Origin: Xanthobacteraceae bacterium
Lineage (GTDB): Bacteria; Pseudomonadota; Alphaproteobacteria; Rhizobiales; Xanthobacteraceae
Assembly: GCA_019750915.1 (NCBI GenBank)
Contig: JAIENY010000014.1
Coordinates: forward strand, 1-64,000
Direction: 5' to 3'
DNA length: 64,000 nucleotides
Part shown: positions 1-64,000 of the stretch, piece after piece
Position numbering within the stretch: position 1 is the stretch's first letter
How the letters are laid out: each line of letters starts with the position of its first letter
Made by a program: the position numbers and the translations under genes
The notes under the pieces: generated by a model
What the model saw: the letters and a program-made list of their open reading frames with translations, nothing else
Database searches by the model: none
What the model was told of the DNA's origin: nothing

Positions 1-1440
<1,440 letters not shown>

Positions 1441-1458
1441 GGGATGAACGTGCGCGGA

Positions 1459-2001
1459 TTACATGCCGTCCGGGCCGCGCGCAATCGCGGCGACGCCGGT
1501 GCGGGACACTTCGACAAGCCCAAGCGGCACCATCAGCGAGATGAACTGATCGATCTTGGAGGTCGCGCCGGTGATTTCGAACACAAAGCTCTCAGTGGTG
1601 GCATCGATGACGCGCGCGCGGAACGCCTCGGCAAGCCGCAGCGATTCGACTCGCGGATCGCCGGTGCCCTTCACTTTCACCATCGCAAGCTCACGCTCGA
1701 TCGACTGGCCGGTCAGCGTCATGTCGACGACGCGGTAGACCGGAATCATGCGATCGAGCTGGTTCTTGATCTGCTGGATCACCATCGGCGTGCCGGTGGT
1801 GACGATGGTGATGCGCGACATATGCTTGTGGTGCTCGGTCTCCGACACCGTCAGGCTTTCGATGTTGTAGCCGCGGCCGGAAAACAGGCCAATCACGCGT
1901 GCCAGCACACCCGGCTCGTTCTGCACGATGACGGAGAGCGTGTGCGTCTCGTTGGGATCGTGACGCTCTTCCATGAAGTAGGCGGAGGCAGGCTGTTCCA
2001 T
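1459..2001 (-). CDS. ilvN: Acetolactate synthase small (regulatory) subunit
   Basis: Regulatory subunit (also named IlvH) of acetohydroxyacid synthase; it activates the catalytic subunit and gives valine feedback sensitivity. The 180-residue product has an N-terminal ACT domain (about residues 18-90; THTLSVIVQNEPGVLARV, then SGRGYNIESL) and the usual C-terminal domain ending in EVSRTGVAAIARG. The frame is open up to 2085, but the ATG at 2001 matches family length and has an AGAGAG stretch about 6-7 bases upstream, so I chose it. That leaves 155 bp between ilvB and ilvN, containing a GGCCG...CGGCC inverted repeat but no convincing terminator. Confidence 0.95.
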   Translation of the reverse strand: MEQPASAYFMEERHDPNETHTLSVIVQNEPGVLARVIGLFSGRGYNIESLTVSETEHHKHMSRITIVTTGTPMVIQQIKNQLDRMIPVYRVVDMTLTGQSIERELAMVKVKGTGDPRVESLRLAEAFRARVIDATTESFVFEITGATSKIDQFISLMVPLGLVEVSRTGVAAIARGPDGM

Positions 2002-2156
2002 TGCGACTCTCTGCTCGATCTGTCTTTCGTCATACCCGGCCACGGCAATCGCAGACTGCGTATACTCGTCTGCGGTGCCGTGCATTCACGTCTTTTGCAT
2101 CAATCATCTCAAGACGCGGATGGCCGGGATAACAGCGGCCACGACGTCCTTATCAA

Positions 2157-3935
2157 TCACACCAGCGCCTTGCCGCCGGCAAACGCCGCCGCGGTCGCTT
2201 CGTCATTGGCTTCCGCGGGAAGAAGCATTTCGTTATGCGCCTTGCCCGAGGGGATCATCGGGAAGCAGTTTTCCAGCGCGGCGACACGGCAATCGAAAAT
2301 CACCGGCTTCCTGACGCGGATCATCTCCTCGATCGCTCCGTCGAGATCGGCGGGCTTGACGACCTGCATGCCGACACCGCCATAGGCCTCCGCCAGTTTC
2401 ACGAAGTCCGGCAGAGCTTCCGAATAGGAATGCGACAGGCGGTTGCCGTGCAGCAGCTGCTGCCACTGCCGCACCATGCCCATGTACTGATTGTTCAGGA
2501 TGAAGATTTTCACCGGCAGATCGAACTGAACCGCCGTGGACATTTCCTGAAGCATCATCTGGATCGAGGCGTCTCCCGCGATATCGATGACAAGGCTGTC
2601 GCGGTGCGCGACCTGAACACCGATTGCGGCCGGGAAGCCATAACCCATGGTGCCAAGGCCGCCTGACGTCATCCAGCGATGCGGCTGTTCGAAGCCATAA
2701 AACTGCGCCGCCCACATCTGATGCTGACCGACTTCGGTCGTGATGTAGGTGTCCCGGTTCTTGGTCAGCTCAAACAAACGCTGGATCGCGTATTGCGGCA
2801 GGATGACGTCGTTGCTCTTCTTGAAGGCGAGCGAATTGCGGCTGCGCCACTTGTTGATCTCGCTCCACCACGCCTTGGTGTCCGGCTTTTTCGCATCCGC
2901 CTTGAACACCTGAAGGATGTCGCCGAGCACATTGGCGACGTCACCGATGATCGGCACGTCAACGCGGATGTTCTTGTTGATCGACGACGGATCGATGTCG
3001 ATATGGATCTTCTTCGAGTTCGGCGAAAACGCATCCGGGCGGCCGGTGACGCGATCGTCGAAGCGCGCGCCGACGCACAGCATGACGTCGCAATCATGCA
3101 TCGCCATGTTGGCTTCGTAAGTGCCGTGCATGCCCAGCATGCCGAGCCAGTTCTTGCCGGACGCCGGATAGGCGCCAAGCCCCATCAGCGTCGAGGTGAT
3201 CGGGACATCGCTCACGGCGACCAGTTCTCGCAGCAACCGCGTCGCTTCCGGACCGGAGTTGATGACGCCGCCGCCGGAATAGATCACCGGCTTCTTCGCA
3301 CCGGCCAGCAAGGCTACCGCCTTGCTGATCTGGTTGGCGTCTCCCTTCAGGCGCGGCGAATAGGAGATGTGAACGTCCGACTTGCGCGGCGGCGTATAGG
3401 TGCCCGTCGCGAACTGAACATCCTTCGGAATATCGACAACGACCGGACCAGGACGGCCGGTGGTCGCGACATAGAACGCCTCGTGCAGGACCTTCGCCAG
3501 ATCGTTCACGTCGCGCACCAGCCAGTTGTGCTTGGTGCAGGGACGCGTGATGCCGACAGTATCGCACTCCTGGAACGCATCATTGCCGATCAGATGTGTC
3601 GGCACCTGGCCGGTGATGCACACCAGCGGGATCGAATCCATCAGCGCGTCGGTCAGCGCGGTGACCATGTTGGTCGCGCCGGGACCCGAGGTGACGAGCG
3701 CAACGCCGGGCTTGCCGGTCGAGCGCGCGTAACCTTCCGCGGCATGACCCGCAGCCTGTTCGTGGCGAACCAGAATGTGCTCTACTGTGTCCTGCTGGAA
3801 AATCTCGTCATAGATCGGAAGCACCGCGCCGCCCGGATAGCCGAAGATGTGCTGAATGCCATGATCGATCAGAGCGCGCACGACCATCGCCGCGCCGGTC
3901 ATCTGATTGGGATCGTGTGTCTCGTTCTTGCTCAT
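2157..3935 (-). CDS. ilvB: Acetolactate synthase large (catalytic) subunit
   Basis: Thiamin-diphosphate enzyme that condenses pyruvate with pyruvate or 2-oxobutyrate, first common step of valine, leucine and isoleucine synthesis (also called ilvI or ilvG). 592 residues. The N-terminal TPP domain holds the catalytic Glu in RHEQAAGHAAEGYAR, followed by TSGPGATN; the C-terminal TPP domain has GDASIQMMLQEM...NNQYMGMVRQWQ, the cofactor motif. The start at 3935 is chosen over one at 4007 because GGAG lies 7 bases upstream and the protein then begins MSKNETHDPNQM, the usual family start. Preceded by its own leader peptide and attenuator (4032-4151). Confidence 0.97.
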   Translation of the reverse strand: MSKNETHDPNQMTGAAMVVRALIDHGIQHIFGYPGGAVLPIYDEIFQQDTVEHILVRHEQAAGHAAEGYARSTGKPGVALVTSGPGATNMVTALTDALMDSIPLVCITGQVPTHLIGNDAFQECDTVGITRPCTKHNWLVRDVNDLAKVLHEAFYVATTGRPGPVVVDIPKDVQFATGTYTPPRKSDVHISYSPRLKGDANQISKAVALLAGAKKPVIYSGGGVINSGPEATRLLRELVAVSDVPITSTLMGLGAYPASGKNWLGMLGMHGTYEANMAMHDCDVMLCVGARFDDRVTGRPDAFSPNSKKIHIDIDPSSINKNIRVDVPIIGDVANVLGDILQVFKADAKKPDTKAWWSEINKWRSRNSLAFKKSNDVILPQYAIQRLFELTKNRDTYITTEVGQHQMWAAQFYGFEQPHRWMTSGGLGTMGYGFPAAIGVQVAHRDSLVIDIAGDASIQMMLQEMSTAVQFDLPVKIFILNNQYMGMVRQWQQLLHGNRLSHSYSEALPDFVKLAEAYGGVGMQVVKPADLDGAIEEMIRVRKPVIFDCRVAALENCFPMIPSGKAHNEMLLPAEANDEATAAAFAGGKALV

Positions 3936-4031
3936 GGTTCGCTCCGGTGCCCATCGGGGCTCTACTCGTCTCTCGTGGCATGATCTTTTCCGAAAACCGG
4001 TGTCCACTTTTCGGGATCATGCCTCTGGAAA

Positions 4032-4057
4032 ATAAAAAAGGGCCCTTGAGGGACCCT
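4032..4057 (-). terminator. ilvB attenuator terminator
   Basis: Read on the minus strand, AGGGTCCC-TCAA-GGGCCCT forms a 7-bp GC-rich stem (one bulged T, four-base loop) followed directly by TTTTTT. This is a textbook Rho-independent terminator. It lies between the leader peptide stop (4089) and the ilvB start (3935), where a transcription attenuator is expected. Upstream hairpins between it and the leader gene could compete: GGGTAGC/GCTACCC pairs perfectly, and GCGCACCGCC pairs with GGCGGTGTGC. Confidence 0.85.
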
Positions 4058-4088
4058 GCACACCGCCTGTTTTCGGGTAGCCAACAAG

Positions 4089-4151
4089 CTACCCCCCGGC
4101 GGTGCGCCAAGGTACGACGGTAATAAGAAGAATGGTAATTTTATTACGCAT
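4089..4151 (-). CDS. ilv operon leader peptide (attenuator control)
   Basis: A 20-codon reading frame starting MRNKITILLITVVPW and ending RTAGG, then TAG. Codons 5-13 read Ile-Thr-Ile-Leu-Leu-Ile-Thr-Val-Val, so seven of nine are branched-chain amino acids. Ribosome stalling here under Ile, Leu or Val shortage would be expected to prevent formation of the terminator at 4032-4057 and let ilvB be transcribed. The leader's last codons form the 5' arm of a hairpin (GCGCACCGCC and GGGTAGC arms), the usual overlap of leader and region 1. This logic follows from known ilv and leu leaders; the sequence shows the parts but not the regulation. Confidence 0.88.
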   Translation of the reverse strand: MRNKITILLITVVPWRTAGG

Positions 4152-4182
4152 CGACCGCTCAGTATTTCCAAAGGTTGCGCGG

Positions 4183-4210
4183 GTTATAGACTCCCAAAAC
4201 CGGAAGTCAA
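4183..4210 (-). promoter_or_regulatory. ilv operon promoter
   Basis: On the minus strand TTGACT (4210-4205) and TATAAC (4188-4183) are separated by 16 bases. This is a near-consensus housekeeping promoter placed about 32 bases before the leader-peptide ATG, and it sits directly after the end of miaA (4244). Confidence 0.75.
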
Positions 4211-4243
4211 GCCCGATTGCACGGCAACTATAACCCTCGCTCA

Positions 4244-5182
4244 CTAGAATAGAGAGAGCGAAAGCGCATGGGAGACCCACGCCTTCGCCCCGCCCGGCTC
4301 GACCCATTCAAATTCCGGCAACTGATGCCTGAACCAGGTGAACTGCCGCTTGGCGTAATGGCGGGTATCGAGTTGGCCGATGGCAATGGCTTCATCGCGG
4401 GAAATTTCACCGTGCAAATGCCGGATCAAAGCCGGGACGCCATGCGCCTTCATCGCCGGTAACAGCGGATCGAGGTCGCGCGCCGCGAGCGGTCCGATTT
4501 CATCGAGCGCGCCCGCCTCCAGCATGGTCTCGAACCGCCGGTCGATCCGCTCGTAGAGTTCCTGGCGGTCCGGTGCGAGAAACAGTGCAACGATGCCCGC
4601 CGGCGGCAGCAACGGCGGCAGCCCCTCGTTGTGCCAGTCGGCCAGCGGCCGACCGGTCGCCTCAACGACTTCCAGCGCGCGGGCAATCCGAACCCGGTCA
4701 CGCGGCTTCAGCCGCTCGGCCGCAGCCGGATCGCGCGTAGCAAGCTCGGCGTGAAGGGCTTCCGGGCCGTTCTGCTCGAGTCGCTCGCGGACCGCCTCGC
4801 GAATGTGATCCGGGACCGGCGGCACATTGGACAGGCCACGCGTCAGGGCCTTGAAGTAAAGACCGGTCCCGCCGATGAAGATCGGCAGTCGCCCGGCGGC
4901 ACGCACCTCCGACAGCACAGCGGCGGCGTCCTTGATCCAAGCCCCGGCGGAAAAATTGATCGCGGCATCCACGTGGCCATAGAGCCGGTGCGGCACGCGG
5001 CGCTCCTCCTCCGGCGTCGGCCGCGCGGTGAGGATGCGCAGGTCGCGATAGACCTGCATGGAATCGGTGTTGATCACCACGCCATTGGCGGCCTGCGCCA
5101 GCTCCAGCGCCAGCGCCGACTTGCCGCTGGCGGTCGGCCCTGCGATAAGCACCGCCTTCGCATTATTCCGGCCAGAATCCAT
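4244..5182 (-). CDS. miaA: tRNA dimethylallyltransferase
   Basis: Transfers a dimethylallyl group to N6 of A37 in tRNAs reading U-starting codons. 312 residues. N-terminal P-loop GPTASGKS, then [13 protein letters not shown] (substrate Asp and tRNA contacts), [10 protein letters not shown], and a C-terminal ..QFTWFRHQ.. region typical of MiaA. The start is ambiguous: ATG at 5182 (MDSGRNN) has GAGAG just upstream and lies inside the CATG shared with serB; an upstream ATG at 5209 would add nine residues (MQIRVATRD) and overlap serB. Single transcription unit; the ilv promoter begins right after its stop codon. Confidence 0.95.
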
Positions 5183-6086
5183 GTCTCTCGTCGCCACCCT
5201 TATTTGCAATCCCGCCCAGGCCTCGCTCGATCATACCGCCGTCGAGGCCGCACGCGCGCTGTTGCCCTCGCCCGGCCCGGCCTTCTGGCTGGATGATGGC
5301 ATCGCCGCCGACATTCCTTTCGTCAGCGAGGCGGCGGCGACCGATCATTTCCGCGCGATCGGCGAGCGGCTGCGCGAGGCGCTCGGCGACCTGCCGGTCG
5401 ATATTGTCGTGCAGCCTCAGGCCGCAAGGCGCAAGAGGCTTCTGCTGGCGGACATGGATTCCACCATGATCGGCCAGGAGTGTATCGACGAACTCGCGGC
5501 CTATGCCGGGCTGAAGGCGCACGTGGCGACGATTACCGAACGCGCGATGCGCGGCGAGATCGAGTTCGAGCCCGCTTTGCGCGAGCGCGTCGCGCTGCTG
5601 AAGGGGCTGCCAGTGTCGGTGATCGACGATGTTCTGGCCAAGCACATCACGCTGACGCCGGGCGGACCGGAACTGATCCACACCATGCGCGCGAATGGAG
5701 CCTACACCTGTCTCGTCTCCGGCGGCTTCACCCTGTTCACCAATCGCGTGGCGGCAATGATCGGCTTTCAGGAGAACCGCGCCAACACGCTGCTGGTCGA
5801 GGACGGCAAGCTGACCGGCATGGTTGCCGAGCCGATCGTCGGCCGCGAAGCCAAGCTCAGCACCCTGGTCGATCTTCTGGAGTCGTTCGATCTCGATGAC
5901 CTCGACACCATCGTGGTCGGAGACGGCGCCAATGATCTTGCGATGATCGAAAAAGCGGGTCTGGGCGTCGCCTATCACGCCCAGCCCAAGGTGGCCGCGG
6001 CCGCGGGCGCCCGGATTGATCATTGCGATCTCACCGCGCTCCTGTTTGCACAGGGCTACAAGCGCAGCGAGTTCGTCGCGCCTTAG
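5181..6086 (+). CDS. serB: Phosphoserine phosphatase
   Basis: Last step of serine synthesis: hydrolysis of O-phosphoserine. 301 residues, HAD superfamily. The catalytic DxDxT motif is [16 protein letters not shown], followed by SGGFTLFT (motif II Ser) and [15 protein letters not shown] (motif IV Asp pair). About 85 residues precede the HAD domain, as in SerB proteins with an N-terminal regulatory region. The ATG at 5181 is chosen because the protein then starts [11 protein letters not shown] as in relatives; the frame is open further upstream, through miaA. It is divergent from miaA and convergent with degP, with a shared hairpin terminator at 6100. Confidence 0.95.
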
Positions 6087-6099
6087 CCTTCAGGAATCA

Positions 6100-6126
6100 A
6101 AATGCCCGGCGCAAGGCCGGGCATTT
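6100..6126. terminator. Bidirectional terminator between serB and degP
   Basis: AAATGCCCGGC-GCAAG-GCCGGGCATTT is a perfect 11-bp inverted repeat with a five-base loop, A-rich on one side and T-rich on the other. It lies 14 bases after the serB stop and 28 bases after the degP stop, between convergent genes. Confidence 0.8.
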
Positions 6127-6153
6127 GTTCATGGACAATCTTTCGCGCAGAAA

Positions 6154-7674
6154 TCAGTTCGTGCCCAGCGCGACGAAGCGAAGTTCGCCGTTGGCGTTCG
6201 ACACCAGAAGCAGGATGGACTTCTTGCCGTCCTTCTTCAACTGATCGATCCGCTTGCGCACGTCGGCCGGGGTGTTCACCGCCTCCTGCGCGACTTCAAC
6301 GATGACATCGCCCGGACCAAGACGCTTGTCGGCGGCGTCGGAGTTGTCATCGACATTGAGAACAACCACGCCCTTGACCTTGTCCTTGATCTTGAACTTG
6401 GTGCGCAAGTCCTTGCTGAGATTTGCCAGATCGAGCCCCAGCGCCTTCTGTGTGGCCGGCTTTTCGGCCTGCTCAGGCGTGGTGGTCTTCAGCGAGGCCT
6501 CGACCGGTTTATCGCCGTCGTCGAGACGGCCGAGCGTCACCTTCCTGATGTCTTCCTTGCCCTTGCGGATGATCACCACATCGACGGACTTGCCGACCGG
6601 CGTATCCGCAACGACACGCGGAAGATCCTTCATCTCCTTGATGTCCTTGCCATCGAAGGACACAACGACGTCGCCGGCTTCAAGACCCGCAGGCTTTGCG
6701 GGTCCCTTGTCATCAACGCCCGCGATCAGAGCGCCATGCGGCGGCTTGATCCCGAGGCTGTCGGCGATTTCATCGGTGACCTGCTGAATGCGGACACCGA
6801 GCCAGCCGCGGCGCACTTCCTTGTACTCGCGCAGCTGCTCGACCACGCCGACCACGGTGTTTGACGGCTGCGCGAAGCCGATGCCGATCGAACCGCCAGA
6901 GGGCGAGATGATCGCGGTGTTCACACCGATGACGTCGCCGTCGAGATTGAACAGCGGACCGCCGGAGTTGCCGCGGTTGATCGCGGCATCGGTCTGAATG
7001 TAGCTGTCATACGGGCCGGAATTGATGTCGCGGTTCTTGGCCGAGACGATGCCCGCGGTGACGGTGCCACCGAGGCTGAACGGGTTGCCGATCGCAATCA
7101 CCCATTCGCCCAGACGCAGCTTGTCGGAATTGCCGAACTTGACCGCCATCAGCTTCTTGTCCGCCGGCGGCTGGAATTTCAGCACCGCCAGATCGCTCTT
7201 CTTGTCGCGGCCGACAAGATCGGCCTTGATCTTGGTGCCGTCGTTGAGGATCACGCTGATCTCGTCGGCGTCGGCGATCACGTGATTGTTGGTCACGACA
7301 ACGCCGCTGGTATCGATGATGAAACCGGAACCGAGTGAATTGACCTTGTGCGGAAGATTCTTTCGCGGATTGCGGTTCAGCTCGTTGAAGAAATCGTCGA
7401 AGGGCGAGGTGTCCTTCTGGGGGTGCACACGGTTGCGCTCCTTCTTGGGCGCAGGCCCTGAATCGTCGTCACTGTCCGCACCGCCTCGACCATCAACGGT
7501 CTGCGAAGTCGAGATGTTCACAACTGCGTCGATGACCTTCTCTGCGACATCGGCGATGGCTTCGGGACCGCGCGCGTATGCCGGAGCGGGTGCTGCCGCC
7601 ACCCCGAACACAAGCCCTCCGGCCAGCATGATCGGAGCAACGCGGCGACTGAATTGCCTCAACACGTCAGACAT
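6154..7674 (-). CDS. degP: DegP/HtrA-type periplasmic serine protease
   Basis: Periplasmic protease/chaperone for misfolded envelope proteins. 506 residues. A signal peptide spans about residues 1-34 (hydrophobic APIMLAGGLVFGVAAAPAPAYARG). The trypsin-like domain shows the triad: His in VVTNNHVIAD, Asp in KKSDLAVLKF, Ser in NRGNSGGPLFN. Two PDZ domains follow (RRGWLGVRIQQV... and GVVVLNVDDNS...LGPGDVIVEV). The start at 7674 has AGGAGAG about nine bases upstream; the open frame continues to 7788 without a better start. It lies downstream of hflK-hflC-DUF2065, a frequent arrangement in alphaproteobacteria, so a shared role in membrane quality control is likely. Confidence 0.95.
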   Translation of the reverse strand: MSDVLRQFSRRVAPIMLAGGLVFGVAAAPAPAYARGPEAIADVAEKVIDAVVNISTSQTVDGRGGADSDDDSGPAPKKERNRVHPQKDTSPFDDFFNELNRNPRKNLPHKVNSLGSGFIIDTSGVVVTNNHVIADADEISVILNDGTKIKADLVGRDKKSDLAVLKFQPPADKKLMAVKFGNSDKLRLGEWVIAIGNPFSLGGTVTAGIVSAKNRDINSGPYDSYIQTDAAINRGNSGGPLFNLDGDVIGVNTAIISPSGGSIGIGFAQPSNTVVGVVEQLREYKEVRRGWLGVRIQQVTDEIADSLGIKPPHGALIAGVDDKGPAKPAGLEAGDVVVSFDGKDIKEMKDLPRVVADTPVGKSVDVVIIRKGKEDIRKVTLGRLDDGDKPVEASLKTTTPEQAEKPATQKALGLDLANLSKDLRTKFKIKDKVKGVVVLNVDDNSDAADKRLGPGDVIVEVAQEAVNTPADVRKRIDQLKKDGKKSILLLVSNANGELRFVALGTN

Positions 7675-7784
7675 TTGAACCAGCTCTCCTGAAGACCGAA
7701 CTTGTTGGGTAACAGAGTGCGCCCGATCATGCGCACCTGCAAGACCTTGAACGGTGCGATTGCGGCAAAAACCGGACATCGCGA

Positions 7785-7985
7785 TCAAACCTGAGCTAAC
7801 CCGAAGCGCAGGAACCAGATCAGGATCAGGCCGCCGATTGCCAGAACAAGCCCTGTCACACGCAGCGCTGTTTCGGAATGATCCAATGCGGCCAGCATCG
7901 CCTTGCGCATGGCCCGAGGAAAAGCTGCGAAGATCAGCCCTTCGATCACGAACAAAACACCGAGGCCGATCAGAAACTCCTTCAC
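7785..7985 (-). CDS. DUF2065 small membrane protein
   Basis: 66 residues with two hydrophobic segments, about residues 4-20 (IGLGVLFVIEGLIFAAF) and 42-58 (VTGLVLAIGGLILIWF), separated by PRAMRKAMLAAL. This is the DUF2065/YjeT pattern of a small two-helix inner-membrane protein. Such genes often lie next to hflK and hflC, as here (52 bp after hflC). The start is GTG at 7985; no strong ribosome site is seen. Its function is not known. Confidence 0.85.
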   Translation of the reverse strand: MKEFLIGLGVLFVIEGLIFAAFPRAMRKAMLAALDHSETALRVTGLVLAIGGLILIWFLRFGLAQV

Positions 7986-8037
7986 GGCCGGGATTTCCGC
8001 ATCATTCGCTGTGATGTGAAATCCCGGCGCCGTGAAT

Positions 8038-8937
8038 TCATGGTTGCGGGCTCTTCGCCGTGGGGGTTCCGCTTGGTGCGCTGAAGAAGCGGAAGAAATC
8101 CGAATCCGGCCTCAGCACGAACCGTGTGTCGTTGCTTTTCAACGCGTTGTCGTAGGCCGTCATCGAACGATAGAACGCGAAGAATTGCGGATCCTTCGAA
8201 TAGGCTTCGGCGAAGATGCGGTTGCGTTCGCCGTCGCCCTCACCGCGGATCTGCTCGGCCTGCGAGTTGGCGTCCGCGACAATAACCGTCGCCTCGCGAT
8301 CCGCCTTCGAGCGGATTTCCTGCGCCTTCTGGGCACCCTGTGCGCGGAATTCGGCGGCTTCGCGCTGACGCTCGGTTTGCATCCGCTGATAGACCGCCTG
8401 GCTGTTCTGCTCCGGCAGATCGGCGCGGCGGATACGGACATCGACGACCTCGATGCCATAGGCATTGGCCTGCTTGTCTAGCTGATCGCGGATCCGGGCC
8501 ATCAGCGCTTCGCGCTCGTCACGCACCACCTGGATGAACGTCACCTCGCCGAGAACACGGCGCAGAGATGCGTTCAAGAGGGCGGTCAACTGCAGATTGG
8601 CTGCCGGGATCGATCCCACGCTCTGGTAGAAACGCAGCGCATCCTTGATGCGATAGCGCGCAAACGCATCGACGACGAGACGCTTCTGGTCCGAGGCGAT
8701 GATTTCCTGCGACGGATTTTCAAGATCGAGAATCCGGTTGTCGATACTGATCACGGTATCAATGAACGGCGCCTTGAAATGCAGCCCGGGTTCGGTGACC
8801 GGAGCACCAACAGGTGCGCCCAGACGAACGACGAGCGCCTGCTCGGTTTGTTTCACCGTAAAGAGCGCGCTGTAGCCGATGATCAGAACAGCGATCAAAG
8901 CAATCAGAGCCGCAAGACCGACGATAGGATTTTTCAT
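8038..8937 (-). CDS. hflC: HflC, modulator of FtsH protease
   Basis: Band-7/SPFH membrane protein; with HflK it forms the complex that surrounds and regulates FtsH. 299 residues. One N-terminal transmembrane segment (about residues 7-27), then the SPFH domain (VKQTEQALVVRLGAP...GLHFKAPFIDTV) and a long charged helix (TERQREAAEFRAQGAQKAQEIRSKADRE) typical of HflC. ATG at 8937 overlaps the hflK stop by four bases (ATGA), so the pair is translationally coupled; GGAGG lies six bases upstream. Confidence 0.95.
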   Translation of the reverse strand: MKNPIVGLAALIALIAVLIIGYSALFTVKQTEQALVVRLGAPVGAPVTEPGLHFKAPFIDTVISIDNRILDLENPSQEIIASDQKRLVVDAFARYRIKDALRFYQSVGSIPAANLQLTALLNASLRRVLGEVTFIQVVRDEREALMARIRDQLDKQANAYGIEVVDVRIRRADLPEQNSQAVYQRMQTERQREAAEFRAQGAQKAQEIRSKADREATVIVADANSQAEQIRGEGDGERNRIFAEAYSKDPQFFAFYRSMTAYDNALKSNDTRFVLRPDSDFFRFFSAPSGTPTAKSPQP

Positions 8938-10067
8938 CGCACGCCTCCGTTCTGCTGCGTGGGTGCCGGGGCGGGCTTCCGGTTCAGTTCATTCAGCGGC
9001 AGATACGGAACGACCCCCTGCCCGTTCGATCCCTGATCGAGGATCACCTTGTCTGAACTGCCGAGCACACGCTCCATCGTTTCGAGATAGATGCGTTGGC
9101 GCGTCACGTCGGGAGCCTTCTTGTATTCATCATAGACCTTCAGGAAACGCGAGGTCTGACCCTTGGCTTCGGCCACGGCCTGCTCCTTGTAGCCCTGAGC
9201 CTGCTGCATGATTTGCGAAGAGCGGTCACGGGCGTCGGGAATAACCCGGTTGGCGTAGGTCTGCGCTTCGTTCTGCAGACGCTCAAGGTCGGCACGCGCC
9301 GCCTGCACGTCGCGGAAAGAATCGATCACCTGCTGCGGCGGATCGACCTTTTGCAATTGCACCTGCTGAATCTGAATGCCCGAACCGTAGCTGTCGAGCA
9401 CCTTCTGCATCAGCTGATGAACGGCGTTCTCGGTATTGTTACGCGCACCTGTGAGGATGGGCTGGATTTCGGAACGGCCGATCACCTCGCGCATCGCGCT
9501 TTCGGCCACCGCTTTCACGGTGCCTTCCGGATTCTGGATATTGAACAGATATTTTCCGACACCGTCGGGGGCGATACGCCACAGCACCGTGAAATCGACA
9601 TCGACGATGTTTTCGTCACCGGTCAGCATCAGGCTTTCTTCCGGCACATTGCGCGTGGCGCGCCCGCGGCGTGCCGGATCGTCGATAATACTGACGCCGA
9701 TGTTGAGCGTCGACACCCGCAGCGCCTTGGGCAGCAGTACCGTCTCAACCGGGTAAGGCAGATGATAATTCAGGCCAGGCTGCACCGTTCGCACATGCTT
9801 GCCGAACCGTAGCACCACGCCGAGTTCATCCGGCTGCACGCGGAAGAAGCCGGACAACAGCCAGATCGCAATCGCGGCGATGATGACAAGCCCGATGCCC
9901 ATCGTGCTCAGATGGCCACCCGGCAGCATCTGCTGGATCTTGTCCTGACCGCGACGGATGTAATCTTCAAGGTCGGGAGGATTCGGTCCCTGGGATTGCG
10001 GACCTTGACCCCACGGTCCTTTCGGACCCGATCCCCATGGACCGCCGCCTTGATTCTTCCAGGGCAT
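8934..10067 (-). CDS. hflK: HflK, modulator of FtsH protease
   Basis: Partner of HflC. 377 residues. Cytoplasmic Gly/Pro-rich N-terminus (MPWKNQGGGPWGSGPKG) as in other HflK proteins, one transmembrane helix at about residues 55-77, then an SPFH domain (FRVQPDELGVVLRFGKHV...) and a C-terminal helix. The ATG at 10067 has AAGGAG eight bases upstream, which decides the start. First gene of the hflK-hflC-DUF2065 run. The 137 bp between it and folA carry no clear signal that I can name. Confidence 0.95.
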   Translation of the reverse strand: MPWKNQGGGPWGSGPKGPWGQGPQSQGPNPPDLEDYIRRGQDKIQQMLPGGHLSTMGIGLVIIAAIAIWLLSGFFRVQPDELGVVLRFGKHVRTVQPGLNYHLPYPVETVLLPKALRVSTLNIGVSIIDDPARRGRATRNVPEESLMLTGDENIVDVDFTVLWRIAPDGVGKYLFNIQNPEGTVKAVAESAMREVIGRSEIQPILTGARNNTENAVHQLMQKVLDSYGSGIQIQQVQLQKVDPPQQVIDSFRDVQAARADLERLQNEAQTYANRVIPDARDRSSQIMQQAQGYKEQAVAEAKGQTSRFLKVYDEYKKAPDVTRQRIYLETMERVLGSSDKVILDQGSNGQGVVPYLPLNELNRKPAPAPTQQNGGVR

Positions 10068-10204
10068 CAATATTCTCCTTCGCGCCATCTCGCGATTGTC
10101 GCAGGGTTATAGGTGACGGGAGGCCTTGTTACAACGCGGGTCTATGAGACATCTAGCAGCTAAGGGACGATCCCGGATTGTCAATGTGAACATTGGCGAT
10201 GGGG

Positions 10205-10741
10205 TTAACGCGTCGCAGCCTTTATAAAGGTTGCATAAGAGAAATCCGCGGTGTCATTTGCCGTCCTCGCATGACGACTTCGGGCTGTCTCCTGCCATAT
10301 TGCCGCATCAATCGATGGAAAAAATGTGTCTCCGTCCGGCGTGGCATGCACTTGCGTCAACTCCAGCCGGACCGCGCGCGGCAACCACTGCCTGAAAATC
10401 TCGGCACCGCCAATCACCATGATGTCGTGAACACCCCGACGCAGCGCGTCGCCCAGCGCGACATCATAAGCCACCTCGAGCGAGGGCGTGACGACAACAC
10501 CATCGGCGCGAAAACCCGCATCACGTGTGACCACGATATTGGTCCGTTTGGGCAATGGCCGGCCAATCGACAAAAACGTCTTGCGGCCCATGATGACAGG
10601 CTTGTTCAGCGTCAACGCCTTGAAGCGCTGCAAATCCGACTTCAGATGCCACGGCATCGTGTTGTCGCGGCCGATCACGCCATTCTCGGCAACGGCAACA
10701 ATGAAGACAATATCGGGACGGAAGGACGCGTCCGCGGTCAC
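10205..10741 (-). CDS. folA: Dihydrofolate reductase
   Basis: Reduces dihydrofolate to tetrahydrofolate with NADPH. 178 residues, slightly longer than E. coli Fol[29 protein letters not shown] near the N-terminus contains the Met20 loop and the substrate-binding Asp; [16 protein letters not shown] follows, the NADPH-binding segment. It overlaps the thyA stop by four bases, so thyA-folA is a coupled pair: ThyA makes dihydrofolate and FolA regenerates tetrahydrofolate. Confidence 0.96.
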
Positions 10742-11532
10742 ACCGCGACCTCAGCCTTGATGTGCGGATGCGGGTCGTAATTCTCGAGCGAGAAATCCTC
10801 GTAGCGGAAAGCGAAGATGTCCTTCACGTCGGGATTGATGCGCAGCGTCGGCAGCTGGCGCGTCGGCCGTGTCAGTTGCAGGCGTGCCTGCTCCAGATGG
10901 TTGGTGTAGAGGTGCGCGTCACCCAGCGTATGAACGAAATCGCCAGGCTGATAACCCGTCACCTGCGCGATCATCATGGTCAACAGTGCATAGGACGCGA
11001 TGTTGAACGGCACGCCGAGAAACACGTCCGCCGAACGCTGATAGAGCTGACATGACAGCTTGCCGTTCGCGACATAGAACTGGAACAGGCAGTGACACGG
11101 CGGCAGCGCCATCTGGTCGACGTCCGCCGGATTCCACGCGCTGACGATGAGGCGGCGGGAATCCGGATTTTTGCGGATCATCTGCACGACATTGCTGATC
11201 TGGTCGATGCTGCGTCCGTCCGGCGCTTTCCATGATCGCCATTGCGCGCCGTAGACAGGCCCGAGATCGCCGTTGGCGTCGGCCCACTCGTCCCAGATCG
11301 TGACTTTATTCTCCTGAAGGTAGCGCACATTGGTATCGCCCTTCAGGAACCACAGCAATTCGTGGGCAATCGCCTTGAACGGCAGCTTCTTGGTGGTCAG
11401 CATTGGGAAACCAGCCGACAGGTTGAACCGCATCTGGTGCCCGAACACCGACAGGGTTCCCGTGCCGGTGCGGTCGTGCTTCTGCGCGCCGTCACTCAAG
11501 ATACGTTCGAGCAGGTCGTGATACTGGTTCAT
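10738..11532 (-). CDS. thyA: Thymidylate synthase
   Basis: Converts dUMP to dTMP using methylene-tetrahydrofolate. 264 residues, the same length as E. coli ThyA. Motifs: [15 protein letters not shown] at the start, active-site Cys in [12 protein letters not shown], and [17 protein letters not shown], the dUMP-binding segment. Folate-dependent type, not ThyX. It has about 124 bp to the chromate-transporter pair upstream, where its promoter should lie. Confidence 0.97.
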
Positions 11533-11656
11533 CGTCTATCGGCTTTTGGGTTGGTGGCCTGACCGAACCACATCTGGACCCGAATCAACACCCGGACCCT
11601 TATTTATCCCAATGAAAATAGGTCCGGCGCAGGCCCTGTAAAAGCCCCCGGTCCGG

Positions 11657-12190
11657 CTAGATCCAGCCCGCAAATCCCAGGACGCCGCCCACGGCAAGCG
11701 GCCATAGCGGATTGATACGCGTGGTGGCAGCGACGATCGCGGCGGCAATCGTGACAGCGGCGGCGGCCAGCGTGGTGTCCACTGTCATACTCAGGACATA
11801 ACCGCCGGCCGCCATCAGTCCGATCGACAACGGCACCAGCGAGGCCTGGATCACCGAGGGCCAGAACGAATGGCTGGAGCGGTGAAAGAAGCTCGCGACG
11901 AAGTAAGCGAACACACCGGACGGCCCGCACATCGCCAGCGTCGTCACCGCCGCGCCGGCCAGCCCGGCCACGTGATAGCCGATCAATGTCACGATCAGCA
12001 CATTGGGCCCCGGCGAAAATTGTGCGATGGCGAACATGTCGGCGAACTGCGCGTCGGTCAGCCAGTGGTTCACATCGACGGCAACGCGATGCATTTCCGG
12101 AATCGTGGCGTTGGCGCCGCCGATTGCAAGCAGCGACATCACTCCGAACGTCCACGCCAGATTGAGATAGGTTCCGAGCCCGGTGTTCAT
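11657..12190 (-). CDS. Chromate transporter, second half-size subunit
   Basis: 177-residue membrane protein of the CHR family (PF02417). Near the N-terminus: FGVMSLLAIGGANATIPEMHR followed by AQFSPGPNVLIVTLIGYHVAG, the conserved CHR half-domain motifs. The rest is five or six hydrophobic helices. It overlaps the upstream half-size gene by four bases. Pairs of short CHR proteins form a heteromeric transporter in other bacteria; whether this pair exports chromate or another anion is not visible. Confidence 0.88.
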   Translation of the reverse strand: MNTGLGTYLNLAWTFGVMSLLAIGGANATIPEMHRVAVDVNHWLTDAQFADMFAIAQFSPGPNVLIVTLIGYHVAGLAGAAVTTLAMCGPSGVFAYFVASFFHRSSHSFWPSVIQASLVPLSIGLMAAGGYVLSMTVDTTLAAAAVTIAAAIVAATTRINPLWPLAVGGVLGFAGWI

Positions 12191-12783
12191 GCCGCAACTC
12201 TTTTTCGCCAGAGGTAGGTTAGAACAATGCTCAGCGGAATCGCGATCACCAGAACAAGCGCGAGCGGCAACCGCAACAACCCGACCGCCGCGAACACCGC
12301 CACCATCAAGCCGACCTCAACCGGGTTTCTCCGCTTGAGCAGCGGGATCATCATGCGCACGATCACCGCGAGGAACAGGCCGACCGCCGCACAGGCGATC
12401 CCGGCCAGCGTGCGTTGCAACGCGGGCGCGTTACCTGTGTGTGCGTAAAGGATGCCGAGGATGGTCAGGATGAAGGCGGGCGGGAGCAGCAGCCCGAGAA
12501 AGGCGGCGATGCTGCCGGGGATGCCGCGAAAGCGCCCGCCAAAGACAATCGACAGGTTGACGATGTTGGCGCCCGGCAGCAGATGGCACAGCGCGAACGC
12601 TTCATTAAACTGATCGGGCGTCATCCAGCGATGCTGCTCGACAATCGCCCGCCGCGCCCAGACCAGCACGCCGCCGAACCCGGCGAGCGACATCTTGGCA
12701 AAGGCCAGGAACAGTTCGACCAGCGTGGGAGGATTGGATGCGAGGTCGGGAACGCCAGAATCGGCCGGTGAGATTTCGTCCAT
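12187..12783 (-). CDS. Chromate transporter, first half-size subunit
   Basis: 198 residues with the CHR half-domain: LFLAFAKMSLAGFGGVLVWARR then EAFALCHLLPGANIVNLSIVFG, then about six hydrophobic helices. Start chosen at the ATG at 12783 (MDEISPADSG); a GTG at 12840 would add 19 residues and neither has a strong ribosome site. Together with 11657-12190 it equals one full-length ChrA, so this is a split, not broken, transporter. It is next to the tmRNA gene, which runs the other way. Confidence 0.87.
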   Translation of the reverse strand: MDEISPADSGVPDLASNPPTLVELFLAFAKMSLAGFGGVLVWARRAIVEQHRWMTPDQFNEAFALCHLLPGANIVNLSIVFGGRFRGIPGSIAAFLGLLLPPAFILTILGILYAHTGNAPALQRTLAGIACAAVGLFLAVIVRMMIPLLKRRNPVEVGLMVAVFAAVGLLRLPLALVLVIAIPLSIVLTYLWRKRVAA

Positions 12784-12939
12784 GCGCCGATTTAAAGTGC
12801 CGGATGAAGGGCACCAAATCGATTTCTGGTGATCGTCCACCGTTCTTTGGACGCGATAGGTTCTCCGGTTAATTCGCGGAAAACAGGGCTTTTTTCGTCA
12901 ACCATTGCCCCCTATATTGGGAGGGCCGGCTTGACCGGC

Positions 12940-13250
12940 TATGGAAATAAATGGCCGTCGCAATAAACCATTCGGACCCGGGGGCAGCACCCGGCGCCTC
13001 CACCAAAATCTCCCTTTCCAGCGGGATTTCGGCGGGGGCGAAACAGGATCGACGAGGGCGTAAAGGGCGAGTTTTTTCTCGGTATTGTTCCGCCGTTATC
13101 GGGCTTCTCAATAGTTGCAAATGACAACTATGCTCCGGTTGCTCAGGCTGCGTAACGCAGTTTGAAAGACCACTCTAAAGTCCTAACGGAATAAGCGCCG
13201 TTAGGCGGGGTTCGGAGGCACCTGGCAACAGAAGCCTCCACTTCCACCTT
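12940..13250 (+). ncRNA. ssrA: Two-piece (circularly permuted) tmRNA
   Basis: The order is reversed relative to normal tmRNA, as in alphaproteobacteria. First comes the acceptor piece, ending in a T-arm (CCGGG...CCCGG) and CGCCTCC-A-CCA at 13005. After a 28-base linker comes the coding piece, starting GGGGGCGAAACAGGATCGAC at 13034. GGGGGCG pairs fully (one G-U) with CGCCTCC to form the acceptor stem. The tag frame is 13117-13155: resume codon GCA, product ANDNYAPVAQAA, then TAA within a GCTGCG-TAA-CGCAGT hairpin. Downstream stems CCTAACGG/CCGTTAGG and GGAGGC/GCCTCC match pseudoknot arms. The outer ends (about 12940 and 13250) are estimates. Function: rescue of stalled ribosomes and tagging for proteolysis. 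Confidence 0.92.
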
Positions 13251-13404
13251 CACATAAGCTTCAAGTTCTACGAGAGGTTATGCGCGTCCACGGCTTGCCT
13301 TTGCGGCGCAACAACCCTACTGACGCAATCGTTTTAACCCGATAGCATAACTTCCAGGGTGCGAGTCGACCTCCGGGCACGCACCGTTTTGACAGGACTA
13401 ACAG

Positions 13405-13914
13405 ATGGCCACCGACTTGATCCGCTACGATGTTCTGACACGCGACGCGCTGCGCGGCGTGCTCCGGCGCGTCTTGACGGATGCGGCGGAACAAGGCCTG
13501 CCGGGTGAGCACCACTTCTACATCACGTTCCTGTCCAAGGCCGAAGGCGTGAAACTGTCGCCGCGGCTGCAGTCGCAGTATCCGCAGGAGATGACTGTTA
13601 TCCTCCAGCACCAGTTCTGGGATCTTATCGTCACCGACGATCATTTCGAGGTCGGACTGTCGTTTGGCGGCATTCCGGAGCGGCTGGTCGTTCCGTTCGA
13701 TTCGATCACGCGCTTTTTCGATCCGTCGGTCCAGTTCGGGCTGCAATTCGAAACCGCCGAGACAGCGGAGACGGAAGCCGAGGCTCCCGCTGCCGAGCCC
13801 CCCGCGACGGCAAAGGCCGAGGCCGCCGACGATAACGACAATCCCGATGGCGACGATACGAATCCGCAGGGCGGTGCCGAAGTCGTCCGGCTGGATCGCT
13901 TCCGCAAGAAGTAA
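13405..13914 (+). CDS. sspB: SspB-type adaptor for ClpXP (SspB-alpha)
   Basis: Binds the ssrA tag and hands the tagged protein to ClpXP. 169 residues. The folded core is about residues 1-110 (IRYDVLTRDALRGVLRRVL, GEHHFYITFLSKAEGVKLS, FWDLIVTDDHFEVGLSFGGIPERLVVPFDSITRF). A low-complexity acidic Ala/Glu/Pro linker (about 115-155) follows, then a basic-hydrophobic tail AEVVRLDRFRKK, the ClpX-binding module in SspB. It lies 155 bp downstream of the tmRNA gene on the same strand, so tag and adaptor are linked here. Confidence 0.93.
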   Translation: MATDLIRYDVLTRDALRGVLRRVLTDAAEQGLPGEHHFYITFLSKAEGVKLSPRLQSQYPQEMTVILQHQFWDLIVTDDHFEVGLSFGGIPERLVVPFDSITRFFDPSVQFGLQFETAETAETEAEAPAAEPPATAKAEAADDNDNPDGDDTNPQGGAEVVRLDRFRKK

Positions 13915-14027
13915 TCTAAACGCGCGCGCATAGCGCCCGTCACGATCCTTCGCCATAATGGCGGTGCACCTGCCCGCCTTTTCCGGACCGCCCGGAACCA
14001 TCTCGCCGATTGCCTTGCGAGGATCTC

Positions 14028-15428
14028 ATGACAAGCAAAGCCACCCGTACGGAAACCGACACGTTCGGCCCCATCGAAGTCGCCGCGGACCGGTATTGGG
14101 GCGCGCAGACCGAGCGCTCGCGCAACAACTTCAAGATCGGCGTCGAGCACATGCCGATGCCGCTGATCCGTGCAATGGCAATCGTCAAGCTCGCGGCGGC
14201 GAGGACCAATACCGAACTCGGGCTGCTCGATGCCAAGATCGCAAGCGCCATCGAGGCGGCGGCGCAGGAGATTATCGACGGCAAACTCGACGATCACTTT
14301 CCGCTGGTGGTGTGGCAGACCGGTTCCGGCACCCAGACCAACATGAATCTCAACGAAGTGATTTCGAACCGCGCGATCGAGTTGCTCGGCGGAGAGCGCG
14401 GTTCCAAGGAACCGGTGCACCCGAACGATCACGTCAACATGAGCCAGTCGTCGAACGATTCATTCCCGACCGCGATGCACATCGCCGCCGCCGAGCGGAT
14501 CGTCAACGACCTGATCCCTTCACTCAGCGAATTGCGCGACGCGCTTCGTGCGAAGGAAAAGGAATTCGCCAGGATCGTGAAGATCGGGCGCACCCACACC
14601 CAGGACGCGACCCCGCTGACACTGGGGCAGGAGTTTTCCGGCTACAGGGCACAGATCGAGAGCGGCATCGCGCGGCTGACCTCGAGTGTGAAAGATCTTT
14701 ATCCGCTGGCCCAGGGCGGCACCGCGGTCGGCACCGGGCTCAACGCAAAGCCGGAATTCGCCGCTCTGTTCGCCAAGCACGTCGCCGGCATCACCGGGCT
14801 GCCGTTTGTCACCGCGCCTAACAAATTCGAGGCGCTGGCATCGAACGACGCTTACGTCTTCGTGCACGGAGCGATCAATTCAATCGCGACGGGTCTGTTC
14901 AAGATCGCCAACGATATCCGCCTGCTCGGCTCCGGACCGCGCTCGGGACTTGGCGAACTGATTCTGCCGGAGAACGAACCCGGCTCGTCGATCATGCCGG
15001 GCAAGGTGAACCCGACGCAATGCGAAGCCGTGACGATGGTGTGCTGTCAGATCTTCGGCAATCAAACCGCAATCACCACCGCGGGGAGCCAGGGGCATTT
15101 CGAGTTGAATGTGTACAAGCCGGTGATGGCTTACTGCATGTTGACATCTATTCGTCTGATGGCGGACGTCGCGCGTTCGTTCATGGAGCATTGCGTCATC
15201 GGCATACGCGCTGACGAAAAACGCATCGATGAACTGATGCAGCGATCACTGATGCTTGTGACAGCACTTGCGCCGAAAATAGGCTACGACAACGCCGCAA
15301 AAATTGCCAAGACTGCACACGCGAATGGCACGACTCTCAAGGAGGAAGCTCTTCGATTGGGATTCGTCACCGCGGACGAGTTTGATGCGATCGTTCGTCC
15401 GGAAAAAATGACAAACGCGCGCGCGTGA
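14028..15428 (+). CDS. fumC: Fumarate hydratase, class II
   Basis: TCA cycle: fumarate to malate, iron-independent class II. 466 residues, the usual FumC length. Motifs: [50 protein letters not shown] (catalytic His), and the superfamily signature [16 protein letters not shown]. The start at 14028 ([10 protein letters not shown]) has GAGGA seven bases upstream and is preferred to an ATG at 14010. Downstream lie the DUF4169 and ribbon-helix-helix genes; a 236-bp gap with no clear terminator separates them. Confidence 0.97.
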
Positions 15429-15664
15429 TGCGACATATTCAACACGTTTTGAAGAGAATGCTGTTTTTTTCGCCTAAAGGCTTAGATCAAGCGACTACCT
15501 TCAATGTTCTGTGACTGCTAACACCAATGACAAGCACCCGTTATCTCCTTATAACTCATGTAACTTTCGTCCCAACGAGTTGTAGGGGTCTCGGAGGAAC
15601 AGCCGAGTGTCATTCAACGCAGAGTGGCAAGGTTGCGAATTTGGAATGCGATCAAGAGGCCGAC
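15429..15664 (+). other. Intergenic region after fumC
   Basis: The first 140 bases look richer in A+T than the surroundings. A short hairpin CTCGG-AGGAACAG-CCGAG at about 15593-15610 is the only structure I see; a GGAAC there followed 17 bases later by CGCA is too weak for an extracytoplasmic sigma promoter. No RNA gene is recognised. Confidence 0.35.
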
Positions 15665-15853
15665 GTGGGCGACCTGATCAACTTGAAAAAGACCAAGAAG
15701 CGGATCGCGCGTGAGCGATCCGCAATCGAGGCAAGCGAAAATCGCGCGAAGTTCGGCCGAACCAAGGCCGAGAGGGAACGGCAACGATTATCCGAGGAGC
15801 GGTCCACCCACTTCCTTAATCAACATCGCCGTAGCGACGGAGAACCGTCATGA
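15665..15853 (+). CDS. DUF4169 family small basic protein
   Basis: 62 residues with the family core MGDLINLKKTKKRIARERSA followed by ENRAKFGRTKAERER, charged and predicted helical. The function is not known. The start is GTG at 15665 (VGDLINL) with AAGAGG seven bases upstream; an ATG at 15527 in the same frame would add 46 residues unlike the family, so I exclude it. It overlaps the next gene by four bases (ATGA) and is probably co-translated with it. Confidence 0.75.
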   Translation: MGDLINLKKTKKRIARERSAIEASENRAKFGRTKAERERQRLSEERSTHFLNQHRRSDGEPS

Positions 15854-16125
15854 AATCTCCAGTCGTCAAACGTTCGATCGTTGTCGCTGGGCATAAGACC
15901 AGTGTCAGTCTTGAAGAAGCCTTCTGGAACGGCATGAAAGAAATCTCCTCCGCACGCAACATGACGTTGTCAGAGCTGGTCGGAGAGATCGACGGCCAGC
16001 GCAAGCAAGGCAATCTTTCCTCGGCGATACGTTTGTTCGTACTCGATCACTACCGCTCGCTCGCTATCGCGCCCAAAAGCGAAGTTGCCGAGGAATTGCC
16101 ACGCCTCGATGCCGCCGCGGAATGA
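15850..16125 (+). CDS. Ribbon-helix-helix (RHH_4) protein, copy 1
   Basis: 91 residues. The domain reads VKRSIVVAGHKTSVSLEEAFWNGMKEISSARNMTLSELVGEID...NLSSAIRLFVLDHYR: a beta ribbon (KTSVSLE), then two helices, ending SSAIRLFVLDHYR, the RHH_4 pattern. Probably a DNA-binding regulator, but the target is unknown. It follows the DUF4169 gene with a four-base overlap and has a close paralogue at 16395. The shared core (VKRS-VV-GHKTSVSLE-AFW) is strikingly alike. Confidence 0.82.
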   Translation: MKSPVVKRSIVVAGHKTSVSLEEAFWNGMKEISSARNMTLSELVGEIDGQRKQGNLSSAIRLFVLDHYRSLAIAPKSEVAEELPRLDAAAE

Positions 16126-16394
16126 TCCGCGGCGCCGGGGTGCGCAGAAACCCGGATCGCCGCCCCGATCATCCTGACTCTTCCCATCAGGTTTTGTACC
16201 GAGTATCCGCGGTAGTTTGCGTTCGCTAAGTTAGCTGTGTTGCGCGCGGTGATGATTCGATCTGCCGAAGCAACAGAGCCGATGCAAAGCCGGCTATTCA
16301 ATCCTGTCTTTGATTTGAGCGCCGCTCGCAACGCTTGCACCCGGTAACGACCGCGTGACGGCCGTCGCCCGCACGCGCCGATACGGAGGATGCG
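16126..16394 (+). other. Intergenic region between the two ribbon-helix-helix genes
   Basis: 269 bases with GC-rich hairpins at the start but no RNA gene or clear promoter. GGAGG lies at about 16386, six bases before the ATG of copy 2, a good ribosome site. Confidence 0.3.
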
Positions 16395-16721
16395 ATGTTG
16401 AACCAGCGTGACATGAGGGAGCCCAATACAATCCCGGTGAAGGAATTCGCCGTGGTCAAACGCTCCGTCGTGGTGGATGGACACAAGACCAGCGTCAGTC
16501 TCGAAGACGCCTTCTGGACAAGCCTGAGGGAGATCGCGACCCGGCGCCGCGTTTCACTATCGATGCAGATCGCCTCGATCGATCAGCACCGCAAGACCAG
16601 CAACCTGTCGTCGGCAATCCGGCTGTTCGTCCTCGATTACTTCCGCAGCCGCACGGTCAGTGCGATGTACATCGGAGAGAAGCGGACGTCGCCCTCCCTA
16701 GCTCCGACGATGCACGACTGA
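16395..16721 (+). CDS. Ribbon-helix-helix (RHH_4) protein, copy 2
   Basis: 108 residues, paralogous to the 15850 gene. About 18 extra N-terminal residues (MLNQRDMREPNTIPVKEF) precede the core VVKRSVVVDGHKTSVSLEDAFWTSLREIATRRRVSLSMQI...NLSSAIRLFVLDYFRSR. The core matches copy 1 at most positions through the same ribbon-helix-helix pattern. Ribosome site GGAGG six bases upstream of ATG. Its stop is one base from the AsmA-like gene's stop (16723), convergent. Confidence 0.82.
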   Translation: MLNQRDMREPNTIPVKEFAVVKRSVVVDGHKTSVSLEDAFWTSLREIATRRRVSLSMQIASIDQHRKTSNLSSAIRLFVLDYFRSRTVSAMYIGEKRTSPSLAPTMHD

Positions 16722-16722
16722 G

Positions 16723-19656
16723 CTAGAACGTCGCTCCGGGCGGCGGCAGCGGCGCACCCGGCCTGCGTGACCGCACGCTTCCGGGCGCCGGGCGGATATC
16801 GATCGGAGGCGGCAAAGGTGCCAGACGCGGATCGGATGCCGTCACGTTTGGCTGCGGAGCAACTGGAATCCGAACGGTTGGCTTGGGCGCAGGCCTCTCC
16901 TTTAGCGGTTCGGCGGGGCGAACATCCCGCGGTGTGACGGCGGCACTCGCCGGAGCCGGCGGCGGCTGCGGTGTTGCAGCGGGCGGCGGCCGGCTATCTT
17001 TTTCCAGGTCGTCGAGCCGTTTTGTCTCACGCTCGATCTCGCGCAACGACAGCCAAGAGGAGAGCAGCGAGGTATCGACCTCCCGCTGCAACGACTCCGG
17101 CATGCCATGCGCAAAAATCTGGATATCGGGCGACGGCGCCTTCAAGGCGGTGGAGCGCAGGCTGGCCCGGATATCCACCTGATCGGCCGGAAGATCATAG
17201 CCACCGGAGATCGTTGTTCGCACATTTGCGGCTTCCGTCGTCACCGGATCGATTTGCAGTCGCGCATCATTGATTGCAAACGGCACCTGCAGCGACGGCA
17301 CCGTGAGCGGCGCCTGGTCCAGCGTAGCTACCGCGATTTTGCGGATGTCCGATTTTTCGGCGCCGTCGGCGGCCTGCACCGCGGCGTCGAACACCGCCGG
17401 ATTAAGGCCGGACAGGCGAACGTCACTCAAGGTCAGAATGCCGTTGCCCGCCAGAGCATTGCTCAAGGCCGTCGCGCTTCGCCCCGTGCTGGCCAGCGTG
17501 ACTTGCACCGAGGCGCGCGCCGCTGGCACCGCGAGACCGCGATACTTCAGCGCCGACCCCTCCGCGTCTGCGATCTTGACATCGGCGTTGAGGGCCGTGC
17601 CGGACAAATCCCGTTTGGCCTGCAACGAAGCCGAGAGCGTCCCCTTGCCGATCCCTGCCTGCAGATCGCTCATCGACAATGATGTGCCGTCGCCGCGCAG
17701 CGTGCCGCTTGCAGCGGTCAACTCCGCTCCGCCCGGCAGCGTAACAATGTCGGCCCTGACCGCAAGCAAGCCGCGCGATCCGAACCAGCCTTGCGCGAGC
17801 GGCTCGGCCGCATCACGGCCAGATGCACCGAGTACCAGGCCGATAAGAGGCGCGACCTCGATCCTGTCGACAGAGACATCGCCGCCGATATCGCTGGCGT
17901 CGTTGCCGCGCGTCAGCGAGAGAGTGCCCTTGATACGCCTGTCACCGATTTTGCCGTCGAACTTGTCCAAGGTGAACTTGTTGTCGGCGATGACGAACCT
18001 GCCGGTGAGATCCGATACGATCTTCGGCGTCCCGAGCCATGGCGTCAGGTCCGCACGCCGGACATTCAGATTGACGGACGCCTTCGACAGGGACGGCTGG
18101 TCGGCTGATTTGTAGGATGCATCGAGAACGAACGGCCGAACCGTCCGGCTGCTGAGTTTGGCCTCCGCGAAATTCAGCGAGAACTGCGCCTCGGCCGGCA
18201 GACTGATCGCGCCCGGATCAACCAGCGCTTCCACATCGGCGAAGTCGAACGACGGCGAGGTGAGTGCCACCTTGAGCGAACGATCCGTCAGGAAAAGACT
18301 GCCCTCCACCAGGCTGCCGCTCAGATCGCCCTTGAGGTTTTCCAGCGCGATGCTGTCCTTGCCGATGCTGGCCACGGCCGCCAGTTTCAGCGGTGCGTCG
18401 TTCGTGCGGAAGTCGTTGCCGCGCCGATAGAGCCAGTCAAAAAAAGCCTTTCCGGCTTTCGCCTCGATCCTGAGCGGACCCGTGAACGCTTTCGCGGACG
18501 GCTTCGTCGTGCCGCTGGCCGAAATGACAGCGGAGCCCGGCGCGATGCAGGAAAACTTCTCGATCGTCCACGACTCCGCCGAACCGCGCAGCGTCGCCCT
18601 GAGGTTATTGACCGGACGCCCGGCCAGCACCAGCCGATCAACGCTCACATCGATCTGCGATGCGAGCGGCAAGGTGACCAACGATCCAAGGCCGGACCGT
18701 ATGAGATCGATCAGGTTCTGGTTTGCGGCCTCACCTGTTAGCGCGCGGTCACCGTCGAGTTGCTGAGCGGAGACGGAGGCGCGAAGGCGCGGTGTCTTGC
18801 CGAACAAAAATTCCCCGCTGCCGGCAAATTTCAGGCCGGTATCATCCGGCCCGTAAACCAGCTCGGCCTGCTCGAACGATGCTGCCGACGGCGTGGCCTT
18901 GGTCTTCGCCGAAACGTGCCACGGCCGCTCCGACTGGAGCGCGAGGCTCGTCATTCCGTCGAACCGCGGCACACGCTGGTCGAATGTCAGCACGCCGTCG
19001 ATGCCGGTTGAAGTTCCGCCCTCTTTCGCCGGATCGAAATCGAGCCGGATACGGGTGCCGGTGTTGTCCCCTGCTTGCGACACGGAGAGCCGGAACGGCT
19101 GCTTCGATCCGGACAGACCGATATTGCCATCGCCGCGCATGTTGCTGCCGAGCGCGCGCACGTCTCCGCTAAAAGAGATGTCGTTGAGGGCGTATTCGGC
19201 GCCGCTGGCCCTGTCATGCACCTTGACGCTGCCGGTCAGATCGAGCTTGTCGATCGCCAGCACACCGAAGTTGAAGGCACCCTTCGACGGCGCAACAACG
19301 CCGCCCCTGGAATCCAGGCCAATGTCGAGCGCGATGTTGGCGAGCGACAGCTGGGTTGCCCGCCACTCACCGCGCATCAGCGAGCTGAGACTGAATTCGA
19401 CATCAAGTTTGTCGGCGCGCATTTTGGTTGCGTCGCCCGGCGCGCCGACCGACAGCGAGCGCAGCCGCAGGATCGGCGCGGGCAACAGCCGTGCGTCGAG
19501 CGAGCCTTCGACGCGCACGGGGGCACCGACGACACGGCTGGCTTCCGCCTCGAACTGCGGTTTGTACTGATTCCAGTCGATAAAAGACGGGCCGACCAGC
19601 GCCGCGACAAGCGCGATGATAACGGCAATCGCCAACCCGAGCAGCGTCGTCTGCAA
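16723..19656 (-). CDS. AsmA-like membrane-anchored protein
   Basis: 977 residues. An N-terminal membrane anchor (about residues 3-25, LLGLAIAVIIALVAALVGPSFI) is followed by DWNQYKPQFEAEASRVVGAPVRVEGSLDARLLPAPILRLRSLSVG, the AsmA opening. The bulk is a repetitive beta-rich region of the type seen in AsmA/TamB-like outer-membrane and lipid-homeostasis proteins. The last 100 residues are Pro/Ala/Arg-rich, low complexity. The start appears to be TTG at 19656 (GGGGA six bases upstream); no in-frame ATG occurs before an upstream stop. Convergent with copy 2 of the RHH gene. Confidence 0.85.
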   Translation of the reverse strand: MQTTLLGLAIAVIIALVAALVGPSFIDWNQYKPQFEAEASRVVGAPVRVEGSLDARLLPAPILRLRSLSVGAPGDATKMRADKLDVEFSLSSLMRGEWRATQLSLANIALDIGLDSRGGVVAPSKGAFNFGVLAIDKLDLTGSVKVHDRASGAEYALNDISFSGDVRALGSNMRGDGNIGLSGSKQPFRLSVSQAGDNTGTRIRLDFDPAKEGGTSTGIDGVLTFDQRVPRFDGMTSLALQSERPWHVSAKTKATPSAASFEQAELVYGPDDTGLKFAGSGEFLFGKTPRLRASVSAQQLDGDRALTGEAANQNLIDLIRSGLGSLVTLPLASQIDVSVDRLVLAGRPVNNLRATLRGSAESWTIEKFSCIAPGSAVISASGTTKPSAKAFTGPLRIEAKAGKAFFDWLYRRGNDFRTNDAPLKLAAVASIGKDSIALENLKGDLSGSLVEGSLFLTDRSLKVALTSPSFDFADVEALVDPGAISLPAEAQFSLNFAEAKLSSRTVRPFVLDASYKSADQPSLSKASVNLNVRRADLTPWLGTPKIVSDLTGRFVIADNKFTLDKFDGKIGDRRIKGTLSLTRGNDASDIGGDVSVDRIEVAPLIGLVLGASGRDAAEPLAQGWFGSRGLLAVRADIVTLPGGAELTAASGTLRGDGTSLSMSDLQAGIGKGTLSASLQAKRDLSGTALNADVKIADAEGSALKYRGLAVPAARASVQVTLASTGRSATALSNALAGNGILTLSDVRLSGLNPAVFDAAVQAADGAEKSDIRKIAVATLDQAPLTVPSLQVPFAINDARLQIDPVTTEAANVRTTISGGYDLPADQVDIRASLRSTALKAPSPDIQIFAHGMPESLQREVDTSLLSSWLSLREIERETKRLDDLEKDSRPPPAATPQPPPAPASAAVTPRDVRPAEPLKERPAPKPTVRIPVAPQPNVTASDPRLAPLPPPIDIRPAPGSVRSRRPGAPLPPPGATF

Positions 19657-19739
19657 CGTATGTCCCCGAAGGTTGCGCCTGCGTCGGCGCGTGCCCTCAC
19701 ATCATACTGGCAAGTGTGGCGAACTCACAGCACCTTGCA

Positions 19740-21158
19740 TCACGGCGGCGGCAGGATTTTTCCGGGATTGAAGATGCCCTGCGGATCGAGCGCGGACTTG
19801 ATTGCGCGCATGGCTTGCACGGCCTCGGGTCCAAGCTCGCCGGCGAGATATTTCCGCTTTCCCTGCCCGATGCCGTGTTCACCGGTGCAGGTTCCGTCCA
19901 TTGCATGCGCGCGCTCGGCGAGCCGATGCACGAACTCCTGCCCGCGCCGGTATTCTTCGGGATTGTTGACGTCACACAACATAAGGCAATGGAAATTGCC
20001 GTCCCCGACATGGCCGACAATGGGTGCAATCAGGCCGAGCCGGGTGATGTCCTCCTCGGTTTCCAGCACACAATCGGCCAGCCGCGAGATCGGAACACAG
20101 ACGTCGGTGGACATCGGCCGCGAACCGGGGCGGAGCGCCGCGGCCGCCCAGTAGGCGTCATGGCGGGCTTGCCAAAGCCGCGTGCGGTCCTCGAGCTTGG
20201 TCGTCCATTCGAACGCACCGCCGCCGCATTCCGCGGCGATCTCGCCAAACATCGCCGATTGCTCGGCGACTTCCGCTTCGGAGCCGTGGAATTCGAGCAG
20301 CAGCAGCGGCGTCTCGGGAAGCGACAACCGCGAGTACACATTGCTCGCACGAACCTGTGCGGCGTTGAGAAGCTCGATGCGCGCAAGCGGTATGCCGCTC
20401 TGGATCGCCAGAATGGTCGCGTCGCATGCTCCCTTCACGGTCTGGAACGAGCACGAGCCCGCCGCGATACTCTGCGGGATGCCGCGCAGCTTGATGGTCA
20501 ACTCGGAAATGATGCCGAGCGTGCCTTCCGCGCCGACGAAGAGATGGGTCAGATCATAACCAGCCGATGATTTGCGCGCGCGGCGGCCCGTGGTGATGAT
20601 CTCGCCATCGCCGCGCACCACTTTCAGCGCCAGAACATTGTCGCGCATCGTGCCGTAACGCACCGCGTTGGTACCGGATGCACGAGTCGAGGCCATGCCA
20701 CCCAGACTCGCATCGGCGCCCGGATCGATCGGGAAAAACAGGCCCTGATCGCGCAGGTGCTCGTTCAGCGCCTTGCGGGTGACGCCCGGCTCAATCACGC
20801 AATCGAGATCGTCCGGATTTACCGCCAGAACGCGATTCATCTCCCGTGTATCGAGGCAGACGCCGCCGAATGGCGCGTTGACATGCCCCTCGAGAGAGGT
20901 GCCAGCGCCGAATGCGATCACGGGCACATTGTGTTTCGCGCAGATCCGCACGGCGTCCTGAATATCTTCCGTGCTTCGCATCATCACCACAGCGTCGGGA
21001 GGCTCGGGAGCCAGCCATGTCGTGGTATGGGCGTGCTGATCGCGCACGGCCTGCGATGTGATGAGGTGATTGCCGAAACGAGCGGCCAGCGCCTGGAGAG
21101 CGAGCGAGAGGCCTGGCTGCGGAGGCTGTGAGGAAGATGCTGACGAGGTAGGCGCCAT
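19740..21158 (-). CDS. FAD-linked 2-hydroxyacid (D-lactate/glycolate) dehydrogenase
   Basis: FAD-binding oxidoreductase of the GlcD/Dld type, acting on D-lactate, glycolate or D-2-hydroxyglutarate; the substrate is not readable. 472 residues. The FAD (PCMH) domain has VIAFGAGTSLEGHVNAPFGGV and DPGADASLGGMASTRASGTNAVRYGTMRDNV, then FVGAEGTLGIISELTI. The C-terminal domain has IVGHVGDGNFHCLML and TGEHGIGQGKRKYL, the metal/substrate residues. The start is taken at 21158 (MAPTSSASS); a start at 21200 gives 14 more residues. It stands alone. Confidence 0.88.
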   Translation of the reverse strand: MAPTSSASSSQPPQPGLSLALQALAARFGNHLITSQAVRDQHAHTTTWLAPEPPDAVVMMRSTEDIQDAVRICAKHNVPVIAFGAGTSLEGHVNAPFGGVCLDTREMNRVLAVNPDDLDCVIEPGVTRKALNEHLRDQGLFFPIDPGADASLGGMASTRASGTNAVRYGTMRDNVLALKVVRGDGEIITTGRRARKSSAGYDLTHLFVGAEGTLGIISELTIKLRGIPQSIAAGSCSFQTVKGACDATILAIQSGIPLARIELLNAAQVRASNVYSRLSLPETPLLLLEFHGSEAEVAEQSAMFGEIAAECGGGAFEWTTKLEDRTRLWQARHDAYWAAAALRPGSRPMSTDVCVPISRLADCVLETEEDITRLGLIAPIVGHVGDGNFHCLMLCDVNNPEEYRRGQEFVHRLAERAHAMDGTCTGEHGIGQGKRKYLAGELGPEAVQAMRAIKSALDPQGIFNPGKILPPP

Positions 21159-21205
21159 TTGAGGTCTTCTTGTCCCTGGGAGATGCGCGGACCGTCGCAA
21201 ACGAA

Positions 21206-21234
21206 AACCGGCCGGTCAAGCTGACCGGCCGGTT
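21206..21234 (-). terminator. Terminator of the DUF1328 gene
   Basis: AACCGGCCGGTCA-AGC-TGACCGGCCGGTT is a perfect 13-bp inverted repeat with a three-base loop. On the minus strand the second arm runs into TTTTCGTTTG, so it should end transcription of the small gene at 21278-21454, and it may also insulate the dehydrogenase gene whose start lies just below. Confidence 0.75.
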
Positions 21235-21277
21235 CTTCAGCCACGAGCCCTCCCCGAGGAGACCTCTCAGCCTGTCG

Positions 21278-21454
21278 CTAGACGGTCGGCCGCCCGCCGC
21301 GCATCAACCCAATGAGGGCGGATACGGCGAACAGTACGATCGCGACGAAAAACACGATCTTCGCGATTTCAATTGATGCGCCTGCAATGCCGCCGAAGCC
21401 GAGAAGCCCGGCGACCAGCGCGATGACCAGAAAAGTAACAACCCAGCTCAACAT
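21278..21454 (-). CDS. DUF1328 small membrane protein
   Basis: A 58-residue peptide, [20 protein letters not shown] then [16 protein letters not shown], ending [11 protein letters not shown]. Two hydrophobic helices flank a glycine-rich turn, the DUF1328 pattern. GGGAG lies seven bases upstream of the ATG. Short members of this family are often stress-induced in alphaproteobacteria, and a GGAAC sequence at 21523 fits that idea (see findings). Function unknown. Confidence 0.85.
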
Positions 21455-21502
21455 GACATTCTCCCGAAACTGGCCTGGAGCTCACAGCTCCTTTGCTGAA
21501 CC

Positions 21503-21527
21503 AATCCGGCGCCAAATCGAAAGTTCC
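21503..21527 (-). promoter_or_regulatory. Possible EcfG-type promoter for the DUF1328 gene
   Basis: On the minus strand GGAAC (21527-21523) is followed after 16 bases by GATT (21506-21503), about 50 bases before the DUF1328 start. The -35 matches the EcfG general-stress consensus GGAAC; the -10 (CGTT in the consensus) matches only in its last two bases, so confidence is low. Confidence 0.3.
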
Positions 21528-21708
21528 GGGTTTTTTCGGCTTCCCATGCGACGAAATAACTGCGGTTGATGGGAACAAGTTGGCTGTGGCCCCGAATAAC
21601 GGCCACAACCTGTGCGAACGGGCGGCCAAACCCTATATCTTGACCAATTCCCCGATTAGAAGCTCCCTTTCGCCCTCCCGCGTGCCATCGTGGGCAAAAT
21701 CGAATCGC

Positions 21709-24144
21709 ATGACTGAACCTGTCCGCCGCTCCACAGACGTCCCGACCCATCAGCCTGCCGCTGGCGGGATTGCAGCGCGTGCGCGCGCCTCGGCAGCACC
21801 GCAATATCTGCTGGCGCTCAATCCCGAGCAACGCGATGCCGTCGAAACCTTGGATGGCCCGGTGCTGGTGCTCGCCGGTGCGGGCACGGGCAAAACGCGC
21901 GTCCTCACCTCGCGCATCGCGCACATTCTGTCGACTGGCCGCGCCCGCCCCTCCGAAATCCTGTCGGTGACCTTCACCAACAAGGCCGCCCGCGAGATGA
22001 AGCACCGGCTCGGCGAAATGCTGGGACAGACGGTCGAGGGGATGCCGTGGCTCGGCACTTTCCACTCGATCGCTGGACGAATCCTGCGCGTGCACGCCGA
22101 ACTGGCGCAGCTCAAATCGAATTTCACCGTGCTCGATGTCGACGACCAGATCCGTCTGCTCAAGCAGCTCCTGCAGGCCGAGGGCATCGACGACAAGCGA
22201 TGGCCGGCGCGTATGCTCGCAGGCCTGATCGACGGCTGGAAGAATCGCGGACTGACACCGTCGCAGGTGCCGGCCGGCGAAGCCTCGGTATTCGGCAACG
22301 GCAAGGGCGGCAAGCTCTACACCGCCTATCAGGAACGGCTGAAAATCCTCAACGCGGCCGACTTCGGCGATCTGCTGCTGGAGAACATCCGAATCTTCCG
22401 TGAGCACCCCGACGTGCTGCGGCAGTATCAGCACCGCTTCAAATATATTCTGGTCGACGAATATCAGGACACCAACGTCGCGCAGTATCTGTGGCTGCGG
22501 CTGCTGTCGCAGGCGCCGTCGTCACCCCTCGCCCTGCCGAGCGCAGATGATGAAGCCTCGCCCGCCACATCGCCGTCTCCCAAAAACATCTGCTGCGTCG
22601 GCGATGACGACCAGTCGATCTACGGCTGGCGCGGCGCGGAAGTCGACAATATCCTGCGCTTCGAGCACGACTTCCCCGGCGCGAAGGTGATCCGCCTCGA
22701 ACGCAACTACCGCTCGACCGGTCACATCCTCGCGGCCGCCTCGCACCTGATCGCCCACAATGAAGGGCGTCTCGGCAAGACGCTGCGAACCGAGGACGTC
22801 GATGGCGAAAAAGTCACCGTCACCGGCGCGTGGGATTCGGAAGAGGAAGCCAGATCGGTCGGCGAGGAGATCGAACAGCTTCAGCGCCAGAACCACAAGC
22901 TGAACGAGATCGCCATTCTGGTGCGCGCCTCGTTCCAGATGCGCGAGTTCGAAGATCGTTTTGTCACCCTCGGCCTGCCCTATCGCGTGATCGGCGGTCC
23001 GCGCTTTTATGAGCGCGCTGAAATCCGCGATGCGTTGGCCTATTTGCGCGTCATCAATTCGCCCGCCGACGATCTGGCCTTCGAGCGCATCGTCAACACG
23101 CCCAAGCGCGGTCTGGGCGATGCCAGCGTGCAGTTGCTGCACGATGTCGCGCGCAAGCGCCGCATCCCGCTGACGGAGGCTGCGCGTTCCGTGGTCGAGA
23201 CCGATGAATTGAAACCAAAGGCGCGCAGCAGCCTGCGCGACCTGTTGACCAGCTTCGACCGCTGGAGCATCCAGCGCGACTCACTTCCGCATACGCAGTT
23301 GGCCGAGATCGTGCTCGATGAGAGCGGCTATACCGAAATGTGGCAGAAGGACCGTTCGGCGGACGCGGCTGGACGCCTCGAAAACCTGAAGGAGCTGGTG
23401 CGCTCGATGGAGGAATTCGAGAACCTCCATGGCTTCCTCGAACACATCTCTCTTGTGATGGACCGCGAAGGCGGCGCCGACGAAGACGCCGTGTCGTTGA
23501 TGACACTGCACTCAGCGAAGGGACTTGAATTCGACACCGTGTTTCTGCCCGGCTGGGAAGAAGGGCTGTTTCCGCATCAGCGCGCGCTCGACGACCAGGG
23601 TCGCGCCGGACTTGAGGAAGAGCGCCGTCTCGCCCATGTCGGCATTACCCGCGCACGCAAACGTTCGAAAATCTACTTCGCCACCAATCGCCGCATCCAC
23701 GGTTCATGGTCCACCACCATTCCTTCACGATTTCTGGACGAATTGCCGGCCGACAATGTTGAGGTCACCGAATCCAAGGGCGGTTCGGGATGGGGCGGCG
23801 CGGGCGGCTACGGACCGTCGCGCTTCGACAACATTGAATCGTTCGGCTCGACCTATGCCACGCCTGGCTGGCAGCGTGCGCAGGCCAATCGCGGCCGCGG
23901 CGGGTTCGATGAAACCGGCGCGCGTTACGATGCGGGCGGCCGCGGACGCAAGCCGCTGACCATCGAGGGCGAACTGATCGCGAAATCCACCGGCACCGAT
24001 TCCGAATTCTCGCTTGGTGACCGCGTGTTTCATCAGAAGTTCGGCTACGGCAAGGTCACACGAGTCGACGGCAACAAACTCACCATCGCTTTTGACAAAG
24101 CGGGCGAGAAAAAAGTCGTCGACAGCTTTGTGGCGCGGGCGTAA
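21709..24144 (+). CDS. UvrD/PcrA family DNA helicase
   Basis: ATP-dependent 3'-5' helicase of superfamily 1, for repair and recombination. 811 residues. Motifs in order: LAGAGTGKT (Walker A), [10 protein letters not shown] (Ia), [15 protein letters not shown] (II), [14 protein letters not shown] (III), RLERNYRST (IV), [25 protein letters not shown] (V), and [15 protein letters not shown] (VI). The C-terminus ends with the small beta domain seen in UvrD/PcrA ([14 protein letters not shown]). The start is ATG at 21709 ([10 protein letters not shown]); the frame is open upstream but those residues are unlike the family. UvrD and PcrA cannot be told apart here. Confidence 0.94.
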
Positions 24145-24230
24145 CACCCGCGAGAAACGGCGCCCAAAGCCCTTGTTTGGACAGTTTACGCCTCTATCTG
24201 TGCCAAACCCGCCGACGACAGACTGATTTC

Positions 24231-25151
24231 ATGCCCCCCATCATCTCCGTTTCCAATCTCAGCAAGACTTACAAAACCGGTTTCACCGCGCTGAAGAACA
24301 TCAACCTTGAAATCCGCAAGGGTGAGATTTTCGCGCTGCTGGGGCCGAATGGTGCTGGCAAGACCACGCTGATCGGCACAATTTGCGGACTGGTGATGCC
24401 GAGCGCGGGCACCGTGACCATCGGCGGGCATGACAACGTCAGGGACTTTCGCGCCGCGCGCCAATTGGTCGGACTCGTTCCGCAGGAACTTCACACCGAC
24501 GCCTGGGAGACGCCGCTGGCGACCGCCGCCTTCAGCCGCGGCCTGTTCGGCAAGCCCAAGAATTCCGCGCTGGTCGAGAAAATCCTCAAGGATCTGTCTC
24601 TGTGGGATAAGCGCAAGAGCCAGATCATCACACTGTCCGGCGGCATGAAGCGCCGCGTCATGATTGCCAAGGCGCTGGCGCACGAACCGCAGATCCTGTT
24701 CCTCGACGAGCCGACGGCGGGCGTCGATGTCGAACTTCGCAAATCGATGTGGCAGGTGGTGCGCGAACTGCGCGATTCCGGCGTCACCATCATCCTGACG
24801 ACACACTACATCGAAGAGGCCGAGGAAATGGCCGACCGTGTCGGCGTCATCAACAAGGGCGAGATCGTCCTGGTCGAGGACAAGGCCACGCTGATGCACA
24901 AGCTCGGCCGCAAGCAGCTCAAGCTCAGCCTGCCGGAGAGGATCGACACGGTCCCGGCTGGACTTGCTGCCTATGGTCTGGAGCTCTCCGAGGACGGTCA
25001 GGAGCTGACCTATACATACGACGCCAAGAGCGAGCGCACCGGCATCACCACACTGCTCAACGATCTGCGCACCGCAGGCATTACCTTCAACGATCTCAAT
25101 ACGACGCAGTCCTCGCTCGAGGAGATCTTCGTCAATCTGGTGCACCAATGA
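24231..25151 (+). CDS. ABC-2 type exporter, ATP-binding protein
   Basis: 306-residue ABC ATPase. Walker [16 protein letters not shown]-loop PQELHTD, signature LSGGMKRRV, Walker [13 protein letters not shown], switch His in [11 protein letters not shown]; a C-terminal extension follows. Such proteins energise ABC-2 (NodI/drug type) exporters. Start at 24231 ([15 protein letters not shown]); no strong ribosome site but the frame's upstream part is unlike the family. It overlaps the permease by four bases. Substrate unknown. Confidence 0.93.
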
Positions 25152-25909
25152 ATTTCAACGCCGTCGGCTCCATCTACAAATTCGAGATGGCGCGCACCTT
25201 CCGCACCCTGCTGCAGAGCATCGTCTCGCCGGTGATCTCGACGTCGCTGTATTTCGTCGTGTTCGGTTCGGCGATCGGCTCACGGATTCCCGAAATCCAC
25301 GGCGTCAGCTACGGCGCTTTCATCGTGCCCGGACTGATCATGCTGTCGGTGCTGACGCAGAGCATTGCCAACGCTTCGTTCGGCATCTATTTCCCGAAGT
25401 TCACCGGCACGATCTACGAACTGCTGTCCGCGCCGGTATCGTCGTTCGAAGCCGTGCTGGGCTATGTCGGCGCTGCAGCCACCAAATCGATCGTGCTCGG
25501 CCTGATCATCCTGGCAACGGCTTATCTGTTCGTGCCGCTGCAGATCGCACACCCGGTCTGGATGCTCGCTTTTCTGGTGCTGACGGCGCTCACCTTCAGC
25601 CTGTTCGGATTCATCATCGGTATCTGGGCTGATGGTTTCGAGAAGCTGCAGGCAATTCCGCTGCTGGTGGTGACGCCGCTCACGTTTCTGGGCGGCAGCT
25701 TCTATTCGGTGAACATGCTGCCTCCGGTCTGGCGCTACGTTACCATGGCAAACCCGGTGGTCTATCTCATCAGCGGTTTCCGCTGGAGCTTCACCGAGGT
25801 GGCCGACGTCAGCATCTACCTCAGCGTCGGCATGACGATCGGATTTCTGGTGCTGTGCATGGTGATCGTGTGGTGGATTTTCCGCACCGGATACAAGCTG
25901 AAGCGATAA
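25148..25909 (+). CDS. ABC-2 type exporter, permease
   Basis: 253 residues with about six hydrophobic segments. The opening [28 protein letters not shown] and the [18 protein letters not shown] stretch, then [16 protein letters not shown] and [19 protein letters not shown], are typical of ABC-2 permeases (NodJ-like). The ATG overlaps the ATPase stop (ATGA), so the two subunits are coupled. Substrate not visible. Confidence 0.92.
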
Positions 25910-26071
25910 AGCCCTGCCGCGGCGCACCATTAAATGCCCCATAAAAAGCCGTTACTGCTGATAAATCAGATGGTTACAAAGATATTACTTTAGTACGGTG
26001 GACTCGGCTATCCGAGGATTCTAGGTCAGCGCCTGAGACATTACGTCGCACCTAATCTTCGGAGCATTCCC

Positions 26072-26251
26072 ATGTGGATTCTTCTGCTTTTGCCATTCAT
26101 CGGGCTCCTCTGGCTGCCGTTCTACAATTTCACCGAGCCCCAGATTTTCGGTTTTCCCTTCTTCTATTGGTACCAGCTCGCCTGGGTACCGATCACATCG
26201 CTGCTGATCTGGATCGTCTACCGGTCCCAGCCACGCGACGAAGAAAACTGA
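26072..26251 (+). CDS. DUF3311 small membrane protein, partner of the symporter
   Basis: 59 residues: MWILLLLPFIGLLWLPFYNF, then TEPQIFGFPFFYWYQLAWVPI, ending in a charged tail RSQPRDEEN. It has the two-helix pattern of DUF3311. GGAG lies seven bases before the ATG. The gene sits 30 bp upstream of a sodium:solute symporter, the usual context for DUF3311, which suggests it is an accessory subunit. Confidence 0.88.
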   Translation: MWILLLLPFIGLLWLPFYNFTEPQIFGFPFFYWYQLAWVPITSLLIWIVYRSQPRDEEN

Positions 26252-26281
26252 GTCTCCTCTCGAATTCACGGACATATTGTT

Positions 26282-27781
26282 ATGGAACCCCAGATCGACT
26301 GGACCTCAGCCGGCGTCTTCATTTTTTTCTTCCTGCTTGTCACCGTCATGGGCTTCGCTGCGGCGAACTGGAAGCGCGGCGATGTCTCCTCCCACCTCGA
26401 TGAATGGGGCCTTGGCGGGCGCCAATTCGGCACCTGGATCACCTGGTTCCTCGTCGGCGGTGACTTCTACACCGCTTACACGGTGATCGCGGTCCCGGCG
26501 GTGGTCTACGCGGTCGGTGCTTATGGCTTCTTCGCACTGCCCTACACGATTGTCGTCTACCCGATCGTGTTCGTGATCATGCCGCTGATCTGGAAAAACG
26601 CCCACAAGAACGGCCATGTCACGGCGGCCGACGTTGTGCTCGGCACCTCCGGCTCGCGTGCGCTCGAACTCGTGGTGGCAGTGACCGGCATTGTCGCAAC
26701 GATGCCCTACATCGCATTGCAGCTCGTCGGCATGGGCGCCGTCATCAAGGCGATGGGGCTGACCGGTGAAATCCCGATCATCGCGGCGTTCATTATCCTC
26801 GCGCTATACACTTACAGCTCCGGTCTGCGCGCTCCGGCGCTGATCGCCTTCGTCAAGGACATCATGATCTACATCGTGGTGCTGGTGGCGGTCGTGATCG
26901 TTCCGGCCAAGGTCGGCGGTTACGGCGCCGTGTTCGAAGCTGCAAACAACGCCTTCGCTGCCAAGGGTGGCGCTACCGGGCTGACGCTGAAACCGGCGCA
27001 AATGCTGCCCTATGCCACTCTGGCACTGGGTTCGGCTCTGGCGGCTTTCATGTATCCGCACACGCTCACCGGTGTGTTCGCCTCGAAGTCTGCGGACACC
27101 ATCCGCAAGAACGCGGTGCTGCTGCCGGCCTACACCCTGCTGCTCGGCTTGATCGCCCTGCTCGGTTACATGGCCTATGCCGCAGGTGTAAAGGTCGCCT
27201 CGCCGACCGACGTCGTACCGGCGCTGTTCAAGACCCTCTTCCCGTCCTGGTTCACGGGCTTCGCGTTTGCCGCCATCGGCATCGGCGCGCTTGTGCCGGC
27301 GGCGGTGATGAGCATCGGCGCAGCAAACCTTTTCACCCGCAATGTGTGGAAGGCGTTCATCAATCCCAACATTGACCATCCGGGTGAGGCACATGTTGCC
27401 AAAATCACCTCGCTGGTGGTCAAGGTCGGCGCGCTCGCGTTCATCCTTTTCCTGCCGACGAAGTTCGCGCTCGACCTTCAGTTGCTCGGCGGTCTGTGGA
27501 TTCTCCAGACCTTCCCGGCCGTCGTGTTCGGTCTTGTGACGCGCTGGTTCCGGCCCACTTCGCTGCTGCTGGGATGGGCCGCCGGCATCGGCTGGGGATC
27601 ATGGATTGCCTTCAACCATGGGCAGGGCCTCAAGCCACTCGCCACACTGGCTTTGGGCAACGCGTCCTACTCGTTCTACGTCGGTCTCGGCGCAGTGATC
27701 CTCAACATCGTGGTTGCGGTCATCATCAACGTGATCCTCTCCGTCGCGGCTCCGCGAGCCGCGCTGCCGATGCGCGGTTGA
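26282..27781 (+). CDS. Sodium:solute symporter, MctP-like (monocarboxylate)
   Basis: 499-residue carrier with roughly 13 transmembrane helices, SSS family. EWGLGGRQFGTWITWFLVGGDFYTAYTVI, then VYPIVFVIMPLIWKNAHKNGHVTAADVV and YIALQLVGMGAVIKAMGL are close to the MctP lactate/pyruvate/alanine permease of rhizobia; the family's substrate is a monocarboxylate. The DUF3311 gene precedes it. A perfect terminator hairpin follows (27802-27837). Substrate inferred from the family only. Confidence 0.88.
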   Translation: MEPQIDWTSAGVFIFFFLLVTVMGFAAANWKRGDVSSHLDEWGLGGRQFGTWITWFLVGGDFYTAYTVIAVPAVVYAVGAYGFFALPYTIVVYPIVFVIMPLIWKNAHKNGHVTAADVVLGTSGSRALELVVAVTGIVATMPYIALQLVGMGAVIKAMGLTGEIPIIAAFIILALYTYSSGLRAPALIAFVKDIMIYIVVLVAVVIVPAKVGGYGAVFEAANNAFAAKGGATGLTLKPAQMLPYATLALGSALAAFMYPHTLTGVFASKSADTIRKNAVLLPAYTLLLGLIALLGYMAYAAGVKVASPTDVVPALFKTLFPSWFTGFAFAAIGIGALVPAAVMSIGAANLFTRNVWKAFINPNIDHPGEAHVAKITSLVVKVGALAFILFLPTKFALDLQLLGGLWILQTFPAVVFGLVTRWFRPTSLLLGWAAGIGWGSWIAFNHGQGLKPLATLALGNASYSFYVGLGAVILNIVVAVIINVILSVAAPRAALPMRG

Positions 27782-27801
27782 TCACTGGAAAAACGACAAG
27801 C

Positions 27802-27837
27802 AAAAAACGGAGCCGGAATTGTCCGGCTCCGTTTTTT
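27802..27837. terminator. Bidirectional terminator after the symporter gene
   Basis: A perfect 16-bp inverted repeat with a four-base loop: AAAAAACGGAGCCGGA, loop ATTG, TCCGGCTCCGTTTTTT. The A- and T-runs at the two ends serve both strands, ending the symporter (+) and the small gene at 27854 (-). Confidence 0.92.
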
Positions 27838-27853
27838 ATTTGAAGCAACGCTA

Positions 27854-28165
27854 TCAATAGTGACGGTGATAATGGCGCCGATTGCGGTAATGCCGGTGAC
27901 GGTAGCCGTGATTGGGGATCCCCAACACGCCGTTGACCGCGCCGACCGCGCCGCCGACGCCGGCACCAACCGCACCGCCGACCACGCCGCCGACCGGACC
28001 GGCCGCGCGGTTACCGCGATAGGCGCCTTCTTGAGCGCCGCGGACGATGCCTTGCGCATGGCCAGCAAACGGGATTGTGATCGTTAGTACGGAAGCCAAA
28101 GCGGCTGCCCAGAGCAGCGGGCGATAGGTAAAGGTCTTTGCACGGGTCGCAGCACTTGCTTTCAT
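27854..28165 (-). CDS. Small secreted Gly-zipper and His/Arg-rich protein
   Basis: About 103 residues. A signal peptide is suggested by RPLLWAAALASVLTITIPFAGHAQ; after it comes a Gly/Ala/Val-rich stretch (GPVGGVVGGAVGAGVGGAVGAV), a glycine-zipper pattern, and a tail rich in His, Arg and Tyr (GYRHRHYRNRRHYHRHY). Three ATGs in a row (28171, 28168, 28165) make the start uncertain; AAAGAAG upstream fits 28165 best. It is an unrecognised envelope protein, possibly metal- or surface-binding. Confidence 0.65.
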   Translation of the reverse strand: MKASAATRAKTFTYRPLLWAAALASVLTITIPFAGHAQGIVRGAQEGAYRGNRAAGPVGGVVGGAVGAGVGGAVGAVNGVLGIPNHGYRHRHYRNRRHYHRHY

Positions 28166-28395
28166 CATCATCTTCTTTCGATTTTTATCCATTCAAAGGA
28201 ACGAACTGAGCCCATGTAACGCCACAATCGGCCAAAAGGTTTCGCATCAGCATCACGGCATCGTTAACGTGCCCAGCTTAGCTTGATTTTGAACCTACGG
28301 CTTGGTTCGGCGTTTTATGATTGACCGCTGGAAAAGGCCATCTTCAGCGCTTAGCTTTGCTAGAACAATCCTTGGCTTGCTGGAGATCGCGTAAC

Positions 28396-29196
28396 ATGCG
28401 TTTGTTCATTATTCCGGCCGTGGCGTTTCTGGTCGCGGCCAGTGCGCCTGCCGCGCAGGCAGCGGTGGATATCGAAGTCAACAAGGACCTCCAGCAAATG
28501 ACCGTTTCGGTCGATGGCCAGATGCGTTATCGCTGGCCAGTCTCCAGCGGCAATCCCTCCCATGAGACGCCAAATGGCTCGTTCAAGACATTCCGGATGG
28601 AGGAAGACCATTATTCCAAGGAATTCGACGATGCGCCGATGCCGCATTCGATCTTCTTCACCAGGATGGGACACGCCATTCATGGCACAGACTCGGTGAA
28701 GAACCTCGGCACACCGGTGTCCCATGGCTGCGTGCGGCTGTCGCGCGCCAATGCCACGACGTTGTGGAATCTGGTGAAGCAGGAAGGCCTGTTCAAAACC
28801 ACGGTGACGTTAACCGGCTCATCGCGCATCGCTCTGGCCCGTGCGCGCAGCAATGTCGCCACACGCGACAACTCGTCGCTGGACGCGGATGGCGCCATTG
28901 CGCCGGGGCAACCTCTCAACACGGTGCCGCAGCGCATCCCCTCCGACGCGACTTACGACCGCCCGGGAGATGACGCCGACTATGCCCCGCAGTACCAGAC
29001 CCGCCAGCCGCGTCAGCCTTATTACAGTTACACCTATGGCAATCGCGGCGTGGTTTCCGCGCCGGACCCGCGCAATCCGAGCCGCCGCATCTATGTCGAT
29101 CCGCGCTACGGCCAGGGGTATTCCGACGGCAGCTATGCGCAATCCGACGATGATCGCCAGCCCGACCCGCGCTTCTATTATCAGCGCGGCTACTGA
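28396..29196 (+). CDS. L,D-transpeptidase (YkuD) with Tyr/Arg-rich tail
   Basis: 266 residues. Signal peptide about residues 1-22 (RLFIIPAVAFLVAASAPAAQA). YkuD catalytic segment: HAIHGTDSVKNLG then TPVSHGCVRLSRANA, with the active Cys in SHGCVR. It should make 3-3 cross-links in peptidoglycan or attach proteins to it. The C-terminal 100 residues are low-complexity, rich in Tyr, Arg, Pro, Asp and Gln (YYSYTYGNRG, YAQSDDDRQPDPRFYYQRGY), probably unfolded and periplasmic. Only one base separates its stop from the next gene's stop. Confidence 0.9.
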   Translation: MRLFIIPAVAFLVAASAPAAQAAVDIEVNKDLQQMTVSVDGQMRYRWPVSSGNPSHETPNGSFKTFRMEEDHYSKEFDDAPMPHSIFFTRMGHAIHGTDSVKNLGTPVSHGCVRLSRANATTLWNLVKQEGLFKTTVTLTGSSRIALARARSNVATRDNSSLDADGAIAPGQPLNTVPQRIPSDATYDRPGDDADYAPQYQTRQPRQPYYSYTYGNRGVVSAPDPRNPSRRIYVDPRYGQGYSDGSYAQSDDDRQPDPRFYYQRGY

Positions 29197-29197
29197 G

Positions 29198-31465
29198 TCA
29201 TTCACCGTCGCGCAGGCGGCGGTAAACGGCACCGAGGATGTTCGAATAGTCGTCGGTCCATACGCTTTCCCCCTCCGTCGGCTCGGTCAGCTCCCATTTG
29301 TCATCCGACGCCAGCGTGCCGACATCGGACTCGTCACGCGCGCTGACGACGACGTTTGTCGGATAGATGTATTCATCGTCGCGGTTTGAATCCTCATCAT
29401 AAACCCAACTCTTGAGATCGTTGGCATCCGCGATGCCGACGATGACGCTGGCAAGCTCAAGGTGCCGGTTAGAGACATGCATCACCACCGCACCATGCGG
29501 CGCAAGCTTGTCCTTGTAGATCGCCATCGCCTCCTCTGTCGCAAGGTGAATGGGAATGGCGTCGGACGAATAGGCATCGACAATGATGAGGTCGTAGATG
29601 CCCTCGGGCTCCTTGGCGAAGGTCAGCCGCGCATCGCCGATCACCGGCTTCATGTCCGGCATGCAAGAGCGGATGTAGGTGAAGTATTTCGGATCGCGCG
29701 CGGTATCGACCATGGCCTGGTCGATCTCGAAGAATTTCCACGTTTCTCCCGGATAGGCCTGGCAGGCGAGCGTGCCCGCGCCCAGCCCGATCACGGCGAC
29801 CCGCAACGGGCTGCCCTTGCGGGCGCGAATGGCCGCGATTGCGCGCCCGATGCCGCCATCATTATGGTAGTAGCTGATCGGCTCAGGCCGTCCGGTGACC
29901 GGGGTGCCGTCGTCGTTCTTGATCCGCTCCGCGCCGTGGATAGTGGTGCCGTGCATCAGCACATGATATTTTCCGTCCGCCGTCTCCACGATCTTGTGCA
30001 CGCCGAAGAAGCTACGCACCGTTTCCACCCGGCCTTCATCGGCGGGGTAGACACGGATGAGCACAAGCCCCGCGGCAATCAGCGCCGCCAGCCGCCAGCG
30101 ATCGATCCGCATCGCCGTTGCAAGAACAGCCGCGATCCCCGCGATGACACTCACCACCCAGACCCGCCGGGTTTCCAGAAACGCTTCCGGGTGTCCGGTG
30201 CTGTAAGCAACCTTGATCAGAATTACCGTCGCCACGATGGCGACAAGCCAGATCCAGTTGCTCAGCTTCGTTGCGGGTGCCTCCTGCGGCGGGCGGCACA
30301 GCGCGGCCAGCGCCAGCAGGATCGGATATTCCGCGATCCACGAGAACGCGAACGGCGCGAGAAGCCCGGCGAACAATCCGCCGATCATTCCTCCAAACGA
30401 CAGCGCCACGTAGAACGTGGTGAGATATGACGCAGCAGGCCGCGTTCGCGCCAGTTCGCCGTGGCAGGCCATGGCGATGATGAAGAAACACAGTTGATGC
30501 GCGCCGAGTGTGAGCAAGAGATTTTGCTCGCCGCCGATCACCAGCAGGATCATCACGCCGGCGATCGCGACCGGCTGCAGTTTCAGCATCAACGCGTGCG
30601 GCAACAGCGGGCGCGACTGAAACACCAGAACCCAAGTCAGCAGATAGAGCGACAGCGGCAGCACCCAGAGCAGCGGCGCGGCCGCGACGTCCGTCGAAAT
30701 ATGCGCGGTGACCGCGATCAAAAGGCCGGACGGCACTCCCGCCAGAAACACCCAGCCCGCCCACTGCATCCAATCCGGCGCGACGGCCTTGCCCTCATCG
30801 GCTTGCGCCAGTTCAACAGGCGGTGAGCGCAACATCACGACACCGCAGATCGCAATGAGCGCAATCAGAACGCCATAGCCCGCGGTCCAGATCGTGTTCT
30901 GCGTGTGAAGCGTGAATATCGGCTCCAGCACGAATGGATAAGACAACAGCGCGAGAAAGCTGCCGATGTTCGACGACGCGTAGAGAAAATAAGGATCGGG
31001 TCCTTCGGGGTGGCCGGTGCGCACGAACCAAGCCTGCAGCATCGGGTTGTTGGCCGCCAGCGCGAAGAACGGCAGACCGATCGACACCGCGAACAGACCC
31101 AGCAGCCAAAAGGCGTAGCCCCCGGCCGGGGGCTCCGCCCAGCCACTCGAGATCGACAATGGCAGCGTCAGGAACGCCACCCCGAGAAGCAGAAGATGAA
31201 TGATGACCGGGACGACGCGATTTTTCATCGTCATCAAAAAATGCGCATAGGCATAGCCGGCCAGCAGCAACGACTGGAAGAACACCATCGCCACCGACCA
31301 GACCGCGGGCGATCCACCGAGGCGCGGAAGCACCATTTTTGTGAAAAGCGGCTGAACGGAGAACAGGAGCAGCGCACTGGTAAAGATCGCCGCTGTATAA
31401 ACGATCAAAATGCCCCGGTTGCGAGCGGCCGCATGATCCGCAGTTGCAGACAAAACCGATGTCAC
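29198..31465 (-). CDS. Membrane-fused spermidine-synthase-like protein
   Basis: 755 residues. The N-terminal two-thirds is a polytopic membrane region (about 12 or more helices, MFS-like); the C-terminal third is a Rossmann methyltransferase-like domain with AVIGLGAGTLACQAYPG (nucleotide loop), KFFEIDQAMVDTARDPKYF and IYDLIIVDAYSSDAIPIHL. These fit a fused MFS/spermidine-synthase-like family. No biochemical role is established for such fusions, so polyamine synthesis is only one possibility. The start ATG is at 31465. Divergent from the PYROXD2-like gene, with 144 bp between them. Confidence 0.82.
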   Translation of the reverse strand: MTSVLSATADHAAARNRGILIVYTAAIFTSALLLFSVQPLFTKMVLPRLGGSPAVWSVAMVFFQSLLLAGYAYAHFLMTMKNRVVPVIIHLLLLGVAFLTLPLSISSGWAEPPAGGYAFWLLGLFAVSIGLPFFALAANNPMLQAWFVRTGHPEGPDPYFLYASSNIGSFLALLSYPFVLEPIFTLHTQNTIWTAGYGVLIALIAICGVVMLRSPPVELAQADEGKAVAPDWMQWAGWVFLAGVPSGLLIAVTAHISTDVAAAPLLWVLPLSLYLLTWVLVFQSRPLLPHALMLKLQPVAIAGVMILLVIGGEQNLLLTLGAHQLCFFIIAMACHGELARTRPAASYLTTFYVALSFGGMIGGLFAGLLAPFAFSWIAEYPILLALAALCRPPQEAPATKLSNWIWLVAIVATVILIKVAYSTGHPEAFLETRRVWVVSVIAGIAAVLATAMRIDRWRLAALIAAGLVLIRVYPADEGRVETVRSFFGVHKIVETADGKYHVLMHGTTIHGAERIKNDDGTPVTGRPEPISYYHNDGGIGRAIAAIRARKGSPLRVAVIGLGAGTLACQAYPGETWKFFEIDQAMVDTARDPKYFTYIRSCMPDMKPVIGDARLTFAKEPEGIYDLIIVDAYSSDAIPIHLATEEAMAIYKDKLAPHGAVVMHVSNRHLELASVIVGIADANDLKSWVYDEDSNRDDEYIYPTNVVVSARDESDVGTLASDDKWELTEPTEGESVWTDDYSNILGAVYRRLRDGE

Positions 31466-31609
31466 GAAAACTCCGGATGGGCACAGTCAGCGGCAAGGCT
31501 GTTTCAGAGTGGACCACACGCGCCGGTCGGCGGCAATAACACGGGCGTGAATTTCCCGATCAATCAGAAATTGCTCGCCTGCATCTTGGAGCCCCTTTAA
31601 GAAGGGATC

Positions 31610-33211
31610 ATGTCACAGTACGACGCGATCATTATTGGCGCCGGTCACAACGGGTTGACTTGTTCGGCCTACCTCGCCATGAGCGGCTTGAAGGTGAAGG
31701 TGGTCGAGCGGCGCAAGGTGGTCGGCGGCGCCGCGGTGACCGAAGAATTTTTTCCGGGCTTTCGGAACTCGGTCGCGGCTTACACCGTCAGCCTGCTGAA
31801 CCCACGGGTGATCGCGGACCTCAATCTCGCCTCGCACGGGCTGCGGATCGTCGAGCGGCGTGCGCAGAATTTTGTTCCCTCGCCCGGCGGATCATATCTG
31901 CTGACCGGCGAAGGCCGCACCCATCAGTCGCTGGCGAAGCTCAGTGAACGCGATGCGCTGCGGATCGATGAATTCAACCGCGAGCTTGAAATCGTCGCGG
32001 ACGTGCTGCGCCAGTTCATCCTTCGCGCGCCGCCGAACGTGGTCGAAGGCTTCAGCCTGAATGCGCTGCGCGAGGGCTTCAACGCGCTGGAAACAGGCAA
32101 CATCCTGCGCCAGCTTTCAATCGAGCACCAGCGCCTGCTGCTTGACCTCTTCACACTGTCGGCGGGTGACATCCTCGACGAATGGTTCGAGAGCGATCTG
32201 TGCAAGGCGCTGTTCGGGTTCGACGCGGTGGTCGGCAACTATGCAAGCCCTTATGCCGCAGGCTCCGCCTATGTGATGCTGCATCATGCGTTCGGTGAGG
32301 TGAACGGCAAGAAGGGCCTGTGGGGTCATGCAATCGGCGGCATGGGCGCGATTACGCAGGCGATGGCCAAGTCAGCCCGCGCCTCTGGCGCCGAGATCGA
32401 AACCGGCGCGGCCGTGCGCACGGTGCTGGTCGATGATCGCCGTGCGGTGGGGGTCGCCCTGGAGAATGGCACGGAGATCCGCGCGCGTTATGTCATCTCC
32501 AATCTCAATCCGAAGCTGCTTTATACACGGCTGATGCCCGAAGGTTCGTTGCCCAAGCCCTTTGCCGATCGCATCGCGCGTTATCGCAACGGCTCCGGCA
32601 CCTTCCGCATGAATGTCGCGCTTTCCGCGCTGCCGTCTTTCAGCGCGCTTCCCGGACACGGCGATCACCTGACCAGCGGCATCATCATGGCTCCGGGCCT
32701 CCGCTATATGGACCGTGCCTATCAGGACGCGCGGACTTACGGATGGAGCCGGGAACCCATCGTCGAAATGCTGATACCCTCCACTCTCGACGACAGCCTC
32801 AGCCCATCCGGGCAGCACGTCGCAAGCCTGTTCTGTCAGCACGTCGCGCCGGAATTGCCGGACGGCAAATCGTGGGACGACCACCGCAACGAGGTCGCCG
32901 ACCTGATGATCGCCACCGTGGATCAGTACGCGCCGGGCTTTGCCCATAGCGTGATCGGCCGGCAGGCGCTGACACCGCTCGATCTCGAACGCGAGTTCGG
33001 GCTGATCGGCGGCGATATCTTCCATGGCAAACTCACACTCAATCAGTTGTTCTCGGCGCGGCCGCTGCTCGGCCATGCCGATTTCCGCGGGCCGCTGAAG
33101 GGCCTCTATCATTGCGGCTCGGGCGCGCATCCCGGCGGCGGCGTGACCGGCGCGCCGGGCTTCAATGCAGCCCAGACGGTGCTGCGCGACCACCAGGGGA
33201 TTTTCCTGTGA
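31610..33211 (+). CDS. FAD-dependent oxidoreductase, PYROXD2/CrtI-like
   Basis: 533 residues. N-terminal FAD loop IIIGAGHNGLTCSAYLAMSGLKVKVVERR, then VVGGAAVTEEFFPGFRNS, and C-terminal LYHCGSGAHPGGGVTGAPGFNAA, the fingerprint of the phytoene-desaturase-like PYROXD2 group. No carotenoid genes are nearby, so carotenoid synthesis is unlikely; the substrate is unknown. The TGA stop at 33209-33211 is directly followed by the DnaA-box-like array. Confidence 0.82.
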   Translation: MSQYDAIIIGAGHNGLTCSAYLAMSGLKVKVVERRKVVGGAAVTEEFFPGFRNSVAAYTVSLLNPRVIADLNLASHGLRIVERRAQNFVPSPGGSYLLTGEGRTHQSLAKLSERDALRIDEFNRELEIVADVLRQFILRAPPNVVEGFSLNALREGFNALETGNILRQLSIEHQRLLLDLFTLSAGDILDEWFESDLCKALFGFDAVVGNYASPYAAGSAYVMLHHAFGEVNGKKGLWGHAIGGMGAITQAMAKSARASGAEIETGAAVRTVLVDDRRAVGVALENGTEIRARYVISNLNPKLLYTRLMPEGSLPKPFADRIARYRNGSGTFRMNVALSALPSFSALPGHGDHLTSGIIMAPGLRYMDRAYQDARTYGWSREPIVEMLIPSTLDDSLSPSGQHVASLFCQHVAPELPDGKSWDDHRNEVADLMIATVDQYAPGFAHSVIGRQALTPLDLEREFGLIGGDIFHGKLTLNQLFSARPLLGHADFRGPLKGLYHCGSGAHPGGGVTGAPGFNAAQTVLRDHQGIFL

Positions 33212-33218
33212 AGAATCC

Positions 33219-33284
33219 TGTGGACAAGCTGTGGATAACCTGTGGATAAGCGGTGGGTATTCTGTTGATCGCTTGTGGACGTTT
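33219..33284 (+). repeat. Six in-phase 11-bp repeats resembling DnaA boxes
   Basis: Units starting at 33219, 33230, 33241, 33252, 33263 and 33274 read TGTGGACAAGC, TGTGGATAACC, TGTGGATAAGC, GGTGGGTATTC, TGTTGATCGCT, TGTGGACGTTT. Units 2 and 3 contain the exact DnaA box TGTGGATAA (TTATCCACA reversed), unit 1 has one mismatch, units 4-6 match about six of nine. All face the same way, one helical turn apart. A further near match, TGTGTATAAGC, is at 33332-33342 (out of phase). The array begins 8 bases after the upstream stop. Roles could be DnaA binding for replication, DnaA titration or regulation of prmA. Confidence 0.7.
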
Positions 33285-33299
33285 GCCGGAACGAAAGAC

Positions 33300-33326
33300 G
33301 ACCGTGCCTGTGCAAAAGGCACGGTC
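33300..33326 (+). other. Hairpin between array and prmA
   Basis: GACCGTGCCT and AGGCACGGTC pair perfectly (10 bp) across a seven-base loop. No T-run follows, so it is not a clear intrinsic terminator; it may end the oxidoreductase transcript or be a binding site. Confidence 0.5.
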
Positions 33327-33416
33327 GAAACTGTGTATAAGCCGCTTATAAGCCTTTGATGTTCCTGTGCCGATCATGTGTATCGATTTCCGCAACGCGT
33401 TGTTTTCGTGACCTTT

Positions 33417-34328
33417 ATGAACAGCCTCGACGTCTCCAGCACCATGACGGCCCCCACCCATCGCGCCTCCTGCGCTGCTGGCGATGAGCGCACCGCAAGC
33501 CGCATCGTCGATTTGCTGTCGGAGACATTCGACGGCGACGAGGTCGCTGTGGCCGCGTTCGAGCGGCCGGACGGGCAATGGGAGGTGACGCTGTATTTTG
33601 CCGCGCCGCCGGATGAGACCGCGATCCGCGATCTGATTCAGCTTTCGACGAGCCGCGAGTTGGCGGCGTCGATGAGGTTCGACGACATTGCCGCGCAGGA
33701 CTGGGTGAAATCGAGTCTGGAAGGCCTTGTCCCGGTCGAGGCCGGCCGATTTATCGTTCACGGTCATCACGATCGCGACCGGATCGCGCCCAACAAGCTC
33801 GGCATTGAGATCGAGGCCGCGCTCGCTTTCGGCACCGGCCATCACGGGACGACGCGAGGCTGCCTGTTGTTGCTGGATCAGGTGCTGCGCCTGCGCATGC
33901 CCAAGCGCGTGCTCGATCTCGGCTCCGGCACCGGCGTGCTGGCGATCGCGGCGGCCAAGGCGATGCATCGGAAAATTCTCGCCAGCGATATCGATCCGCG
34001 TTCAACGATTGTCGCGGCCGAAAACGCACGGTTGAACGGCGTGGGCGAATATGTTGAATCCATTCACGCGACCGGCTTTGCCTCGCCGCGTTTCGCCGCC
34101 ATGGGACCGTTCAGCCTGGTGATGGCAAATATTCTGGCGAACCCGCTGAGAAAACTCGCGCCGGAAATGTCAGCGCATCTGGCGCCATCAGCCTTCATAA
34201 TCCTGTCGGGATTGCTGCCCCATCAGGCGCGCGGCGTGATCGCGGCCTATCGTGGCCAAGGCGTGCGGCTGATCCGCAGGCTCCAGCTCGACGGCTGGAC
34301 CAGCCTGCTGATGCAGCGCATGGGTTAG
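33417..34328 (+). CDS. prmA: Ribosomal protein L11 methyltransferase
   Basis: SAM-dependent methylation of ribosomal protein L11. 303 residues. The SAM site VLDLGSGTGVLAIAAAK, the family feature FGTGHHGTTRGCLLLLD just before it, and MANILANPLRKLAPEM after it all match PrmA. The start is unclear: ATG at 33417 (used here), ATG at 33444, or GTG at 33378; none has a good ribosome site. It follows the DnaA-box-like array; its stop overlaps the stop of the convergent small gene at 34325 by four bases (TTAG). Confidence 0.9.
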   Translation: MNSLDVSSTMTAPTHRASCAAGDERTASRIVDLLSETFDGDEVAVAAFERPDGQWEVTLYFAAPPDETAIRDLIQLSTSRELAASMRFDDIAAQDWVKSSLEGLVPVEAGRFIVHGHHDRDRIAPNKLGIEIEAALAFGTGHHGTTRGCLLLLDQVLRLRMPKRVLDLGSGTGVLAIAAAKAMHRKILASDIDPRSTIVAAENARLNGVGEYVESIHATGFASPRFAAMGPFSLVMANILANPLRKLAPEMSAHLAPSAFIILSGLLPHQARGVIAAYRGQGVRLIRRLQLDGWTSLLMQRMG

Positions 34329-34531
34329 CGCCGCGGCCTGATGTCGTTTTCGGTGAAGCTGACGTCCCGCTTCTCCGTACTTCGGCGAATGCGCGACTCC
34401 GCCAGCCTGTCGAGCAGTTGGACAATGACGCCGCGCGGCCTGACGACACCGCCCGGCTGCGTCATCACCGCCATAGTCGGGCCCGGAGGCCGCCCGGCGG
34501 GAGAGATCTTCTCAAACGTAAAGGTCGGCAT
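34325..34531 (-). CDS. Hypothetical small protein
   Basis: 68 residues, MPTFTFEKISPAGRPPGP at the start, then VVRPRGVIVQLLDRLAESRIRR. GAGGAG lies six bases before the ATG at 34531, a strong ribosome site, which supports a real gene; an ATG at 34537 also exists. I recognise no domain. Pro-rich first half, basic second half. Its stop codon overlaps that of prmA. Confidence 0.5.
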   Translation of the reverse strand: MPTFTFEKISPAGRPPGPTMAVMTQPGGVVRPRGVIVQLLDRLAESRIRRSTEKRDVSFTENDIRPRR

Positions 34532-34688
34532 GTTCATCTCCTCGTTGAGTTGAAGACGCTCACCTTCCCCGCGTTTCCACGCGGAGTATGTTGGAACTCA
34601 TGCGGTCCCATATCGTTCCTCCGCCTTCCCAGTTAAGGTTTTATAAAGCATAGAACGTGCCAGAACGGTGCAGTGGTAAGGACGGCGG

Positions 34689-38743
<4,055 letters not shown>

Positions 38744-40417
38744 TTAGGCCGTCGCGGCTTTCAGCAGCCGTTCCGCAGCCGCCCGCGCCTCGGCGGTGAT
38801 TTCCGCACCCGCCAGCATCCGCGCGATTTCCTCGCGGCGGTGGTCCTTCAGCAGAGGCGCAACGCGCGTGGCTACGCGCTTGCCTTTGTCGAGCGCCTCT
38901 TTCGAAATCAATAAGTGCTGATCGGCGCGCGCCGCGACCTGCGGCGCATGCGTCACCGCCATGACCTGCACCTTCTCGGCCAGCCGCGCCAGCCGCGCAC
39001 CGATTGCGTCGGCCACCGCACCGCCCACGCCGGTATCGATTTCGTCGAACACCAGCGTCGGAGCCGAGCCGCGATCCGACAGCACAACTTTCAGCGCCAG
39101 CAGAAAGCGCGACAGCTCACCGCCCGACGCCACTTTCATCAGAGGCCCCGGCTTGGTGCCCGGATTGGTCTGCACCCAGAATTCGACGCGATCGAAGCCT
39201 TCGGGTCCGGGAGACTGCGGATCGCTGTCGATCTGCGTCGAGAACTTCGCCCGCTCGAGTTTGAGCGGCGCGAGTTCGGCGTTCACCGCCTTGTTCAGCT
39301 TGTCCGCCGCCTTGGTGCGTGCGGCCGAAAGTTTCTTTGCGGCGTCCAGATAGGCGGCATCAGCCTCGCCGACGGCTTTCTCGAGGACCTTCAGGCGATC
39401 GGCCCCGGCATCGATCATGGCAACATCGGATTTGAACTTTTCCGCCAGGGCGGCCAGTCCGTCGACCGGTGTCGAGTATTTTCGCGAGGCGGCGCGCAGC
39501 GCGAACAGCCGCTCCTCGATCCGCTCCAGTTCGGCCGGATCGAAATCGGCGGCCTGGATTGCCGAGTTCAGATAATGTTCGGCATCGGCCAGCGCGTTGA
39601 TCGCGACGTCCATTGACTTGAGCGCATCGTCGACAAGCTTCGGTGCGCTGGCTGTGCGGCGCTCCAGCCGCCGGATGGCGGCGGCCACGGCGGCAATCGG
39701 CGAATGCGGCCCCCCGACAGCGGCGAGCGCCTCGCGCAAATCCTCGGAAATTTTCTCGCCCTGCATCATCGCCGTACGCCGTTCGGCGAGTTGCGTCTCT
39801 TCGCCGTCCCGCGGCTTCAGCGCGATCAATTCGTCCGACGCGTGCCGCAGATAGTCGGCATCGCGCGCGGCGCGTTCCATACCGGCGCGGTGCGCGTCCA
39901 ACTCCGTCCGCGCCGTGCGGCGCGCGTCCCAGAAGCCCTGAACGGCCTCCACGCTCTTTTCCAGACCGGCAAATGCATCGAGCAGGCGGCGATGGGTCGC
40001 CGCATCGACCAGCGCACGATCGTCATGCTGGCCATGAATCTCGACGAGGCTGGCGCCAATGCCCTTGAGCGTCTGCACGCTCACGGCCTGGTCATTGAGG
40101 AAGGCGCGGGTCCGCCCATCGGCAAGCTGCACACGGCGCAAAATCATCTCGCCGGTATCGTCGAGGCCGTTGTCTTTCAGGATCGCGGTTGCGGGATGAT
40201 TCTTCGGCACGTCGAACACGGCCGTCACCTGCCCCTGCTCGGCTCCATGCCGCACCAGGCTGGCGTCGCCGCGCCCACCGAGCGCCAGCGCGAATGCATC
40301 GAGCAGAATGGACTTGCCCGCACCGGTTTCTCCGGTCAGCACGGCGAGGCCTCTTGTGAAATCGATATCGAGCCGCTCGATCAGGACGATGTCACGGATC
40401 GAAAGGCGGGCCAGCAT
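38744..40417 (-). CDS. recN: DNA repair protein RecN
   Basis: SMC-like protein for double-strand-break repair. 557 residues. Walker A TGETGAGKSILLDAFALALGG, then IHGQHDDRALVDAATHRRL, long coiled-coil arms with HhH-like segments in the middle, and C-terminal TLVFDEIDTGVGGAVADAIG (Walker B/signature). Starts 12 bp after bamD, so probably co-transcribed with it. MLARLSIRDIVLIERLDI is the family opening. Confidence 0.95.
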   Translation of the reverse strand: MLARLSIRDIVLIERLDIDFTRGLAVLTGETGAGKSILLDAFALALGGRGDASLVRHGAEQGQVTAVFDVPKNHPATAILKDNGLDDTGEMILRRVQLADGRTRAFLNDQAVSVQTLKGIGASLVEIHGQHDDRALVDAATHRRLLDAFAGLEKSVEAVQGFWDARRTARTELDAHRAGMERAARDADYLRHASDELIALKPRDGEETQLAERRTAMMQGEKISEDLREALAAVGGPHSPIAAVAAAIRRLERRTASAPKLVDDALKSMDVAINALADAEHYLNSAIQAADFDPAELERIEERLFALRAASRKYSTPVDGLAALAEKFKSDVAMIDAGADRLKVLEKAVGEADAAYLDAAKKLSAARTKAADKLNKAVNAELAPLKLERAKFSTQIDSDPQSPGPEGFDRVEFWVQTNPGTKPGPLMKVASGGELSRFLLALKVVLSDRGSAPTLVFDEIDTGVGGAVADAIGARLARLAEKVQVMAVTHAPQVAARADQHLLISKEALDKGKRVATRVAPLLKDHRREEIARMLAGAEITAEARAAAERLLKAATA

Positions 40418-40429
40418 TTCAGACGAGTC

Positions 40430-41332
40430 CTATCCCAGACCGAACTTCTTGAATGCCTTGCTGATGTAAGAATCCTTGTTCTCACTTGGCTCGACACCGC
40501 CGGACTTTACAAGATTGTAGGCGTCTTTGTACCAGCTACTATCAGGAAAGTTGTGGCCAAGCACGGCAGCCGCGGTCTGTGCCTCGCCCACGATGCCGAT
40601 CGCCATGTAGGCTTCGGTCAGACGGGCAAGCGCTTCCTCGACATGGCGGGTGGTCTGATACTGCGTCACCACGACCTTGAAGCGGTTGATGGCGCCCGCG
40701 TAATCCTTCTTTTGCATATAATAGCGACCGATCGCCATTTCCTTGCCGGCGAGCTGATCGCGCGCGCCCTGGATCTTCTGCTTGGCGGTGTTGGCGTATT
40801 CCGAATTTGGATACTTCCGGATCACTTCTTCCAGAGCGTTGATGGCCCGCTCGGTGCGGCCCTGATCGCGGCTGATGTCCGGAATCTGATCGTAGTTCGA
40901 CACCGCCACCAGATACTGTGCGTAAGCTGCATCCGGACTGCCCGGATGCAGGCTGATGTAGCGGTTGGCCGAGGAAATGCATTCGTCATAATCGCCGGCC
41001 TCGTACGAGGCGTAGGCCGACAGCAGCAGCGACTTGCGCGCCCAGTCCGAATACGGGTGCTGGCGGTCGACCTCCTCGAACTTCTTGATCGCGGCCTTGC
41101 GATCCTTCTTCTCGTTCAGCAGGTACAGGCCCTGATTATAGAGCTTGTCTGCCGGCTCATCGACGAATGTCTCGTCCTTCTTGAAGAACTTATCGAACAG
41201 GTCGCCGGTGCCGCAGGCTGCCAGCGGCACGGAGATCATCACGACACCAAAGGCGAGTCGGGCAACGCGAGCGTGCCGCGCAATACGATTGAGGAAGGGC
41301 CGCTCGGTTAAATGGCGCACATGCGTCGTCAT
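40430..41332 (-). CDS. bamD: Outer membrane assembly lipoprotein BamD
   Basis: Component of the BAM complex that inserts beta-barrel proteins. 300 residues. A lipobox LAAC follows an N-terminal hydrophobic stretch (FGVVMISVPLAACG). Repeated TPR-like helices follow (YNQGLYLLNEKKDRKAAIKKFEEVDRQHPYSDWARKSLL, YEAGDYDECISSANRYISLHPG). The ATG at 41332 (MTTHVRHLTE) is used; a TTG at 41359 adds nine residues. The lpxC-bamD gap is 194 bp with no recognised signal. Confidence 0.93.
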   Translation of the reverse strand: MTTHVRHLTERPFLNRIARHARVARLAFGVVMISVPLAACGTGDLFDKFFKKDETFVDEPADKLYNQGLYLLNEKKDRKAAIKKFEEVDRQHPYSDWARKSLLLSAYASYEAGDYDECISSANRYISLHPGSPDAAYAQYLVAVSNYDQIPDISRDQGRTERAINALEEVIRKYPNSEYANTAKQKIQGARDQLAGKEMAIGRYYMQKKDYAGAINRFKVVVTQYQTTRHVEEALARLTEAYMAIGIVGEAQTAAAVLGHNFPDSSWYKDAYNLVKSGGVEPSENKDSYISKAFKKFGLG

Positions 41333-41526
41333 ACGTTTTGCAAGACCTGAGTGAAGCAACCGAAATCGCCGTGGACGATGGTCCCGTCAGCGTTCCGCAG
41401 CTTGTCTATCCGAAATCGAGTTTCTGACCAACCGGATAGGTACACATTTCGCCCGCATTAAGGCGACTGAAACAGCTATCACACGCGGTTTTGTTGCCAC
41501 CACCGGCTGTAGCCGGCGGGGGAAGC

Positions 41527-42486
41527 TCAGGAAACGTCCGGCGCGAAGGCCGGGGCGACGATGCCGCCACCGAGCATGGTGCCGACCGCATCGGCCACCG
41601 AGGTGCGACGGCGTGCAGCCACCGGCTCGGCCTCGACCACCCGCCAGGCGTGGCGATCATTCATCAACGCCGTCAGCACGGCATGATTCATCTTGTGGCC
41701 ACCACGCACCGACCGATACAGGCCGAGCAGCGGCAAGCCTGCAAGCGCGAGATCGCCTACCGCATCCAGCACCTTGTGGCGGACGCACTCGTCGGCATAG
41801 CGCAGGCCCTCGGCGTTCAGCAGACGATCGTCATCGAACACCACCGAATTGTCGAACGAAGCGCCGCGAGCAAAACCTGCATTGAGCAGCCGGGCGACGT
41901 CTTTCATGCAACCGAAGGTGCGCGCGCGAGCGATATCGCGGCGAAACGTCTCCGGCGTAAGATCCAGATTGTAAGCCTGACGGCCGATCAGCGGATTGGA
42001 GAAATTGATCTCGATTTCGGCGCGGAACCCGCCAGCGTAAGGGCGCAGTTCGCCAAGCGATTCGCCGAGTACGACCTTGATGGGCTTAAGGACTTCGATG
42101 AAGCGGCGCGGCGCTGACTGCTGCACGACACCGGCATTTTCGATCGCGGCAACAAACGGTGCGGCGCTGCCGTCCATGATCGGAATTTCAGGACCATCGA
42201 CTTCGATGGTGGCGTTATCGACGCCCATCCCGCGCAGCGCGGCGAGAACATGTTCGGCGGTGGAGACGATGGGACCGACTTTATCGCCCAGAACGGTCTG
42301 CAGTTCAGTGGCGGTGACGGCGAAGGCGGAAGCGCGAATTTCGCGGTTGGTGTCGGAACGGACAAAAACGAAACCGGTATCGACCGGTGCCGGTCCGAGA
42401 ACGAGATTGACGGGTGCGCCTGAGTGAACGCCAATACCCGTCATTGTGACGTGCGTGCGCAACGTCGTCTGTCGGCTAAACTTCAT
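41527..42486 (-). CDS. lpxC: UDP-3-O-acyl-N-acetylglucosamine deacetylase
   Basis: Committed step of lipid A synthesis. 319 residues. Zinc ligands and catalytic residues in STAEHVLAAL (first His), HKVLDAVGDLALAGLPLLG (His and Asp) and GHKMNH. Start chosen at ATG 42486 (MKFSRQTTLR), with AAGG about six bases upstream; an ATG at 42540 would give 18 extra residues. Follows ftsZ in the classical dcw-lpxC order. Confidence 0.95.
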   Translation of the reverse strand: MKFSRQTTLRTHVTMTGIGVHSGAPVNLVLGPAPVDTGFVFVRSDTNREIRASAFAVTATELQTVLGDKVGPIVSTAEHVLAALRGMGVDNATIEVDGPEIPIMDGSAAPFVAAIENAGVVQQSAPRRFIEVLKPIKVVLGESLGELRPYAGGFRAEIEINFSNPLIGRQAYNLDLTPETFRRDIARARTFGCMKDVARLLNAGFARGASFDNSVVFDDDRLLNAEGLRYADECVRHKVLDAVGDLALAGLPLLGLYRSVRGGHKMNHAVLTALMNDRHAWRVVEAEPVAARRRTSVADAVGTMLGGGIVAPAFAPDVS

Positions 42487-42820
42487 CCCCGCCTTCATCC
42501 CAAACTTAACAATCAAGAACCGAAGGCCGGAACTAGCCAACCTAATGATTCGAAGATCGTCCCCAACAGCGATGACCTTAACGATTGGCTGATGGAGTGC
42601 CAGTCACGCTTGTTTACCGATTGTTACCCCAAACCCGCCGCATCTCCTGCGAGGTCTTGCCACAATTGACCGCCCGGTCAAAACGCCCCGCGTTTGCGGA
42701 CAATAATTTTTGATAACAGATTCAAAACCTTACAGGGATAACAATCACTTTATCGTCCGGAATAGAAAACGCCCCGTCCACAGGATCGGGGCGCTCTCGT
42801 TTTTGTCATTGTTACGGAAA
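42487..42820 (-). other. lpxC upstream region and ftsZ terminator
   Basis: 334 bases between ftsZ and lpxC. The ftsZ terminator lies at its ftsZ-side end (42766-42793). The rest holds several GTTAAG/GTAAAC-like sequences on the minus strand that could be promoter or regulator sites; I cannot name one with confidence. No RNA gene or ORF of note. Confidence 0.4.
42766..42793 (-). terminator. ftsZ terminator
   Basis: On the minus strand CGCCCCG-ATCCTGTGGA-CGGGGCG pairs 7 bp and is followed by TTTTC. It starts about 27 bases after the ftsZ stop. Confidence 0.7.
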
Positions 42821-44554
42821 TCAGTTCGCCTGCCGCCGCAGAAACGCCGGGATATCCAAGTGGTCGTCGGCTGCGGGTGTCCCCGGGGCCGGACGGCCGT
42901 GCATATCGAGGCCCTGAGGATTCGGACGGCGTCCGTATTCCGATACCGGGTCTGCCATGTTGGCCGGATTCGGACGCTGCGGCCGACGTTCGGGCAGCGG
43001 CTGCATCTGAGGCATCGCGGCACGTGCCGGAGCGGCGTGCGGCTCCTCCTCGCGGCGACCAAGGCCGACATTAGCGAGACGCTGCAACAAGGAGGTCCGG
43101 GTCTTCTGCGGATGCTCTTCCTGCATGTCGCCGCGTGCCTTGCGGATTTCGTTCTGTGCCGGCATCGGCAGTTCATCGAAATTCGGCATCCGCGGCGCAC
43201 GCATCGGCATCCGCTCAGCGGACGGCGGAATGAACGCCTGCGGCGGAGCCGGCTCGTGAATCGCCGCCGGTTCTTCGCGCTCAGGGAACAGCGAGGGTTT
43301 CGGCGGGATCGGACGGATGCTGACGTCACCATAGGACGCAGCAGCGGGCGCCGGAGGGGCTGCCGGCGAGACGGCCTCTGCGATCGCGGCCAGCGCGGCG
43401 CGATCGATCTGATCGGCGGTGGCGCGCGCCTGCTGAGCAGCCGGGCCGGCCTCCGTCTTCTGCATCCGTTCGGCGACGCGCAGGTTGTCGGCGCGAAGAC
43501 GCGCGGTCAGTTCGGCAAGGCGGTTTTCGGGGCTGCCGCTGAGGGCCGGAGCTGCGGTCGCGGTCGGCGCAATCGCCGCCCGGCCGGCAACCTGATCGAT
43601 ACCGGTGGCCACGACGGACACGCGGATAATACCATCGAGCGCCTCGTCGAAAGTCGCGCCGACGATGATGTTGGCATCCTGATCGACTTCCTCGCGGATG
43701 CGGGTGGCCGCTTCGTCGACTTCAAACAGGGTGAGGTCCTTGCCGCCGGTGATCGAGACCAGCAGGCCGCGCGCACCCTTCATGGACGAATCATCGATCA
43801 GCGGATTGGCGATCGCAGCTTCGGCAGCGGTCAGCGCACGCTTCTCGCCGGTTGCCTCGCCCGTGCCCATCATCGCCTTGCCCATCTCCTTCATCACGGC
43901 GCGAACGTCGGCGAAGTCGAGGTTGATCAGGCCTTCCTTGACCATCAGGTCGGTGATGCAGGCCACACCCGAGTACAGCACCTGGTCGGCCATCGCGAAG
44001 GCGTCGGCAAAGGTGGTCTTCTCGTTGGCAACCCGGAACAGGTTCTGATTCGGGATGATCAGCAGCGTGTCGACGACCTTCTGCAGCTCAGTGATTCCGG
44101 TTTCGGCGGTGCGCATGCGGCGCTGCCCCTCGAAATGGAACGGCTTGGTGACGACGCCGACGGTGAGAATGCCCATTTCGCGCGCGGTCGCGGCGATCAC
44201 GGGGGCCGCGCCGGTGCCGGTGCCGCCGCCCATGCCCGCCGTCACGAACACCATGTTGGCGCCCGAGAGGTGATCCTTGATTTCGTCGATCACTTCCTGG
44301 GCCGCCGCCGCGCCGACATCCGGCTGCGAACCCGCGCCAAGACCCTGGGTGACCTGTGTGCCCATCTGCACGATACGTTCAGCCTTCGACATGGTCAGGG
44401 CCTGTGCATCGGTGTTGGCCACCACGAAATCCACGCCCTCGAGACCGGCGGTGATCATGTTGTTGACGGCATTGCCGCCCGCGCCTCCGACGCCGAAGAC
44501 GGTGATCCGCGGCTTCAGCTCGCGAATATCGGGTTTCTGGAGATTGATCGTCAT
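42821..44554 (-). CDS. ftsZ: Cell division protein FtsZ, long C-terminal linker
   Basis: Tubulin-like GTPase forming the division ring. 577 residues, long because of a low-complexity Pro/Ala/Arg linker (about 330-560). Signature [13 protein letters not shown] near residue 110 and T7 loop [11 protein letters not shown]. The conserved tail for FtsA/ZipA binding is at the end ([13 protein letters not shown]). Starts [17 protein letters not shown]. Between it and ftsA are 80 bp. Confidence 0.97.
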
Positions 44555-44585
44555 GGGTGCCTCTCGTTACGCGTGCGCGCGATCA

Positions 44586-44604
44586 CTTCGGCGCAGCGCC
44601 GAAG
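44586..44604. other. Hairpin between ftsA and ftsZ
   Basis: CTTCGGCG-CAG-CGCCGAAG is a perfect 8-bp palindrome with a three-base loop in the 80-bp gap. No T-run follows. It could slow or process the ftsA-ftsZ transcript. Confidence 0.45.
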
Positions 44605-44634
44605 ACGTTGATGGAATGTTGTTGTTGTCGGTCA

Positions 44635-45966
44635 TCAGAAGCCCTCGCGAAGCCATCGTCCGACCTTTCCGAAATATCCGCCGTTGGTCCCTGTCATGAG
44701 CTGCCGCGTATGCCGCGGTTCGACGTATTCAAGTTGAGCGAATTGCGGATAGACTAGGAGCCCTGCGGGAACGGCGAATGTCGCGCTCTTGGCTTCATTC
44801 GGCAGCCTGCCGAAGCCGAGCGGACGGCCTACGCGGACGGGACGTCCCAGAATACGGGTGGCGAGTTCAGGCACGCCGTTGAGCTGCGCCGCCCCTCCGG
44901 TCAGTACGACCTGCGCGCGGGGCTCTGCTGCGAAAGGGGAATCCGCAAGCCGGTCCCTGACCATCTCAAAAATCTCCTCGACTCTCTGCCGAACGATGTT
45001 CGCAATCGTGGCTCGGGAAACGCTCTGGAGCGCTTCGCGCTCCTCGTAGTCCCCCACAACAGTCGGGATACTTAGAATCTCCCGTGCGTCGGCTCCGCCG
45101 GTGAGTACCGTGCCATATAACGTCTTGATTCGCTCGGCATCTGCAATGCATGCACCGAGTCCCCGGGCCAAATCCATGGTGACATGTTGCCCGCCGAGCG
45201 CGAAGCCGGAGGCGTGAACGAACTGGCCGCCCGAATAGGTGGCAATGGTCGTCGTGCCGGCGCCCATGTCGATGACCGCCGCACCCAGATCGCTCTCGTC
45301 GTCGGTCAGAACGGACAGGCCTGCGACATAAGGACTCGCCGCGATCGCCTCGACATTAAGGTGGCAGCGCTCGACCACCAGCATCAGATTCTTGGCCACT
45401 GAGGCGTCGGCTGTCACGATATTCATATCGACGCCGAACTGGTGGGCGACCATGCCGCGCGGATCGCGCACACCCTTGATTCCATCGAGCGAATAGCTGA
45501 CCGGAATGGCGTGGATAACCGTCCGGCCCTCACCGGTCGCATGGCGCATGCCCGCGCTAACGACCCGATCGAGGTCGGACTGGCTGACCGCTCCACTGCG
45601 AATTTCCGCAGATGCTTCCATCAGGTGACCCGACAACCGCCCCGACGACATCGACAGCAGGACCGATTCGACCCGGACCTTTGCCATCCGCTCGGCCAGC
45701 GCGACCGCATGGCGAACGGCGTGCTCGCATTCGTTGAGATCAGACACCGCGCCCGCTTTGACACCGCGTGACTGGATATGGCTCATCCCGATCAGCTCGA
45801 CGGCATGGCTGCGGCCACGCAGCGTTTCGCTCGGGGAACAGGGACGAAGCCGCGCGATCAGGCAGGCGATCTTGCTCGATCCGATATCGAGCGCGGCCAC
45901 CAGGGCCGTCTTGTTCGGCGGCATCGGCCGTGTTTTCGGGGTCTGTGAGCGGCTGTGACCGGTCAT
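44635..45966 (-). CDS. ftsA: Cell division protein FtsA
   Basis: Actin-like membrane tether for FtsZ. 443 residues. ATPase motif ALDIGSSKIACLI near the N-terminus, then AAVIDMGAGTTTIATYSGG (phosphate 2) and VVLTGGAAQLNGVPELA (adenosine). The C-terminus GKVGRWLREGF is the amphipathic membrane-binding helix. The start overlaps the ftsQ stop by four bases. Confidence 0.96.
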   Translation of the reverse strand: MTGHSRSQTPKTRPMPPNKTALVAALDIGSSKIACLIARLRPCSPSETLRGRSHAVELIGMSHIQSRGVKAGAVSDLNECEHAVRHAVALAERMAKVRVESVLLSMSSGRLSGHLMEASAEIRSGAVSQSDLDRVVSAGMRHATGEGRTVIHAIPVSYSLDGIKGVRDPRGMVAHQFGVDMNIVTADASVAKNLMLVVERCHLNVEAIAASPYVAGLSVLTDDESDLGAAVIDMGAGTTTIATYSGGQFVHASGFALGGQHVTMDLARGLGACIADAERIKTLYGTVLTGGADAREILSIPTVVGDYEEREALQSVSRATIANIVRQRVEEIFEMVRDRLADSPFAAEPRAQVVLTGGAAQLNGVPELATRILGRPVRVGRPLGFGRLPNEAKSATFAVPAGLLVYPQFAQLEYVEPRHTRQLMTGTNGGYFGKVGRWLREGF

Positions 45967-46946
45967 GCGTCACCACCGGCTTTGCGTTTTTGCTTGGCGG
46001 CCGCAGCGAGCGCATCGGCGCGCGCCTTGGCGGCATCATCCGACAATTGCACAGTCAGCCGGTCCGGCAGCCGCAGGTCGATGGCGACGATATCGCGCGA
46101 CAGCAGTTGCTCCTCACTGTCGAGCTTTGTCAGCGTCGCCAGCGCCTTTTCGACGTTGGCCTCGGGAAGGCGGATATCCATGCCGTTGGTCAGGCGAAGA
46201 TTCCAGCGCCGCGACCCCACCAGCACGATAGCGCGAACCTGTTCGCGCACCTTCGGATATTGCGACAGCAGATCGAGAAACTGGTGCGCCTCCTCCTGCG
46301 CGCGTTGGCCCACGACCAGCGGCAGCGAGCGGAACCTCCCACCCGTGAAGGGCTCGAGCACCGTTCCATCGTCGGCGATTACGGACACACGGCCCTCTTC
46401 CTGCCACAAGGCAAACGGCGTGCGCTCGGTGAGGTCGATCTGAAGCCGGCCCGGATAGAGTTTCTGCACCGTGGCATCCGCGATCCAGGGATCGCCCTTC
46501 AGGCGGTCGCGAACCGTGGACGCGTCGAGGAACAGGAGCGACGAGCGGCCGGTGACGCCACCGACCGCGAGCACCTCATCCTGCGTCAATTGTTTGCGGC
46601 CGGAGACAGCGACCGACGTGATTCGAAAACCGACCGAATTGGCGAGCCCGTTGCGGGTATCGTCGAGCGCATTCACGACGTTTTCGGCATGCCCGCCCCG
46701 GATCACGCCGAAAATTCCTGCGCCGAGCAGCAGCGTGACGGTTGCGGCCATGCCGAACCCACGCGGAATGGAGCGCTCGAGCTTCGCGATCCAGCTGTTG
46801 GGATTGCCCTCATTGCGGGGTTCGAAGATGTAACGGCGCGTCGAGAGGGTATCGACGTGGCGCGGATTCGAGGCAGCCTTTTTGACCGGGACAGAACGCG
46901 ATTGCGTCTGTCTCACCGATCCAGAGAGGCGTCCTCCACCATCCAT
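45963..46946 (-). CDS. ftsQ: Cell division protein FtsQ
   Basis: Single-pass membrane protein that links FtsB/L to the divisome. 327 residues. A cytoplasmic basic N-terminus, a transmembrane helix at about residues 66-83 (MAATVTLLLGAGIFGVI), then the POTRA domain (VGFRITSVAVSGRKQLTQDEVLAV...) and FtsQ domain. It ends in a Lys/Ala tail. Its ATG lies inside ddl (34 bp overlap). Confidence 0.92.
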   Translation of the reverse strand: MDGGGRLSGSVRQTQSRSVPVKKAASNPRHVDTLSTRRYIFEPRNEGNPNSWIAKLERSIPRGFGMAATVTLLLGAGIFGVIRGGHAENVVNALDDTRNGLANSVGFRITSVAVSGRKQLTQDEVLAVGGVTGRSSLLFLDASTVRDRLKGDPWIADATVQKLYPGRLQIDLTERTPFALWQEEGRVSVIADDGTVLEPFTGGRFRSLPLVVGQRAQEEAHQFLDLLSQYPKVREQVRAIVLVGSRRWNLRLTNGMDIRLPEANVEKALATLTKLDSEEQLLSRDIVAIDLRLPDRLTVQLSDDAAKARADALAAAAKQKRKAGGDA

Positions 46947-47836
46947 TGCACCAACTCGTCAAAAACTACGCCCGCATACGCTGCAAGCTCAGGAACAAGT
47001 GACGTCTCGGTCATGCCGGGTTGGGTGTTCACTTCGAGGCAAACCAAACCTGCGGTCCCCTCGATGCGATCGTCGTAGCGGAAGTCCGCCCGGCTCACGC
47101 CCCGACAGCCAAGCGACACATGCGCGGCCAAAGCCAACCTTCGGACTTCCTGGTAAACAAAGGGTAAAATCGGTGCAGGCAGAACGTGTTTTGATGCGCC
47201 TTTTGAATACTTTGCCTCGTAATCGTAGAATTTTACCAAAGGAACAATTTCGGTGACCTCGGAGGCCTGCCCCTGGATCACGGCGCAGGTCAGTTCACGT
47301 CCGGCGACATATTTTTCCACCAGCAGACGGTCTCCGTGCGGCCAGTCCTCGCGAAACAATTCCTGCGGGGGGTGCTCATGCTCCTCGGTGACGATAAAAA
47401 CGCCGACGCTGGAGCCGTCAGCCACCGGTTTGATGACGTAAGGCGGCTTCATCACATGAGCCTTGGCGACTTCGGCGCGCGACAGCGTGAGCCCCGGCGC
47501 AACCGGCACGCCGGCCGCCGCCATCACGACCTTGGCAGTGTCTTTCTGCATCGCCAGCGACGAGGCCAGCACGCCCGAGTGGGTATAGGGAATGGCCAGA
47601 GTCTCGAGCACGCCCTGAATCGTACCATCCTCTCCGGGGCGGCCGTGCAGCATGACCAGCGCGACATCAGGCTTCAGCGCGGACAGGACGTTGGCAATGT
47701 CGCGCGTCACATCGATACGGGTCACGCGATATCCCTTGCGTTCAAGCGCAGCCGCGCACGCCGCGCCGGATCGCAGCGATACTTCACGCTCCGACGACCA
47801 GCCCCCCATCAAAACTGCAACATGCTTCGCGCTCAT
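46913..47836 (-). CDS. ddl: D-alanine-D-alanine ligase
   Basis: Makes the D-Ala-D-Ala end of the pentapeptide, the step before MurF. 307 residues, ATP-grasp. HVAVLMGGWSSEREVSLRSG at the start; KPVADGSSVGVFIV binds ATP; CLEVNTQPGMT near the end carries the metal ligands. The ATG at 47836 has AGGGAGG about five bases upstream, deciding the start over a longer open frame. Overlaps ftsQ by 34 bp. Confidence 0.95.
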   Translation of the reverse strand: MSAKHVAVLMGGWSSEREVSLRSGAACAAALERKGYRVTRIDVTRDIANVLSALKPDVALVMLHGRPGEDGTIQGVLETLAIPYTHSGVLASSLAMQKDTAKVVMAAAGVPVAPGLTLSRAEVAKAHVMKPPYVIKPVADGSSVGVFIVTEEHEHPPQELFREDWPHGDRLLVEKYVAGRELTCAVIQGQASEVTEIVPLVKFYDYEAKYSKGASKHVLPAPILPFVYQEVRRLALAAHVSLGCRGVSRADFRYDDRIEGTAGLVCLEVNTQPGMTETSLVPELAAYAGVVFDELVQWMVEDASLDR

Positions 47837-47965
47837 GCGGCCTCCCTGTCCGCCCCTCACTACGCTGATTTGCCATGCGCTCCAAGAGGAGCACGCTCGA
47901 CAATTCAGATCGTTGAAACGAGAATGCGCGCAACATTGCCGTGAGTTGAGCGAGGGAAAAACCGC

Positions 47966-48739
47966 ATGATCAGAGCCTGGCTGGATCTGTCCGCTCCCGG
48001 CATGTTTGCCGTGCTGTGCACGCTGTATTTCGGTTTTGCGTTGCTGCTGACGCTGGCGGTGTTCTGCTCGCCCTTGAAACGGCCCCTGCAATCATTGACC
48101 GGCATCGTCGCGCCGTTCTTCAGTTCGGTCGCGGTGCTGTTCGCGCTTCTGACCGGATTTCTCGCCAATGATGTCGGCGATCGCAACCGGCAGGCGGTCC
48201 GTGCCGTGCAGGCCGAGGCCGGCGAATTGCACAATCTCTATACGCTGAGCGTCGCGTCGGCGACCGACATGCACACGATTCGCGCCAAGTGGAGGACCTA
48301 CGTCACCTCCGTCGTCTCCCAGGAGTGGCCCGCAATGGCGCATGGCGATCTGTCGCCGCAGACTTATGCCGCTTATGACGACCTGCTGAAGGAAGTCAGC
48401 AATCCTGCCATCGCCAAGGATGCCGGACAGGCCGTGCACGCCGCACTGCTGAGCGCGGCGGTGCGAGTCGGCACTGCCCGCAGCGACCGGCTCGCATTGT
48501 CATCGGACGCGACCAACGATCTGAAATGGATCGTGGTGATCGTGCTGGGCATTTTCACCCAGATCGCAATCGCGCTGGTCCATCTCGACCGCGCGCGCGC
48601 CTTCATTGCCACCCTGGTCGTGTTCTCCAGCGCCGCGATCGTGGCGCTGGGCATCATCGCGCTTCAGGAATATCCGTTCTACGGCCCGTTGCAAATTTCA
48701 TCCGCGCCGATCACGGCGTTGCAATCACTCAGCGAATAG
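47966..48739 (+). CDS. DUF4239 membrane protein on the opposite strand within the dcw cluster
   Basis: 257 residues with two hydrophobic segments near the N-terminus (GMFAVLCTLYFGFALLLTLAVF, VAPFFSSVAVLFALLTGFLA), then a soluble helical region and two more near the C-terminus (LKWIVVIVLGIFTQIAIALVH, FIATLVVFSSAAIVALGIIAL). This is the bestrophin-like DUF4239 pattern. It faces the other way from all its neighbours and splits ddl from murB; its stop is two bases from the murB stop. Function unknown; probably an insertion of this lineage. Confidence 0.72.
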   Translation: MIRAWLDLSAPGMFAVLCTLYFGFALLLTLAVFCSPLKRPLQSLTGIVAPFFSSVAVLFALLTGFLANDVGDRNRQAVRAVQAEAGELHNLYTLSVASATDMHTIRAKWRTYVTSVVSQEWPAMAHGDLSPQTYAAYDDLLKEVSNPAIAKDAGQAVHAALLSAAVRVGTARSDRLALSSDATNDLKWIVVIVLGIFTQIAIALVHLDRARAFIATLVVFSSAAIVALGIIALQEYPFYGPLQISSAPITALQSLSE

Positions 48740-48741
48740 CG

Positions 48742-49659
48742 TTACGCAATCCCGATCCGCTTGATTTCCCAGTGCAGGTCGATTCCCGAATTCGCCTTCA
48801 CGCGCTCGCGCACCGTCTCGCCCAGCGTTTCGATGTCGTGGGCCGTCGCGTCGCCGGTGTTGATCAGGAAATTGCAGTGCATTTCCGACACCTGTGCGCC
48901 GCCCATGCGAAAGCCGCGCAGGCCGGCTGCATCGATCAGCTTCCATGAACTGTGGCCCGGCGGGTTTTTGAATGTCGATCCGCCGGTCTTCTCGCGGATC
49001 GGCTGCGCCGTTTCGCGGTGATGCTGCACGGCATCCATCCGCGTACGGATCGTCGCCGGGTCTGTGATCTGTCCGCGATAGAGCGCGGAGGTGAAGATCA
49101 CCGACGGATCGACGCCGGTGCTGCGATAGACGAACTTCATCTCGGCATTGCTAAACAATACCTTCTCGCCGCTGCGAGTCACACCCCGCGCCTCAACGAG
49201 CACATCCTTGGTTTCACCTCCGTTGGCGCCCGCATTCATCCGCAGCGCGCCGCCGATGGACCCGGGTATACCGAAATAGAATTCGAGCCCGCCGATATTG
49301 GCCGCGGCGGCGGCTTCCGCAACGCGCTTGTCGAGCGCCGCGGTGCCGGCGCGGACGGTGTCGCCCTCAGTCTTGATTTCGCCGAAGCCGCGCGGCGACA
49401 GGCGAATGACCACGCCTTCAACACCGCCATCGCGCACGATCAGATTGGAGCCGACGCCGATCACATAGACGGGAATATCGGCCGGCAGCCGCGCGAGGAA
49501 ATAGGCAAGGTCATCCTCGTCGACGGGCGTGAACAGGATTTGCGCCGGACCGCCGACACGAAACCAGGTCAATGGGCCCAGCAATTCGTTTGCAAGCAGC
49601 CGCCCGCGCAATTCGGGCATCGCAGCTTTCAGATCGGTGCTGAGATCCGGAAAGCTCAT
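48742..49659 (-). CDS. murB: UDP-N-acetylenolpyruvoylglucosamine reductase
   Basis: FAD enzyme, second step of UDP-MurNAc synthesis. 305 residues. [47 protein letters not shown], and the proton-donor Ser in [19 protein letters not shown], all typical of MurB. The ATG overlaps the murC stop by four bases. Confidence 0.96.
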
Positions 49660-51062
49660 GTGTCCAGCGCCGTCAATTCACCCGGCAACGCATAGGCCCA
49701 TTGGGTGATGTTGCCCGCGCCGAGGCAGACAACGAAATCATCAGGCTTGGCCATCCCGTGCACGATCGGTGCAAGGTGCGAGGCGCCGTCAAGTGGGACG
49801 ACGTCGCGATGGCCGTGCGCGCGCAGACCGAGCACGAACGAGTCCCGATCGATGCCCGGGATCGGCGCTTCGCCCGCCGGATAGACGTCGGCAACAATCA
49901 CGGCGTCGGCATCGTTGAAGCAGGTGCAGAATTCCTCGAACAGCGATTGCAGACGGGTGAAGCGATGCGGCTGAACAACAGCGATCACCCGCCCTCTGGT
50001 CGAGTCTCGCGCGGCTTTCAATACGGCGGCTATTTCCACCGGATGATGACCGTAGTCGTCGATGATCGTCACGCCATTCCATTCGCCGGTCCGCGTGAAG
50101 CGCCGCTTGACGCCGCCGAAACCTGCGATCGCCCTTCGGATCGCCTCGTCCGAAATGCCGATCTCATGCGCGACCGCAATCGCAGACGTCGCGTTGAGCG
50201 CGTTGTGACGGCCCGGCATCGGTAACACGAGATCGGTGATCGTGTGAGCAGCACTCGTTTTGCGGTTGCGGATTTCGACCCCGAACTTCGATCCGCCGCT
50301 GAACGGCACGAGATCGACCAGCCGCGCGTCAGCCTGCGGATTTTCGCCGTAAGTGATAATGCGCCGATCCTCGATCTTGCCGACCAGCGCCTGCACCACC
50401 GGATGATCAATGCACATCACGGCGAAGCCATAAAAAGGCACGCCTTCGACGAAGCTGCGGAAAGCGTCCTGAACCGCCTCGAACGTCTTGAAGTGGTCGA
50501 GATGTTCGGGATCGACATTGGTGACGATGGCGACATCGACCGGCAGCTTGAGAAAAGTGCCATCGCTCTCGTCGGCCTCGACTACCATCCAGTCGCCGCC
50601 GCCAAGCCGCGCATTGGTACCGTAGGCATTGATGATGCCGCCGTTGATCACGGTCGGATCGAGATTGCCGGCGTCGAGCAGCGTCGCGACCATTGAGGTC
50701 GTCGTCGTCTTCCCATGGGTTCCAGCGATGGCGATGCAGCTTTTCAGCCGCATCAGTTCGGCCAGCATCTCGGCGCGGCGCACCACGGGAATGCGAAGTC
50801 CACGCGCTGCCATCAATTCGGGATTGTCCCGCTTGATTGCGGTAGACACCACCAGCACATCGGCGCCGTTGACGTTCTCAGCCTTCTGGCCGATCGAAAC
50901 CTTGATGCCTTTTTCGCGCAACCGCACCACGTTGGCGTTTTCGGTCGCGTCCGAGCCTTGCACTGTATAGCCAAGGTTGCACAACACCTCGGCAATGCCG
51001 CTCATTCCGATACCGCCGATACCGACGAAATGAATTGGGCCGATCTCGCGCGGCAGTCTCAT
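49656..51062 (-). CDS. murC: UDP-N-acetylmuramate-L-alanine ligase
   Basis: Adds L-Ala to UDP-MurNAc. 468 residues. [18 protein letters not shown], the ATP loop [15 protein letters not shown], and [13 protein letters not shown] follow the family. Start at ATG 51062 ([13 protein letters not shown]), where the usual protein begins; an ATG at 51122 adds 20 residues. The hydrolase gene upstream is 181 bp away, so murC has its own promoter or is read through. Confidence 0.96.
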
Positions 51063-51127
51063 CAGGGAAGCTCTCTGGTGTAGCCCGGTCAAATTCGGGC
51101 GAATCTCCCTCTCTTCTGACAAGACAC

Positions 51128-51152
51128 GATGGCCGGGACAAGCCCGGCCATC
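51128..51152. repeat. GGCCGGG palindrome (REP-like)
   Basis: GATGGCCGGG-ACAAG-CCCGGCCATC is a perfect 10-bp inverted repeat with a five-base loop in the murC-hydrolase gap. Palindromes of this form are, as I recall, dispersed in Bradyrhizobium-type genomes; related partial motifs occur at 2031-2125 in this window. A count across a whole genome would decide. Confidence 0.5.
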
Positions 51153-51243
51153 ATGGAAAAATGAAAGGTTCCCCCGGCAGCGGTTGCCGGCACGAAAGTC
51201 CGGCCCCCCCCCGCGGGCCGCCCCGGCTCAGGTCAAAGACAAA

Positions 51244-52026
51244 TCAGTGGAGCGCCTTGCGACCGGCCGCCTCAAGGATCAGATTGGCGACTTCCTTGGG
51301 ACGAACGACCATCGCCAAATGGCCGGAATCGACTTCAATGGTCTTGGCGTTCATGCGCTTGGCAAGGAAGCGCTCCAGACCCGGATCGATGGTTTTGTCT
51401 TCCTTGGCCACCACGTAGAACACAGGCTTGTCGTGCCAGCCCGCAGCCGTGGTGCGGTCGCTGAAGATCGATGCCGCGGTGTCACCCTGCTCGGCGTAGA
51501 GCACCTTCGCCTGCTTTTCCGGGACGCCGTTAGCAAAGTACTTCAGGAACGAATCTTCAGACAGACGAGTGTATCCGTTGAAGGTCTCAATTCCGGCGCG
51601 GACCGGGCCGGTAGGAAACTTCTTCGACAGGGCGACGAAATCCTCATCCGCATCCGGCGCACGCGCGGCGACATAGACCAGAGCGCTCACTTTGGGATCG
51701 ACGCCGAGTTCGCTCACGACAGTGCCACCCCAGGAATGGCCTACGAGAACGGTCGGACCATCTTGCCGGTCAATCACGCGGCGCGTTGCGTCGGCGGACT
51801 CCTTCAGCGAGCTCAGCGGATTTTGAACCGCCGTCACGTTGAGTCCGGCTTTCTGCAATAACGGAATAACGGCGCCCCAGCTCGAACCGTCGGCCCATGC
51901 GCCGTGCACGAGCACGACACTCTTTGCCTGTACGGGCGTCTTGGTCTGGGCGTTGGCGCTGGCAACAGAGAAGTTGACGGCAATCAGGCTTGCCGCTGCA
52001 AACATAATCGCTCGATAGGTTTTCAT
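51244..52026 (-). CDS. Secreted alpha/beta hydrolase inserted between murC and murG
   Basis: 260 residues. Signal peptide about 1-25 (TYRAIMFAAASLIAVNFSVASANA), then VVLVHGAWADGSSWG, the nucleophile elbow VGHSWGGTV (Ser), a mid-region Asp in VAKEDKTIDPGLERF and the catalytic His in DSGHLAMV. This is the alpha/beta-hydrolase fold of the HNL/esterase-like group seen as stand-alone secreted proteins. The ATG at 52026 is preferred (GAGGA nine bases upstream). It has 172-181 bp on either side and no role in wall synthesis is known. Confidence 0.85.
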   Translation of the reverse strand: MKTYRAIMFAAASLIAVNFSVASANAQTKTPVQAKSVVLVHGAWADGSSWGAVIPLLQKAGLNVTAVQNPLSSLKESADATRRVIDRQDGPTVLVGHSWGGTVVSELGVDPKVSALVYVAARAPDADEDFVALSKKFPTGPVRAGIETFNGYTRLSEDSFLKYFANGVPEKQAKVLYAEQGDTAASIFSDRTTAAGWHDKPVFYVVAKEDKTIDPGLERFLAKRMNAKTIEVDSGHLAMVVRPKEVANLILEAAGRKALH

Positions 52027-52117
52027 GATCAAATATCCTCGATTTGGCGAGGCGGTTGCCTCGTACAAACACGAGTTCGATTCAAAACACGCACGCGTTA
52101 CGCGCACGCGCATAAAG

Positions 52118-52127
52118 TGTGATCACA
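52118..52127. promoter_or_regulatory. TGTGATCACA palindrome upstream of the hydrolase
   Basis: A 10-bp perfect palindrome about 90 bases before the hydrolase start. It could be an operator for a dimeric regulator, but there is no second site and no direct evidence. Confidence 0.3.
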
Positions 52128-52130
52128 ACA

Positions 52131-52167
52131 TTGTTCCGATGTAAGCGGCGTTCGCACGCCGGAACAA
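52131..52167 (-). other. Inverted repeat after murG
   Basis: TTGTTCCG and CGGAACAA flank an inner GGCGT-TCGC-ACGCC stem, in the murG-hydrolase gap. Neither arm is followed by a T-run. It may stop murG transcription weakly or be a regulatory structure. Confidence 0.4.
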
Positions 52168-52198
52168 CGGAACAAGTTCCGCGTCATCCACCCGCAAT

Positions 52199-53314
52199 CT
52201 ATTGTTGGATATTGGCAGTCCTGGCGATCAGGTCGGCGAGCCGTTCGGCTGCATCGAGCCTGCCGACCTTGCGGGCGTTCGCGGCCATTGCGCTCAGCCT
52301 GTCCGGTTCGGCCGCGAGCGCTGAGATCTCAGACGCCAGGCGCGAGGGCGTGAAATCGGATTGCGGCAGACGCAACGCCCCGCCAGCCTCAACCAGCACG
52401 CCGGCATTGGCGAATTGATCCTGATCGATCGCGCCGGGCAACGGCACGAGAATGGACGGACGTCCGATCGCCGCCAGTTCGGCCACCGTGCCCGCACCCG
52501 AACGCGAGATCACCAGATGACTGGCCGCCAGACGCGCCGGCAGATCGCTGAAGAACGGCGCGAGTTCGACGTTGATCTTCAGCTTGTCGTAGACCGCGCG
52601 CACGCGCACCATGTCTTCCTCACGCACCTGCTGGACAAGCGAGAGCCGGTTCCACAGCGCGGCTTCAAGCTGTTCGATCGCAGGCGGCACGATGTCGGCC
52701 ATGATCCGCGCACCCTGGCTGCCGCCGACAACGAGAAGGCGGAACGGCCCGGTGGTGTTGGGTGTCGGGTAAGGCACTGCGGCGGCGGCGAGGATGTTCG
52801 AGCGCATCGGTGTGCCGGTGACGACGGCTTTCGATGCCAGCGCCGGATCGCGCTCCAGAACACCGGGCAGGGATATCGCAATCGCATCGACGCGTTCGGC
52901 CAGCAACCGGTTGGCGCGTCCGAGGACTGCGTTGGAATCGTGGATCACCGCCGGAATGCGCAGCAGCCTTGCAGCGAACAATGGCGGCAGCGTCGGATAG
53001 CCGCCAAACCCGATGACTGCGGCGGGCTTCAGCCGGGCCATCACCGCCGCGGCTTTCACCGCGCCCGCCATCAGCGTCGCTCCGGTATAGGCCAACGCCC
53101 AGGGCGTGCGGCCACGCACCGTCTCGCTCGGCACGACGTCGATCATGTCGTTCGAAAACAAACCGCCGCTTCCGCTGTAACGCAGCGCACGGGCATCAGT
53201 GATCAAGCGGACGCGAAACCCGCGCTTCATCAGCACAGCGCCAAGGGCCTCCGCCGGAAACAGATGTCCCCCGGTACCGCCCGCCGCCAGCATTACAAGT
53301 GGTGCGTCCGTCAT
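52199..53314 (-). CDS. murG: UDP-GlcNAc:lipid I transferase
   Basis: Makes lipid II from lipid I at the inner face of the membrane. 371 residues. AAGGTGGHLFPAEAL at the start, GFGGYPTLPPLFAA, LLVVGGSQGARI and SRSGAGTVAELAAIGRPSILVPLP (donor binding). Starts MTDAPLVMLAAGGT at 53314, 12 bp after ftsW. Confidence 0.96.
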   Translation of the reverse strand: MTDAPLVMLAAGGTGGHLFPAEALGAVLMKRGFRVRLITDARALRYSGSGGLFSNDMIDVVPSETVRGRTPWALAYTGATLMAGAVKAAAVMARLKPAAVIGFGGYPTLPPLFAARLLRIPAVIHDSNAVLGRANRLLAERVDAIAISLPGVLERDPALASKAVVTGTPMRSNILAAAAVPYPTPNTTGPFRLLVVGGSQGARIMADIVPPAIEQLEAALWNRLSLVQQVREEDMVRVRAVYDKLKINVELAPFFSDLPARLAASHLVISRSGAGTVAELAAIGRPSILVPLPGAIDQDQFANAGVLVEAGGALRLPQSDFTPSRLASEISALAAEPDRLSAMAANARKVGRLDAAERLADLIARTANIQQ

Positions 53315-53326
53315 CGCGTCCCGTGA

Positions 53327-54478
53327 TCAGGCATATGCACGCAAGGAATTCGCCGCGCCCATGGATTCCATTTCGACGCGCGGCCGTTGCCGCGTCAAAG
53401 CCAGCAGCATGCCGACACCATACGCCAACGACACCATCGACGAACCCCCATATGAGATGAACGGCAACGTCATGCCTTTCGCCGGGATCAGGTGAAGGTT
53501 CACCGCCATGTTGATGCAAGCTTGCGTCCCGAACATGATTGCAAGGCCAGCCGTCGCAAAACGCACGAACAGGTCTTCGGTTGCATAGGCCCGGGACAAC
53601 GAGCGCAGCACGATGAAGGCGAACAACGCCAGCAGCGCCAAGCACAGCACGATGCCGAACTCCTCGGCGCCGACCGCGAACACGAAATCGGTATGGCTGT
53701 CAGGAAGCAGCCGCTTCACGGTGCCTTCGCCCGGCCCCTGCCCGAACCAGCCGCCCTGCACGAAGGAGTCGGCGGCAAGATCGACCTGATAGGTGTCGCC
53801 GGAGGCGGGATTCATGAATCGCTGAATACGGGCCGCGACGTGGGGCACCATCAGATACGCCGTGAACAGCCCGACCGATGACAGGCCGACAAGACCGGCG
53901 ACCCAGATCATGCGCATGCCGGCGATGAAGAACAAAGCCCCCCAGACCGTCAGCACCAGCATGGTCTGGCCGAAGTCCGGCTCCGCCACCAGGAGCGTCA
54001 CCATCGAAACCAGCAGCAGCAGCGCCATCGAGGTTGCGGGCATCTCCGGGCGGCGCGTGGATTCGGCGAACAGCCAGGCCACCATAACGGCGAAGGCCGG
54101 CTTCGCCGCTTCGGAAGCCTGAATGTTGACCCCAATGATGGTGATCCAGCGTCTGGCGCCCTTCACCTCGGGTCCGAACAGCAACGTCAACACGATCAGT
54201 CCCATGCTGATCGCGAGCACGATCAGCGCGCTGCGGCGAACTCCGCGCGGCGACAGAAACGAGGTCGCAATCATTACGATGATCGAAGGGACCAGAAACA
54301 AAACGTGCCGATTGAAGAAATGAAACGGATCGAGGCCGATACGGGTCGCCACCGGCGGGCTGGCCGCCAGCGACAGGATGATCCCCGCCAGGACAAGCGC
54401 CATGATCGCCGCCAGCAGCAGCTTGTCGACGGTCCACCACCATTCACTGAACGGGGTGCGTTGTTCGCGTGACATCAT
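53327..54478 (-). CDS. ftsW: Septal glycosyltransferase FtsW
   Basis: SEDS-family polymerase for septal peptidoglycan, working with FtsI. 383 residues, about ten transmembrane helices. EPDFGQTMLVLTVWGALFF, HTDFVFAVGAEEFGI and PAKGMTLPFISYGGSSMVSLAYGVG are typical. Starts MMSREQRTPFSEWWW. Between it and murD are about 101 bp. Confidence 0.95.
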   Translation of the reverse strand: MMSREQRTPFSEWWWTVDKLLLAAIMALVLAGIILSLAASPPVATRIGLDPFHFFNRHVLFLVPSIIVMIATSFLSPRGVRRSALIVLAISMGLIVLTLLFGPEVKGARRWITIIGVNIQASEAAKPAFAVMVAWLFAESTRRPEMPATSMALLLLVSMVTLLVAEPDFGQTMLVLTVWGALFFIAGMRMIWVAGLVGLSSVGLFTAYLMVPHVAARIQRFMNPASGDTYQVDLAADSFVQGGWFGQGPGEGTVKRLLPDSHTDFVFAVGAEEFGIVLCLALLALFAFIVLRSLSRAYATEDLFVRFATAGLAIMFGTQACINMAVNLHLIPAKGMTLPFISYGGSSMVSLAYGVGMLLALTRQRPRVEMESMGAANSLRAYA

Positions 54479-54579
54479 CGGGAAACCCTCTGGCGACGGT
54501 AGCGCATTCGTCGCCCATCATGGTTTCGAGAGTATTAAGGAATGATGGAAAAGCCGACGGAGCGACTACCGGACCGGCG

Positions 54580-55974
54580 TCAGATGACGGGTACAATGCC
54601 GCCAAGCGCCATGACCAGATCGCGGAACCGCTCGCCGCGCTTCTCGAAATTCGGAAACTGGTCGAACGAGGCACAGGCCGGCGACAGCAACACCACGGGT
54701 GAGCCCCCTGCCGCCGCCGCGTCAGCCGCCGCATGAGGAACGGCGACCTCCAGCGTCCCGCTGATCTCGTGCGGAACGTCCTTCAGGGTGGCGGCGAATT
54801 CCTGTGCCGCCTCGCCGATCAGATAGGCCTTGCGGATTTTCGGAAAGAATTCACGCAGCGATTCAATGCCGCCGGTCTTCGGCTTGCCACCGGCGATCCA
54901 GTAGATGTTGTCGAACGAGGACAGCGCACGCGCCGCGGCGTCGGCGTTGGTGCCTTTGGAGTCGTTGATAAACAGAACGCTGTCCTTGCGGCCGATCTGC
55001 TGCATGCGGTGAGCAAGGCCGGGAAAACTGCGCAGGCCTTTCTGCACCACATCGAAGGGCACACCGAGCGCCAGCGCCGCGCTGGCAGCGCAGGCGGCGT
55101 TCTGGGCGTTGTGCCGTCCGCGCAGCGAGCCGATGCCACGCAGATCGACAAGCGGCATGTCGCCATCCGCCGAACCGCGCATGATTGTCTCGCCGTCGAG
55201 ATAAACGCCGCTGTCGAGTTTGCGCTGGACCGAAACCCGCACGACATGCTTTCCCGCTTCTTCTGCAGCCTTCGCGGCTGCTTCGCTGAAGCTGTCATCG
55301 ACGCCGACGATCGCGGTGCCGCCACGCTGCACGGAAGTGACAAGACGTTCCTTGACTTCGGCGTAATGCTCGATCGTGCCGTGACGATCGAGATGGTCCT
55401 CGGTGACGTTGAGCAGGATGCCGACGCTGGGATCAAGCGATGGGGTGAGATCAATCTGATACGAGGACATCTCAATCACATGCACGCGCTTCATCGCCGG
55501 AGGCTCGAGCGACAGGATCGCGGTGCCGATATTGCCGCCCATCTGCGCATCGAACCCGGCCTCGCGCATCAGATGCGCGATCAGCGCGGTGGTCGTCGAT
55601 TTTCCGTTGGTGCCGGTGATGGCCACGAACGGCGCGCTTGGCGCATGTCGGCGCCGCTCGCGGCAGAACAGTTCGATGTCGCCGATCACCTGCACGCCCG
55701 CCTCGCGCGCCATCTGGACCGTCCAATGCGGCTCGGGATGAGTCAGCGGAACGCCGGGCGAAAGCACCAGCGCATCGAAATTTTCCCACGACACCGTCCG
55801 CAGGTCGGCAGTGATAAAGCCGTCCCGCGCGGCCTGCGCCATCCTCTCGAGGCCGTCATCACTGGCGATAACTTCCGCGCCGCCCGCCTTCAGCGCGTAG
55901 CAGCTTGCGAGGCCCGATCCGCCAAGACCGAAGACAGCAACCGTCTTGCCAGAGAAACTTTCGACGGGGATCAC
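54580..55974 (-). CDS. murD: UDP-MurNAc-L-Ala:D-Glu ligase
   Basis: Adds D-glutamate. 464 residues. [21 protein letters not shown] at the start, ATP loop [29 protein letters not shown] near the catalytic domain. Starts [12 protein letters not shown]. The mraY stop is four bases upstream. Confidence 0.96.
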
Positions 55975-55978
55975 GCAC

Positions 55979-57064
55979 TCACCTCAGCTTGAGGGTGGCA
56001 AGACCGGCCAACGCCAGCATCACCGCGATGATCCAGAACCGGATCACGATCTGCGGCTCGGTCCAGCCCTTCTGCTCATAATGATGATGGATCGGCGCCA
56101 TCCGGAAGAACCTCTTGCCCGTCAGCTTGAACGAGGCAACCTGAACGATCACAGACAACGCCTCAACAACGAAAAGACCGCCGATCACGGCCAACACGAT
56201 CTCGTGCTTGGTCGCGACCGCCACCGTTCCCAGCATGCCGCCGAGCGCCAGCGATCCCGTGTCCCCCATGAAAATCGAGGCCGGCGGCGCATTGAACCAG
56301 AGGAAACCGAGGCCCGCGCCGAGCACGGCGCCGCACAGCACCGCCAGTTCGCCGGTGCCCGCGACATAACGAATCTGCAGATACTCAGAGAACACCGCAT
56401 TGCCGACGAGATAAGCAATCAGGCCGAAGCTCGCGGAGGCGATCATGACTGGCACGATGGCAAGGCCGTCAAGGCCGTCCGTGAGGTTCACCGCATTTCC
56501 GGAGCCGACAATGATGAACGCTCCGAAGATCGCGTAAAACCAGCCGAGATTAATCGCGAATTCCTTGATGAAGGGAATCGCGAGCAGCGTCGCCGCGGGG
56601 CTGCGCGAAATCGTGACGAATACGATGCAGGCCAATAACGCGATCAGTCCTTCGACGCCGAGGCGCGCGCGGCCCGAAAACCCCTTGTCGCTCTGCTTGC
56701 TGACCTTCAGATAATCGTCATAGAAACCGACCATGCCGAAGCCGAGCGTGACGGCGAGCACGATCCAGACATAAGGGTTACGCAGGTTCGCCCACAGCAA
56801 TGTGGAAACCACCAGCCCGGACAGGATCATCAGGCCGCCCATGGTCGGCGTGCCCTTCTTGGTCACCAGATGGGTCGGCGGACCATCGAGGCGGATCGGC
56901 TGTCCCTTGCCCTGTGCCAGCCGCAGATGATCGATGATCCAGGGACCAAACAGGAAGACGAACAGCGCCGCAGTAACAATAGCCCCGCCCGTCCGGAAGG
57001 TAATGTATCGAAATACGTTGATACCCGGGATCGTCCCCACGAGTTCAGTGAGCCAATAAAACAT
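55979..57064 (-). CDS. mraY: Phospho-N-acetylmuramoyl-pentapeptide transferase
   Basis: Makes lipid I on the membrane. 361 residues, about ten transmembrane helices. [27 protein letters not shown] and [12 protein letters not shown] give the catalytic Asp residues, and the [15 protein letters not shown] loop is the family marker. Between murF and murD, in the usual order. Confidence 0.97.
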
Positions 57065-57073
57065 CCAAACCGC

Positions 57074-58507
57074 CTATACAGTAAGATCGCCATCCGCGGA
57101 CTGGCTGAGAAAATTTTTCTCAAGTGCGGAGACAATCAATTTCATGCGCGAGCCGAGCGAGCCTTTCACTGTGATGGCATCCCCGGCGCGGATTGTGCCC
57201 AGAATCTGACTTTCGAGCTCTGCCGAGCTTTTGGCATAGCCGCCCCTTTTCGTCGAAGGAAGGGCCTGCCACAGCTCATGCATCAAAGGACCACAACAAA
57301 ACACAAGGTCGATGTTGTGGGCGGTAATCGCGTCGGTCAATCCGCGATGTAACGCAGGTCCGGACGGGCCGAGTTCGAGCATATCGCCGAGCACGGCGAT
57401 CCTCCGGCCGTTCGGGCCGATCTCGGAGCGGCCGAGCACGCTGAGCGCCGCCGCCATCGAGGCCGGATTGGCGTTATAACTCTCGTCGAACAGCGTGGCG
57501 TGGCCGCCCGGCAAATCAAGCGTATGGCGGACACCGCGGCCCGCCGCGGGCTTGAAGCCGGACAGCGCGAGCGCCGATAGCGCAAGGTCGGCCCCCACCA
57601 GCGACGCCGCAGCCAGCACGGCCAGCGAATTCATCGCCATATGCCGGCCCGGCACACTCACTTTATATGTGACCTCATGTCCGAGAATATCGGCCTGGAT
57701 CGCCGAGCAGTCCGGTTGCAGCGCGATCTTGAGGAGCGTCGCTTCGGCGCCCTCACCCGACCCGAACGAGACGACGCGCGAGACGCCCTGCGCTTCGGCG
57801 CTTGTTTTCAGCCGAGCAAATTGTGGATTGTCGGCGTTCAGAACAGCGGCGCCTCCCGGCTCCAGACCAGCAAAAATCTCGGCCTTGGCATCGGCGATCG
57901 CCTCGATCCCGGAAAAGAACTCCAGATGCACCGGCTCCACCGTGGTGATGATCGCCACATGCGGGCGCACCATTTTCACAAGCAGCTCGATCTCGCCCGC
58001 ATGGTTCATGCCGATCTCGAAGATCGCAAACTTCGCACTCTCGGGGCACCGCGCCAGGGATAACGGCACGCCCCAGTGATTGTTGAACGATGCCGCGGAG
58101 GCATGGGTTTCGCCCTGCCCGGCAAACACCGTGCGCAACGCCTCCTTGGTGGATGTCTTGCCGACAGACCCGGTCACGGCAACAATCTTCGCCTTCGAGC
58201 GCGCACGCGACGCTATACCGAGATCAATCAGACCCGTGAGCACATCCGGCACCACCAGCAACGGCAGATCGTCCGAAAACCGGGGCCGATGCGACTGAGC
58301 GATCACCGCAACACCTGCGCCATTCTTGAGCGCGGCCTCGACGAAATCGTGACCATCGTGCACATCGCCCTTGATGGCGAAGTAGGCCTCGCCGGGCGCG
58401 ATGCTGCGGCTGTCGATTGAAATGCCGGTGACGCCTTTGGGAAGCGCCCCCCCCTTGGTGGCCCGCATTGCCTTTGCCATCGCGGCGATCGTCCACAGCT
58501 GCGTCAT
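57074..58507 (-). CDS. murF: UDP-MurNAc-tripeptide:D-Ala-D-Ala ligase
   Basis: Adds D-Ala-D-Ala to make the pentapeptide. 477 residues. VAVTGSVGKTSTKEALRTV is the ATP loop, FNNHWGVPLSLARCP follows, and the C-domain has LFDESYNANPASMAAAL. Overlaps the murE stop by four bases, so the pair is coupled. Starts [15 protein letters not shown]. Confidence 0.96.
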   Translation of the reverse strand: MTQLWTIAAMAKAMRATKGGALPKGVTGISIDSRSIAPGEAYFAIKGDVHDGHDFVEAALKNGAGVAVIAQSHRPRFSDDLPLLVVPDVLTGLIDLGIASRARSKAKIVAVTGSVGKTSTKEALRTVFAGQGETHASAASFNNHWGVPLSLARCPESAKFAIFEIGMNHAGEIELLVKMVRPHVAIITTVEPVHLEFFSGIEAIADAKAEIFAGLEPGGAAVLNADNPQFARLKTSAEAQGVSRVVSFGSGEGAEATLLKIALQPDCSAIQADILGHEVTYKVSVPGRHMAMNSLAVLAAASLVGADLALSALALSGFKPAAGRGVRHTLDLPGGHATLFDESYNANPASMAAALSVLGRSEIGPNGRRIAVLGDMLELGPSGPALHRGLTDAITAHNIDLVFCCGPLMHELWQALPSTKRGGYAKSSAELESQILGTIRAGDAITVKGSLGSRMKLIVSALEKNFLSQSADGDLTV

Positions 58508-59949
58508 GCCGCATACTCCGCAAGGGCCGCGCGTGCGGCATCGTGATCGCTGAACGGCAGAACGGCATTCCCGACGATCTGTCCGGTCTCATGTCCCTTG
58601 CCGGCGATCAGGAGCACATCTCCACGCTGAAGCTCCGCCACCGCCGAGCGAATCGCCTGCGCCCGGTCGCCGATCTCGCGTGCACCCTTGGCGGCGGCCA
58701 GAATGGCGGCACGAATAGTAGCCGGATCCTCGCTGCGCGGATTGTCGTCGGTGATAATCACCTCATCCGCCTTTTCAATCGCAATTTGGCCCATCAACGG
58801 CCGTTTGCCTGCATCACGATCGCCGCCTGCGCCGAACACCACAACCAGCTTGCGTTTGACGTAAGGACGCAGCGCTTCCAGCGCCTTTGCCAGCGCGTCC
58901 GGTTTGTGTGCGTAATCGACAAATATGGGTGCGCCGTTGCGCTCGCCGATAAAATCAAGGCGGCCCGGCGCGCCTTCGAGGGTTTCGAGCGCGGAAAATA
59001 CCTTGGCCGGATCGCCGCCGATTCCGATCACAAGGCCGGCCGCGACCAGCGCATTCTCGATCTGGAATTCGCCGACCAGCGGCAACGTCAGGCGATACGA
59101 CGCGGCGCCATGCTCCACCGTCATCGCCTGAGCGAACCCGTCGATCACGGCGTCGCGCAGGCGGATCGCGTCTCCCGCACGGCCCACGGTCAGGACGTTC
59201 AACTGATGCGCGCGCGCCGCTGCGATCACCGCCGATGAATGTTCGTGGTCTGCCGCGATCACGGCCGGTGCCCCCTTTGGCGCAAGCTCGGTGAACAATC
59301 GCAGCTTCGCGGCAAGATAGTGCTCCACCGTAGGGTGGTAATCCATGTGATCGCGCGACAGATTTGTGAACGCCGCCGCACCGATCCTGACGCCATCGAG
59401 GCGATATTGATCGAGCCCGTGCGACGATGCTTCAATCGCCAGATGCGTTACGCCGTCGCTTGCAAGCTCGTCCAGCGAGCGATGCAGGGCTATCGGGTCC
59501 GGCGTGGTCAGCGAGCCGTAGACATTGCGGGCGCGTGAAACGATGCCGATAGTGCCGAGGCTGGCCGCGTTATATCCGAGCCGCTCCCAGATCTGCCGTG
59601 TAAAAGAGGCGACGGAGGTCTTGCCGCTGGTCCCTGTCACCGCTGCGATCACTTGCGGCTGATGCGGGTAAAACCGTGCCGACGCCAGCGCCAGCAACCG
59701 GCGCGGATTTGCGGCCACCGCGACCGGCACCCTGCTGTCGGGGTAAGCCCTGTCGCTGACAATGGCGACCGCGCCGTTGGCCACAGCCATCTCGATAAAC
59801 CTTGCCCCGTCGGTGTTGCTGCCGGACAGGGCAAAAAAAACGTCACCCGGCTTCACCGCGCGGCTGTCCGCGGCAAGACCTGTGGCCACAACGGTCGCGG
59901 CTGGCGTGTTGTAGGCAGCATCGCCGCTAAGAAGATCGCGAAGGTTCAT
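58504..59949 (-). CDS. murE: UDP-MurNAc-L-Ala-D-Glu:meso-DAP ligase
   Basis: Adds the third residue. 481 residues. ATP loop [24 protein letters not shown] carries the DNPR motif that binds meso-diaminopimelate, so the wall is the DAP type. Start at ATG 59949 ([13 protein letters not shown]); a TTG at 59967 adds six residues. Confidence 0.96.
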
Positions 59950-59979
59950 GGGTCCCCGACCAGTCAAGCTATCTGGCGC

Positions 59980-61728
59980 TTACCGGTTATCCTTCGATGC
60001 CGCAAGAATAAGGCGGTCGGACGGCGGCAGATTGAATCGCGGGGCAATCCCCAGAAGCGGGGCGATGCGCGCGATAACGGCACCGCCGGTCGGCACCGCG
60101 TTCCAGCCCGAGGTAATGAACCCATGGGTTTCGGGAAGCGCCTGCGGCTCGTCGAGCATGACAAGCAATTGATATTGCGGCTTGTCCGCAGGCAGGATCG
60201 CGGTGAAGAGATTCAACACTTTCTTCTTGGCATAACGGCCGTTGATGACTTTTTCCGCTGTGCCGGTTTTGCCGCCAATGTAGTAGCCGGGCACGTCAGC
60301 CTTCCTGGCGGTGCCGATCTCGGCGTTAAGGCGCATCAGGAAGCGCATCTTATCGCTGGTTTCCGGCTTGATGACGCGCTTCGCCAGTTTCATCGCGTCC
60401 GCTTCGGAGCGCTTCAGAAAGGTCGGCGGTATGAGATAGCCGCCATTCGCCAGCGCATCGATGCCCATCACAGCCTGCAGCGGCGCAACCGCAATGCCGT
60501 GGCCGAAGGCGATTGTTACCGTGTTCAATTCGCCCCAGTGACGCGGCACGATCGGCGACGCACTTTCCGGCAGTTCCGTCCGCAGCCGGATCAGCTGTCC
60601 CATCTTGGCAAGGAAGGCTTTATGCGCATCGACGCCCATCGACAGCGCGATCCGCGCAGCACCGATGTTGGACGAGAACGTAAACACCTCCTTGGTGGTG
60701 AGGAACCGGCCTTTGGGTTCGTCATCGTGAATCTTGAACTTGCCGTATTGCAGCGGCGCGCGCGCATCCCACAACGAATTCAAAGTGGCTTTTCCGGCGT
60801 CCAGCGCCATCGCCAGCGTGAACGCCTTGAAGGTCGATCCCATTTCATACACGCCGGTGGTCAGGCGATTGATGCGGTCCGGATCGTTGGCTTCCTTGGG
60901 ATTGTTCGGATCAAAATCCGGCAATGAGACCATGGCGACGATCTCGCCCGTCTTCACATTGCTGACGATGCCGGACGCCGCCTTGGCGTGGAATTTTTCT
61001 TTCGCCTTCAGAAGTTCATCGCGTAGCGCATGCTCGACACGCAAATCTACGGCGAGTTCGATCGGCTCCTGCTGGCGGTCGGTGGCGAAGCCGGCGCGAT
61101 GCAGGTCGGCGAGACCATTGCCGTCGACCCACTTCTCGATGCCGGCAATGCCCTGGTTGTCGATGTTGACCAGGCCGATCAGATGCGAAACGTCGCGGCC
61201 GGTTGGATAGACACGCTTGTTCTCGCGCAGGAACCCGACGCCGGGCAACCCGAGTTTGAAGACGTCGCGTTGCTGTTGCGGTGTCAGTTCGCGCTTGAGC
61301 CAGACGAACCCTTTGCGGGACATCAGGCGGTCGCGCACCTCGCCCGGATCGAGATCCGGCAGCGTGGCAGTCAACAGCTCGATCGCCTCTTCGCGATCAA
61401 TCAGCTTGCGAGGCTCAGCAAAAAGCGATGGCGCCTTGACGTCGGTTGCCAGAATTTCACCGTGGCGGTCGAGGATATCAGGCCGCGCGGTCGCCACCGC
61501 ATCCTGCGAGCCCCCACGCCGCGATCCATGACTGTCGCCAATGACCGCATACATCACCAGACGCGCCGCAATGATCGCGAAGACCAGCGAGAATGCCAGC
61601 ATTGCGAGGCCAACACGCGCACGCGCCTTGGCCGCACGATCGACATTGCGTCCATAAAGCAGCGAGCGGACCAGCCTCTGGACCAACGGTTCGTTCGGCT
61701 TGGCCGAAGGCAGCGCCTGATCGGTCAT
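59980..61728 (-). CDS. ftsI: Septal transpeptidase FtsI (PBP3)
   Basis: Class B penicillin-binding protein for septal cross-linking. 582 residues. Transmembrane helix at about residues 38-60 ([23 protein letters not shown]), N-terminal pedestal domain, then active-site GSTFKAF (S-x-x-K), SSN motif [10 protein letters not shown], and KTGT in [14 protein letters not shown] overlaps the ftsL stop by four bases. Confidence 0.96.
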
Positions 61729-62117
61729 TGCGCATCCTCCAGAGCAGGCGCGGCGGAGCCTGAAATCGATCCCGTGGTCTGCGGCTCGATGGTGTCGAGC
61801 ATGGCGCCGATCGGATCGGGGTCATTCGGCTTGATGAAGTTCGGTGGGCGCGGCGGCAGGTTTTTCAGCGCATCGAACTGGTTGGCCTCAACCGGCTTCA
61901 GGTTGAGATGCCGCTGGGACAGGCCTTGCAGGCGCGCGGGCGCGGTCAAGGTCGACCACTCGGCCCGCAACGAGGCGATCCGGTTGCGCTCCTCGCGAAT
62001 ATCGGCGCGCAGTTTGACCACGCGCTCCATGCGCGAGGTCGACACCATTTTGATGCGGTAGACGTAGGCCGCCGAGATCACCAGCGCGCAGATGACGAAG
62101 AAGTGGATGATCCTCAT
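61725..62117 (-). CDS. ftsL: FtsL-type divisome protein
   Basis: 130 residues. One N-terminal transmembrane helix ([20 protein letters not shown]), then a coiled-coil segment (about residues 30-60, [24 protein letters not shown]) and a Pro-rich tail. Small size, coil and place between rsmH and ftsI make FtsL the best call; sequence identity in this family is low. Its start overlaps the rsmH stop by four bases. Confidence 0.85.
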
Positions 62118-63115
62118 GATCGCCCTCCTCTCATCACGGCACCGAGCGTGGGCCAGTTGAAGGCATCGTCCTCGCCGTGAGCGGGCGCGGCGGTACGCTG
62201 AGCGGCGCGCAATTTGGCGGAACGCGCGCGCGGATTGGCGGCGGTTTCGTTGTCATTCGCCACTATCGGGCGCTTGGTCAGGATTTCGAAGCTCGGCGCG
62301 GCCTGTTCGGTTTCCGGCAAATGCCGGGATCTGCCGCCCTGCTTGCCGCGCGCGCTCAGGAAGTTCTTCACAATGCGATCTTCCAGGGAGTGGAAAGACA
62401 CCACCACCAGCCGGCCGCCCGGCTTTAACGTGCGTTCGGAGGCATTGAGCGCGGACCGCAGCTCGTCGAGTTCCTCGTTGACGAATATTCGCAGCGCCTG
62501 AAACGTTCGGGTCGCCGGATGGATTTCGCCGGGCTTGCTGCGGACCACGCTGGAGACAATGTCAGCCAGCGCCTTGGTCGTGGCGATCGGACTCTCCGTG
62601 CGTGCCTTGACGATAGCGCGTGCGACGGCCCGCGAGTGACGCTCCTCGCCAAAGATATAGATGATGTTGGCAAGGTCGGTTTCGGAGGCCTTTGCCACCA
62701 CGTCGGCCGCGCTGGCCCCGCTCTGCCCCATCCGCATGTCGAGCGGACCGTTCTGGCGGAATGAAAAGCCGCGCTCGGCCCGGTCGATCTGCATCGAGGA
62801 CACGCCGACATCCATTACAATGCCATCGACCTGCCCAACGCCTTGCGTGGCACAAACCTCGGCAAGGTTGGAAAACCGGTCCTCGACCAAGGTCAGACGG
62901 CCGCCCGCGTGATCGACCAGATCGAACCCTTCGGCGATGGCTGTGCGGTCCCGGTCGATGCCGATCACCTGTGTTCCGGCAGTATCGAGGATGCGACGGC
63001 TGTAGCCGCCCGCGCCGAATGTGGCGTCGACATAGATCCCGCCTGCGTGCGGCGCCAGAAATTCGACCGCCTCGCGGCCAAGCACCGAAATATGGCGTGG
63101 ATCGTCCTCAGTCAT
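62114..63115 (-). CDS. rsmH: 16S rRNA (cytosine-1402-N4) methyltransferase
   Basis: Also called mraW; methylates C1402 in 16S rRNA. 333 residues. [36 protein letters not shown] holds the SAM loop, and [29 protein letters not shown] and [17 protein letters not shown] follow. ATG at 63115 with GAGGGA about eight bases upstream; an ATG at 63190 would add 25 residues unlike the family. First gene of the dcw cluster. Confidence 0.95.
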
Positions 63116-63542
63116 GACACCGTCCCTCGCTTCGGGCAGCCGACCGCGGACGCTCGCTTCGAGAACGTCGCCACAGACCAGCTTCCGCATGGGAAATGAG
63201 AGTTGCCATGGGATTCGAACGCACCATTGGAACCGCGGTTGCTGAAAATTGAGCCGCAGTTCTTCATCCTTCAGTAGCGATAATTATTGTTAAGGAATGG
63301 TTGATTTCCGGTGCCGCACAACGGACTTCCTGCAAGTGACGCCTTGCAAAGCGAGCGGTGGATAAATCCGGACGACCGCGCCTCCACGATTGCGCCGCGA
63401 TTCGGTCGGATCATACTGAGACTGAAATTCAGCCGTTGTCTTGCCGGGTTTGGTTGTTCACATGCCAGTTGAGTCGTTTGTTTCAGCCAGAACTTCCGTT
63501 CGCAACAACCGACCACTTTCACTGGTTGGGTTCAAAGGCGAT
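63116..63542. other. Divergent region between rsmH and the amidase
   Basis: 427 bases that must contain the dcw promoter (minus) and the amidase promoter (plus). A TTAACAATAATTAT sequence on the minus strand near 63279-63292 resembles the CtrA half-site TTAA-N7-TTAA, but the spacing is off, so I do not call it. No mraZ gene is present here, and I see no RNA gene. Confidence 0.4.
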
Positions 63543-64000
63543 ATGGCAAGTTTCATTCCGGATTCGTCCGTGGTGTCGGATGTTCGGTTTTCTCCGAATT
63601 TCAACGAGCGCAAGGGTGGACGGCAGCCCGACATGATCGTGCTGCACTACACCGGCATGAGCGATGCCGAGAGCGCGCTGACGCGCCTTACCGGCGCTGG
63701 GACTGATGTGTCGGCCCACTACGTCGTGCTTGAGGACGGCGGTATTGTGCAATGCGTGCCGGAGGCTCTGAGGGCCTGGCATGCCGGGCAATCGGCATGG
63801 GCTGGCGAAACCGATATCAATTCGGCCTCGATCGGAATTGAGATCGTCAACCGGGGCCATGATTTCGGCTATCAGGATTTTCCGTTACGGCAGGTTGCTG
63901 CGGTTATCGCGCTTTGCAAAGGCATCATGCTGCGCCGGAAGGTGCCGAAGCATCGTGTGCTCGCCCACTCCGACGTCGCGCCCGCCCGCAAGAAGGATCC
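63543..64000 (+). CDS. N-acetylmuramoyl-L-alanine amidase (AmiD/AmpD-like), partial
   Basis: Cuts the amide bond between MurNAc and L-Ala; cell-wall remodelling or recycling. 152 residues are visible and the rest lies beyond the window. Amidase_2 domain: MIVLHYTGMSDAESAL (first His), VSAHYVVLEDGGIVQCVPE, RAWHAGQSAW (second), SIGIEIVNRGHD, then HRVLAHSDVAPARKKDP (third His, Asp). The start is taken at ATG 63543 (AAAGG five bases before); an in-frame ATG at 63462 is possible. No signal peptide is visible from this start. Confidence 0.9.
   Translation, partial: MASFIPDSSVVSDVRFSPNFNERKGGRQPDMIVLHYTGMSDAESALTRLTGAGTDVSAHYVVLEDGGIVQCVPEALRAWHAGQSAWAGETDINSASIGIEIVNRGHDFGYQDFPLRQVAAVIALCKGIMLRRKVPKHRVLAHSDVAPARKKD

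Follow-up and report, generated by a model that had tools for sequence, protein, structure and literature searches.

The chromosomal sinks and reactivators of the initiator protein DnaA have been worked out mainly in Escherichia coli. The datA locus of this organism stimulates the hydrolysis of ATP-DnaA and needs IHF, which has a site between the DnaA boxes. The DARS sites, which have a core of three boxes in mixed orientation, act by the release of ADP from DnaA and are under the control of Fis and IHF. For Alphaproteobacteria, to our knowledge, accounts of initiator control mostly concern CtrA, HdaA and the turnover of DnaA. Extra-origin clusters of DnaA boxes are also known in Bacillus and Streptomyces, and those of Bacillus subtilis and Streptomyces coelicolor are described in passages of PMC5742627 as analogous to datA and as repressing untimely initiation; the Bacillus clusters are oriC-proximal according to the title of Okumura 2012, which is cited there. 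Within the E. coli oriC, low-affinity DnaA sites are arranged in one direction with 2-bp spacers and support a progressive loading of DnaA (excerpts of PMC4451416).

The locus described here is a cluster of putative DnaA boxes upstream of prmA in a Xanthobacteraceae bacterium (assembly GCA_019750915.1, contig JAIENY010000014.1). The window is the whole stretch of 64,000 nucleotides that was analysed, and the genome from which it comes is a 3.35-Mb draft that is 83% complete. DnaA-box clusters outside oriC are a known kind of locus; what is new about this one is its phasing, its direction, its single main address and its lineage. Among the literature matches listed, which are open-licence papers, there is no report of an array beside prmA.

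Boxes and register of the window array

The array is located between two genes on the plus strand. Upstream lies a flavoprotein gene (31610..33211) with a Pfam match to PF01593 Amino_oxidase, which we take to be PYROXD2-like following the preliminary description, and downstream lies prmA (33417..34328, PF06325), which encodes the ribosomal protein L11 methyltransferase. The gap of 205 bp given in the preliminary description holds for a prmA start at the ATG of 33417; the first start given by the ORF caller is the GTG at 33378. As read from the sequence, the array begins on the stop codon of the PYROXD2-like gene, which is overlapped by the box-like 9-mer TGTGAAGAA (33207..33215, two mismatches to TGTGGATAA). 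This is followed by the box TGTGGACAA (33219..33227, one mismatch), by two exact copies of TGTGGATAA (33230..33238 and 33241..33249) and by three degenerate units in register (33252..33282, with starts at 33252, 33263 and 33274) which have three mismatches each and are possible low-affinity sites. Further downstream are the box-like TGTGCAAAA (33309..33317, two mismatches) and the box TGTGTATAA (33332..33340, one mismatch). A script listing of 33207-33340 places all nine TGTGGATAA-like 9-mers on the plus strand. It bears out the preliminary description of six units from 33219 on that are exactly 11 bp apart on one strand, the second and third being exact, the first carrying one mismatch and the last three matching at about six of nine bases, together with a further near-copy at 33332. 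Tandem Repeats Finder reports a period of 11 for 33218-33256, and the outer boxes approximately continue the 11-bp register with steps of 12, 35 and 23. TGTGGATAA is the reverse complement of TTATCCACA, the high-affinity DnaA box in E. coli and B. subtilis, and the Caulobacter DnaA box is given as TGATCCACA (both in passages of PMC4285127).

Between boxes inside the array lies a hairpin of 11 pairs (33299-33327), which has a T-containing tail on the minus strand and encloses TGTGCAAAA; one such hairpin is found where 0.4 are expected. Structured RNA as the identity of the array is rejected, as Rfam gives no match up to E 1 for 33000-33600 of the window.

The array is beyond chance, as had been claimed on first inspection: the gap, 170 bp as measured, has a forward box score of 13 against 0.7 expected, a value reached by none of 200 dinucleotide shuffles. 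The whole draft genome contains six exact copies of TGTGGATAA, of which two are in the array, and one exact tandem pair. When same-strand clusters within 150 bp are scored with 4, 2 and 1 points for boxes with zero, one and two mismatches, 1,692 clusters are found in 1.264 Mb that comprise the window and 60 stretches of the relatives G004 and G028. Only three of these score above 3, namely the window array with 14 and the arrays beside prmA in G004 with 12 and in G028 with 10, the latter two lying on stretches that were deliberately included in the sample, and the rest score 1 to 3. Boxes with at most one mismatch are not unusually frequent in the window (7 against 4.7 expected, with 22 of 100 shuffles reaching 7). 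What is unusual in the window is the clustering and phasing of the boxes and not their plain count.

The array is nearly unique within the genomes searched. The pattern TGTGGATAANNTGTGGATAA, with up to two mismatches, has 17 matches in 16 of 34 chosen genomes, of which 16 are in the PYROXD2-prmA gap and one is elsewhere (G189); the other 18 are without a match at this stringency, and the reversed TGTGGATAANNTGTGGATAA control has none in all 34. Similar arrays elsewhere, on whose scarcity the preliminary description had made its reading depend, are rare in these genomes.

Conservation and gene arrangement in relatives

Upstream regions of prmA were gathered at 81 loci within the genus and the family. 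A PYROXD2-prmA gap can be recognised in 70 of these, which represent 12 genera. The other 11, which are left out of the gap counts, are L074, L075 and L120-L127, which have no PYROXD2 match, and L018, in which the match ends at residue 350. Over the 70 gaps, which come from related and non-independent genomes, the summed forward-strand box score is 623 against 43 expected from dinucleotide shuffles, whereas the reverse-strand score, which like the forward score counts boxes with up to two mismatches, is at chance level (17 against 23 expected). The real score is never reached by 200 shuffles in 64 of the gaps. In the other six it is reached by 33 (L088), 12 (L010), 2 (L078) or 1 (L031, L096 and L119) of the 200, and L088 and L010 are not significant. 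Most adjacent boxes are separated by steps of 11 or 12 bp or by near multiples of these, and the distances between box pairs of up to 160 bp have a period of 11.3 bp (R 0.88, 826 pairs). With one genome per genus R is 0.83 for 180 pairs, which are not independent of each other, against a maximum of 0.26 in 2,000 random sets. The keeping of an 11-bp type of spacing in relatives had been named beforehand as a test and is found, and the conservation and phasing of the putative boxes strongly support the earlier suggestion that the array would be a site of DnaA assembly. Between the 12 genera all 19 gap alignments listed are no longer than 62 bp and several are in shifted registers, which indicates that the sequence of the array turns over while its phase and direction are kept.

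A scan of named genomes used the best 80 of at least 560 relatives of prmA. The 34 closest of these are mostly Bradyrhizobium, together with Afipia, Tardiphaga, Rhodopseudomonas and unassigned bins, and 30 of them have a same-strand cluster with a score of at least 4 in the 2.5 kb that precede prmA, while L160, L161, L162 and L179 fall short of this score. The 46 more distant relatives, nearly all Hyphomicrobiales, include four with a cluster score of at least 4 (L184, L196, L204 and L207), and no forward PYROXD2 match was found at any of these 46 loci. The same-strand clusters at the four loci are weak and are located upstream of prmA without PYROXD2; they are perhaps an older form of the array.

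The genes around the array have no fixed arrangement. Gaps of more than 450 bp make up 32 of the 70, and their ORFs vary. Among them are a minus-strand Flp/Fap pilin gene (PF04964) and genes of the DUF1330, ABC substrate-binding and outer-membrane barrel types, as well as a secreted-looking ORF on the minus strand and a membrane-protein-like ORF on the plus strand, neither of which has a Pfam match. In 24 of these long gaps no more than 150 bp separate the first box from the end of PYROXD2, and in 15 the last box is as near to prmA, with both ends near in 11 and neither in four. In G003, G005 and G008 the majority of the boxes remain beside PYROXD2, the two boxes of G005 (L010) not being significant, and at L074, L075 and L148 the array is upstream of and close to prmA, with no PYROXD2 found in the fetched stretch. 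What is conserved is the array, more than the pairing of the genes. The array persists where other genes separate its neighbours and therefore probably serves neither PYROXD2 nor prmA.

This arrangement bears on the alternative that the array is a DnaA-regulated promoter, at which bound DnaA would repress or activate prmA or another gene of the gap and so tie ribosome modification to the cell cycle. The array is positioned directly before prmA in the genomes with short gaps, including that of the window, it remains near prmA at the three loci where PYROXD2 was not found, and in Caulobacter the hdaA promoter has up to six DnaA boxes (passages of PMC3193534). However, the last box is near prmA in fewer of the long gaps than the first box is near PYROXD2, the ORFs held by these gaps differ, and a search of the window gap gave no sigma-70-like promoter (0 against 0.2 expected, a weak test). 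The control of prmA by DnaA, which had been one of the options raised at the outset, is weakened by boxes that are often away from prmA where other genes separate the neighbours, and the promoter explanation is considered rather unlikely.

Other motifs were sought in the 36 gaps of up to 300 bp. The perfect E. coli-type IHF consensus, WATCAANNNNTTR, occurs in none of these against 0.1 expected, the 34 longer gaps being left out and the consensus being that of E. coli. Full CtrA sites are present in one of the 36 gaps, the CtrA half-site-like TTAACC occurs 18 times against 2.8 expected in 12 of them, and GANTC is depleted with 7 occurrences against 27 expected (both relative to mononucleotide shuffles). 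In genus g26 (L102 and L104-L107) the boxes form two groups, one after the PYROXD2 stop codon and one close to prmA, with a small ORF between them.

Position relative to the replication origin

The GC skew flips at about 3.16 Mb in G004 and about 2.96 Mb in G028, at the PPSR gene, which places the switch 1.05 Mb and 1.29 Mb, respectively, from prmA. On either side of prmA the sampled skew has the same sign in both genomes, with one stretch of G028 at 2.0 Mb, about 0.33 Mb from prmA, being near zero (+0.004). The ORFs at the switch comprise PPSR/DUF299, which is confirmed by PF03618, and genes that we take to encode a HemJ-like membrane protein, Rho and MnmE. PPSR is presumably a neighbour of oriC in Alphaproteobacteria, an assumption with which the skew agrees in G004 and G028 only. 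Measured from PPSR, prmA is at 0.41-0.74 of the replichore and 0.82-2.07 Mb away in 26 genomes, some of whose lengths are rounded, and in all of these its transcription runs head-on to the fork. This orientation is not claimed to be selected, since symmetric inversions preserve it. For position hemE served as the control, and in six genomes its distance from PPSR is 0.48-0.67 of the replichore; it is about equally stable, so that the mid-replichore position of the array need not be selected and is not claimed to be so.

The landmarks named in the preliminary description, dnaA, hemE and the skew switch, were all located in relatives. The skew switch is at PPSR, hemE is rejected as an origin marker by the distances given above, and dnaA is only an approximate marker (26 genomes, in which 0.055-0.165 of the replichore separates it from PPSR). 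The window genome itself yields no dnaA match at E 1e-50, for which the incompleteness of the draft is the probable reason. The array is located neither at the GC-skew switch nor in the conserved origin neighbourhood, and its identity with oriC is rejected by the skew of two genomes and by the position of PPSR. Being far from oriC, the array does not start replication, and the option that it is linked to the origin finds no support in the two relatives sampled.

The boxes upstream of prmA were compared with those in 1.5 kb beside PPSR in 19 of 20 genomes, G156 having no prmA locus and G004 and G028 being outside the set. The mean of the best 250-bp box score is 7.9 upstream of prmA versus 4.4 beside PPSR (Wilcoxon p 0.002, 19 genomes). 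The prmA side scores higher in 15 genomes, the PPSR side is higher in G050 (2 versus 5) and G176 (4 versus 7), and G003 and G110 are ties. At the skew switch the best clusters score 6 in G004 and 4 in G028. Three weak boxes 10 bp apart were seen by eye near the PPSR start of the skew-switch origins (about 1077-1105 in L147 and about 16297-16324 in L134), a spacing which differs from that of 11.3 bp at prmA.

A census of 198 genomes of the family with the pattern TGTGGAWAAN{1,4}TGTGGAWAA has matches in 21, one in each. Twelve of these are within 1.6 kb upstream of prmA (genera g1, g19 and g26), six are about 1.4 kb from PPSR and hence from the presumed oriC (genera g2, g13 and g18, with G040 counted as circular), that of G168 is 6.6 kb from PPSR, and those of G201 and G074 are on contigs other than the one with PPSR. 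The same pattern thus also detects presumed origins, and the six matches serve as a positive control. Pairs of TGTGGAAAA in tandem, separated by 3-bp spacers, are located about 1.4 kb from PPSR in G040, G079, G045, G076, G099 and G029, and it is probable that they mark oriC in genera g2, g13 and g18.

Possible roles in the control of DnaA

Like datA of E. coli, the array is a non-coding cluster of DnaA boxes outside oriC and beside ordinary genes. Unlike datA, which is near oriC, it is tandem, one-directional, phased at 11.3 bp and located in mid-replichore, and it is not filed as datA because the E. coli-type IHF consensus is absent from the 36 gaps of up to 300 bp. Like the extra-origin clusters of Bacillus and Streptomyces it consists of conserved, clustered DnaA boxes away from the site of initiation, and it differs from these in being one main mid-replichore site with regular phasing in another phylum. 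The low-affinity arrays of E. coli oriC have in common with it the single direction and the 2-bp spacers, which amount to 11-bp steps (excerpts of PMC4451416), and in contrast to them the array is away from the origin and includes exact boxes.

The array may be explained as a conserved, gene-independent site for a DnaA oligomer, most likely a sink like datA or the clusters of Bacillus and Streptomyces, and judged by its sequence this explanation has about an even chance of being correct. A titration site like datA, as proposed in the preliminary description, would be the best option that remains, with the missing IHF consensus counting against it. It is proposed that DnaA, probably ATP-DnaA, would form a one-directional oligomer on 33207-33340, which would be nucleated by the two exact boxes and would extend as the weaker units in register are filled cooperatively, as in the low-affinity arrays of E. 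coli oriC. By binding DnaA, and perhaps by helping to inactivate it, the array would lower the level of free initiator. The copy number of a mid-replichore array would double in mid-S phase, and this doubling could couple fork progress with how much DnaA is available when replication is next initiated. More tentatively, the array may represent an undescribed alphaproteobacterial locus of DnaA control, a one-directional filament track of 11.3-bp steps at one main mid-replichore site, maintained for its own sake, which would sense the passage of the fork midway through S phase and reset the pool of free initiator. Titration alone, hydrolysis as at datA and recharging as at DARS are not distinguished by sequence.

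Recharging would make the array a DARS-like site, at which bound DnaA swaps ADP for ATP and the initiator is re-armed in mid-cycle. When the replichore fractions are halved the array is at 0.20-0.37 of the chromosome, unlike datA and in better agreement with DARS2 at 0.21 and DARS1 at 0.33 in E. coli (passages of PMC5010248), and the region around box V of DARS2 has a head-to-tail cluster of ATP-DnaA (excerpts of PMC10380432). However, the boxes of the array are tandem and, at the mismatch level tested, run in one direction only, those of the reverse strand being at chance, and this layout argues against DARS and leaves such a role improbable. A similarly low probability is given to the array being bound by a different protein, or being a repeat without function whose likeness to DnaA boxes is accidental. 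The boxes are indeed putative, graded and degenerate, but the array contains exact boxes of the high-affinity type, the same pattern recurs at presumed origins, the phase is kept as the sequence turns over, and there is no Rfam match in 33000-33600. A secondary or ancestral origin, for which it could speak that genera g2, g13 and g18 have matching tandem boxes at about 1.4 kb from PPSR, is highly improbable given a skew that keeps its sign across prmA in G004 and G028, apart from the one near-zero stretch of G028, and flips at PPSR.

The array is common to a dozen genera, has one defined address and in most of the genomes compared holds more boxes than the origin on the PPSR side. As a site for a DnaA oligomer it could show whether loci for the titration or recycling of DnaA are general, and its clean spacing would make it a natural substrate for DnaA polymerisation on double-stranded DNA. 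The array is possibly a parking or switching site for the initiator that helps to set when the chromosome is copied.
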